Source: Alphaproteobacteria bacterium
GTDB lineage: Bacteria; Pseudomonadota; Alphaproteobacteria; Elsterales; Elsteraceae
Reading direction: 5' to 3'
Length of the DNA stretch: 45,980 nt
Assembly (NCBI GenBank): GCA_004292755.1
Contig: RDXE01000052.1
Location: forward strand, 1 to 45,980
Shown: positions 1-45,980 of the stretch, one piece after another
Layout: the number at the start of each line of letters is the position of its first letter
Position numbering within the stretch: the stretch's first letter is position 1
Position numbers and translations under genes: made by a program
Notes under the pieces: generated by a model
What the model was told of the DNA's origin: nothing
What the model saw: only the letters and a program-made list of their open reading frames with translations
Database searches by the model: none

Positions 1-464
1 ACCAAGCTGCGCTTCAAGCGCGGTGGCAAGAAGGCGCCCAGCGCCTCATAGCCGTCGCGCAGATGGACGCTGACGCGTGAGTCACGTCCCAAAGTTTGCC
101 GCAGCGCTTGATGCTCCTCCGGGTGCAGTTCACAGCCAATCAGCCGGTCGACGTCACGCAGGCAGCGCCGGATCAGATCGGGGGAGCCGGGATAGTCTGT
201 CGGATCAGTCGGTTGGCGAGTGGTTTGAAGGTAATATTGCAATTCCACCGGTGCTGCAGCGGCGACCGCGAGCACGCCACCCGCGGCTTCCCCTGTACGG
301 GCAGCCTCCGAACTGAGTAGATCATACACACCAGCGCCTGCATGGGTATCGAGAAACTGCACACCAGCGGCCTTTTCCTGCATCCGCCGAATCACAGCCA
401 GCAAGACGATGTGTTTCAACACATCCGCGTGATTGCCCGCGTGGAAGGCGTGGCGGTAGTTCAC
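1..464 (-). CDS. rlmJ: 23S rRNA (adenine-N6)-methyltransferase RlmJ, N-terminal part
   Basis: The gene runs off the left edge; about 154 N-terminal residues are present. Translation from a GTG at 464-462 begins MNYRHAFHAGNHADV, the characteristic start of RlmJ (formerly YhiR/ComJ), the SAM-dependent enzyme that methylates A2030 of 23S rRNA. Further family-like stretches are the FLDTHAGAGVYDL segment, which is the SAM-binding region, and YPGSP. The catalytic DPP(F/Y) motif should lie just outside the window. The GTG start forms a GTGA overlap with the frame-restored stop of the upstream ABC-F gene (TGA at 463-461), so the two were probably translationally coupled. The GTG start and the edge position make the gene easy to miss. 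The family assignment is firm; the start rests on the conserved N-terminus. Confidence 0.9.
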   Translation of the reverse strand, partial: MNYRHAFHAGNHADVLKHIVLLAVIRRMQEKAAGVQFLDTHAGAGVYDLLSSEAARTGEAAGGVLAVAAAAPVELQYYLQTTRQPTDPTDYPGSPDLIRRCLRDVDRLIGCELHPEEHQALRQTLGRDSRVSVHLRDGYEALGAFLPPRLKRSL

Positions 465-521
465 TTGGCGCCTGCGGCTTCCAAGGCCTCGGCAGCCTCC
501 AGCCACAGGGCTTCGAGCGAC

Positions 522-2240
522 TCAATCTCTGCTGCGACCATTGGCGTAGAGGCCGGGATCGGCCAGCTCCGCATCCAGGGCGGCCTTCTCGGCGTTCAGC
601 TTTTGCAGCTTCAATTCGGCATCGCGCGCTTGTCGGCGCATGCGTGGCACATCGATCTTTGGTGCCGCGACCGCCTGAGGCGCTGGCGGAGGTGGTGGCG
701 GGGTTTTTTTCGGGTCAGCAGTGCGTTTGGCCGCCGGTTTCGCGGCCCCTTTGTCGCCCGTGGCGATGCGATTGCGATAGTCGTCCAGATCCCCGTCGAA
801 CGGCTTTACCGTGCCGCGATCCACCACCCACAGCCGGTCGGCGATCAGCTCAATCATGTGGCGATCATGGCTAACGAGGACGACGGCGCCCGGATACTCG
901 GCCAGCGCTTCCACCAATGCCTCGCGCGCGTCCAGGTCCAGGTGGTTGGTCGGCTCGTCCAGGATCAGCAGGTGCGGGGCGTCGTGGGTGATCAGACCCA
1001 AGGCGAGGCGTGCTTTTTCACCACCCGATAGGGTGTTGATGCGCGCGTTTGCCCGCTCCTGCCCAAAGCCGAACCGCCCGAGCCGACTGCGCACCTGCTG
1101 CTCCGGTGGATAGCCCAGGGCGCGCGCCATGGCTTGGATCAGCGTGTCTTCGCCGGTCAGCTCATCCACTTGGTGCTGAGCGAAATAGCCGACGCGGAGC
1201 TTGGAAGGCGCATGGCGCCCGCCCTTCAGCGGCGCCAGGCGCCCCGCCAACAGCTTGGCAAGGGTGGTTTTGCCATTGCCATTGGCACCCAGCAGCGCGA
1301 TGCGATCATCGGGGTCCAGCCGCAAATCCAACCGGTCGAGCACCGGCCGGTCGCCATAGCCGACGGCTGCATTGTCGAGCGCGATCAGGGGCGGCGCCAG
1401 TTCCTCCGGCTCGGGAAAGGCGAAGCGCACCTCGGGGTCGCGCTCGATGCGCTCGATGGGGGACATGCGAGCCAGCGCCTTCATCCGGCTCTGGGCTTGG
1501 CGGGCCTTGGTCGCCTTGGCGCGAAACCGGTCGATGAAGGCCTGGATGCGCTTCACTTCGGCTTCTTGCTTGGCCGCTTCGGCTGTCACCAGGCGCAACT
1601 GTTCCGCCCGGCGGCGGACGTAGGTGTCGTAATCGCCGCGCTGATAAACCAGCCGCCGACGCTCCAGCGCCAGGATGCCAGTGCACACAGCGTTCAGGAA
1701 CTCGCGGTCGTGGGAAACCATGATGATGGTGCGCGGCCAGCGCTGCAGAAACCCTTCCAGCCAGGCGGCGGCTTCAAAGTCTAGATGGTTGGTCGGCTCG
1801 TCCAGCAGGAGCAGATCGGGGTCGGCGAACAAGGCCGCCGCCAGTGCCGCGCGCATGCGCCAGCCACCGGAGAAACTGCCAAGCGGGCTGGTCTGCATTG
1901 CCTCATCAAAGCCAAGACCGGCCAGAATCTCAGCTGCCCGCGCCGGTGCCGCCCAATCCTCATGCTCGCTGGGCGGGCTGGAGGCCAGCACCAACTCCCG
2001 CGGGGTGGTCTCGCCGCCGCTCACCTCCTGCGCCACGGTGCCGATGCGCGCGCCCGCGGGCAGGCGGATGCTACCGGCGTCGGGTTCCAACCGGCCTTCG
2101 ATCAGCTTCAGCAGAGTGGACTTGCCAGTGCCGTTGCGCCCGATCAAGCCAACCTTGTGGCCCTCGGGCACTTGGGCAGAGGCGTCTTCCAACAGCACAC
2201 GACCAGCAATGCGATAGGTAAGGGAGGTGATGTCCAACAT
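522..2240 (-). CDS. ABC-F family ATPase (YheS/Uup-like), probable 3' frameshift
   Basis: This is a soluble protein with two ABC cassettes and no membrane segments, of the ABC-F type that acts on ribosomes. The first cassette has a Walker A at about residues 34-42 (GRNGTGKST), a signature SFSGG at 122-126 and a Walker B DEPTNHLD at 147-154. A charged linker follows, then a second cassette with GANGNGKTT, LSGGEKARLALG and a second DEPTNHLD. The C-terminal part is a Pro/Lys-rich stretch and a coiled coil. The open frame stops at 522 after GLYANGRSRD, but dropping one base near 539 opens a 25-codon continuation (VAAEIESLEALWLEAAEALEA, then GAK) to a TGA at 461 that overlaps rlmJ. That continuation looks like the usual ABC-F C-terminal helix, so the gene is either frameshifted or affected by a sequence error. 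Both cassettes are intact. I cannot separate YheS from Uup. Confidence 0.9.
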   Translation of the reverse strand: MLDITSLTYRIAGRVLLEDASAQVPEGHKVGLIGRNGTGKSTLLKLIEGRLEPDAGSIRLPAGARIGTVAQEVSGGETTPRELVLASSPPSEHEDWAAPARAAEILAGLGFDEAMQTSPLGSFSGGWRMRAALAAALFADPDLLLLDEPTNHLDFEAAAWLEGFLQRWPRTIIMVSHDREFLNAVCTGILALERRRLVYQRGDYDTYVRRRAEQLRLVTAEAAKQEAEVKRIQAFIDRFRAKATKARQAQSRMKALARMSPIERIERDPEVRFAFPEPEELAPPLIALDNAAVGYGDRPVLDRLDLRLDPDDRIALLGANGNGKTTLAKLLAGRLAPLKGGRHAPSKLRVGYFAQHQVDELTGEDTLIQAMARALGYPPEQQVRSRLGRFGFGQERANARINTLSGGEKARLALGLITHDAPHLLILDEPTNHLDLDAREALVEALAEYPGAVVLVSHDRHMIELIADRLWVVDRGTVKPFDGDLDDYRNRIATGDKGAAKPAAKRTADPKKTPPPPPPAPQAVAAPKIDVPRMRRQARDAELKLQKLNAEKAALDAELADPGLYANGRSRD

Positions 2241-2289
2241 GGCGGCGGTCCTAGCATAGCAGGCGCGTCACCGGTAGAGTGGCGCCACC

Positions 2290-2763
2290 ATGATCCGCCG
2301 CATGTTCCCCCTCGCCCTCGTTGCGCTGATCGCGCTGATCCCGGTTTGGGTGCACGCCCAACTGCCGAGCCAAATGCAAAGCTTCACTCGCGAGCCGCTC
2401 GTGATCGTCAGCGGCACCCAGCGCCACAGTTTTGAGGTGGAGATGGCGCTTACCCCAGCTCAGCAGCAGCAGGGGCTGATGTTCCGCCGCACCATGCCCG
2501 CGATGGCTGGCATGCTGTTCCTGCATCAAGAGGAGCGTGAACAGGCGATGTGGATGATGAACACCTTCATTCCGCTCGACATGGTGTTCATTCGCCGCGA
2601 TGGCCGGATCAGCCACATTGTGGAGCGGACGGTGCCCCACTCCACGGCCACCATCTCTTCGAATGGCCCGGTGCTGGCGGTGTTGGAGTTGAATGGCGGC
2701 ACCGTTGCCCGCCTTGGCATCAAGGTGGGCGACCGGGTGGACCATCGCGGATTCGCCCGCTAG
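2290..2763 (+). CDS. Exported DUF192 family protein
   Basis: A protein of 157 residues. Residues 1-23 form a Sec-type signal peptide (basic start, hydrophobic core, VHA before QLP), so the mature domain should be periplasmic. The rest matches the DUF192 pattern: an 'LTPAQQQQGLMFRR' segment, 'GMLFLHQEEREQAMWMMNTFIPLDMVF', and the closing 'VLELNGGTVARLGIKVGDRV'. The biochemical role of DUF192 is not established, so none is assigned. The gene is divergent from the ABC-F gene, with only about 49 bases between start codons, and convergent with the downstream methyltransferase. It appears to be monocistronic. Confidence 0.88.
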   Translation: MIRRMFPLALVALIALIPVWVHAQLPSQMQSFTREPLVIVSGTQRHSFEVEMALTPAQQQQGLMFRRTMPAMAGMLFLHQEEREQAMWMMNTFIPLDMVFIRRDGRISHIVERTVPHSTATISSNGPVLAVLELNGGTVARLGIKVGDRVDHRGFAR

Positions 2764-2787
2764 GGGTTTGATCGCAACCCTGGGAAC

Positions 2788-2806
2788 CGACCGGGGCTCG
2801 CCGGTC
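2788..2806. terminator. Short hairpin between convergent genes
   Basis: GACCGG (2789-2794) and CCGGTC (2801-2806) form a six-base-pair stem with a six-base loop between the DUF192 stop and the methyltransferase stop. It has no T-tract. Its position between convergent genes suggests a weak bidirectional terminator. Confidence 0.35.
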
Positions 2807-2835
2807 AGACAATTCCAGCGAAACCCCGTGCCCGC

Positions 2836-3498
2836 TTAGCGTTTGCGCGCCAGAGTGAGGCCATCGCCAATGGGCACCAGACACGAATCAACTCTGCCAT
2901 CCTGGGCGATCTTGGCGTTCAAGTGGCGCAGCGCCACCGTGTCCTCATCCTGCACATGCTCATCAGCGACCTTGCCGGACCACAGCACATTGTCGATTGC
3001 GATCACGCCACCGGGGCGGAGCAGGGTCAGGCAGCGCTCGTAATAGGCGTCGTAATTGCTCTTATCCGCATCGATGAAGGCGAAGTCGAAGCCACCGGCA
3101 TCGTGATCGGCAATCAGCAAATCCAGGGTGTTGAGGGCAGGGGCAATGCGCAGATGGATCTTGCTGGCCACGCCAGCCTCCGCCCAATAGCTCTGCGCCA
3201 GGGCGGTGGTGTGCTCATTGATGTCGCAGGCGACGATGTGCCCGTCGGCGGGCAGGGCGAGCGCCACGCTGAGGGTGGAATAGCCCGTGAAGGTGCCAAC
3301 CTCCAGACACAGGCGCGCGCCGATCATCCGCACCACCAACCCCAGGAACTGGCCGAGTTCGGGGCTGATCTGCATGCCCGCACCTGGAATGTCGTGGGTG
3401 TCGTGGCGCAAGCGCGCCTGGATCGGCGTCTCACGGCCATTGGCTGCCAGCAGATAGCCATAGAGCCGGTCGTCAAGGCCCAAAGTGCGGGTGGACAT
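2836..3498 (-). CDS. Class I SAM-dependent O-methyltransferase
   Basis: 220 residues, the usual size of the caffeoyl-CoA/catechol O-methyltransferase-like family (PF01596 type). The SAM-binding motif EVGTFTGYS lies at residues 66-74, and an acidic motif, CDIN, follows at 91-94. The metal-binding and catalytic block DADKSNY is at 143-149, followed by LLRPGGVIAIDNVLW. These enzymes transfer a methyl group to a hydroxyl, usually of a catechol-like substrate, with a divalent metal; the bacterial substrate cannot be read from the sequence. There is no signal peptide, so it is cytosolic. The gene stands alone on the minus strand between a convergent DUF192 gene and the tRNA-Pro locus on the opposite strand. 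Confidence 0.88.
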   Translation of the reverse strand: MSTRTLGLDDRLYGYLLAANGRETPIQARLRHDTHDIPGAGMQISPELGQFLGLVVRMIGARLCLEVGTFTGYSTLSVALALPADGHIVACDINEHTTALAQSYWAEAGVASKIHLRIAPALNTLDLLIADHDAGGFDFAFIDADKSNYDAYYERCLTLLRPGGVIAIDNVLWSGKVADEHVQDEDTVALRHLNAKIAQDGRVDSCLVPIGDGLTLARKR

Positions 3499-3570
3499 GG
3501 CACTGTCTTTCCGTGTGTGCGTTGCGACCAGCCGATGGTCGCATGTGCGTGTGGCGATGGCGAGGAAGGT

Positions 3571-3598
3571 TTGCGTTGCGGCGCGGGCGTGCTAAACA
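3571..3598 (+). promoter_or_regulatory. Candidate sigma70-type promoter for tRNA-Pro
   Basis: TTGCGT at 3571-3576 and TAAACA at 3593-3598, spaced 16 bases, lie about 24 bases upstream of the tRNA 5' end. The match is moderate and read by eye. Confidence 0.4.
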
Positions 3599-3621
3599 CT
3601 CGCGCGTGTCCACCGTGGGAC

Positions 3622-3698
<77 letters not shown>

Positions 3699-3744
3699 AC
3701 GGACAATCGATACCACTCGACCGTGATGGCAAAGAGGCAGCGCG

Positions 3745-4047
3745 ATGACCCGCGAGGTGCGCATCTACCAACCGACGAAATCTGCCATGCAGTCTGGCCG
3801 CGCAAAGTGCGTGGTGTGGCGGTTGGAGTTCGTACCGGCAGAGGCCAAGCGCCAAGACCCTCTGATGGGCTGGATCGGCAGCGGTGATACCGCCACCCAG
3901 GTGAAGTTGACCTTTGATAGCCTGGAAGACGCCATCGCCCATGCGGAACGCCAGGGCTGGCGCTACACCGTCGAACAACCCGCGACGCGTGTGCTGAGAC
4001 CAAAATCCTATGCTGACAATTTCAGCTACCACCGGCTACGCTCCTAA
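3745..4047 (+). CDS. ETC complex I subunit, NDUFS4-like
   Basis: 100 residues matching the 'ETC complex I subunit conserved region' family (PF04800), the bacterial counterpart of mitochondrial NDUFS4. It begins with the family pattern VRIYQPTKSAMQSGRA and contains LEF, MGWIGSGDT, a 'LTFDSLEDAIAHAERQGW' block and a C-terminal 'PKSYADNFSY' patch. In alphaproteobacteria it is an accessory subunit of the peripheral arm of NADH:quinone oxidoreductase. It is often encoded away from the nuo operon and next to tRNA genes, as here between tRNA-Pro and tRNA-Arg. There is no signal peptide. It is one of the better lineage markers in the window. The stop lies 13 bases before the tRNA-Arg, so the two may share a transcript. 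Confidence 0.92.
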   Translation: MTREVRIYQPTKSAMQSGRAKCVVWRLEFVPAEAKRQDPLMGWIGSGDTATQVKLTFDSLEDAIAHAERQGWRYTVEQPATRVLRPKSYADNFSYHRLRS

Positions 4048-4060
4048 CCACAGGCACGAT

Positions 4061-4137
4061 GGCCCCGTAGCTCAGCCGGATAGAGCACTCGCCTTCTAAG
4101 CGAGTGGTCGCAGGTTCGAATCCTGCCGGGGTCGCCA
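4061..4137 (+). tRNA. tRNA-Arg, anticodon TCT
   Basis: The acceptor GGCCCCG pairs with CGGGGTC (4127-4133, one G-T pair). The anticodon stem CTCGC/GCGAG holds the loop CTTCTAA. The T arm is GCAGG/CCTGC around TTCGAAT. The discriminator is G and CCA is encoded at 4135-4137. It lies upstream of argG. Confidence 0.97.
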
Positions 4138-4314
4138 CCTTGCTTTCTTCGTCGCCCCGTCAGCACGCCACGCTCCCGTCATAGGGTGGCTGTTAGACCC
4201 AGCGGTGGGGCGGATTGGGGTCTGGTTGGCCCAGGGTGTTGGGTGGGAGCATCCCGGCGAGGTTGACGCTCCCGGCGCTGGGTGCTACCCCGCGCTGGGT
4301 CACAGTCAAGCTGA

Positions 4315-5643
<1,329 letters not shown>

Positions 5644-5651
5644 GCGGGCGC

Positions 5652-5683
5652 CGCGCCGGGTGGGCCCCGCCTCACCCGGCGCG
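5652..5683. terminator. Bidirectional terminator hairpin, argG/rsmA
   Basis: A perfect 11-base-pair GC-rich stem (5652-5662 with 5673-5683) and a ten-base loop lie between convergent argG and rsmA. The right arm overlaps the rsmA stop (5672-5674). There is no T-tract on either side, so termination is inferred from stem strength and position. Confidence 0.6.
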
Positions 5684-6514
5684 CATCTGACGCAGCTGGG
5701 CGGCAAGGGCGTGAAATTCTGCGATTTCCAGGGTTTCCGCCCGCCGTGTCGCTTCAATGCTGACGGCTGCCAGCAGCGACTCGACATCAACCCCCAGCGA
5801 CTTAAGCGACTGGCGCAGCATCTTGCGCCGTTGGCCGAAGGCGGCACCGGTCACGGCCTCCAGAGCTTTTAGAAACCCAGCGTCTAGAGCGGGCTTCGGT
5901 TCCAATCGTACCACTGCCGACGTGACCTTCGGCGGTGGCACGAAGGCGGTGCGGGCGATGTCGAACAACAGGCGCGCAGTGGCGACACTCTGCGCAAGCA
6001 CCGCCAGCCGCCCAAACTCCTCCCCCCGCGGTGGGGCGACGATGCGCAAGGCGACTTCGCGCTGGAACATCAGTGTCAGGCTCTCCCACTGCGGCATGCG
6101 CTGCAGCCAACCCACCAGCATCGCTGTGCCGACGTTATAGGGCAGGTTGGCCACGATACGGTGCGGTGGCGGGCCGAGGGTTGCCGGGTCGATGGTCAGC
6201 GCGTCGGCCTCAACAACCTCCAGCCTGCCGGCGGCCGCGGTTATCAGCGGTGCAAGGGCTGCGACCATCCGGCGATCTTTCTCAATTGCAACGACTTTGG
6301 CAGCTCCCGTCATCAGCAGCGCGCGGGTTAGTCCGCCGGGGCCGGGTCCAACCTCGATCGTCGTTCCATGGTCGAGAGGACCGGCAGCGCGGGCGATTCG
6401 GGCAGTCAGATTAAGGTCCAGCAGGAAGTGCTGGCCCAACCGCTTGTCTGCCTCCAGGCCTGCAGTCCGGATCACCTCCCGCAAGGGGGGGAGGTCAGCG
6501 ATCGCGTCGTTCAC
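5672..6514 (-). CDS. rsmA: 16S rRNA adenine dimethyltransferase RsmA (KsgA)
   Basis: 280 residues, the family's normal size. It dimethylates the two adjacent adenines (A1518, A1519 in E. coli numbering) near the 3' end of 16S rRNA during small-subunit maturation. GQHFLLD is at residues 27-33, SAM motif I EVGPGPGGLT at 54-63, and the catalytic motif IV NLPY at 123-126. The C-terminal helical domain includes the FGQRRKMLRQSLK stretch. The start is three bases after the surA stop, so the two are co-transcribed. In most proteobacteria pdxA lies between surA and rsmA; here it is missing. The 3' end overlaps a strong hairpin. Confidence 0.96.
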   Translation of the reverse strand: MNDAIADLPPLREVIRTAGLEADKRLGQHFLLDLNLTARIARAAGPLDHGTTIEVGPGPGGLTRALLMTGAAKVVAIEKDRRMVAALAPLITAAAGRLEVVEADALTIDPATLGPPPHRIVANLPYNVGTAMLVGWLQRMPQWESLTLMFQREVALRIVAPPRGEEFGRLAVLAQSVATARLLFDIARTAFVPPPKVTSAVVRLEPKPALDAGFLKALEAVTGAAFGQRRKMLRQSLKSLGVDVESLLAAVSIEATRRAETLEIAEFHALAAQLRQMRAG

Positions 6515-6517
6515 GCG

Positions 6518-7786
6518 CTACAGGCGAACGTCAATGAACGCGCTTTGGCGCAAGTCGCGCAGATACCGACGGGCCAGCACGTCGACCCGCTCGATCGTCA
6601 GACGCTGGCGGATCGCATCCCGCAATTGCGCGTCGCCGGTGGAGGTGCGCTGGCACACCATCATCAACGCAATGCCACCCTCGGCGCGGAATGGCCCGAA
6701 CGCCTGACCAACCGGGGTGTTGGCGGCGGGTTCGGCCAGGGCTGGCGCCAGCGCAGTGATCGGAGTGGCGGGGCTATCCACGGGCGGCGGAGCGCCACGC
6801 CGGGCCACTGCGGCGCCAAGGTCATCGCAGGAGCGGGCTTGCGCCTGGATTTGGCGGGCAGCAGCCAGAGCCTCCTCAGCGGTTTGCGGCGTTGCGGGGA
6901 TCAAGACCTGTCGCAGCGCCACCACCACCGCCCCGGCCTCGGGCGGTTGAATGCGCCGTTGCTCGCGATAGGCCACCAGGACAAAGCCAGAGGGCGTGCG
7001 GATGGGTTGCGACACTTGACCGGGCCGCATAGACCGCAGAGCGGTCAGAATTTCGGACTCAATCTGGCTTTCGCGGGACCAGCCGAGGTCTCCGCCTGCT
7101 GGAGCCGTGGAGCTTTCTGAGAATTGGCGTGCAAGGGCAGGAAAGGGCTCGCCCGCTTGCAGCCGACCGATGATGTTCGCGAGTGTTTGGCGCGCCTGGG
7201 CCTCCCCCTCCGCCCCGTCGACATTGATCTGGATTTCCGCCAGCAGATATTCGGGCTGGCCGACATTGCGGCGAAGTTCTGCCAGTTCCTCGTCAATGTC
7301 TTCCGGCGTCACGGAGCGGGTGGCCTGCAAGCGGCGCACCACCAAGCGCTGCCACGCAACCCGCGCGCGCAGCTGCGCCCTTAGCGTCTCAATCGGGACA
7401 TTGGCGCGCGCCAACACCTGCACCAACTGCTCTGCGGAGACGCCGTTGGCTTGGGCCAGATCGTTCAGCGCCTCCTGCACCTCGGCAGGCGAGGCTGTGA
7501 TCCCGCGGGATGCCGCTTCCTGCAGCTGCAGGCGCTCATCAATCAGCTGCCGAACCACGGGCCGCAAGACCCGCTGCATCACCTGGGGCGTCGGCTGCTC
7601 CCGCGAGGCCAGCAAGACGAGGCCAATGCGGGCGCCCAGGTCGTACTGGGTGATCACCTCGTCATTGACCACGGCAACAATCCGCAACTCGCTTTGGGCA
7701 AGGACGGGGGTGGCGAGAGCCAGACCAGCGGCACAGCCAGCCGCAGCGAGAGAACGAACAAGAGCGCGCATCACGGCGGCGACCAT
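6518..7786 (-). CDS. surA: Periplasmic chaperone / peptidyl-prolyl isomerase SurA
   Basis: 422 residues with a Sec signal peptide ending near TPVLA-QS. The mature protein opens with the SurA N-terminal pattern 'IVAVVNDEVITQYDL', followed by a helical chaperone region. At roughly residues 195-290 is a parvulin domain with FSESSTAPAGGDLGW and the closing 'GFVLVAYREQR'. A second, poorly conserved parvulin-like part follows. SurA escorts outer-membrane proteins to the BAM complex. It is usually transcribed downstream of lptD, but here it is the first gene of a two-gene surA-rsmA unit, divergent from pepA. An alternative ATG at 7771 would give a more compact signal peptide (MRALVRSL), so the start could be either of the two. 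Confidence 0.9.
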   Translation of the reverse strand: MVAAVMRALVRSLAAAGCAAGLALATPVLAQSELRIVAVVNDEVITQYDLGARIGLVLLASREQPTPQVMQRVLRPVVRQLIDERLQLQEAASRGITASPAEVQEALNDLAQANGVSAEQLVQVLARANVPIETLRAQLRARVAWQRLVVRRLQATRSVTPEDIDEELAELRRNVGQPEYLLAEIQINVDGAEGEAQARQTLANIIGRLQAGEPFPALARQFSESSTAPAGGDLGWSRESQIESEILTALRSMRPGQVSQPIRTPSGFVLVAYREQRRIQPPEAGAVVVALRQVLIPATPQTAEEALAAARQIQAQARSCDDLGAAVARRGAPPPVDSPATPITALAPALAEPAANTPVGQAFGPFRAEGGIALMMVCQRTSTGDAQLRDAIRQRLTIERVDVLARRYLRDLRQSAFIDVRL

Positions 7787-7986
7787 GCGCCAGACCTGGG
7801 GCAGGGATCAAGTCTTGGCTGGTCTAGGATGGCAGCGGGTGATTGACGCGCGTTGCCTCCCGCCGCCATCGTGCCGCAGCAGCATCAGACGCACTCTGAC
7901 CGAGGGGGCCAGCAGTGCGCCGCCGCCGACCATATTGGCCGCTCTTGGGGTCTCGGGCCGGGCGGATCAGGGGAGCTTGAACAGCA

Positions 7987-9468
7987 ATGAAGATTTCGTT
8001 CGCCGATGTCGATCTGGAGCGCACAGGCGCGCTGGTCGTTCTGGTCCAAAAGGACCGGGTGCTGGGTGCTCATGGCAGCGCACTGGATGCCAAGACGGGA
8101 GGCGTGCTGACCCGTGCGCTGGCCGCCTCGCGTATGTCGGGCAAGCCGGGTGAGTGCCTTGATCTGCCCGGCATTGGGGCTGGTCGCATTGTCCTGGCCG
8201 GGGTGGGCGAGGGCGCGGACCTCACTCCACAGCGGTGCGAGACGGTTGGCGCCGCCATCGCCGCGGCCTTGGCTGCAACACCGGAGACCAGCGCTGCCGT
8301 GATCGTTGAAGACGGGCTTGGGGTTGAACCCGCCCTTGCCGCAGCGCACCTGCTGCACGGCGCGCGGTTGCGCAGCTATCGGTTCGACACCTATCGCACC
8401 AAGCTGAAGGACGAGGAGCGACCCGCCCTCAAGACTCTGGTTGGCCTAACCGCCAATGCCTCACAGGCCAAGAAGCTCTACGGCGGATTGGACAAGCTGG
8501 GCGATGCCGTGGTGTACGCCCGCGATCTGGTGTCGGAGCCAGCCAACACCTTGTATCCGGAAAGCTACGCAGCCCGGCTGCAAAAGGACCTCCCCGATCT
8601 TGGTATTGAGGTTGAGGTTCTTGGCGTTAAGGATATGAAAAAGCTGGGCATGGGTGCCTTGCTTGGGGTTGGTCAAGGCGCGGAGCACGAGCCGCGTTTG
8701 GTGGTCATGACCTACTCCGGCGGCAAGGGCGGTGCGGCGCCGTTGGCTCTGGTTGGCAAGGGCGTGTGCTTCGATTCGGGCGGCTTATCCTTGAAGCCTG
8801 CCAAGTCCATGGAAGACATGAAGTGGGATATGGCGGGCTCGGCCGCTGTGGTCGGCGCGATGATGGCGATTGCGGGCCGCAAGGCGAAGGTCAATGCCGT
8901 TGCCGTGCTGGCGCTGGTGGAGAACATGCCCTCTGGCAACGCGCAGCGGCCAGGGGACGTGGTCACCTCCATGTCCGGGCAAACCATTGAAGTGCTGAAC
9001 ACCGACGCCGAAGGCCGCCTAATCCTGGCCGACGCTGTGTGGTATTGCGAGCAGCGCTTCAAGCCTGCCGCCATGATCGACCTCGCCACGCTGACCGGCG
9101 CCATCATGATCGCCCTGGGGTCGGAGCATGTCGGGCTGTTCGCCAACAACGACACCCTGGCCGACAGCATCCTGGCCGCTGGCAAGGCCACCGGCGAGAC
9201 GGTCTGGCGCATGCCCCTGGGCGATGAGTACGACAAGATGATCAACTCCGACATCGCCGACATGAAGAACATCGCCGATGGCTCGGCGGGGTCGATCATC
9301 GGGGCGGTGTTCATTCAGCGCTTTGTGAAAGACGTGCCCTGGGCGCATCTGGACATTGCTGGCGTGGCCTGGGGCAAGAAGGACAAGGGCATCACCCCCA
9401 AAGGTGCCACGGGGTGGGGTGTGCGCCTGCTGGATCGCCTGTCCCGGGATCATTTCGAGCCGCAATGA
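7987..9468 (+). CDS. pepA: Leucyl aminopeptidase PepA (M17)
   Basis: 493 residues, matching cytosolic leucyl aminopeptidases. A divergent N-terminal macro-like domain is followed by the catalytic domain with GKGVCFDSGGLSLKPAKSM (from about residue 258) and the M17 signature NTDAEGRL at 338-345, which carry the ligands of the two-metal centre. It removes N-terminal residues from peptides, and some members double as DNA-binding regulators. The stop overlaps the holC start (ATGA), so pepA and holC are coupled. In alphaproteobacteria pepA is typically divergent from lptF; here it is divergent from surA across 200 bases. Confidence 0.96.
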   Translation: MKISFADVDLERTGALVVLVQKDRVLGAHGSALDAKTGGVLTRALAASRMSGKPGECLDLPGIGAGRIVLAGVGEGADLTPQRCETVGAAIAAALAATPETSAAVIVEDGLGVEPALAAAHLLHGARLRSYRFDTYRTKLKDEERPALKTLVGLTANASQAKKLYGGLDKLGDAVVYARDLVSEPANTLYPESYAARLQKDLPDLGIEVEVLGVKDMKKLGMGALLGVGQGAEHEPRLVVMTYSGGKGGAAPLALVGKGVCFDSGGLSLKPAKSMEDMKWDMAGSAAVVGAMMAIAGRKAKVNAVAVLALVENMPSGNAQRPGDVVTSMSGQTIEVLNTDAEGRLILADAVWYCEQRFKPAAMIDLATLTGAIMIALGSEHVGLFANNDTLADSILAAGKATGETVWRMPLGDEYDKMINSDIADMKNIADGSAGSIIGAVFIQRFVKDVPWAHLDIAGVAWGKKDKGITPKGATGWGVRLLDRLSRDHFEPQ

Positions 9469-9914
9469 CCGAAGTCGGGTTCTACCAACTGCTGCACACC
9501 CCGCTGGAGGCAGCCCTGCCGCGTTTGCTGGAAAAGGCTTACGCGGCAGGTCTGCGCAGTGTGGTGCTGGCTGGAGGGCCCGACCGTGTGGAGGCATTGT
9601 CCGCACTTCTGTGGACCTACGACCCTGACAGCTTTCTTCCCCACGGCTCGGCCCTGGACGGCATGGCGGAGCGTCAGCCGATCTGGCTGACCCACCTGGA
9701 TGAGAACCCGAACCAGGCGACGCTGCTGGTGCTGGTTGATGGGCGCAGTGCCGGTGGCCTTGGCAGCTGGCAGCGTTGCCTCGATATCTTTGATGGTCGC
9801 GACGAGGTTGCGTTGGGGGCGGCCCGTGTGCGCTACCGGGCGGCCCGCGATGGCGGTCATACCCTCAAATACTATGCCCAGACCGACCGGGGGTGGGAGC
9901 TGAAGAGCGGATAG
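9465..9914 (+). CDS. holC: DNA polymerase III chi subunit
   Basis: 149 residues from the ATG that overlaps the pepA stop. The sequence follows HolC: FYQLLHTPLEAALPRLLEKAY at the start, a VEALSALLWTYDPDSFLPHG segment, 'QPIWLT' and a final ARVRYRAARDGGHTLKYYAQ. Chi is the clamp-loader accessory that binds SSB and stabilises the replisome. The pepA-holC pairing is common in proteobacteria and supports the call. Longer in-frame starts inside pepA are disfavoured because they would encode pepA-overlapping sequence without family similarity. Confidence 0.93.
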   Translation: MTEVGFYQLLHTPLEAALPRLLEKAYAAGLRSVVLAGGPDRVEALSALLWTYDPDSFLPHGSALDGMAERQPIWLTHLDENPNQATLLVLVDGRSAGGLGSWQRCLDIFDGRDEVALGAARVRYRAARDGGHTLKYYAQTDRGWELKSG

Positions 9915-9931
9915 CGCCGTCGCGCCAAGGC

Positions 9932-9960
9932 TTGCCGTCCTGTAGGGGGATCGCTATACA
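9932..9960 (+). promoter_or_regulatory. Sigma70-type promoter upstream of ndk
   Basis: TTGCCG at 9932-9937 and TATACA at 9955-9960 are spaced exactly 17 bases. Transcription would begin near 9967, leaving a leader of about 70 bases before the ndk ATG. It is one of the clearest promoter matches in the window. Confidence 0.65.
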
Positions 9961-10034
9961 CCGGCGGCCCCCCGCGAGGCATGCCGCTCCGGCGGGCGTT
10001 CCCATTCGTTCTGACCGTACCGGAGCACGCTGCC

Positions 10035-10457
10035 ATGGCGATTGAACGCACCTTTTCGATCCTGAAGCCCGATGCCACCCGCCGCAACCTCACCGGCGCC
10101 ATCAACCAGCGCTTTGAGCAGGCTGGCCTGCGCATTGTCGCCCAGAAGCGCATCTGGATGACCGAAGGCCAAGCCAAGCAATTCTACATCGTCCACAAGG
10201 ATCGCCCGTTCTATGGCGAGCTTGTGTCGTTCATGACCTCTGGCCCCGTGGTGGTGCAGGTGCTGGAAGGCGAGAACGCCGTTGCCCGCAACCGCGAGAT
10301 CATGGGTGCGACCAACCCGGCCAATGCCGCGGAGGGCACCATCCGCAAGGATTTTGCCGAGTCGATCGAAGCAAACTCGGTCCACGGGTCCGACAGTCTG
10401 GAGAATGCTGCGATCGAGATCGCCTATTTCTTCGCAGGCTCGGACATCGTCGGCTAG
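10035..10457 (+). CDS. ndk: Nucleoside diphosphate kinase
   Basis: 140 residues, the exact typical length. It moves the gamma-phosphate of ATP to nucleoside diphosphates through a phosphohistidine. KPDATRRN follows the first strand at residues 11-18, and the catalytic His is H117 in NSVHGSDS. The ATG at 10035 ([12 protein letters not shown]) is chosen over the upstream in-frame start at 9981, which would add 18 unrelated residues and sit too close to the promoter's expected transcript start. It is a single-gene unit behind a good promoter. Confidence 0.97.
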
Positions 10458-10570
10458 CGCTGACCACACAGCAGCGCGATGAACAGTGCCGTCAGCGGGT
10501 CATGGGACAGTCATCGCCGCGTCACGCGTGGCTGATGCTCTCTCGCCACCCTTTCTGACGGAGGTGTTCG

Positions 10571-11968
10571 ATGAAGCGTTTGTTGATCGCGGCCTGTCTG
10601 CTGGCCCCCTGCGCCGCAGGGATCAGCGGCCAGGCCGCCGCCGCCGAGCAGCAGTTTCCTGCTGTGCTGGCTGGCCAAGCCTTGCTGCCCGCCCGCACCC
10701 TGGTCGCGCCGCCCGCTGATGCTGGCCCCTTGTTCCAAAGCTCGGGCAAGTTCACCGCGGCCAATCGGCAGCGGGTGGAGGCATTGGAGAGCCTGCCCGC
10801 CACCTCCTTTCCCTCTGCGCGTGACGCACCGCGGGTGACCGACATTCGCCTGCCGCTGCCGGGCCAAGCGGTGCAGGGCATGTCGGCCGTTCACCCGGTG
10901 GGCGACGGCACGTTCTGGCTGCTGACCGACAATGGCTTTGGCGGCAAGCTGAACTCCACCGACGCCTTGCTGATGGTCCACCGCGTGCGCCCCGTGTTCA
11001 CCACGGGCGCGATGGAGGTGTTGGAGACCATCTTCCTCAGCGATCCAGACCGCAAGGTGCCGTTCGCGATCTCTCAGGAGAACACCCAGCGGCGCTACCT
11101 AACTGGCGGCGATTTTGACCCGGAATCCTTGCGCGTGATCGGCGATCGGCTGTGGATCGGCGAGGAATTTGGCCCGTACCTGCTGGAATTCACGCGCGAT
11201 GGCCGGTTGGTTCAGTTGTTTGAGACCACTGTTTCCGGTCGCACCCACCGCTCGCCCGACCACTATGCCCTGAACCAGGCCCCTGCTGTTCCTGGCCCAG
11301 CGCCCGCCTTCGACGTCCGCCGCAGCCGCGGTTTTGAGCCGATGGCCGCCACGCCCGATGGTCGCTTCCTCTACGTTGCCTTTGAGGGCCCGCTGTGGGA
11401 TGCCGAGCGCGCCGCGTGGGAGTCGGTTGGTGCCCCCGGCGCTGAGCGCCGCGTGGTGCGGATTCTGGAGTTCAGCGTGGCGGAGCGTCGCTATACGGGT
11501 CGCGTGATGCGCTATGCGCTGCACGCGCCCGATCATGTGCTCGGCGACATCGCCATGATCGATGCGACCACAGCCGTGCTGATTGAGCGCGACGACAGCA
11601 CCGAAGGTAGCCGCGCGGAAGCCTGCCAAGGCCCCGCCCAGCCGACCTGCTTCAACGTGCCAGCTGCGTTCAAGCGCGTGTACAAGATCGATTTGTCCCG
11701 CGTGGATGCCGACGGTTTGGTCCATGTCGCTGGCTATATCGACTTGACCGACATCGCCGATCCAGATCGCCGCGCCCACCTCGGCGGCACGACTGGCCGC
11801 TTCACCATGCCCCACCTTGGACCTGAGGGTGTGGCCGTGGTCGATGCCGACACGATCGCCATCGTGAACGACAACAACCTCCCATACTCCATGGGCCGCC
11901 GCATCGGCCGCGCCGACGACAACGAACTGGTTCTCTTGCGCGTGCCAGAATTGCTGCGGGCACGGTAG
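10571..11968 (+). CDS. Exported esterase-like activity of phytase family protein
   Basis: 465 residues with a Sec signal peptide of about 26 residues ending AAA before EQ. The mature part matches the 'esterase-like activity of phytase' family (PF13449), a beta-propeller-like fold. Visible markers are a 'HPVGDGTFWLLTDNGFGGKLNSTDALLM' region, 'GGDFDPESLRVIGDRLWIGEEFGPYLLEF', 'GFEPMAATPDGRFLYVAFEG' and a late 'GPEGVAVVDADTIAIVNDNN'. The conserved DNG, EEFGP and NDN clusters are probably metal or substrate sites. The substrate is unknown, although phosphoester hydrolysis is implied by the family name. A GGAGGT ribosome site precedes the ATG. No clear functional partner lies nearby. A 12-base-pair hairpin follows the stop. 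Confidence 0.85.
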   Translation: MKRLLIAACLLAPCAAGISGQAAAAEQQFPAVLAGQALLPARTLVAPPADAGPLFQSSGKFTAANRQRVEALESLPATSFPSARDAPRVTDIRLPLPGQAVQGMSAVHPVGDGTFWLLTDNGFGGKLNSTDALLMVHRVRPVFTTGAMEVLETIFLSDPDRKVPFAISQENTQRRYLTGGDFDPESLRVIGDRLWIGEEFGPYLLEFTRDGRLVQLFETTVSGRTHRSPDHYALNQAPAVPGPAPAFDVRRSRGFEPMAATPDGRFLYVAFEGPLWDAERAAWESVGAPGAERRVVRILEFSVAERRYTGRVMRYALHAPDHVLGDIAMIDATTAVLIERDDSTEGSRAEACQGPAQPTCFNVPAAFKRVYKIDLSRVDADGLVHVAGYIDLTDIADPDRRAHLGGTTGRFTMPHLGPEGVAVVDADTIAIVNDNNLPYSMGRRIGRADDNELVLLRVPELLRAR

Positions 11969-11975
11969 AGGGGTG

Positions 11976-12007
11976 TGCCACCGGCACGTGTGCCTGTGCC
12001 GGTGGCA
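11976..12007. terminator. Perfect 12-bp inverted repeat after the phytase-like gene
   Basis: TGCCACCGGCAC (11976-11987) and GTGCCGGTGGCA (11996-12007) pair perfectly around an eight-base loop, eight bases after the stop codon. No T-tract follows, so it is a probable intrinsic or Rho-assisted terminator. It argues against the GTG at 11975 being a real start for the next gene. Confidence 0.55.
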
Positions 12008-12130
12008 AACCGAGCATTAGTTCCCGTACTAGGACAAATTGCTACAGAGCCACAGCCATTGGCATGGTTTCTCTGGCAGAAGCGCTGCGATACCATGCAC
12101 GAGACGCGATTTTCGCGATTGGGGAGAGAC

Positions 12131-14398
12131 ATGCTGCGACGGGATCCGCCGGTGGTGGTGCAAGTCTTTGCTCTGTTGCTATGGATGGTGCTAGCGCCGA
12201 CTCTAGTGGCAGCCCAGCCCGCCTCCATTCCACCCCCACCGATTGCTGACGCGACAGAGACCGAGCGCTGGATTTGGGCCACCCTGCGTGCTGGCAATCA
12301 CGCAGACTTGAATTTGCGGTGCGGCCAAACCCTAGATCCAAAGAGCACGACTGATCCTCGCTGGGAGCACCCATGCCGCCAAGTCAGTGGGCACTTTCTA
12401 GAAGCTTTGCTGACCAGTGACGGTTGGCGTGCCGCTCCGGCCCATCGCGGCGTAAACATCTCTGGGGCTCGGGTGTTGGAGAATGTCAATCTGCGTGGCG
12501 CCGTTATTGGGATGGCAATTTACATGAAAGCAAGTCGATTAGATGCTTGGATATCATTTGAGGACACCCGCTTTGAGAGGGGCTTTTTTTTCGATTCGGT
12601 TGTTTTCAATGGAGGCCTTTTTGCAGAGCGTATGACTGTGAGCGGCAGTTCCTTTCTTCGTAATGGGACTGTGATTCGACGTGAGGCGTTGTCGATTGGC
12701 GGGACGCAAATCTCTGGGGATCTTGATCTGTCGGGCATCGTAATCGAAACCGGGCTTAAGGCAGAGCGTATCAGTGTCGGTCGTTCCGTCTTTCTTGGCA
12801 ACGGTGCGAAGATCGCTGGGTCAGTTTCATTTACTTTATCCCGTTTTGGTGGTGACTTGGATTTGAGCGGTGGTAGATTTGAGAGAGGGTTGAAATTAGA
12901 TAAGATGGATATCGCTGGTAGCGTATTTGTGAGAGATAAAGCTACAGTGTCTGGCGGTCCCATGGATTTGAATTCTACTAAAGTCGACCAGCAGGTTGTT
13001 TTAAACACTTCAACTTTTGCGGAAGGCGTCAATGCAGATTCTATACGAGTTGGCGGATCCTTTTTTGCTAGAGATGGTGTGATTGTAAAAAACCATGGGC
13101 TAGAAATAACTGGAGCAAAGATAAAAGGAGGGGTATTTCTTTCAGATTCCGAATTCAGTGATGGTATTAGTGCGCACGGTACTGTGATCGACGGCAGTTT
13201 TGTTCTTCATAATGGGAGTGTTGGTGGGCGGGCATTGAACTTATGGGCAGCAGATATAGGTGGAATAATCAACATATCCTATAGCAAAATTGATCTTGGC
13301 ATTGAGGCTAGGCAAATCCGCGTTGGTCGGGATTTCTTCGGCAACAATCTCAAACAGGTAGGCGGCGTCGGTCTTCAGTTGGACAGTGCGACTCTTGCGG
13401 GTAGTTTGGTTCTGCAAAACGCCAGACTGGAAGGAGGGCTTTCAGCCAGACGTGCATCTATAAATGGTGATATCAACGCACTAAACATTGTCGTTACTAC
13501 CGGAAATGTTTTGTTGGAGGCTGCAAAAATTGGTGGATTCGTGTCGTTCATTGGTGCGTCTATCAAGACACCCATTCGTTTGGGATCAGTTGATATAGCG
13601 AAATTCCTGGACATCAGTGGTGCGCAGGAAATCGCAGAATTAGATTTGTCCCATAGCACTATTCATCAGGAGTTGCGGCTTGGCCAGCCAGGAAGTTCTG
13701 CCCCAACGTGGACCAGGGATGCAATTCTATCGCTCCGCAACGCGAAGGTTGGTGCTTTGATCGATTCACCAGGACCGAACCCTATCCTTCCGCAAGCATG
13801 GCCGCAGACCGTTGTTCTCTCTGGGTTGACCTATGAGCGGCTGAGTGCGTCAGACGCTGATCGCGCACAGGACATGGGGTTTCGCCCCGTGACGTATTTC
13901 ATCAATCTTCTAGCGCGCGACACTTGGTTTAGTCCGCAGCCCTATCACCAGTTGGCCTCGGTCTTCCTAGGGGCTGGCGATAGTGAGCGGGCGGAGGCGA
14001 TCCTTTACGCCGCGAAGGAGCGAGAGCGACACAAAGAAACAGACTTTTGGGGCCGGACCGGCCTCTGGTTGCTGAAAGTAACCGTCGGCTATGGCATTGG
14101 CTCAGGCCCTTGGCTAATCCTGGTTTGGGTCCTCGTTGTGACTTTAGTGGGGATGGTAGTGTTGGCCCGCTCGCCAGGCGGGCGAGGCAAGTCGTGGTCC
14201 TGGCGGTTTGGCGCAAGCCTCGACCACCTTCTCCCCATCGTGGAATTGAGCCCGGAGTTCACGAAGTTTTTTGATGACCCTGGGCGTGAGCGATTGGCCG
14301 GCTGGCAGATGGGCTATTTCGCCGTTCACGCCATTCTGGGCTATGTGCTGGCAGCGGTCTTGGCCGCTGCCGTCGCGGGTCTTACCCACTTCCAGTAG
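12131..14398 (+). CDS. Membrane-anchored repeat protein (beta-helix/pentapeptide-like)
   Basis: 755 residues from the ATG at 12131, which follows GGGGAG and begins a signal peptide (hydrophobic residues 8-28, VAA-QP). Residues 165-483 are seven successive repeats of 45 or 46 residues, each two turns of about 23, with a pattern like I-x-V-x-G-S-x-F-x-R-x-G and then L-x-I-x-G-A-x-I-x-G-x-V-x-L-S. This suggests a right-handed beta-helix. Residues 596-632 contain ARDTWFSPQPYHQLASVF and a short helical repeat. Two membrane segments follow, at about 655-680 and 727-750. Actinobacterial proteins annotated as membrane-associated oxidoreductases or pentapeptide-repeat proteins share, as I recall, the ARDxxxSPQPYxQLA element; no enzymatic activity is evident. 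Base composition falls sharply in the repeat region, suggesting transfer. The function is unknown. Confidence 0.8.
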   Translation: MLRRDPPVVVQVFALLLWMVLAPTLVAAQPASIPPPPIADATETERWIWATLRAGNHADLNLRCGQTLDPKSTTDPRWEHPCRQVSGHFLEALLTSDGWRAAPAHRGVNISGARVLENVNLRGAVIGMAIYMKASRLDAWISFEDTRFERGFFFDSVVFNGGLFAERMTVSGSSFLRNGTVIRREALSIGGTQISGDLDLSGIVIETGLKAERISVGRSVFLGNGAKIAGSVSFTLSRFGGDLDLSGGRFERGLKLDKMDIAGSVFVRDKATVSGGPMDLNSTKVDQQVVLNTSTFAEGVNADSIRVGGSFFARDGVIVKNHGLEITGAKIKGGVFLSDSEFSDGISAHGTVIDGSFVLHNGSVGGRALNLWAADIGGIINISYSKIDLGIEARQIRVGRDFFGNNLKQVGGVGLQLDSATLAGSLVLQNARLEGGLSARRASINGDINALNIVVTTGNVLLEAAKIGGFVSFIGASIKTPIRLGSVDIAKFLDISGAQEIAELDLSHSTIHQELRLGQPGSSAPTWTRDAILSLRNAKVGALIDSPGPNPILPQAWPQTVVLSGLTYERLSASDADRAQDMGFRPVTYFINLLARDTWFSPQPYHQLASVFLGAGDSERAEAILYAAKERERHKETDFWGRTGLWLLKVTVGYGIGSGPWLILVWVLVVTLVGMVVLARSPGGRGKSWSWRFGASLDHLLPIVELSPEFTKFFDDPGRERLAGWQMGYFAVHAILGYVLAAVLAAAVAGLTHFQ

Positions 14399-14406
14399 CA
14401 GCCACA

Positions 14407-14952
14407 CTACCGCCCGCTGTCTTGCAGGAACTTGACGTAGGTGAAGGTCCAGTCGCGGGTGGCCCTGCTTTGGTGGCAGGCGAAGCAGCTGGCGGTTTGG
14501 GCCTCGGTGGTGGTGCGGCGGGTGCCGTCGGGCGCGAAGCCTGCGTATTCCCACTCGCCATTGCGGCGCTCGGCGTTGTAGCCAGCGCCCCAGCCGGTGC
14601 GTTTCTCCATCACCGCGATCGCCAGCACGCGATCGGTGGGGACCATGCGACCAGCCGCGTCACGCTCTGGTTGGCCGTCGGCACCCAGCTTGGCAGCGCG
14701 ATCCTCCATCACCAGCACAGTGCCAGAGGGGGCAGGGCGGCTGGCCGAGGCAGCCCGATGCGCCGCTGGATTGACGTACATGAAGCGGATTTGGTTGGGG
14801 GTGCGATCAGGGCGTTCAATCGTGTTGTAGACGATGAACTGCGTTTGATAGTCCTTTGGAAATTCTACCAAATCTGGTCCTGCAAGGGCAGGGGCTGCCA
14901 TCAGCGCCACAGCCATCATCAGGCCCGCGCGACAGCGGGTGCCGGTGATCAT
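14407..14952 (-). CDS. Cytochrome P460-family c-type haem protein
   Basis: 181 residues with a signal peptide ending near APALA-GP. The mature domain matches the cytochrome P460 family (PF16694 type): an early FPKDYQTQFIVYNTIERPD segment, a 'FMYVNPAAHRA' segment, 'VLVMEDRAAK', and a C-terminal CFACHQS haem c attachment site (CxxCH) followed by RDWTFTY. Family members are periplasmic haem proteins; P460 proper oxidises hydroxylamine and relatives (cytochrome c'-beta) bind NO. I cannot tell from sequence alone whether the Lys cross-link of true P460 is present. The start overlaps the upstream cupredoxin stop (ATGA), so the two are one operon. A copper protein as partner suggests electron transfer, which is inference. 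Confidence 0.85.
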   Translation of the reverse strand: MITGTRCRAGLMMAVALMAAPALAGPDLVEFPKDYQTQFIVYNTIERPDRTPNQIRFMYVNPAAHRAASASRPAPSGTVLVMEDRAAKLGADGQPERDAAGRMVPTDRVLAIAVMEKRTGWGAGYNAERRNGEWEYAGFAPDGTRRTTTEAQTASCFACHQSRATRDWTFTYVKFLQDSGR

Positions 14953-15272
14953 GGCAGCACCTCAATCTGCACCACCATGAGCATGTGGCCGTGTTGGACG
15001 CACTCCACCTCCACCCGGCCTGGCGCGCGCAGGGTGAGAATCGTCGATTGACCGGACTTGGTGACCCCCAAATCCACCCCGTGACCAACTGTTGGGATGA
15101 ATACGGTGTGGTCCACCACGTCATCATTTCGAAACCGGATCGTATCCCCGACCCGAGCCGTCAGCCGACCCGGTTCAAACTCGCTGCCGCTCAGGACAAC
15201 CAAGTGTTCGGCGGCAGCGACTGGGCTGGCAGCGGCCAGCAGCGCTGTTAAGGCAAGCGGTAACGGTTTCAC
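14949..15272 (-). CDS. Cupredoxin (plastocyanin/azurin-like)
   Basis: 107 residues with a Sec signal peptide of about 20 residues (VAAAEH). The mature part is a single small blue-copper domain: 'EFEPGRLTARVGDTIRFRNDDVVDHTVF' supplies the first His ligand, and the C-terminal VECVQHGHMLMVV cluster supplies Cys, His and Met ligands, all the residues needed for a type 1 copper site. It should act as a periplasmic one-electron carrier. It is the first gene of a two-gene operon with the P460-like cytochrome. The gene is divergent from dnaE across about 190 bases that include a GTCAATTGAC palindrome at 15346-15355. I did not find a convincing promoter there. Confidence 0.88.
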   Translation of the reverse strand: MKPLPLALTALLAAASPVAAAEHLVVLSGSEFEPGRLTARVGDTIRFRNDDVVDHTVFIPTVGHGVDLGVTKSGQSTILTLRAPGRVEVECVQHGHMLMVVQIEVLP

Positions 15273-15464
15273 CCGACCCTCCCCAGGTTGGTGGCGTTGA
15301 AAAAACCCGCTTCACGTCCGGAGGGTGGGGCCAGTGCGAGGCGCTGTCAATTGACCTGCTCGAGCCGCGAATGGTTGCCGCTACCCAGCCCACACGGCCA
15401 GGAAGGCGGGGCAACCATCACCTAGGCGATGCAGTCGCGCAGGTGACGCGCTAGGCTGTCCGCC

Positions 15465-18400
15465 ATGCCGCACGCTTCGTTCGTTCATCTGCGCCTGCAC
15501 TCCGCCTACTCCCTGTCCGAGGGGGCGGTGCGCATCAAGGAGTTGGTCAAGACCTGCGCCAAGGAGGGCATGCCAGCCGTTGCGATCACCGACACCGGCA
15601 ACTTGTTCGGCGCGATTGAGTTTCGGCTTGCGGCGTTGGATGCCGGAGTGCAGCCGATCATTGGCTGTCAGCTGGCGATTCGCCGCAGCGATCAGCCGTC
15701 ACGTCCTGGGCTGGTGCCGGAACCGGATTGTCTCGTGCTGTTGGTTCAGTCGGCCCTTGGCTATGCCAACCTGATGCATTTGGTCTCAACGGCGTTCCTC
15801 GGCAGTGCTGCCCATGAGTCGCCGCAAATTGGCTGGGAGGCGTTGGAAGGGCACAGTGACGGCCTGATCGCCCTGACTGGCGGGCCGATGGGCACGGTCG
15901 GGCGCTTGTTGCGCGATGGCAATCGTACCGCGGCCGAGGCAGTGCTGGATCGCCTGCAAGGCTTGTTTCCAACCCGGCTCTATGTCGAGTTGATGCGCCA
16001 TGATCTCCCGGAGGAGGATGCGATTGAGGGCGACCTGATCGATCTGGCCTATGCGCGCGATCTGCCATTGGTCGCCACCAACGACGTTTATTTCGATAAA
16101 GCATCGATGTTTGAAGCCCATGATGCGCTGCTGTGCATCGCCGGTGGCGTAACGCTGTCGCGCCAGGATCGCAGGCGTGTCACGCCGGAGCATCGCCTGA
16201 AAACAGCCGAGGAGATGCGACACCTGTTCGCCGATCTGCCGGAGGCGTGTGACAACACTCTGGTGATCGCGCAGCGCTGCGCCTACCTGCCCGAGTTACG
16301 CAAGCCGATCCTGCCTGCCTTCCCAACCCGGGATGGTCGCACCGAAGTCGATGAGTTGCGCGCCATGGCCGCGGAGGGGCTGGAGCGTCGCCTGGAGGGT
16401 CAAAGCGTTGACCGTGCGACCTATGAGGCACGCCTCTCCTTCGAGTTGGACGTGATAATCAAAATGGGCTTCGCAGGCTATTTCTTGATCGTTGCGGACT
16501 TCATCCAATGGGCGAAGGCCGCGGGCATTCCGGTGGGCCCAGGCCGTGGATCGGGCGCAGGCTCCTTGGTCGCCTGGGCGTTGACCATCACCGACCTTGA
16601 TCCCATTCGCTTCGGCTTGTTGTTCGAGCGGTTCTTGAACCCTGAACGCGTTTCCATGCCCGACTTCGACATCGATTTCTGCCAGACCCGGCGGGATGAG
16701 GTGATCGACTACGTTCAGAAGAAGTACGGGGTCGACCGTGTCGCCCAGATCATCACCTTCGGCAAGCTGCAAGCCCGCGCCGTGCTCCGGGATGTCGGCC
16801 GGGTGATGGAAATGCCCTATGGTCAGGTGGATCGGATCTGCAAGCTGGTGCCGAACAATCCGGCCAATCCAGTCACCCTGGAACAAGCCGTCGCAGGCGA
16901 GCCCTTGCTGCAGCAGATGCGGGACAGTGATGAGCAAGTTAAACGCTTGATCGACACGGGCATGCGGCTGGAAGGGCTGTATCGCCATGCCTCCACCCAC
17001 GCAGCCGGGGTGGTGATTGGTGACCGGCCGTTGGAACAACTTGTTCCACTGTACCGCGATCCGCGCTCGACCCTGCCTGCCACACAGTTCAACATGAAGT
17101 ATGTTGAGATGGCGGGGCTGGTAAAGTTTGACTTCCTGGGTCTCAAAACCCTCACCGTGCTGGCGGTGGCCGAGCAGTTGATCCGCGCGAAGGACCCCGG
17201 CTTTGATCTTGGGCGTATCCCGCTCGACGATGCCAAGACCTTTGACATGCTGTCCCGCGGTGATGCGACCGGGGTGTTTCAGTTGGAATCCAGCGGCATG
17301 CGCGACACCGTGCGCAAGCTGAAGCCAGACCGGCTGGAGGACATTATCGCGCTGGTCTCGCTCTACCGACCCGGCCCAATGGACAACATCCCGTCCTATA
17401 TCGCCCGCAAGAAGGGCGAGGAGGAGCCGGACTATCTGCACCCGAAGCTGAAAGGCATCCTCGAAGAAACCTATGGCATCATGATCTATCAAGAACAGGT
17501 CATGCAGATTGCCCAGGTGTTGTCTGGCTATTCACTGGGTGGCGCGGATTTGCTGCGCCGCGCGATGGGCAAGAAGATTAAGGAGGAGATGGACCAACAA
17601 CGCGCCCTGTTCGTTGATGGCGCGGTCAAGAACGGTGTCGATGGTGCCAAAGCCTCGGAAATCTTTGATTTGGTGGCGAAGTTTGCGGGCTATGGCTTCA
17701 ACAAGTCCCACGCGGCCGCCTATGCCTTGGTCAGCTATCAGACCGCTTGGTGCAAGGCGAACCACCCCGTGGAGTTCATCGCGGCGTCGATGACCCTCGA
17801 CATCGCCAACACCGACAAGCTGGCGGTGTTCCGCCAGGAGTTGACGCGCCTGAAGATCCCCTTGCTGCCGCCGGACATCAACGCCTCCGACGTTACCTTC
17901 TCCGTCGAGACCACGGCCGAGGGAGTGGCAGCGGTGCGCTATGCGCTGGCCGCGGTGAAGAAGGTGGGCGAGCAGGCGATGACCTCGGTGGTGGCGGAGC
18001 GTCGCAAGGGCGGGCGGTTCAAGAGCGTGTGGGATTTTGCGGGCCGCATGGATCACCGCGTGGTCAACAAGGGCGCGCTGGAGCATTTGATTGCAGCCGG
18101 TGCGTTTGACAGCCTGAACCGCTCCCGCGCGAAGCTGTTTGCGGCAGCCGAGACCATGGTGCGCTTTGCTGCCCAAGCGCAGGAGGAGCGGGCGTCGGCC
18201 CAGGTCTCCATGTTCGGCGGTGCCGTGGAAGCGCGGGAACCTGAGCTGCCGCGGGCCCAGGAGTGGCCGGTGCACGAGGCGCTGCAACGCGAGCACGCAG
18301 CCCTTGGCTTCTATCTGACGGCTCACCCCCTCGACGCTTATCAGCGGGTGATTGATCGTCTGGGCATCGTGCGGGCGGCTGATTTGCCGTCCAAGGTCCG

Positions 18401-18905
18401 CGGCTCCGGCGTCCAAATGGTTCAAATCGCAGGAATTGTGTCCGGTCGTCAGGAGCGTACCTCGGCCAAGGGCAACCGATTTGCCTTTGTCCAGCTGTCC
18501 GACCAGTCCGGCAGCTTGGAGGTCGCGATGTTCTCTGAAGTGCTGTCGACGGCCCGCCCGTTGCTGGACAGTGGCGAGCCGTTGCTGATCCAGGCCAAGG
18601 CCGAGCCCGACGCCGATGGCGAAGGGGTGCGGCTGACCGTGGTCAGCGTCGGCTCGCTGGAGACTGCGGCCAAGGGCACTGGGGCAGGCATGAAGATCTA
18701 TCTGGAAAGTGCGGCTCCCCTGCCGGGCTTGAAGGAGGTGTTTGCTGGCAAAGGCTCACCGCCAGGTGCCGGTCCAATTGTGTTTGTGATCGATGTTGAC
18801 CAACGTGAAGTGGAAATCCGCCTGGATCGCAAGGTTCCAGTCTCGCCGGCGTTGCGCCAGCGGGTAAAGGCGATGCCGGGCGTGGTTGATGCCGTTGAAA
18901 TTTGA
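15465..18905 (+). CDS. dnaE: DNA polymerase III alpha subunit, DnaE1
   Basis: 1146 residues, the normal length for replicative DnaE. In order there is an N-terminal PHP domain (FVHLRLHSAYSLSEGA, ITDTGNLFGAIEF), the palm with the catalytic Asp pair in PDFDIDF (D400 and D402) and the third Asp in VKFDFLGL (D556). A fingers region carries 'YRPGPMDNIPSYIARKKG' and 'GYGFNKSHAAAYALVSYQTAW', followed by helix-hairpin-helix, an OB fold near residues 985-1070 and a C-terminal tau-binding part. It is the chromosomal replicase catalytic subunit. The PHP metal-site residues look partly lost, as is common in proteobacterial DnaE, where a separate epsilon subunit proofreads. It stands alone on the plus strand. 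Confidence 0.98.
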   Translation: MPHASFVHLRLHSAYSLSEGAVRIKELVKTCAKEGMPAVAITDTGNLFGAIEFRLAALDAGVQPIIGCQLAIRRSDQPSRPGLVPEPDCLVLLVQSALGYANLMHLVSTAFLGSAAHESPQIGWEALEGHSDGLIALTGGPMGTVGRLLRDGNRTAAEAVLDRLQGLFPTRLYVELMRHDLPEEDAIEGDLIDLAYARDLPLVATNDVYFDKASMFEAHDALLCIAGGVTLSRQDRRRVTPEHRLKTAEEMRHLFADLPEACDNTLVIAQRCAYLPELRKPILPAFPTRDGRTEVDELRAMAAEGLERRLEGQSVDRATYEARLSFELDVIIKMGFAGYFLIVADFIQWAKAAGIPVGPGRGSGAGSLVAWALTITDLDPIRFGLLFERFLNPERVSMPDFDIDFCQTRRDEVIDYVQKKYGVDRVAQIITFGKLQARAVLRDVGRVMEMPYGQVDRICKLVPNNPANPVTLEQAVAGEPLLQQMRDSDEQVKRLIDTGMRLEGLYRHASTHAAGVVIGDRPLEQLVPLYRDPRSTLPATQFNMKYVEMAGLVKFDFLGLKTLTVLAVAEQLIRAKDPGFDLGRIPLDDAKTFDMLSRGDATGVFQLESSGMRDTVRKLKPDRLEDIIALVSLYRPGPMDNIPSYIARKKGEEEPDYLHPKLKGILEETYGIMIYQEQVMQIAQVLSGYSLGGADLLRRAMGKKIKEEMDQQRALFVDGAVKNGVDGAKASEIFDLVAKFAGYGFNKSHAAAYALVSYQTAWCKANHPVEFIAASMTLDIANTDKLAVFRQELTRLKIPLLPPDINASDVTFSVETTAEGVAAVRYALAAVKKVGEQAMTSVVAERRKGGRFKSVWDFAGRMDHRVVNKGALEHLIAAGAFDSLNRSRAKLFAAAETMVRFAAQAQEERASAQVSMFGGAVEAREPELPRAQEWPVHEALQREHAALGFYLTAHPLDAYQRVIDRLGIVRAADLPSKVRGSGVQMVQIAGIVSGRQERTSAKGNRFAFVQLSDQSGSLEVAMFSEVLSTARPLLDSGEPLLIQAKAEPDADGEGVRLTVVSVGSLETAAKGTGAGMKIYLESAAPLPGLKEVFAGKGSPPGAGPIVFVIDVDQREVEIRLDRKVPVSPALRQRVKAMPGVVDAVEI

Positions 18906-19045
18906 TTGCGACACAAGCGCCCGGATCAGCCACTGGCGCGGCTTGGTCCGCCTGCTGACGGCTATTTGAGTTGATCTTGAGGGTCGCGCCGGGTCAGTGA
19001 TCTTAGCGCGCTGCACTGTCGAGGCAGAGTGGACGGGAGAAGAGC

Positions 19046-19873
19046 ATGTCAGCGTTTGGTCGGTTGGTTCGAAGCTTGGGTCAGGTGGTACCGGCCTTTC
19101 GACGGCACTATCAGTTGATCGATGCGCTAATTGCAGAACGCGATGCCCTGGCACAGCAAGTCGCGTTGCAGCGGACCAGCGGCATGCCAATAGGGGATTT
19201 TCGGGTACCTTCCCCAGCACCCCTCACCCGACCTGAGCAGGGTGTGGTGGATGCCTTTCACCATCTCTACTATTCCAGTTGGCAACAGGGGCAGCCCACC
19301 ATTGATGTCTCCTGGTTCGGGTGGCGCACTCTTAAATGCCCGCTGGACTTGTGGATTTATCAAGAGCTGATCGTAGCAGATCGCCCAGACGTGATCATTG
19401 AGTGTGGAACCCGCTATGGTGGCAGTGCTGCCTATCTAGCCTCCCTATTTGATCTCCTGGGCGAGGGCAGGGTGATCTCGATCGATATCGATACCGATCC
19501 CGCCCTGAACCGGCCCCAGCATCCACGCGTCACTTATGTTGCGGGCTCCTCCATCGCGCCGGAGGTTGTGGAGCCGATCAAAGCCGAGGTCGCCGGAAAG
19601 CGGGTGATGGTGATCCTCGATTCCGACCACAGTGAAGCCCATGTGTTGGCGGAGTTGCGGGTGTGGAACAGCGTCGTCCCCATCGGCGGATGGCTGATTG
19701 TCGAAGATACCAACGTGAATGGTCACCCCACCCATCCCGGCCACGGTCCGGGGCCGATGGAGGCAGTTGAGCGGTTCTTGAGCGAGCAACCAGCCTTCGT
19801 CGCTGATCCTGCCTGCGAGCGGTTCCGCATGACCCTGAACCCGCGCGGCTATCTGCGCCGCATCGCGGCTTAG
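19046..19873 (+). CDS. CmcI/RhmA-like methyltransferase (cephalosporin hydroxylase family)
   Basis: 275 residues. An N-terminal basic and helical stretch (residues 1-50, ending in a short coiled coil) precedes a class I SAM-like fold typical of the 'cephalosporin hydroxylase' family (PF04989). Markers are WFGWRTLKCPLDLWIYQELI, the nucleotide-fold motif DVIIECGTRYGGSAAYLA, VISIDID, VILDSDHSEAHVLAEL and 'GGWLIVEDTNVNGHP'. In Streptomyces, CmcI takes part in cephamycin modification; related enzymes methylate sugars such as rhamnose, and most family members sit in polysaccharide gene sets. No such genes are adjacent here, so the substrate is unknown. The ATG at 19046 follows GAAGAG. It sits alone between dnaE and glyQ and is followed by a hairpin. 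Confidence 0.82.
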   Translation: MSAFGRLVRSLGQVVPAFRRHYQLIDALIAERDALAQQVALQRTSGMPIGDFRVPSPAPLTRPEQGVVDAFHHLYYSSWQQGQPTIDVSWFGWRTLKCPLDLWIYQELIVADRPDVIIECGTRYGGSAAYLASLFDLLGEGRVISIDIDTDPALNRPQHPRVTYVAGSSIAPEVVEPIKAEVAGKRVMVILDSDHSEAHVLAELRVWNSVVPIGGWLIVEDTNVNGHPTHPGHGPGPMEAVERFLSEQPAFVADPACERFRMTLNPRGYLRRIAA

Positions 19874-19899
19874 GCATGCCGGTGCTGCAGAACGGACCC

Positions 19900-19915
19900 C
19901 GCGGCTTTTGCCGCG
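19900..19915. terminator. Hairpin after the CmcI-like gene
   Basis: CGCGGC and GCCGCG form a six-base-pair stem closed by TTTT, about 25 bases after the stop codon and before glyQ. The T bases are in the loop rather than downstream, so termination is tentative. Confidence 0.4.
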
Positions 19916-20003
19916 CTTGACCCTTCGCGGACCTGACATATAGGGTCCCCGCCCACGTCTTTTGACCGCATCGGCACTCTCCCCAGCCATCGGCGGACTC
20001 TCT

Positions 20004-20885
20004 ATGGCCAAAGTACCCGCGTTTCAGGACCTGATTTTGCGCCTGCAACTGTTCTGGGCAGAGCAGGGCTGCGTGATCCTGCAACCTCATGATGTGGAGG
20101 TGGGGGCCGGCACCTTTCATCCCGCCACCACGCTTCGCGCTCTGGGGCCGAAGCCGTGGAATGCCGCTTATGTTCAGCCATCGCGTCGGCCAACCGACGG
20201 CCGGTATGGCGAAAACCCCAACCGTCTGCAGCACTATTACCAGTTCCAGGTGATCCTGAAGCCATCGCCCGCCGATCCGCAGGCGCTTTACCTCGAAAGC
20301 TTGAAGCGGCTGGGCATTGATCCGTTGGCCCATGATATCCGCTTCGTCGAGGATGACTGGGAAAGCCCAACCCTGGGCGCCTGGGGCCTGGGGTGGGAGG
20401 TTTGGTGCGATGGGATGGAGGTGACTCAATTCACCTATTTCCAGCAAGTTGGCGGCATCGAATGCGATCCGGTATCGGCTGAGATCACCTACGGTCTGGA
20501 ACGGCTTGCCATGTATATCCAGGGCAAGGAAAACCTGTTCGACCTGGAGTTCAATGGCGTTGAGGGGCCGGGCCGGATCACCTATCGCGACGTGTTTCAT
20601 GAGAATGAACGGCAGTTCTCTGCCTTTAATTTTGAACACGCGGACACCGAGTTGTTGTTCCGGCACTTCCAGGATGCGGAAAAGGAATGCTCCGCCCTGT
20701 TGGCCCATGATCTGCCGTTGCCCGCCTATGACCAGTGCATCAAAGCCTCCCACACCTTCAATCTGTTGGACGCACGCGGCATGATTTCAGTGACCGAGCG
20801 GGCCGCCTACATTGCACGGGTGCGGGCGCTAGCGAAGGCGTGTTGCGAACGCTGGCTGGCGGTTAGCACCGCGCGGGGTGTTTAG
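20004..20885 (+). CDS. glyQ: Glycyl-tRNA synthetase alpha subunit
   Basis: 293 residues, standard for the alpha chain of the bacterial (alpha beta)2 class II enzyme that charges tRNA-Gly. The sequence is strongly conserved: [17 protein letters not shown], the long [16 protein letters not shown] segment, [27 protein letters not shown], and the later '[22 protein letters not shown]'. I prefer the ATG at 20004 (MAKVPAFQD) because similarity starts there; the in-frame ATG at 19962 would add 14 unrelated residues. The glyS start lies two bases after the stop, so both subunits come from one message in equal amounts. Confidence 0.98.
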
Positions 20886-20887
20886 TC

Positions 20888-22990
20888 ATGCCGCAGCTGC
20901 TGATCGAACTGTTTTCGGAGGAGATTCCGGCGCGCATGCAGGCGCGGGCGGGACAAGCCTTGCAAACGCTGGTGTGTGATCGGCTCGCGGGTGCGGGCTT
21001 GAGCGGCAGCGCGGTGCGGGTGTTTGCCGGTCTCCGGCGCCTGACCCTCGTGGTGGAGGAGGTGCCGGAGCGCGCGCCGGACCGGACAGAAGAGCGTAAG
21101 GGCCCGCGGATTGACGCGCCCGCTGCTGCGATCGAGGGGTTCCTGAAAGCCTCCGGCCTTGCCTCTGTTGATGCTGCTGAACGGCGGGATACTGGCAAAG
21201 GTGTGGTACTGTTCGCCGTTACCCACATCCCAGGCCGCCCGGCCGTGGAAGTGCTGCCAGCGCTGATCGCCGAGGCAATCCTGGCGCTGGGCTGGCCGAA
21301 GTCGATGCGCTGGGCGCACGGCACGATGAGCTGGGTACGTCCCCTTCGGAGCATCATTGCGCTGTTTGACGGCGCACCGCTGCCCGGCGGGATCAGCTTT
21401 GGTGACAGCCGCTCTGGTGCCGCCGCTGGCTATACCCCGGTGGTGGCGGGGGCAGGGCTTGCCTATGGGGCGGTAACCTATGGACATCGCTTCCTCGCCC
21501 CCGCAGCAATCGAAGTGACAAGCTTCGCCGACTATGCCGAGCGTCTGGCCGCCGCCAAGGTGGTGCTAGACCCGGTGGAGCGCAGGGCACGCATTGAGGC
21601 TGGAGCGGCAGCCTTGGCGGCGTCGGCTGGCCTTACCGTGGTGCCTGACCCGGCCTTGCTGGACGAGGTGACCGGACTGGTCGAATGGCCGGTGCCACTG
21701 ATCGGGCGGATTGACGATGCTTTCATGGACCTGCCGCCCGAGGTGATGACCACCTCCATGCGCAGCCATCAGAAGTATTTCGCCTGCCGCACGGCTGAAG
21801 GCGCGCTGGCCAATCGGTTCATCGTGGTCTCCAACATGGAAACCGCCGATGGCGGTGCCGCCATCGTGGCAGGCAACGAGCGGGTGCTGCGAGCGCGCCT
21901 GTCCGACGCGCGATTCTTCTGGGACCAGGACCGTCGGCAGCCGCTGGAGGAGTTTGGTCGCCAGTTGGCGGATCGGGTGTTCCACGCCAAGCTTGGATCG
22001 GTGGCTGAGCGAGTTGGGCGCATCACGGATCTGGCCCGCAGTCTTGCTCCGGTGGTGGGGGCTGATCCCGACTTGGTTGTCCGCGCCGCGCGCCTGGCCA
22101 AGTGCGACCTTGCCGCTGGCATGGTTGGCGAATTCCCTGAACTGCAAGGCGTGATGGGACGGTACTACGCGCTTCAGCAGGCTGAGCGGCCTGAGGTGGC
22201 GCACGCCATCGCCGATCACTACGCACCAGCGGGCCCGAACGACCGCTGCCCAACCGCGCCGGTGTCCGTCGCCCTCGCGCTCGCCGACAAGCTGGACCAT
22301 TTGGTCAACTTGATGGCCGCGGGTGAGCGCGCAACAGGCTCGGGTGATCCATTCGGGTTGCGGCGTGCGGCCCTCGGCATCCTGCGCTTGATCCGCGAGA
22401 ATGGTTTGCGACTGGACTTGCGCGACTGGCTGCAGCGGGTCCCGGCGGTTCATCCCGCCCCCTTGGAAGCCATCCGTTTGTTTGTCGTTGAGCGGTTGAC
22501 CGTGGTGCTGCGCGATGCCGGGCACAGTGCTGGCCGCATCGCAGCGGTGCTCACCGCCGATGGTGCCCTCGATCCTGTGCAAGTGGAGGCTCGTCTGACC
22601 GCCCTGGCTGGGTTCCTTGGCAGCGATGACGGCACCAATCTGCTGGCAGCCTACAAACGAGCCACCAACATCCTGCGCATAGAAGAAAAGCGCGACGGCA
22701 AGAGCCTGGACCGTCCCGTCGATCCGGGCCTGCTGGTCGATGAGGCGGAGCAAGCCCTGCATCACGCGCTGGAGGCTATGCGTGCCGAGGCCGCAACGGC
22801 CATGGCGGCTGAGGACTTCAGCGCTGCCATGGCCGCGTTCGGTCAGGTGCGCGCACCGCTGGATCGGTTTTTCGACCGCGTCACTGTCAATGCAGACGAC
22901 GCACATCTGCGGCTCAACCGCCTCGCTCTCCTGGCTTTGATCCGTGCCACCTTCGACCGCGTCGCCCAGTTCGGCGCGATCGACGGCTGA
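20888..22990 (+). CDS. glyS: Glycyl-tRNA synthetase beta subunit
   Basis: 700 residues, the normal size for GlyS. It opens with the signature LLIELFSEEIPARMQ and contains 'GLRRLTLVVEEVPERAPD', 'TSMRSHQKYFACR', an HD-like region near 'VVRAARLAKCDLAAGMVGEFPELQGVMGRYYA', and a C-terminal anticodon-binding helical domain. The beta chain contributes tRNA recognition and is required for activity with GlyQ, which is directly upstream. ppdK begins 21 bases after the stop, with a TGGAGGTCC ribosome site in the gap, so glyQ-glyS-ppdK is likely one operon, an arrangement I recognise from related alphaproteobacteria. Confidence 0.98.
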   Translation: MPQLLIELFSEEIPARMQARAGQALQTLVCDRLAGAGLSGSAVRVFAGLRRLTLVVEEVPERAPDRTEERKGPRIDAPAAAIEGFLKASGLASVDAAERRDTGKGVVLFAVTHIPGRPAVEVLPALIAEAILALGWPKSMRWAHGTMSWVRPLRSIIALFDGAPLPGGISFGDSRSGAAAGYTPVVAGAGLAYGAVTYGHRFLAPAAIEVTSFADYAERLAAAKVVLDPVERRARIEAGAAALAASAGLTVVPDPALLDEVTGLVEWPVPLIGRIDDAFMDLPPEVMTTSMRSHQKYFACRTAEGALANRFIVVSNMETADGGAAIVAGNERVLRARLSDARFFWDQDRRQPLEEFGRQLADRVFHAKLGSVAERVGRITDLARSLAPVVGADPDLVVRAARLAKCDLAAGMVGEFPELQGVMGRYYALQQAERPEVAHAIADHYAPAGPNDRCPTAPVSVALALADKLDHLVNLMAAGERATGSGDPFGLRRAALGILRLIRENGLRLDLRDWLQRVPAVHPAPLEAIRLFVVERLTVVLRDAGHSAGRIAAVLTADGALDPVQVEARLTALAGFLGSDDGTNLLAAYKRATNILRIEEKRDGKSLDRPVDPGLLVDEAEQALHHALEAMRAEAATAMAAEDFSAAMAAFGQVRAPLDRFFDRVTVNADDAHLRLNRLALLALIRATFDRVAQFGAIDG

Positions 22991-23010
22991 ATTCCCTGGA
23001 GGTCCGCGTC

Positions 23011-25725
<2,715 letters not shown>

Positions 25726-25738
25726 GCTTGCTTTCCGG

Positions 25739-25785
25739 GGGGGGAGCCTGTATCACCCCCCGACGTTTCGCGGGGCGCTGCCCCG
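25739..25785 (+). terminator. GC hairpins after ppdK
   Basis: A run of G ending at 25744 can pair with six C at 25756-25761, and directly after it CGGGG (25771-25775) pairs with CCCCG (25781-25785). Both lie just downstream of the ppdK stop and before the tRNA-Thr. There is no T-tract, so this is a tentative terminator. Confidence 0.4.
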
Positions 25786-25835
25786 GTGGGTAAGACCAGG
25801 GCCTCGCCCCGCTCCCCCGCCAAGCCCCCGCCGAT

Positions 25836-25911
<76 letters not shown>

Positions 25912-26053
25912 GTTTCCCGGATGGTTGGGTGACCCGCTGCGTAATGCGCGCGCCACCGCCATCTGGGCACGATTCGCCGGTGTATTCCCATCGCGAGTAC
26001 GTCCCTGTCCAGCTCCCGCTCCTCAGGACTGGTTGATACCGCGCGCCAATGTC

Positions 26054-26785
26054 CTACACAGTCTCCCGGATGGCGCGCTGGATCGGCGCCATGGCTCGGT
26101 CGTGGTCGAAGGCCAGCTGTTTGCCGATGGTTGTCGTCGGCTCGGAGCCGGGCTGCGGGCCCGTGGTGTCCAGGGCGAGGTCACGCACAGAGGCGTTTGC
26201 CTGCTTCAGCTGATCGTTGAACCGGGCGAGCTTATCGACCGTGTCGGCCAGCCGCAGGGTTTCGGCAAACTGCTCGCTATCGTCGCCCAGGATCGCGACC
26301 ACCTCAATGCCAGTCCCAGCCACGCTGCCCAAAAACTCCATCGGGGTGAAGTCGGCCCAGCCAGCGTCAATCACCCGCGCGATGCGCATGTATTCCGCCT
26401 CGCTGATCGGTCGATCGGACCGATAGACGAAACCTGGCAGGATGCCGCTGGTGTCACCCACGGCCCAGAGTTCGGGTGTCAGCTGTGTCTGAATCGGCGA
26501 GACGACATCGGCGACTGTCTTGCTCACACGGGTTATCTCGATCCGTGTTTCGGTCACCTGGGCTGACAGGGCCACCTGCTGGCCCGCAAGGCGCGCGCGC
26601 GCCTCCAGCGAGAGGGAGACTGTGTCGACGGAGATCCGTGTCGTTCCAGCCCCTTGCAGGATGGCAGCAGTGGCGGCGCGGGTTTTGCGCCCGGCGCGGT
26701 AAGCGTCGCGGATGTCGGCACGTGCGTCTTCCACCTGCGAGCGGGTGGTCTTCGGCGGCGTGAACAGCTTGGCTGATGTCGTCAT
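26054..26785 (-). CDS. Unrecognised 243-residue soluble protein
   Basis: I do not recognise a family. The product is 243 residues, without a signal peptide or membrane segment. Residues 14-40 are basic and helical, the next 65 residues are rich in Thr, Val and Ala (several T-x-V/I alternations), and a Trp/Phe-containing middle part (about 125-165: LPGFVYRSD, GWADFTPMEFLG) precedes an acidic helical C-terminal third. It is a real gene by three signs: an AAGGAG ribosome site at good spacing, a sigma70-like promoter just upstream, and a hairpin separating it from xth. No neighbour hints at its role. It could be a lineage-restricted cytosolic structural or regulatory protein; that is a guess. Confidence 0.7.
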   Translation of the reverse strand: MTTSAKLFTPPKTTRSQVEDARADIRDAYRAGRKTRAATAAILQGAGTTRISVDTVSLSLEARARLAGQQVALSAQVTETRIEITRVSKTVADVVSPIQTQLTPELWAVGDTSGILPGFVYRSDRPISEAEYMRIARVIDAGWADFTPMEFLGSVAGTGIEVVAILGDDSEQFAETLRLADTVDKLARFNDQLKQANASVRDLALDTTGPQPGSEPTTTIGKQLAFDHDRAMAPIQRAIRETV

Positions 26786-26849
26786 TGGTCAGGTCTCCTT
26801 TGGGTTGCATACCCCGAAAGAGTGCATATCGCATTCTGCGACCAGACCA

Positions 26850-26878
26850 TTGATAGCAACCACGTGATATCCTGACAA
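26850..26878 (-). promoter_or_regulatory. Sigma70-type promoter for the 243-residue gene
   Basis: On the minus strand TTGTCA (26878-26873) and TATCAA (26855-26850) are separated by 17 bases, predicting a start near 26842 and a leader of about 57 bases. The -35 touches the hairpin that follows xth. Confidence 0.55.
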
Positions 26879-26895
26879 GAGCCCAGGCGGGCTCT
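26878..26895 (-). terminator. Hairpin terminator after xth
   Basis: AGAGCCC (26878-26884) and GGGCTCT (26889-26895) make a perfect seven-base-pair stem with a four-base loop, ten bases beyond the xth stop. On the minus strand it is followed only by TGTCA, so it is a compact GC hairpin without a T-tract. Confidence 0.5.
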
Positions 26896-26904
26896 GCGCC
26901 CCGC

Positions 26905-27675
26905 TCACTGGGTGAGGCGGCACCACACTGGAGTATGGTCGCTTGGCTCTTCCCCGCCGCGCGGGCCGCGGTCGATGCCCGAGGCTGCCAGCCGATCCGC
27001 GAGGGTAGGGGCGAGCAGCAGATGATCGATGCGTAGCCCGTGATCCTTCTGCCAAGCGCCCTTCTGGTAATCCCAAAAGCTGTAGCGATGGGGTTCCGGG
27101 TTCAGCACCCGATAAGCATCGGTGAGGCCAAGATAGATCAGTTCGCGGTACAGCCGCCGGGTGTCTGGCCGCACCAGCGCATCCTCCTGCCACCCCGCGG
27201 GGTCGTAGACGTCATCGTCGGTTGGGCAGACGTTGTAGTCCCCCGCCAGCACGAATGGCACCTCGGCCGCCAGCAGGGTGCGGGTATGATCGATCAGCCG
27301 CCGCATCCAGCCAAGCTTGTAGGTGTACTTATCGCCCGGTGCCGGGTTGCCGTTCGGCAGGTAGAGAGAGACAAAGCGAATGCCGCCAGTCTCCACCTCC
27401 ACATACCGGGCCTGGGTGTCCTCAGGATCGCCGGGTAGCGCCTCGCTCAGCACCTGAATCGGGTGGCGGCTGACCACCGCCACGCCGTTGTAGGACTTCT
27501 GGCCAACCACCGCGAGATGCCAGCCAGCCGCCTCCAACTCGGCACGCGGCATGGCGGCGGTCTCGCATTTCAGTTCCTGCAGCGCCACAACGTCCGGCGT
27601 GGCGGCGTCCAGCCACGCCAGCAGGTGCGGCAGGCGCTTGCGGACGGAGTTGACGTTCCAGGTGGCGAGTTTCAC
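26905..27675 (-). CDS. xth: Exodeoxyribonuclease III
   Basis: 256 residues of the exonuclease III / AP endonuclease family (EEP fold). It begins MKLATWNVNSVRKRL, carries the metal ligand Glu in VVALQELKCE, and has 'YLPNGNPAPGDKYTYKLGWM', the catalytic 'VLAGDYNVCPTDDDVY', 'TDAYR' and the final 'GLRIDHLLL' and 'EEPSDHTPVWC' with the active His. It nicks DNA at abasic sites and degrades 3' ends during base-excision repair. The gene lies six bases downstream of erpA, so they are co-transcribed; erpA-xth next to a divergent dgt is a common alphaproteobacterial arrangement. Confidence 0.96.
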   Translation of the reverse strand: MKLATWNVNSVRKRLPHLLAWLDAATPDVVALQELKCETAAMPRAELEAAGWHLAVVGQKSYNGVAVVSRHPIQVLSEALPGDPEDTQARYVEVETGGIRFVSLYLPNGNPAPGDKYTYKLGWMRRLIDHTRTLLAAEVPFVLAGDYNVCPTDDDVYDPAGWQEDALVRPDTRRLYRELIYLGLTDAYRVLNPEPHRYSFWDYQKGAWQKDHGLRIDHLLLAPTLADRLAASGIDRGPRGGEEPSDHTPVWCRLTQ

Positions 27676-27681
27676 CGGCCG

Positions 27682-28035
27682 CTAGACCGAGAAGCTGTTG
27701 CCGCAGCCGCAGCCGGACTTGGCATTTGGGTTGCGGATCTGGAAGGCGGAGCCAACCAAGTCTTCAACATAGTCAATCTCAGAGCCAGCCAGCAGTTCCA
27801 ACGAGGTCTCGTCGATCACCACCTTGGCGCCATCGCGTTCGAACACGCGATCATCGTCATTGGCGGTGTCGTCAATCGAGAAGCCGTATTGAAACCCGGA
27901 ACAGCCGCCGCCAGAGACAGCAATGCGCATCATTGCGCCGGGTTGATTCTCATGCTCCATGATAAACGCAATGCGTCGGGCGGCGTTGGCCGTGACGCCA
28001 AAGGCCGAGGCGGCCAGGGTTTCAGTCATTGACAT
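27682..28035 (-). CDS. erpA: Iron-sulfur cluster insertion protein ErpA (A-type carrier)
   Basis: 117 residues of the HesB/IscA/ErpA family. The three cluster-binding cysteines are present: C45 in GGGCSGFQY, and C109 and C111 in SGCGCG near the C-terminus. The E/D-rich ID(E)TSLELL segment is also typical. A-type carriers receive 4Fe-4S clusters and hand them to apo-enzymes in the cytosol. The stand-alone location, away from isc or suf genes and next to xth and dgt, favours ErpA over IscA/SufA. A GGGAGAGA ribosome site precedes the first ATG; a second ATG two codons later is also possible. Confidence 0.92.
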   Translation of the reverse strand: MSMTETLAASAFGVTANAARRIAFIMEHENQPGAMMRIAVSGGGCSGFQYGFSIDDTANDDDRVFERDGAKVVIDETSLELLAGSEIDYVEDLVGSAFQIRNPNAKSGCGCGNSFSV

Positions 28036-28073
28036 CGAGGTCTCTCCCGCAACGGGATCAAGGGTCTAGACGG

Positions 28074-28102
28074 AAGGTAAGCACGCCCGGTGCGCGCGTC
28101 AA
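28074..28102 (-). promoter_or_regulatory. Candidate promoter for erpA-xth
   Basis: TTGACG (28102-28097) and TACCTT (28079-28074) on the minus strand are separated by 17 bases. The -10 match is weak; position supports it. Confidence 0.4.
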
Positions 28103-28150
28103 ACCCGCCGCCATTGTCGCAGCCTGCGCCACAGCCTAGCGTGGCGTGCA

Positions 28151-29338
28151 ATGCCCGACGCGATTGAGCCCTTGCTGCACTCTGTTTCCACCGCCACAGG
28201 CAAGGCCGCCTATGCGGTCATGGTCAGTCGTGGCCGCAGAGTGGATGAGCCGGACCACCCGGAGCGGTCACCCTTCCAGCGGGATCGCGACCGCGTGATC
28301 CATTCCACGGCGTTTCGGCGCTTGCAGCACAAGACCCAGGTGTTCGTCTCCCATACCGGTGACCATTATCGCACCCGGTTGACCCATTCGATCGAAGTGG
28401 CTCAGATCGCCCGCACCCTCGCCCGCGCCTTGGGCCTGGATGAGGATCTGGCTGAGGCATTGGCGCTGGCCCACGATCTCGGCCACACCTGTTTCGGTCA
28501 TGCGGGCGAAGAAGCCCTTGCCAGCTGCATGCGCCCCTATGGCGGCTTTGACCACAATGACCAGACCGTGCGGGTGCTGACCCTGCTGGAGCGGCGCTAC
28601 GCAGCCTTTGATGGCCTGAACCTGACGTGGGACACGCTGGAAGGTGTGGTCAAACACAATGGCCCGCTGAAGCGCCCGACACCCAGCATTGCTGCCTTGG
28701 ATCAAGCGTGGCCGCTGGACCTGCACCAGCAGCCGTCGCTGGAAGCGCAGGTTGCGGCCCTTGCCGATGACATCGCCTACAACACCCATGACATTGATGA
28801 CGGCCTGCGCGCCGGGCTATTCACGGTGGATGATCTGTTGGACCTACCCTTGGTCGGCCCCGTGTTCGCCGCTGTGCGACACTTGCACCCGGCGCTGGAG
28901 TGGAGCCGCCTGCGCCATGAAGCGATCCGCCGCCTCGTCAATGCCATGGTTGGCGATCTGCTGGCCGAGACACGCAAGCGCTTGGCTCAGGTGCGGCCAG
29001 ACCATGTGCAAGCAGTGCGCGCCTGTCCAACGCCGCTGGCAGCGTTCTCAGCGGAAATGGTGGTCCATGACCGTGCGCTGAAAACCTTCCTGTACGAGCG
29101 CTTCTGGCGTCATCCCAGTGTGACAGCAGTCACAGACCACGCAAAACAAGTGGTCGTGGCGCTGTTCGAGCGGTATCACGGGGACCCCGCAGCCTTGCCG
29201 GAGCGGTGGCGTGCGCTCGCACTGGGCGAGCCACCCGTGGTTCGGGCCCGGATGGTCGCCGACTACATCGCTGGCATGACCGACCGGTTTGCCTACCAGG
29301 ACCACGCCCGGCTGTTTACGGACACTCCGACACCATGA
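28151..29338 (+). CDS. dgt: dGTPase-like HD hydrolase
   Basis: 395 residues, the usual size of the short deoxyguanosinetriphosphate triphosphohydrolase-like family. HD-fold metal ligands are visible: H79 in [13 protein letters not shown], the HD pair at 108-109 in [14 protein letters not shown], and a late Asp in [17 protein letters not shown]. The N-terminal [26 protein letters not shown] stretch is diagnostic. Such enzymes cleave dNTPs to the deoxynucleoside and triphosphate and help balance dNTP pools; the exact substrate preference of this branch is not certain. The stop overlaps the argS start (ATGA), so the two are translationally coupled. It is divergent from erpA across 115 bases. Confidence 0.94.
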
Positions 29339-31104
29339 CCTCTCCCAATCTTTTCAAGGCGTTCCAAGGCGTTGTTAAATCAATTGTTGAGGAATTGGCG
29401 GCCCAATCCCTGCTGCCGTCCGGCCTCGATCTCACCCGGGTCGTGGTGGAGCCCCCGCGCGACGCCAGCCATGGTGATCTGGCGACCAACGCGGCCATGG
29501 TGCTGGGCAAGCCAGCAGGCAAGCCGCCTCGGGTGGTGGCGGAGTTGATCGCCGAGCGTCTGTCGGCACGCAGCGATTTGGGGGTGGTTGACGTCCGCAT
29601 TGACGGGCCGGGCTTCATCAACATCCGCCTGGAGCCTGCTGCGTGGCACGCAAGCCTCGCCGATGTGCTGCGAGCCGGGGAGCGGTTTGGCGACAGCGAC
29701 AGTGGCGGCGGGCGGCGCGTCAATGTTGAGTACGTCTCGGCCAATCCGACGGGCCCCCTGCATGTTGGTCATGGCCGCGGGACCGTTGTGGGCGATGTGC
29801 TGGCCAGTCTGCTGGCCAAGGCAGGCTGGTCCGTCACCAAGGAATATTACATCAACGATGCTGGCGCTCAGGTGGATGTGCTGGGTCGGGCCGTCTACCT
29901 GCGCTACTGCCAAGCCGCTGGCCGCGAGATTGGAGAGTGGCCGGAAGGGGTTTACCCCGGCGAGTATCTGATCCCGGTCGGACAGGCTCTGCTGGCGGAA
30001 CGGGGAGAGGTGTTCCTGGATCAGCCGGAGGCGGTTTGGCTGCCCGAGGTGCGGCTGTTTGCCGTCGACAAAATGATGGACCTGATCCGTGCGGACTTGG
30101 CCGCGATGGGCGTTCGCCATGACGTCTTCAGCTCTGAGCGGCGGCTGGTTGAGGATGGTGCAGTGGAGCGGGTGCTGGCCGACCTGGAGAGCCGGGACCT
30201 GATCTACACCGGCACGCTCGAGAAGCCGAAAGGCCGTGAGGTGGAGGATTGGGAGCCGCGGCCCCAAACGTTGTTCCGTGCCACTCAATTCGGCGACGAT
30301 GTCGATCGCCCGCTGAAAAAGTCGGACGGCAGTGGCACCTACTTCGCCAACGACATTGCCTATCACTGGGACAAGCATCGCCGGGGCTTCGACCACCAGA
30401 TCGACATCTGGGGGGCGGACCATGGCGGCTATGTCAAACGGATGCGCGCCGCGGTGACCGCAGCAACGGGAGGAGCCGCCACGTTGGAGGTTCGACTGTG
30501 CCAGCTGGTCAATCTGCTGGATGGCGGTGTGCCGGTGAAGATGTCGAAGCGCGCAGGGCGATTCGTCACTTTGCGCGATGTGGTGGACGAAGTTGGCGCT
30601 GGTGTCGTGCGCTTTGTGATGCTGACCCGCAAGAACGATGCACCACTGGATTTTGATCTGCAGGCAGTGGTCGAACAATCCAAGGATAATCCCGTTTTTT
30701 ATGTCCAATATGCCTATGCACGGGCCAGTTCAGTGCTGCGTCACGCCGCTGAGGCAAGGCCAGAGTGGGACTTGTCTGAGGCAGGTTTAGCAGCCGTTCC
30801 ATTAGCTTCGTTGACGGATGAGGCAGAGCTTGGTCTCATAAAGTCCTTGGCAGGCTGGCCTAGGATCATCGAAGCAGCGGCTGACGCGCACGAACCGCAT
30901 CGGATCGCCTTCGGATTGTCTGACCTGGCTGCTGGTTTCCACGGCGTGTGGAACCGGGGACGCGATGACGCTGCCCTGCGGTTCATCGTCGAGGGGGACG
31001 ACGCGACAACACAGGCGCGGCTCGCGCTGGTGAGGGCGGTCAAGCTGGTGATCGGATCGGGTCTCACCTTGCTGGGAGTCGAACCGCTGGAGGAGATGCG
31101 CTGA
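29335..31104 (+). CDS. argS: Arginyl-tRNA synthetase
   Basis: 589 residues of the class I enzyme that charges tRNA-Arg. The N-terminal Add1 domain is followed by the catalytic core with the HIGH-type motif HVGH at residues 143-146 ([13 protein letters not shown]) and the KMSKS-type motif KMSKRAG. A C-terminal DALR anticodon-binding helix bundle follows (from about residue 465, with '[15 protein letters not shown]'). The start at 29335 ([10 protein letters not shown]) overlaps the dgt stop and is chosen over a longer in-frame start inside dgt. It leads a run of closely spaced envelope and segregation genes. Confidence 0.97.
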
Positions 31105-32157
31105 ATGCACCCGGATTTCGACCCGCGCGATCTTGAGCCCTCGCTGCCCCGTGAGGAGCCGAAAAAGCGGTCTCGGCTGGTTCCCATGGTCCTGGCGGGT
31201 GTGGGAGCAATCGGCGTGGTTGGGGCAGGGGGGTATTTTGCTCTAGACCGTCTGGCCGGGGCGTCGGACGGTGCCGGGCCGGCTGCCCATGTCCGGGCTG
31301 ATCCGTCACCCGTCCGCGTCCGCCCTGATCAACCTGGTGGCCTGCAGGTCCCCCATCAAGACAAGCAGGTTCTGGAGACGCCGACAGCGCGCGCCCAGTC
31401 AGCGGGCGTCGAGCGTCTGCTGCCAGGCCCCGAGCAACCGATGGCGCGCCCGGTGTTTGGGGGCCCTGTGCCAGCCGCCCCTGGCGGTCCAGCGCCTGCC
31501 ACGGGCCCGGTTGCTGGTGCTGCTGTGAATCCCGGTGCGGTGCCGCCTGCCATCGCACCGCCGCCGCCGCGCAGCACAGCCCAGGCAATCTTCCCAGCTG
31601 CGCCCCCCGCGGCTCAACCGCCGCAGGCAGCGCAGCCCCCTGTGGTGGCGCGGGCGCAACCGCAGGCCGCTCCGGTGGTCGCAGCGCCGCAGCCGCCGTC
31701 GGCACCGGTGCCCCCCGGCCAACCGGTCGCGCGCGCTGGAACGCCGGATGTGCCACCGCAACCAGCGCCGACTGGTCGCGGACCGGTGGCCCTGGCCCCC
31801 GCGCAACCCGCCCAGCCCCTGGCAGCGCCGCCAAGTGCACCGCCGCAGGTGGCTCAGGCCGCACCCGCTGCGGCTCCGCGCCCCCAAGCTCCGACGCCAC
31901 CCGCCCAGCCAGCGGCTGCGGGAACGCGTCGCATCCAGTTGGCCGCTGTTGGCAGCCGCGAAGGCGCTCAGTCCGAGTGGGCAAAGCTGCAACGTGCCCA
32001 CCCCGAGCTCGCCACCCTGCAATTGCAGGTGCAGCAGATTGAGGCCAATGGCCGCCCGGTGTTCCGTGTCCAGGCCGGACCACTGGACGATGCTGGCGCG
32101 CGGCGCGTCTGTCAGGCGCTCTCGGGTCGCGGTCAAGCCTGTATTCTGGTGCGGTAG
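31105..32157 (+). CDS. SPOR-domain inner-membrane protein
   Basis: 350 residues. A short charged cytosolic N-terminus (1-24, ending in basic residues) and one membrane segment at about 26-46 are followed by a very long Pro/Ala/Gln-rich periplasmic linker. The C-terminal SPOR domain, about residues 274-350, includes 'RRIQLAAVGSREGAQSEWAKL' and 'PVFRVQAGPLDDAGARRVCQAL'. SPOR domains bind denuded glycan strands at the division septum, so a role at the divisome or in envelope maintenance is likely. The ATG directly follows the argS stop with no gap, and nagZ follows with no gap, matching the conserved argS-SPOR-nagZ order of alphaproteobacteria. The low-complexity linker is extreme but of a familiar type. 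Confidence 0.9.
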   Translation: MHPDFDPRDLEPSLPREEPKKRSRLVPMVLAGVGAIGVVGAGGYFALDRLAGASDGAGPAAHVRADPSPVRVRPDQPGGLQVPHQDKQVLETPTARAQSAGVERLLPGPEQPMARPVFGGPVPAAPGGPAPATGPVAGAAVNPGAVPPAIAPPPPRSTAQAIFPAAPPAAQPPQAAQPPVVARAQPQAAPVVAAPQPPSAPVPPGQPVARAGTPDVPPQPAPTGRGPVALAPAQPAQPLAAPPSAPPQVAQAAPAAAPRPQAPTPPAQPAAAGTRRIQLAAVGSREGAQSEWAKLQRAHPELATLQLQVQQIEANGRPVFRVQAGPLDDAGARRVCQALSGRGQACILVR

Positions 32158-33204
32158 ATGCGCAGCACAGCCCCGTCTCGCCCGCCACGCGCGGTAATCT
32201 TTGGCGTTGCCGGCACGGAGCTGTTGGCGGAAGAGCGCGCATTCTTCAGCGAGGTGGAGCCGCTGGGATTTATCTTGTTCCAGCGCAATTGTCGCGATGC
32301 GGATCAAATCCGCCGCCTCGTGAGTGATCTGCGTGAGACCGTCGGTCGTCCCGACGCACCGGTCTTGATTGACCAAGAAGGTGGGCGCGTCCAGCGCTTG
32401 AAGCCGCCTCACTGGCGTGCAGCACCTCCTGCCGCACGGTTTGGTGCGGTGTTCAGCGTTGATCCCGATCGCGCGATCGCCGCCGCACGCCTGAATGGTC
32501 GCTTGATCGCCCAGGAATTGAGCGACCTGGGCATCACCGTGAATTGCGCCCCGGTGTTGGACGTCCCCGTGCCCGGCGCCCACGACGTGATTGGTGACCG
32601 CGCGTTCGGCACGGATATCTCGCCTGTGATGGCGCTTGGCCGCGCGTTTGCGGAAGGGCTGCGTGCCGGTGGCGTGCTGCCGATCTGGAAACACATTCCA
32701 GGCCATGGCCGCGCACGGGTCGACAGCCATCGCGAGTTGCCGCGGGTGGATGCCGATACCGCCAGCCTGTCCGACACCGATTTTACTCCGTTCCGAGAGA
32801 TTGCGGCCAACGGCCATAGCCAGCTGGGCTGGGCGATGACCGCTCACATCGTGTATGCCGATGTTGATCCGGACCGCCCGGCCACTTTGTCACCCACCGT
32901 GATCGACCAAGTGATCCGCGGCGCGATCGACTTTCAGGGCGTGCTGGTCACCGACGATGTGTGCATGGACGCGCTGACCGGCGATTTTGCAGATCGTGCC
33001 GCCGCCTCGCTCGCCGCAGGCTGTGATATTGTCTTGCATTGCTCCGGTCGGCTGGAGGAAATGCAGGCAGTGGCGCGCGGCACCCGCCGCGTGTCAGAGC
33101 CAACCCAACTTCGCCTTGCCCGCGCGGCCGCGGCGCTGCCGAAACCCTCGGCGTTTGACGTCGCTGGCGGCGAAGCGGATCTTGAGCGCCTGATCGCGGC
33201 CTAG
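32158..33204 (+). CDS. nagZ: Beta-N-acetylhexosaminidase NagZ
   Basis: 348 residues, glycoside hydrolase family 3. Substrate-loop markers are 'IDQEGGRVQRL' at 71-81, 'CAPVLDVP' and the KHIPGHG motif near residue 178 with its following catalytic-loop His (SHRELP). The nucleophile Asp lies in VLVTDDVCMDAL. NagZ removes N-acetylglucosamine from cytosolic anhydro-muropeptides in peptidoglycan recycling; in some bacteria these products feed beta-lactamase induction. The absence of a signal peptide fits the cytosol. It is sandwiched without gaps between the SPOR gene and scpA. Confidence 0.96.
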   Translation: MRSTAPSRPPRAVIFGVAGTELLAEERAFFSEVEPLGFILFQRNCRDADQIRRLVSDLRETVGRPDAPVLIDQEGGRVQRLKPPHWRAAPPAARFGAVFSVDPDRAIAAARLNGRLIAQELSDLGITVNCAPVLDVPVPGAHDVIGDRAFGTDISPVMALGRAFAEGLRAGGVLPIWKHIPGHGRARVDSHRELPRVDADTASLSDTDFTPFREIAANGHSQLGWAMTAHIVYADVDPDRPATLSPTVIDQVIRGAIDFQGVLVTDDVCMDALTGDFADRAAASLAAGCDIVLHCSGRLEEMQAVARGTRRVSEPTQLRLARAAAALPKPSAFDVAGGEADLERLIAA

Positions 33205-33987
33205 ATGGCTGACGACCAACAGTGGGAAGTCAACCAAGCCGTTGATGACCGCTTGGTCCTTCAACTGGATAGCTTTGAAGGTCCGATCGACCTGCTGTTG
33301 ACGCTGGCGCGTGAGCAGAAGGTTGATCTCGCGCGTATCCGCATCGTGCCACTGGTGGAGCAGTACCTCGCATTCATCCAGCAGGCGCGGCGCATGCGGC
33401 TGGAGCTGGCAGCCGACTATCTGGTGATGGCCGCCTGGCTGGCCTACCTGAAGTCCCGCCTGCTGCTGCCCGACCCGCAACCGGAGGCAGAGCCATCGGC
33501 AACGGAGCTTGCCGACCACCTAGCCTTCCAGTTGCGGCGCCTGGAGGCGATGCAGCGCGCTGGAGCTGCCCTTCTGGAGCGACCGCGCCTCGGTCGGGAC
33601 CGCTTTCCGCGCGGCGCTGAGGAGCGTTTTGAGCCAACGGCGGGGGAGGTGACCTATGATGTCACTCTCTACGATTTGCTGCGCGCCTATGGCCAGCTGC
33701 GCAGCCGGGGTGAGCCTGCCCGCCTGACCATCGCCGCGACGAGGCTCTATGCCGTCGAGGACGCGTTGGAGCGCCTGCGTGAGCGGATTGGTGCCGTGCC
33801 CGAGTGGACCGACCTTGCCCGCTTTTTGCCGACAGCGATCAGCGATGCGATGGTTGCCCGCTCCGCCCTGGCGTCGCACTTTGCCGCCTGTCTGGAATTG
33901 GCCCGCGACGGCTTCATTGATGTGCGCCAGATCCAGGCTTTTGGCGCGATTGAACTGCGCACAAGGCGGCAGGAGCCCCTTCCATGA
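33205..33987 (+). CDS. scpA: Segregation and condensation protein ScpA
   Basis: 260 residues of the kleisin subunit of the SMC-ScpAB condensin. The diagnostic N-terminal segment 'LDSFEGPIDLLLTLAREQKVDLARIRIVPLVEQYL' lies at about residues 21-55, followed by 'YLVMAAWLAYLKSRLLLP'. A charged middle leads to the C-terminal winged helix that contacts the SMC head. The ATG follows the nagZ stop with no gap, and the stop overlaps the scpB start (ATGA). ScpA and ScpB from a coupled pair support SMC loading and chromosome compaction. Confidence 0.96.
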   Translation: MADDQQWEVNQAVDDRLVLQLDSFEGPIDLLLTLAREQKVDLARIRIVPLVEQYLAFIQQARRMRLELAADYLVMAAWLAYLKSRLLLPDPQPEAEPSATELADHLAFQLRRLEAMQRAGAALLERPRLGRDRFPRGAEERFEPTAGEVTYDVTLYDLLRAYGQLRSRGEPARLTIAATRLYAVEDALERLRERIGAVPEWTDLARFLPTAISDAMVARSALASHFAACLELARDGFIDVRQIQAFGAIELRTRRQEPLP

Positions 33988-34574
33988 CGGGTCCATCCTT
34001 TGAGATGAGGCTGATTGAGGCGTTGCTGTTCGCCTCGGCTGAGCCCCTGTCGCTGCCCGCCCTGGCAGAGCGGGTGACAGAAGGAGTGGATGTGCGCGCG
34101 ATCCTGGCTGCCATTGCTGAGCGCTACCACGGTGGTGGCGTCGAACTGGTCCAGGTGGCAGGCGGCTATGCCTTTCGAACGGCGGAGGATCTGGGACCGG
34201 CGTTGCGGGCAGGGCGGGTGCCGGTGCGCAAACTCTCCCGCGCGCAGATGGAGGCTTTGGCGATCATCGCCTATCACGAGCCTGTGACCCGCGCGGAGAT
34301 CGAGGAAATTCGTGGGGTGGCTTTGGGCAAGGGCATTCTGGATGCGCTTTTGGAGGCAGGCTGGATTCGTCCCCGCGGGCGCCGACAGGTGCCAGGCCGA
34401 CCGATGCAGTGGGCGACCACGCCGCAGTTTCTGGATCACTTCGGCCTCGCCTCCCGCGATGACTTGCCGGGGATTGATGACTTGAAAGCAGCCGGACTGC
34501 TGGAGCGGCGTCCGGGCGTGACCCTTGCGATGCGCGGTGAAGAGGCCAGCGAGGCAGCAGAGCGCGACGGGTAG
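33984..34574 (+). CDS. scpB: Segregation and condensation protein ScpB
   Basis: 196 residues of paired winged-helix domains. Visible markers are 'RLIEALLFASAEPLSLPALAERV', 'LVQVAGGYAFRTAEDL', and the highly conserved second half 'LSRAQMEALAIIAYHEPVTRAEIEEIRGV' and 'RPRGRRQVPGRPMQWATTPQFLDHFGL'. It binds ScpA as a dimer within the SMC complex. The gene is coupled to scpA by a four-base overlap. In related genomes tatA usually follows directly; here an ABC ATPase gene intervenes. Confidence 0.96.
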   Translation: MTGPSFEMRLIEALLFASAEPLSLPALAERVTEGVDVRAILAAIAERYHGGGVELVQVAGGYAFRTAEDLGPALRAGRVPVRKLSRAQMEALAIIAYHEPVTRAEIEEIRGVALGKGILDALLEAGWIRPRGRRQVPGRPMQWATTPQFLDHFGLASRDDLPGIDDLKAAGLLERRPGVTLAMRGEEASEAAERDG

Positions 34575-34654
34575 TCGCGATTGCCTCTCGGTCGCAGGCC
34601 ATGGCTGTTGTGCCCCTTGTCGCCCCTGGGGGACGGCGCGTAGGGTGCGCGCCC

Positions 34655-35764
34655 ATGCCAAGTTCCATGCCCGTCCCCCCCGCAATGGATCAGCCACCTG
34701 CCCGGTCCCCGGCGCCGGCAGATGTCCCGGATGCGTTGGCGTTTGAGGACTTGAGCTTTCGGTACGCAGCCCACCTCGCCGTCGATCAAGTCTCGCTTGC
34801 CATCGCACCGGGGGAGGTTGTGTGTCTGCTGGGCCCGTCCGGCTGTGGCAAGTCGACATTGCTCCGGTTGGCAGCGGGTCTGGAGGCGGTGCAACAGGGC
34901 CGGGTGTGGTTGGCAGGACAGGTGGTTGGTGGCCCCAGCATCAATGTTGCGCCGGAGCGTCGCCGGGTTGGCCTTGTGTTTCAGGACTATGCGCTGTTCC
35001 CGCACTTGAAGGCGCTGGACAATGTGGCGTTCGGCCTGACCAGCCTGCCAGGGTCCGAGCGGCGCCGCCGGGCACTGGAAGCCCTCGACCGGGTTGACAT
35101 GGCTGGCTATGCCAATGCCTTTCCGCATCAATTGTCGGGTGGTCAGCAGCAGCGGGTCGCCCTGGCACGGGCGCTGGCGCCAGGGCCGCAGGTGATGCTG
35201 ATGGACGAGCCTTTCTCCGGTCTCGACGCCCGGCTGCGCACCCAGGTGCGCGACCAGAGTCTGGCGGTGCTGCGCGCAGCTGGCACGGCCACTATGATGG
35301 TGACCCACGACCCTGAAGAAGCCATGGCGATGGCGGATCGCATTGCCGTGATGCGGGAGGGGCGGTTGTTGCAGGTGGCGACACCGGAAGTGCTGTATCT
35401 ATCGCCCGCAAGTGCTTATGTGGCAGGCTTTTTTGGGGATCTGGAACACGTGGCGGCCAAGGTGCGCGACGGTGCGGCCTGGACGCCGTGCGGGCCCGTG
35501 CCAGCACCCGGCCACCCCGATGGCGCTTCGGTGAGGGTGCTGATTCGGCGCGAGGCGTGGCGCCCGAGCGATGACGGGACAGCCGTTACCGTCGTTCGCG
35601 CCCGTAGCCTTGGCCCAGTTGTCGAGGCGGTGCTGGTGTTGACGGACGGCCAACAGGTCACCGCCCGCCTGCCGGGACCACGCCCTCCGGCTGCGGGTTC
35701 TGTGCTGTTTGTTCGCCTGGATCAGGATCAGGCCTTTGTCTTCGCCCCCGGAACCCCCACTTGA
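34655..35764 (+). CDS. ABC transporter ATP-binding protein, ferric-ion (FbpC) type, orphan
   Basis: 369 residues from the ATG at 34655; starts at 34601, 34667 and 34685 are also in frame and the true start is uncertain. One ABC cassette has Walker A GPSGCGKST at 60-68, Q-loop VFQDYALFPH, signature LSGGQQQRVALARAL and Walker B VMLMDEPFSGLD with the H-loop in MVTHDPEEAM. A C-terminal TOBE-like domain follows. This is the FbpC/PotA/MalK-type import ATPase, and the LPSG-like layout and TOBE part fit ferric-ion or related importers. No permease or binding protein lies next to it, so it must work with partners elsewhere or is a displaced remnant. It interrupts the usual scpB-tatA junction. Confidence 0.88.
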   Translation: MPSSMPVPPAMDQPPARSPAPADVPDALAFEDLSFRYAAHLAVDQVSLAIAPGEVVCLLGPSGCGKSTLLRLAAGLEAVQQGRVWLAGQVVGGPSINVAPERRRVGLVFQDYALFPHLKALDNVAFGLTSLPGSERRRRALEALDRVDMAGYANAFPHQLSGGQQQRVALARALAPGPQVMLMDEPFSGLDARLRTQVRDQSLAVLRAAGTATMMVTHDPEEAMAMADRIAVMREGRLLQVATPEVLYLSPASAYVAGFFGDLEHVAAKVRDGAAWTPCGPVPAPGHPDGASVRVLIRREAWRPSDDGTAVTVVRARSLGPVVEAVLVLTDGQQVTARLPGPRPPAAGSVLFVRLDQDQAFVFAPGTPT

Positions 35765-35868
35765 GGGGTGACTGATCATCAGGCCTCTCAGCGTTGCGGG
35801 CGGCCCCACCGCTCTGCCATAGTCCGGTTCGGCAGCGGCGGTATCCACGGCCGGACGGAGGTCACGCG

Positions 35869-36147
35869 ATGTCTCTTGGTATTTGGCAACTGGTTCTGAT
35901 TCTGGTCATCGTCCTGCTGCTGTTCGGGGCGGGCAAGTTGCCACGGGTGATGGGGGACTTCGCGAAGGGGATCAAGAGCTTCCGGTCCGGTTTGAAGGAG
36001 GAGGAGGCGCCAGCCCAGCCGCCCGCCAGCCCGGCAACCGCGCAACCCATCGCGCAGTCCGCGCAAAGCACGGCCACCTCCGGTCCGGCAGCATCGACGC
36101 ACGGCGTTGACAGCCAGACCACTCCGCCAACCCAGCCGCGCGGCTAA
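35869..36147 (+). CDS. tatA: Twin-arginine translocase subunit TatA
   Basis: 92 residues from the ATG at 35869 (MSLGIWQLVLILVIVLLLFG), preceded by a GGAGGT ribosome site. One N-terminal membrane segment (about 4-20), the hinge FGAGKLP, an amphipathic helix (FAKGIKSFRSGLKEEE) and an unstructured Pro/Ala/Gln/Ser tail are all as expected for TatA, which assembles the pore for folded proteins carrying RR signal peptides. An upstream in-frame start at 35794 lacks similarity and is rejected. tatB begins nine bases after the stop. Confidence 0.96.
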   Translation: MSLGIWQLVLILVIVLLLFGAGKLPRVMGDFAKGIKSFRSGLKEEEAPAQPPASPATAQPIAQSAQSTATSGPAASTHGVDSQTTPPTQPRG

Positions 36148-36156
36148 GGACGCCCG

Positions 36157-36639
36157 ATGCTGGATATCGGCTGGAGCGAGTTGGCGGTGATTGGCGTGGT
36201 CGCCCTGGTGGTGATCGGGCCGAAGGAATTGCCCAAAACTCTGCGGGAAGTTGGCAAGTGGGTGCGCAGCGCCCGCCAGATGGCCTGGGACTTCCAGCAG
36301 CAGTGGGAGCAAATGGCCCGCGACAGCGAGCTGGCCGACGTTAAGAAAACCATTGATGAGGTGCGCAATTTCGACCTCCGTCGGCAGGTTGAACAAACCA
36401 TCGATCCCGATGGCTCTCTGCGCACCAACATCCAGGATATCACTCGCCCGGTGTCGCTGGACGGCGACGACAAAGCGGCGCTCGCGGCCCCCCAAGACAC
36501 GCCGCTGGACCCCCTGACCGTGTTTCCGGCCGAACCGCGCACCCTGCCCGAGGTTGCTGCCGCCTGGGCGCCGCCGCCACCGCCGCCGCGTGACTTGCCG
36601 CTTCCCGCGGCAGCCTGGGCGCCGCCAACCTCTGCCTAA
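36157..36639 (+). CDS. tatB: Twin-arginine translocase subunit TatB
   Basis: 160 residues. The N-terminus MLDIGWSELAVIGVVALVVIG with the P-K-E-L-P hinge and the long amphipathic helix 'LREVGKWVRSARQMAWDFQQQWEQMARDSELADVKKTIDEV' identify TatB rather than TatA, including the early Glu (E8) that contacts TatC. The tail is Pro-rich and poorly conserved. TatB and TatC form the receptor for twin-arginine signal peptides. An AAGGA ribosome site lies in the nine-base gap from tatA; tatC follows after 26 bases. Confidence 0.95.
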   Translation: MLDIGWSELAVIGVVALVVIGPKELPKTLREVGKWVRSARQMAWDFQQQWEQMARDSELADVKKTIDEVRNFDLRRQVEQTIDPDGSLRTNIQDITRPVSLDGDDKAALAAPQDTPLDPLTVFPAEPRTLPEVAAAWAPPPPPPRDLPLPAAAWAPPTSA

Positions 36640-36665
36640 CCCTGTTACTTCGAAGGCGTCTGCCC

Positions 36666-37463
36666 GTGACCAGCAAGTCTGAAGACGATGATCTCGAAGC
36701 CGGGCGCATGCCGCTCATGGATCATCTGGTCGAGTTGCGCAATCGGCTGGTCTGGTCGTTGCTTGCACTGCTGATCGGGTTCGGCTTTTGCTATTACTTC
36801 GCAGCGGAAGTCTATAAGATATTGATGCAGCCCCTGATCTCTGCCTTTGGCAGTGTTGAGGGGCGCCGAATGATCTTTACCAACCCAACAGAAGCCTTCT
36901 TCACCTATCTGAAGATCGCATTCTGGGGCGGCATTATGCTGTCGTTCCCTGTGATTTCGACCCAGCTTTATATGTTCGTTGCCCCAGGCCTTTACAAGAA
37001 CGAGCGTAGAGCGTTCCTACCATTCTTGCTGGCAACACCGGTGCTGTTCACCCTAGGTGCGGCACTCAACTATTTCTTTATCATGCCTCTGGCGTTGCGC
37101 TTCTTCCTTAGTTTTGAAGCACCCGGTGGCGAGGGGGCGTTGCCAATCGAGTTGGAAACCAAGATTTCCGACTATTTGAACCTGATCATGCTGTTGACCT
37201 TCGCCTTTGGCCTCAGCTTCCAGCTGCCGGTGCTGTTGACTCTTCTGGGCCGGGTGGGGCTGATCTCCTCCTCAGGGCTGCGGAGCAAACGCAAGTTTGC
37301 GATTGTCGGGGTATTCATCTTTGCCGCTATCATCACCCCCCCCGATGTTATCAGCCAGGTCGGCCTCGCCTTGCCGATGATCCTTTTGTACGAACTCTCG
37401 ATCTTCGCCGTCCGCGCGATTGAGAAGAAGCGGGACAGTGAGGACGAGGGCGACACGTCCTGA
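36666..37463 (+). CDS. tatC: Twin-arginine translocase subunit TatC
   Basis: 265 residues from a GTG start. The conserved opening 'MPLMDHLVELRNRLVWSLLALLIGFGFCYYF' and later 'IFTNPTEAFFTYLKIAFWGGIMLSFPVISTQLYMFVAPGLYKNERR' are diagnostic. Six membrane segments can be read, as in all TatC proteins, with the signal-peptide-binding Glu in the conserved cytosolic loop. The GTG is kept because the 14 residues it adds form a charged N-terminus that fits the family, but an ATG near 36708 would also give a core protein. It completes tatABC, directly before serS. Confidence 0.95.
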   Translation: MTSKSEDDDLEAGRMPLMDHLVELRNRLVWSLLALLIGFGFCYYFAAEVYKILMQPLISAFGSVEGRRMIFTNPTEAFFTYLKIAFWGGIMLSFPVISTQLYMFVAPGLYKNERRAFLPFLLATPVLFTLGAALNYFFIMPLALRFFLSFEAPGGEGALPIELETKISDYLNLIMLLTFAFGLSFQLPVLLTLLGRVGLISSSGLRSKRKFAIVGVFIFAAIITPPDVISQVGLALPMILLYELSIFAVRAIEKKRDSEDEGDTS

Positions 37464-37528
37464 TCGCCGATCGTACGTCTGTCCCGGTCACCCACTGTGT
37501 GCTTCCCGAACGGTTTGATTAGGCTCCC

Positions 37529-38800
37529 ATGCACGACATCGGTTTTCTTCGCAGCCAGCCCGAGCGCTTTGCCGCTGGCCTTGCCCGCCGCGGCCTGACC
37601 GACCGGGCTACGGCCCTGTTGGACATTGACGCGCGCCGCCGCGCACTCCAGACCGACTTGCAGGGCCTGCTGGCGCGCCGCAACGAAGCCTCCAAGGAGA
37701 TCGGGCGCCTGAAGGGGCAGGGCGGTGACGCCTCTGCTCTGATGGCGGAAGTGGCCGCGCTGAAGGAGCGGATCCCGGCCCTGGAAGCCGAGGAACGCAG
37801 CCTGGGCGAGGAGCTGACCGGCGCCCTCGAAGCTCTGCCCAACATTCCGAAGGACGAGGTACCGGACGGTGCTGACGAGACGGGCAATGTTGAGGTCCGC
37901 CGGGTTGGCACACCGCCCAGCTTTGCCTTCGATCCCAAACCCCATGATGAGATCGGCCCGGCCTTGGGCTTGATGGATTTCGACGCGGCCGCTCGCATGT
38001 CTGGCGCGCGGTTTGTGGTGTTGAAGGGCGCGCTGGCGCGGTTGGAGCGGGCGATTGCCAGCTTCTTTCTGGACGTCCACACCACAGAGTTCGGCTATAC
38101 CGAGGTGAACCCGCCGCTGCTGGTGCGTGATCAGGCAGCCTATGGTGTTGGGCAGTTGCCCAAGTTCGCCGAGGACATGTTCCGCACGAACAGCGAGCAT
38201 TGGCTGATCACCACAGCCGAAGTGCCGCTGACCAATCTGGTTGCCGACCAAATTCTGGACCCCGCAAGCCTGCCGCTGCGCTTCACGGCTTGGACACCGT
38301 GCTTTCGCTCTGAAGCCGGGGCTGCGGGGCGCGATACCCGCGGCATGATCCGCCAGCACCAGTTTCAGAAAGTGGAACTGGTGTCGATCGTGCGGCCCGA
38401 AGACAGCGATACCGAGCATGAGCGGATGACCGCTGCAGCCGAGGCCGTGTTGACCCGCCTGGGTCTGCCCTTTCGCACCATGCTGCTGTGCACCGGCGAC
38501 ATGGGGTTTGGCAGCCGCAAGACCTATGACATTGAAGTTTGGCTGCCTGGGCAGAACGCCTATCGCGAGATCAGCTCGTGTTCGCAATTCGGTGACTTCC
38601 AGGCGCGCCGGATGAAGGCGCGCTACAAGCTGGAGAAGGGCACCGCCTTCGTTCACACCCTCAACGGGTCCGGTGTGGCGGTTGGGCGGGCCCTGGTCGC
38701 CATCCTGGAGAATTACCAAAACGCCGATGGCAGCGTCACCATTCCGGACGCTCTGATGCCCTACATGGGTGGCCTCACCCGTGTGGACCCCGTCACATGA
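37529..38800 (+). CDS. serS: Seryl-tRNA synthetase
   Basis: 423 residues. An N-terminal antiparallel coiled coil (about 25-105, rich in Arg/Leu/Glu, including [11 protein letters not shown]) reaches for the tRNA. The class II core has motif 2 in '[25 protein letters not shown]' and motif 3 in '[19 protein letters not shown]', with '[16 protein letters not shown]' between. It charges tRNA-Ser and the selenocysteine tRNA if present. It lies 65 bases after tatC, and its stop overlaps the surE start (ATGA). The tatC-serS-surE-pcm order is a strong alphaproteobacterial synteny. Confidence 0.97.
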
Positions 38801-39570
38801 CTGAGCCGGCGCTGCTGCCCCGCATCCTGGTGACCAACGATGATGGCATTCACGCCCCCGGCTTGAAGGTGTTGGAGCGCATCGCCCGCCATCTTGCGCG
38901 GGAGGTGTGGGTGTGTGCGCCCGAGGTGGAGCAGTCTGGCGCCGGACATAGCCTGACCCTGCGTCGCCCGTTGCGGCTGCGCACCTTGGCAAAGCGCCGC
39001 TTTGCAGTTGATGGCACGCCAACCGATTGCGTGTTGCTGGCGATCAAGGTGGCGATGCGCGGTAAGCCACCCACACTGGTGCTCTCTGGCGTCAATCGCG
39101 GTGCTAATCTGGGCGAGGACGTCACCTATTCCGGGACCATTGCCGCAGCGATGGAGGCGACTCTTTTGGGTGTGCCTGCCGTCGCCCTCAGCCTGGAGGC
39201 GACCTCTGGGCAGGACCCGGACTGGCATTGCCCAGAGCACTTAGCGCCTGCACTTCTGCGCCGCCTGCTTGCGGTTGGCTGGCCAGACTCCGTGCTCCTG
39301 AATGTCAACTTTCCGAATCGCCGCCCTGCGGAGGTGACCGGTGTTGCCGTCACGCGCCAGGGACGGCGTAAGCTGGGCGAGCAAATCGAAGGCCGCATCG
39401 ACACTCGCGGCGAACACTACTATTGGATAGGACCTGTCCGGGCCGAGGAGGGCGATCCGGCGGGCACCGATCTGGAAGCGATCCGCGAGGGAAAAGTGTC
39501 GATTACCCCGCTGCATCTCGACCTCACCCATCCGGCGACCGCAGCGCGCCTCGCCTCGGCGCTGTCATGA
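38797..39570 (+). CDS. surE: 5'/3'-nucleotidase SurE
   Basis: 257 residues with the SurE hallmark at the N-terminus, '[21 protein letters not shown]', whose Asp pair binds the catalytic metal. It is followed by '[20 protein letters not shown]', '[14 protein letters not shown]' and '[25 protein letters not shown]'. SurE dephosphorylates nucleoside monophosphates (and in some species polyphosphate) and is linked to stationary-phase survival. It overlaps serS at its start and pcm at its end (ATGA both times), matching the classical surE-pcm pair that handles nucleotide and protein damage. Confidence 0.96.
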
Positions 39571-40229
39571 TCGCCGCGGCACAAGCGCTGATTCGCTCCC
39601 TTGCGGAGCGTGGCTTGGCAGGCTCGCGGGTGTTGGAGGCCATGGCCGCGATCCCGCGGGAACGCTTTGTGCCCGATCCGCTGCAAGCCCATGCGTGGGA
39701 AGATATCGCCCTGCCGATTGGCCAGGGCCAAACCATCTCCCAACCCGCTGTTGTGGCGCAGATGACCGAGGCGCTGGCCGTGGGCGATCGCATGAAGGTG
39801 CTGGAGATCGGCACCGGTTCTGGCTATCAGACCGCGATTCTGGCGAAGTTGGCTCGGCGGGTTTACACGATTGAACGCCACCAACCGCTGCTGAAGGGGG
39901 CGGAGGCAATGCTCGCCTCGCTGCGGATTGCCAATGTGACCGCCAAGTTCGGGGATGGTGGGCTTGGCTGGCCGGAACAGGCGCCGTTTGATCGGGTGAT
40001 GGTGACTGCTGCGGCCGATGGTGACGTACCGGCCACCTTGCTGGCTCAGGTGAAGGATGGCGGCATTCTAGTGGTGCCGGTGGCGCATTCCCCCGTGGAT
40101 CAACGGCTGTATCGACTGACCCGCCATGGCGATCACTTTGATCGGGAGGAGCTGGGGCCGGTGCGCTTCGTGCCCCTGGTCACCGGTCAGGCGGGACCGG
40201 AGGTGCCGCGTGCGCGCTCGCTGGGTTGA
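39567..40229 (+). CDS. pcm: Protein-L-isoaspartate O-methyltransferase
   Basis: 220 residues from the ATG that overlaps the surE stop. The catalytic region 'ISQPAVVAQMTEAL' is at about residues 57-70 and the SAM motif I EIGTGSGYQTA at 80-90, followed by VYTIERHQPL. The C-terminal half has 'FDRVMVTAAADGDVPATLLAQVKDGGILVVPV'. The enzyme methylates abnormal L-isoaspartyl residues and starts their repair in aged proteins. The upstream in-frame start inside surE is rejected because it adds non-homologous sequence. The last 20 bases overlap the start of the following lipoprotein gene. Confidence 0.96.
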   Translation: MIAAAQALIRSLAERGLAGSRVLEAMAAIPRERFVPDPLQAHAWEDIALPIGQGQTISQPAVVAQMTEALAVGDRMKVLEIGTGSGYQTAILAKLARRVYTIERHQPLLKGAEAMLASLRIANVTAKFGDGGLGWPEQAPFDRVMVTAAADGDVPATLLAQVKDGGILVVPVAHSPVDQRLYRLTRHGDHFDREELGPVRFVPLVTGQAGPEVPRARSLG

Positions 40230-41640
40230 CCTCGCCCTCCTGTCGGCGCTGGCCTCACTCGCCGCCTGCGCGCGCGAGGGGCCGCCAGCGCCTGTGGAAC
40301 TGGTCGGTGCTGGAGGATTGTCGCAAACCGCCCAGCGGGAGAACCTGCCACGCGACGGCTATGTGGTTCAGCGCGGCGACACACTGTTTGCGATCTCCCG
40401 TCGGTTTGATGTTGCACCGCGTGCGCTGATCGAAGCGAACGGCTTGACCCCGCCCTATGGGCTGCAGATCGGCCAGCGGTTGGATATTCCGCAGGAACGC
40501 ACCCACATGGTGACCGCGGGCGAGACCTTGAGCGGCATCGCGCGCCGCTATGGTGTCGACCAAAGCTCGCTCGTGCGCCTCAATCGGCTGCCGCCGCCCT
40601 ATCTGGTGCAGACCGGCCAGCGCCTCGTGCTGCCAGCCCCCGTGGCGCGCACCGATCAGCCGCCGCCGATTGCCACTCCGCGCCAAAGCGTCGAGATGGC
40701 GCCGCTGCCGCCTGTGGTGGCAACCCGCCCCGCGGCGCAACCCGCGCCGCCCCCGGCAGCGCCCGTCGCTCTACCGCCTGCGGCGCCACCGCCGGTCATC
40801 GTGCCGCCTGCGGCGCCAGCGACCAGCAGCGTGTCGGTTCAGCCGTTGCCGCCGCCCGCGCGCACGGGTGTGGAGGTGGCGCCGTCGCCGCCCATCGTAC
40901 CGGCACAGCCGCCGCGACCCGCCGTGGATGCGCCATTGCCGCAGGTGCTGCAAGCGCCTGCGACGACGACACAGTCAGGCCAGGGCAGGGTGGCAGCGGC
41001 ATCACCAGCACCACCGCCGCCACCAGTTCCACCACCGACACCGCCGTCACCATCGACACCGCCTGCGGTTGTCGCGCCGCCGCCACCCGTGGCTGACCCT
41101 GCGCCCCCTCCGCCCCCGCCGCCGCCGCCCGCTCCGGTGGTCGAAGCACCGCCCCCACCCGCCGCGCAAACGCGCGCGGAGACCGCTGCCGTGCCGCCGC
41201 GCGCCTCGCGCACCTTCCTATGGCCCGTGCGCGGGCGGGTGATCGGCACGTTTGGTCCGACCGGGCGGGGCCAGCACAATGACGGCTTGAACATCGCGGC
41301 CCCCCGCGGCACGCCGGTGCGCGCGGCAGAGAACGGTGTGGTGGCCCATGTTGGCGATGAGATTCGCGGCTTTGGCACCTTGATCCTGGTGCGCCATGCT
41401 GATGGCTTCGTCACGGCCTACGCGCACCTGGACGCGGCCGTGGTTCAGCGTGGCGACACGGTACGCCGTGGTCAGGTGATCGGCCGGGTTGGCCAAACTG
41501 GTGCTGTCGAACAGCCGCAGTTGCATTTCGAGGTGCGGCAAGGCACGCAAGCCGTTGACCCGCAACGATTCCTCGGCAGCCCGTCCCAAACCTCCTGGGG
41601 CGACAGCGGCCCCACGCCGCCCACCCATCCGCAGGGCTGA
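40210..41640 (+). CDS. nlpD: NlpD-like LysM/M23 lipoprotein
   Basis: 476 residues from a GTG inside the end of pcm. The signal peptide ends in a lipobox LAAC with the lipidated Cys at 20, so it is outer-membrane or periplasmic lipid-anchored. Two LysM domains (about 51-93 and 99-142) bind peptidoglycan, a very long Pro/Ala/Val linker follows (about 145-355), and a LytM/M23 domain covers roughly 370-465 ('GLNIAAPRGTPVRAAENGVVAHVG', AYAHLDAAV, LHFEVR). The zinc-ligand Asp of the usual HxxxD is Asn here (HNDGLN), so the domain is probably non-catalytic and activates amidases, like NlpD and DipM-type proteins. A later Met is not needed: the GTG gives the only start that includes the lipobox. Confidence 0.9.
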   Translation: MRARWVDLALLSALASLAACAREGPPAPVELVGAGGLSQTAQRENLPRDGYVVQRGDTLFAISRRFDVAPRALIEANGLTPPYGLQIGQRLDIPQERTHMVTAGETLSGIARRYGVDQSSLVRLNRLPPPYLVQTGQRLVLPAPVARTDQPPPIATPRQSVEMAPLPPVVATRPAAQPAPPPAAPVALPPAAPPPVIVPPAAPATSSVSVQPLPPPARTGVEVAPSPPIVPAQPPRPAVDAPLPQVLQAPATTTQSGQGRVAAASPAPPPPPVPPPTPPSPSTPPAVVAPPPPVADPAPPPPPPPPPAPVVEAPPPPAAQTRAETAAVPPRASRTFLWPVRGRVIGTFGPTGRGQHNDGLNIAAPRGTPVRAAENGVVAHVGDEIRGFGTLILVRHADGFVTAYAHLDAAVVQRGDTVRRGQVIGRVGQTGAVEQPQLHFEVRQGTQAVDPQRFLGSPSQTSWGDSGPTPPTHPQG

Positions 41641-41798
41641 GAGACGCGCGAATTCAGCCGGAGCGTTCAAGGCAACGCAGTTGACCAGCGTCGAGTTCGC
41701 CTCCGCTCACCCAACCCAAGCGTGTGCCGACCAAGCGTATCCTGGTGTTTACGGGCATCTTCGCGCGGTCGGGGGAATCCACCTGACCGCGATCAGCT

Positions 41799-42089
41799 CT
41801 AGTGCAGATCGCGTGCGCGCACCCGGCGGACGTGGGGCCAGGAGGTGGGTGCCGCGTCGGCCAAGCTTTCGACTTCGGCTTGACGCACGCGGTGGCTGAA
41901 TTCTGGCAGGGTGAGCACTTGGCGCTGTTGGCCGCAGGGTCGATCAATCGACACCACAACACAGGGCCGCTCGCCCGCCTCGTCCTCCAGCACCGACATC
42001 AGGGTTCCTGTGACGCGGTAGAGGGCACCGGAGCCCACGCGCAAAGCATCTCCAGGACGCGGGTCATGCCGCGGATCGCGCGAGGACAT
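41799..42089 (-). CDS. Conserved-looking small hypothetical protein, 96 residues
   Basis: I do not recognise the family. The 96-residue product starts at the ATG 42089-42087, preceded on the minus strand by GGAGGT at seven bases, which is a strong ribosome site. The sequence begins with a Pro/Arg/His-rich tail (RDPRHDPRPGD), then a small folded-looking core ('ALRVGSGALYRVTGTLMSVLEDEAGERPCVVVSIDR' and 'VLTLPEFSHRV') and a basic C-terminus. There is no signal peptide or membrane segment. A longer in-frame reading into the neighbouring tRNA-Ser is an artefact. The role is unknown; the core looks like a small beta-barrel, which is a guess. Confidence 0.65.
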   Translation of the reverse strand: MSSRDPRHDPRPGDALRVGSGALYRVTGTLMSVLEDEAGERPCVVVSIDRPCGQQRQVLTLPEFSHRVRQAEVESLADAAPTSWPHVRRVRARDLH

Positions 42090-42257
42090 AGGACAAACCT
42101 CCAGAACCCCAAACCGTCTCGTTGACGGTGGTCGGACTAGGCAGCATGAGGCCGCCCTCATCCTCCGTGAGGCTGCTCCAACTGTGCAGAAGCCTTGCGC
42201 CCTTCGCAATCCCCAGATCCCAAGGGCGACGTTCGGTCGCCGGGGATGGGGACGAGT

Positions 42258-42347
42258 TGGCGGATGGGGTGGGATTCGAACCCACGGTGGACTCGCGCCC
42301 ACGCCGGTTTTCAAGACCGGTGCCTTAAACCGCTCGGCCACCCATCC
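42258..42347 (-). tRNA. tRNA-Ser, anticodon TGA
   Basis: On the minus strand the acceptor GGATGGG pairs with CCCATCC (5' end at 42347). The anticodon stem CCGGT/ACCGG holds CTTGAAA. A long variable arm of the serine type and the T arm GTGGG/CCCAC around TTCGAAT follow. The discriminator is G, and CCA is encoded at 42260-42258. Confidence 0.97.
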
Positions 42348-42367
42348 GTGCTGCGGGGGAGATAGCC

Positions 42368-42880
42368 TTAACTGAGGGCGCGCGTCCAGGGGGGTGGTGC
42401 AGCGGCTGGCGTAAGGGGAAGGCAGAAGAGGGCGTCGTCGGGGACGAAGCCTTCGGCACCCAGGGCGCGGGCGGCGTTCTCGTCGTTGGCGGCGGCGCGC
42501 AAATGCAGAGCCGCACAGCCATTTTCAGCCGCAATCACCCGCAAGTCGCGCACCAGCGCGTGAACCACAACAGCAGGGTCCAACAGATCAATCGCCATCA
42601 CTTGATCAACTGCCAAAGTCCGGCCATGGCCCAGGTCATTGTGGATGCGGAACTCGGCAAGGCCACAGGCATAGCCGCGCTCCGACCAGGCGACCACAAT
42701 CCCCTGGCGGATGGGCGAGGGGCGGGCAGGGCGCCCCTCCGCCTCAACCTTGCGCACCCGAGTGGACGCATGGCGACGCCAGCGGGGTAGGTCGATCCCA
42801 GGCAGGCGCGCACGCACCAGCGGGAACACTTGCGCGATCTGGCCTGCTTCCAACAGAGCAGTTGTTACAGCACGGGTCAT
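42368..42880 (-). CDS. GNAT-like acetyltransferase domain protein
   Basis: 170 residues from the ATG at 42880 (MTRAVTTALLEAG); a longer in-frame start at 42949 is possible but adds a Ser/Thr/Arg-rich tail with no recognisable pattern. The layout fits small GNAT proteins common in Rhodospirillales: an N-terminal 'AGQIAQVFPLVRARLPGIDLPRWRRHA' helix pair, a central strand region ('GIVVAWSERGYACGLAEFRIHNDLGHGRTLAVDQVMAIDLLDP') and a C-terminal 'ALVRDLRVIAAENGCAALHLRAA'. A clear acetyl-CoA-binding motif (Q/RxxGxG/A) is not evident, so it may be degenerate or bind something else. It lies between tRNA-Ser and the divergent fnr gene. Confidence 0.6.
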   Translation of the reverse strand: MTRAVTTALLEAGQIAQVFPLVRARLPGIDLPRWRRHASTRVRKVEAEGRPARPSPIRQGIVVAWSERGYACGLAEFRIHNDLGHGRTLAVDQVMAIDLLDPAVVVHALVRDLRVIAAENGCAALHLRAAANDENAARALGAEGFVPDDALFCLPLTPAAAPPPWTRALS

Positions 42881-43042
42881 GATCGATCCCACGGCGGTTC
42901 GGCGCAAAGCGGCGTCGCTGGTATCACTCGATCCCCTCCCCGAAGTCACCGCGCCCCATGACGGGGCAGGGCCGCTCGCATTCCGGCAAACCGGGCTGCC
43001 TTCGCGAGCCTCTTCCTATATCACCCACAGGCTGCGGCAGAA

Positions 43043-43056
43043 TTGACATGGATCAA
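43043..43056 (+). promoter_or_regulatory. Fnr/FixK-type box upstream of the fnr gene
   Basis: TTGACATGGATCAA matches the Fnr consensus TTGAT-N4-ATCAA at nine of ten defined positions, centred 73 bases before the fnr ATG. A TTGACA hexamer lies within it and could act as a -35. Autoregulation is the simplest reading. Confidence 0.6.
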
Positions 43057-43122
43057 AGGCCGATCCTGCTCTAGGGTTTTGTCAACGAAGGTTCGGATAA
43101 CGGTTCGGGAAGGAGACTGGGC

Positions 43123-43932
43123 ATGCACGGTCGTGTTGCAGCCCCCACACGAATGTCGGCTGAGGCTCGCGGCACCCCTGCGGGCGACAGCGCGGCGCGG
43201 CCTGCCTTTTCCGAACCCAGGACCTGTCATGCCGATCCTGCCGTGCTGGAGCCGTGCGAGAGCTGCCATGCACGCTGTCATTCCGTGTGTGCGGGCCTGT
43301 CGGTAGAAGAGATCAATCGGTTGGCGCTGCTCACCCAGCCCGCCACCATCGGCGCTGGGCAAACCTTCATCTCGGAAGGGGAGAGCGCGGTCCATTTGAT
43401 CAACCTGAACAGCGGCTGCGTGAAGATTTTCAAGCTGTTGCCCGATGGTCGGCGTCAGATCACTGGCTTCTTGTTCCAGGGCGATTTCCTCGGCATTCCG
43501 TTCAACGAGGCCTATGTCTACTCGGCCGAGGCGGTGACCGACGTGCAGGTGTGCCGTTTTCCGCGCCGCGCGTTCAACGCGCTGATGGAAGAAATTCCAG
43601 GCCTTGAGAAACGGCTGTTGACCCGCGCCTCTAACGAGTTGGCGCAGGCGCAAGAGCAGATGCTGTTGCTCGGCCGCAAGACCGCCCGGGAGAAGATCGC
43701 AAGTTTTCTGCTGGGTCTGTCGGAACGGGCACGGCGCTTAGGGTTGCCCGATGACCCCGTCGATCTGCCGATGGGCCGGGCCGACATTGCCGATTATCTG
43801 GGGCTGACCACCGAGACGGTCAGCCGGACCCTCACCCAACTGAAGCGCGACCAATTGATCCGGATGGAGGGCACGGCCCATGTCCGGCTGCTGGATCGGG
43901 CGGAGTTGATCGCCATATCCGACGGCGAGTAG
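43123..43932 (+). CDS. Crp/Fnr-family oxygen-responsive regulator (FnrN/FixK1-type)
   Basis: 269 residues. The N-terminal cysteines C45, C48 and C56 follow the C-x2-C-x7-C spacing of alphaproteobacterial FnrN/FixK1 proteins, and C144 (VQVCRFP) sits where E. coli FNR has C122. These four can hold an oxygen-labile 4Fe-4S cluster; C35, C52 and C99 are extra. A cAMP-type beta-roll (about 60-150), a dimerisation helix, and a helix-turn-helix ADIADYLGLTTETVSRTL at 220-237 follow. The E-x-x-S-R recognition residues match FNR, predicting TTGAT half sites. An AAGGAGA ribosome site precedes the ATG, and a matching box lies upstream. It would switch gene expression at low oxygen, in the cytosol. Confidence 0.92.
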   Translation: MHGRVAAPTRMSAEARGTPAGDSAARPAFSEPRTCHADPAVLEPCESCHARCHSVCAGLSVEEINRLALLTQPATIGAGQTFISEGESAVHLINLNSGCVKIFKLLPDGRRQITGFLFQGDFLGIPFNEAYVYSAEAVTDVQVCRFPRRAFNALMEEIPGLEKRLLTRASNELAQAQEQMLLLGRKTAREKIASFLLGLSERARRLGLPDDPVDLPMGRADIADYLGLTTETVSRTLTQLKRDQLIRMEGTAHVRLLDRAELIAISDGE

Positions 43933-43942
43933 CCAGCGCTCA

Positions 43943-44734
43943 ATGGGCTTCGTGGCCAGCAAGGTCTTCTGGTGGTTTGCCGCGCCGGCCAACTTGGCCC
44001 TGGCGCTGCTGGCGCTCGCGTGTGTGAGCTTGCTGATTGGCTGGCGTCGGCTGGGTGGCAGCCTGTTGGCGTTGCTGCTGGCCAGTGGTGTCGCACTGGC
44101 CGCGCTGCCGATGAAAGACTGGGTGCTGCGACCGTTGGAGGATCGCTTCACCGTGCCGACTCTGCCGGCGCGCATCGACGGCGTGATCGTACTGGGTGGC
44201 GCGATTGACAGCGTTCTATCGGCTGATCGCCAGCAGTGGGTGATCAACGACTCCGCCGAACGGCTGACTGCGTTTCTCGATCTGGCCAGACGCTTTCCCA
44301 GTGCGCAGTTGGTGTTCTCTGGTGGCTCAGCCTCCTTGTTTGCCGACGACGCCCGCGAAGCCGATGTGGCGCGCGGGCTGTTCGCCGCCCTTGGCCTGCC
44401 GCCTGAGCGGGTGATCTTTGAGCGTGATTCGCGCAATACCTACGAGAACGGGGTGTTCAGCCAGCGTCTGGTCCAGCCACAACCGAACCAGGTTTGGCTG
44501 TTGGTGACCAGCGCCTATCACATGCCGCGGGCTGTCGGCGTGTTTCGCCGGTTGGGCTGGCCGGTGGTCCCGTACCCTGTGGATTTCTCCATCTCTGCCC
44601 ACGAAAACCATGCGACTGGCTCTGTTCTTGACAGTTTGAACGGGGTCCACTGGGGCCTGAGAGAGTGGATCGGACTGACCTATTATCGTCTCTCCGGGTA
44701 TACGGATCGCTGGCTGCCCGCCCCCTCCCAGTAG
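43943..44734 (+). CDS. YdcF/ElyC-like DUF218 membrane protein
   Basis: 263 residues. Two N-terminal hydrophobic segments (about 10-32 and 37-56) anchor a DUF218 domain with 'IDGVIVLGGAIDSVLS', 'LVFSGGSASLF', 'DDAREADVARGLFAALGLPPERVIFERDSRNTYENGVF' and the late 'VWLLVTSAYHMPRAVGVFRRLGWPV'. The domain should face the periplasm, as in SanA and ElyC, proteins linked to envelope integrity and peptidoglycan precursor use; the biochemical function is not settled. The start lies ten bases after the fnr stop, so they may share a transcript. The next gene (mltB-like) begins 53 bases after its stop. Confidence 0.88.
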   Translation: MGFVASKVFWWFAAPANLALALLALACVSLLIGWRRLGGSLLALLLASGVALAALPMKDWVLRPLEDRFTVPTLPARIDGVIVLGGAIDSVLSADRQQWVINDSAERLTAFLDLARRFPSAQLVFSGGSASLFADDAREADVARGLFAALGLPPERVIFERDSRNTYENGVFSQRLVQPQPNQVWLLVTSAYHMPRAVGVFRRLGWPVVPYPVDFSISAHENHATGSVLDSLNGVHWGLREWIGLTYYRLSGYTDRWLPAPSQ

Positions 44735-44787
44735 CGTGCGACAGGCCATTGCTTGCCCGGGCGGGGCGCCAATGGCACAAGATATGG

Positions 44788-45879
44788 ATGGTCGCGCACC
44801 CCTTCACACCCTCCCGGCGGCTGGTTCTCGCCAGTTTGGCCGCCAGCCTGTCGGCATGCAGTTCCGTCGGCAGTGCTGAGCCCGGCGGGCCTGTCACCTC
44901 TTTGGCACCGACATCCCCGGCCCCAGCGACGGCGCAGGCAGCCCCGGTTGTGCCCTCGGCGGAACCTCCCGGCGCACCGCCGCCGCAGGCGTTTCGGACG
45001 TGGCTGGAGGCGTTTCGCGCAGAAGCACTGCGGGCCGGTATTCGTCGCGAGACGGTGGAGCGCTCCCTGTCCGGCCTTGCCCCCATCCAACGGGTGATTG
45101 AGCTGGATCGCGCCCAGCCAGAGCGGACCCAAACCTTCGAGCAATACATCACCCGTGTGATCAACGATGTGCGGATCAACCGGGCACGGGACTTGCGTCG
45201 CCAGCATGATGGCGTGCTGCGCCAGGTGGCGCAGCGCTTTGGCGTGCCTCCGCGCTTTGTCATCGCCTTGTGGGGGTTGGAGAGTGATTTTGGCCGGATC
45301 ACCGGCAACTTCCCGATCATCGCTGCCCTAGCCACGCTGGCGTGGGAGGGGCGGCGGGCGCAGCTGTTCCGCTCTGAGCTGTTGGAGGCGTTGAGAGTGG
45401 TGGACAGTGGTGCGATCACGGCCGAGGCTTGGCGCGGCTCGTGGGCGGGCGCCTCGGGCCAGAGCCAGTTCATGCCATCCAGCTATCGACGCTTCGCCGT
45501 GGATTTCAACGGTGATGGCCGGGCGGATATCTGGTCGAACGAAGCTGATGTGTTCGCCTCGATTGCCAACTATCTCGGTCGGTCAGGCTGGAATGCCCGA
45601 CAGACGTGGGGGCACGCGGTTAGCCTCAGCCAACCGATCCCGCAGGATCGCACCGGCATCGATATCCGCCGCCCGGTTGGCGAATGGTTGCGCAATGGTG
45701 TGCGGTTCACCGGTGCGGCTGGTGACCCTGCGCTCGAGGCCTCCCTGGTTCGGCCCGGCGGGGTTGGCGGGCGGGCGTGGCTGGTCTACGGCAACTATCG
45801 CGTGGTCATGCAGTGGAACCGCTCGACGTTCTTTGCCACCTCGGTCGGGTTGCTGGCCGATCACATTGAGGCTGCCTGA
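44788..45879 (+). CDS. mltB: Membrane-bound lytic murein transglycosylase, MltB type
   Basis: 363 residues from the ATG at 44788. The N-terminus has a twin-Arg motif (SRRLVLA, residues 9-15) before a hydrophobic stretch and a lipobox LSAC with Cys at 24, so it may be a Tat-exported lipoprotein. After a Pro/Ala-rich linker, a family-3 transglycosylase domain starts near residue 68: the catalytic Glu is E165 in LWGLESDFG, and 'GSWAGASGQSQFMPSSYRRFAVDFNGDGRADIWSNEADVFASIANYL' is the conserved core. It cleaves peptidoglycan glycan strands to 1,6-anhydro ends. In-frame upstream starts overlap the DUF218 gene and are rejected. Its stop overlaps the next gene by one base (TGATG). Confidence 0.93.
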   Translation: MVAHPFTPSRRLVLASLAASLSACSSVGSAEPGGPVTSLAPTSPAPATAQAAPVVPSAEPPGAPPPQAFRTWLEAFRAEALRAGIRRETVERSLSGLAPIQRVIELDRAQPERTQTFEQYITRVINDVRINRARDLRRQHDGVLRQVAQRFGVPPRFVIALWGLESDFGRITGNFPIIAALATLAWEGRRAQLFRSELLEALRVVDSGAITAEAWRGSWAGASGQSQFMPSSYRRFAVDFNGDGRADIWSNEADVFASIANYLGRSGWNARQTWGHAVSLSQPIPQDRTGIDIRRPVGEWLRNGVRFTGAAGDPALEASLVRPGGVGGRAWLVYGNYRVVMQWNRSTFFATSVGLLADHIEAA

Positions 45880-45980
45880 TGCTCCGGCTCGCCGCTGTTG
45901 TTCTGCTTGGCCTGCTGGCAGGCTGTGCCGAAACCCAATTCGCTGCGCAAGCGTTGAAGCAAGCCCAACCCGGCCGCCAC
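45879..45980 (+). CDS. Lipoprotein, N-terminal part, probably RlpA
   Basis: Only 34 residues are in the window. A short signal peptide with lipobox LAGC (Cys 16) is followed by a polar, Gln/Ala-rich start of the mature protein. The ATG overlaps the mltB stop, so the two are coupled. In related genomes mltB is followed by rlpA, a septal-ring lipoprotein with lytic transglycosylase activity, and the start fits that, but the domain itself is outside the window. The call rests mainly on context. Confidence 0.6.
   Translation, partial: MLRLAAVVLLGLLAGCAETQFAAQALKQAQPGRH

Follow-up and report, generated by a model that had tools for sequence, protein, structure and literature searches.

An AT-rich gene of an alphaproteobacterium encodes an exported pentapeptide-repeat protein with a C-terminal membrane module resembling ion-channel pores in its predicted fold

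Pentapeptide-repeat proteins are abundant, although few of them have known functions, and to our knowledge a C-terminal hairpin followed by a TM-helix-TM module (TM, transmembrane helix) has no counterpart among the solved members. Two envelope-associated proteins come closest to the case described here: YjbI of Caulobacter, a secreted pentapeptide protein of 183 residues at the outer membrane (PMC12864828), and HglK of Anabaena, a pentapeptide protein of the cytoplasmic membrane with a role in heterocyst envelope formation (PMC8145042). The gene under study lies in a stretch of alphaproteobacterial DNA of 45,980 nucleotides (the window), and the features of the gene and its insertion site are collected in Table 1. 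Like YjbI, the window protein combines a signal peptide with an exported four-sided beta-helix and has cysteines located at the helix ends; unlike YjbI, it has 755 residues, a predicted inner-membrane location and a two-TM module at its C-terminus. With HglK it shares the presence of a pentapeptide region and membrane helices in one protein; however, HglK carries four TM helices at the N-terminal side and AXLXX repeats at the C-terminal side, which is the reverse of the order seen here.

The window protein is a pentapeptide-repeat protein by both profile and fold. It matched Pfam PF13576 (Pentapeptide_3) at 5.4e-13 (49.4 bits, cut-off 27), with no other Pfam entry above its cut-off, and 12 of 16 family members matched the same profile at E<=0.1. 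Additionally, the modelled beta-helix gave a VIA match to HetL (3du1; Z 16.3, 3.1 A over 221 residues), consistent with the right-handed four-sided beta-helix that it has in common with the PF13576 superfamily. It departs from the strict 20-residue A(D/N)LXX pentad coils, however, in that its repeat is degenerate, with coils of about 22-23 residues and four short strands each (strand spacing about 22-24 residues, read by eye from the model), and it differs from the superfamily at large in its long helical N-cap, its C-terminal hairpin and its TM-helix-TM module. A literature search retrieved no paper describing this architecture; the superfamily is already known, while the architecture is new relative to the literature found. 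The first-pass annotation, made from the sequence alone, had named the gene the best candidate in the window for an undescribed function, which holds insofar as profile searches returned no characterised enzyme, but the PF13576 assignment means that the protein is not wholly undescribed.

The anatomy of the window protein is well supported, and the exported beta-helix-like protein with two C-terminal membrane segments that had been described from the sequence is borne out by the signal peptide, the Pfam match, the structural models and hydropathy. The full-length AlphaFold2 model, built with 14 aligned relatives, reached a mean pLDDT of 85.4, while the C-terminal part modelled alone reached 87.2. 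The hydrophobic stretch of the signal peptide spans residues 8-26, and cleavage would occur after VAA. Only two cysteines are present, C64 and C82, both in the N-cap, where they may pair as a disulfide. The ARDTWFSPQPYHQLASVF element noted earlier is present and occurs family-wide (F.PQPY.QLA), and residues S696, D698, L700, L701, P702 and L706 are invariant in alignment A4. Beta-helix columns conserved in at least 70% of the sequences of clade A, the branch of the family that holds the window gene, hold, with few exceptions, L, G, V, F, I, A or S and show no conserved D/K/R/H cluster, and the conserved polar and aromatic motifs are found in the C-terminal part.

Table 1. Features of the window gene and of its insertion site (window coordinates)
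Feature	Coordinates	Strand	Remarks
ORF, 755 aa, exported membrane-anchored beta-helix protein	12131..14398	+	only copy in its genome at this similarity level
Likely ribosome-binding site, GGGGAGAG	just 5' of the ATG of ORF 12131..14398	+	
Signal peptide, MLRR..VVVQVFALLLWMVLAPTLVAA	12131..12214	+	hydropathy up to 2.4 over 19 residues; model helix 9-26
Helical N-cap, residues about 41-106	12251..12448	+	AlphaFold2 model
Beta-helix, residues 107-556	12449..13798	+	PF13576 5e-13; model pLDDT mostly >90
Helical hairpin, residues 583-652	13877..14086	+	carries family motif F.PQPY.QLA.VL...G....A..IL.A
TM1, residues 658-680	14102..14170	+	hydropathy, models
Inter-TM helix, residues 689-700, then P702; SLDHLLPIVEL	14195..14230	+	position matches pore helix of P-loop channels
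TM2, residues 725-748	14303..14374	+	hydropathy, models
DNA absent from same-genus genome G008, approximate extent	12012..14406	.	G008:C7 flanking-gene comparison
16-bp inverted repeat, directly after stop codon of upstream gene	11972..12011	.	insert lies downstream

The two C-terminal membrane segments had been taken as an anchor; both are indeed present, but together with the hairpin they form a module that resembles P-loop pores. When the model of residues 658-755 was compared with known structures, P-loop channels accounted for 50 of the 50 VIA matches listed, including NaK, KirBac, Kir2.2, TRPV and SthK (Z about 8.5-10). Z was 10 for NaK, 9.8 for KirBac3.1 (2wli, 3.1 A over 87 residues) and 9.7 for 3vou (2.0 A over 79 residues). 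The predicted TM1-short helix-TM2 geometry would thereby agree with that of the NaK and KirBac3.1 pores to 2.0-3.1 A over 79-88 residues. Structural scores in the middle range can also arise from short TM hairpins, and Foldseek returned a NaK chain at a probability of 0.84 with all E-values above 0.2 (best 0.29). Furthermore, hhalign against K+ channel pores (PF07885, Ion_trans_2) gave a probability of 5% or less in every comparison, no PDB sequence matched, and the inter-TM helix is not followed by a selectivity-filter motif of the TVGYG type, the segment there being SLDHLLPIVEL. Given the lack of profile homology and of a selectivity filter, the likeness is therefore one of predicted fold only, and it differs from P-loop pores in that the inter-TM loop of clade A would, by prediction, point to the cytoplasm. 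Just before TM1 (14081-14095, residues 651-655) the protein does contain TVGYG, the same sequence as the core of the K+ channel filter, its G.G being kept in nearly all family members. It was considered as a selectivity filter and rejected as a look-alike, as no TM helix precedes it, and it probably represents a helix break.

In base composition the gene is the outlier of the window, as had been reported. GC content per 1 kb falls to a minimum of 0.462 at 12501-13500, whereas the background is 0.646 (sd 0.028) with a minimum of 0.568 outside the gene, and a recount of positions 13081-13140 returned exactly the 22 G/C of 60 originally given. The gene as a whole has 52.8% GC and a third-position GC (GC3) of 0.53, compared with 0.69-0.81 in neighbouring genes. 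The view that the whole gene is AT-rich applies to the beta-helix block but not to the two ends, which are close to background: GC3 of the block is 0.43, its 4-fold sites are 41% GC versus 63% and 70% in the ends, and the best two GC3 change points fall at residues 133 and 565 (log-likelihood gain 23; maximum of 9.8 in 60 shuffles). From these breaks and the 4-fold site contrast it follows that the AT-rich block is the beta-helix, with ends nearer the local norm. As the beta-helix part has 47.6% GC where local codon usage would yield 60.1%, amino acid content does not explain the bias, which is one of codon choice. No tandem repeat was detected at the DNA level in the gene that would indicate recent expansion of the repeats.

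Presence of the gene across the lineage is patchy rather than uniform: it occurs in one of nine genomes of the bacterial family and is missing from the other eight, and an occupied and an empty site were found within the genus. The empty-site comparison involves one other same-genus genome (G008, contig C7), in which the same two flanking genes, the upstream esterase-like gene with 72% and the downstream gene with 67% identity, are separated by approximately 37 bp between stop codons, compared with 2438 bp here. Insertion in the lineage of the window is the simplest reading; loss in G008 is possible, but gain is favoured because of the foreign composition of the gene. Neither an integrase nor a repeat was found to flank the insert. 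The inverted repeat next to it is probably the terminator of the upstream gene, and G008 has a hairpin-forming sequence at the same place. On balance, the gene is best read as horizontally acquired single-gene cargo.

Relatives were detected within the class in 10 of 384 other genomes and, by profile search, in 30 of 397 sampled genomes of the phylum (about 7%), as well as in Nitrospirota, Planctomycetota, Thermodesulfobacteriota and Ignavibacteriota, and some reside on plasmids of rhizobia and Streptomyces. In a tree built from the C-terminal domain, a 100/99 branch divides the family into clades A and B. Clade A, to which the window gene belongs, spreads over Pseudomonadota, Nitrospirota, Planctomycetota, Ignavibacteriota and others and has a signal peptide in 15 of 18 scorable members; an apparent signal peptide in L047 was a beta-strand and the N-termini of L058 and L054 are broken, so that these labels were corrected or left out. 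In the case of L054 (8237-9898), the N-terminal part is encoded in another frame just upstream, through a frameshift or an assembly error. Clade B comprises Streptomyces proteins annotated as oxidoreductases and numerous genes from a single bacterial family within the same class (code f23), none with a signal peptide. A second, distant member in the genome of the window (G000:C59:43673-46207, equivalent to L102:3674-6208; 844 aa) also belongs to clade B and has no signal peptide. This signal-peptide-free branch of normal composition was missing from the earlier picture of the family.

The first-pass annotation had further connected the ARDTWFSPQPYHQLASVF element with actinobacterial proteins bearing oxidoreductase names, and Streptomyces plasmid relatives (e.g. 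NZ_CP109253, NZ_CP108855) are indeed annotated as 'membrane-associated oxidoreductase' or 'oxidoreductase', a name without visible basis. These proteins are homologous to the window protein over the beta-helix, the PQPY hairpin and both TM helices, but they lack the signal peptide and show the opposite charge pattern, more beta-helix cysteines and near-normal composition. That the window protein is itself an oxidoreductase is scarcely credible, the annotation of these relatives being the one point in its favour: no oxidoreductase family scored above the Pfam or NCBIfam cut-offs, and the two cysteines are confined to members with a signal peptide and missing from the others, because of which they do not constitute a family-wide active site.

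Composition and neighbourhood were also assessed across the family. Each of the 19 clade A members compared has a lower GC content than its flanks (mean -8.5 points, p=4e-6), whereas clade B is not AT-rich (-1.4 points, p=0.29). An AT-rich beta-helix as a general family trait was rejected, since GC3 of the helix minus that of the C-terminal part averages -0.03 in 27 members. Integrase, resolvase or transposase genes lie near several clade A members, and this, with the AT-richness and the scatter over phyla, gives clade A the appearance of mobile cargo. A phage origin was rejected, as the family is absent from the phages and viral contigs searched and has no match in PHROGs. A conserved genomic partner was sought without success: in an all-against-all comparison of 1254 neighbouring ORFs, no gene was common to more than three loci, and the SGNH-protease and DUF900 neighbours were each found at two loci. 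The former are SGNH-hydrolase-like proteins encoded upstream of rhizobial members on the same strand (L044:4632-7646 and L045:4391-6325), one fused to trypsin-like and endonuclease/exonuclease/phosphatase domains and the other to a caspase domain, with 33% identity over 346 residues. The DUF900 alpha/beta hydrolase genes lie just upstream of two other members. Just downstream of a further member, one ORF (L057:6650-8527) combines an inverse-autotransporter beta-domain with an alpha/beta hydrolase domain C-terminal to it. A caspase partner in the genome of the window was rejected, the only candidate being a lone metacaspase on another contig.

A block swap was observed in the beta-helix of clade B orthologs from two species of one genus, G258 and G700 (L043:4828-6555 versus L107:4718-6445), in which DNA identity is 55-78% in the beta-helix but about 90-100% in both flanks and the tandem neighbour gene. 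This one swap shows that the beta-helix is exchangeable as a module, and it suggests, without proving it, a possible route by which the window gene acquired its AT-rich core. A hypervariable beta-helix, as in recognition systems, was rejected despite this swap: a set of 22 clade B orthologs shows no hypervariability of the beta-helix (mean difference 0.018), which evolves at a rate similar to that of the membrane part, so that constant diversification is not general.

Members with and without a signal peptide differ in features that bear on membrane orientation. The net charge before TM1 plus that of the tail, minus that of the inter-TM loop, has a median of 1 in the 15 signal-peptide members and of 10 in the 23 other members (p=3e-7). 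The N-cap cysteine pair occurs in 14 of 15 signal-peptide members versus none of three clade A members without the peptide (L050, L052 and L054; p=0.005), and lone beta-helix cysteines amount to 0.0046 per residue in signal-peptide members versus 0.021 (p=1e-5), being common in clade B. As the members are related, these statistics reduce on the tree, where the signal-peptide state needs three changes, to three independent contrasts, in which charge moves in the same direction in 2.5 on average and never in the opposite one, too few for significance. Signal peptide, charge and cysteines, which change in concert, suggest that the two groups may sit in the membrane in opposite orientations; since the charge bias of signal-peptide members is near zero and not clearly reversed, the signal peptide and the cysteines are the main grounds for assigning an orientation to them. 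In the corresponding evolutionary scenario, which we consider rather doubtful, a homologous TM1/pore-like helix/TM2 module fused to a beta-helix was inverted in the membrane during evolution. It is with similar reserve that we picture the clade B beta-helix in the cytosol with the loop outside, and the clade A beta-helix exported with the loop inside.

As regards function, the reading that we prefer, albeit tentatively, is that the beta-helix serves as a periplasmic sensor or scaffold and is coupled to a pore-like module in the membrane. The window protein would reside in the inner membrane with its beta-helix exported to the periplasm, where this part would be non-catalytic and offer an envelope ligand or a partner protein a surface to bind to; a binding surface is the simplest assignment because the beta-helix is long, smooth and without conserved polar clusters. 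Binding might then be relayed via the helical PQPY hairpin to the TM1-helix-TM2 module, which would probably oligomerise and alter membrane permeability or signal across the membrane. That conservation is best in the hairpin and the TM module points to such a coupling of binding with a membrane event. Somewhat less probable, though possible, is a purely structural periplasmic scaffold, whose beta-helix arranges components of the envelope while its TM helices serve as a plain anchor with neither pore nor signalling. Known envelope pentapeptide proteins do such jobs (HglK, PMC8145042; YjbI, PMC12864828), a smooth beta-helix without an active site would suit it, and the similar rates of beta-helix and membrane part in the clade B ortholog set are those expected of a structural protein. 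However, conservation is highest in the TM region (51% identity to a Mesorhizobium relative versus 32% for the beta-helix), the invariant S.D.LLP between the TM helices exceeds the needs of an anchor, and genes for housekeeping envelope architecture do not usually show such a patchy, mobile distribution.

The mobile cargo pattern would fit an effector of a conflict system (defence or competition), whose beta-helix senses infection or the attack of a rival and whose TM module depolarises the membrane, although we regard this as unlikely. The location of family genes downstream of the trypsin-like and caspase fusions on two rhizobial plasmids is in keeping with it, protease modules of that kind and pentapeptide repeats being found in described conflict systems (PMC7159879, PMC8195603), as are the DUF900 neighbours at two other loci and the one clear module swap in clade B. 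Against these stand the failure to match the window protein in PADLOC-DB, the models of which cover described systems only, the lack of relatives in phages or viral contigs, the missing partner both near the window gene and recurrently across loci, and the low variability of the beta-helix in the 22 clade B sequences. A membrane-tethered carbohydrate-active beta-helix enzyme of the lyase or epimerase type is highly improbable: the fold matches with the top Z values are inulin lyases, an alginate epimerase and tailspikes (Z 17-19.5), but at 6-12% identity and an rmsd near 4 A they reflect the shared right-handed beta-helix, no D, K, R or H cluster is conserved there, and the sequence matches pentapeptide repeats rather than lyase families.

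The family combines the pentapeptide fold with a conserved membrane module that looks like the pore of an ion channel, and the oxidoreductase name should be dropped for its members, being a mislabel in Streptomyces. An envelope-sensing or conflict function not yet described may reside in the mobile clade A. Should the module conduct, it would represent a P-loop-like channel used in both orientations, and if orientation does differ between the clades, the family would offer a natural, testable system for the flipping of membrane proteins in evolution.
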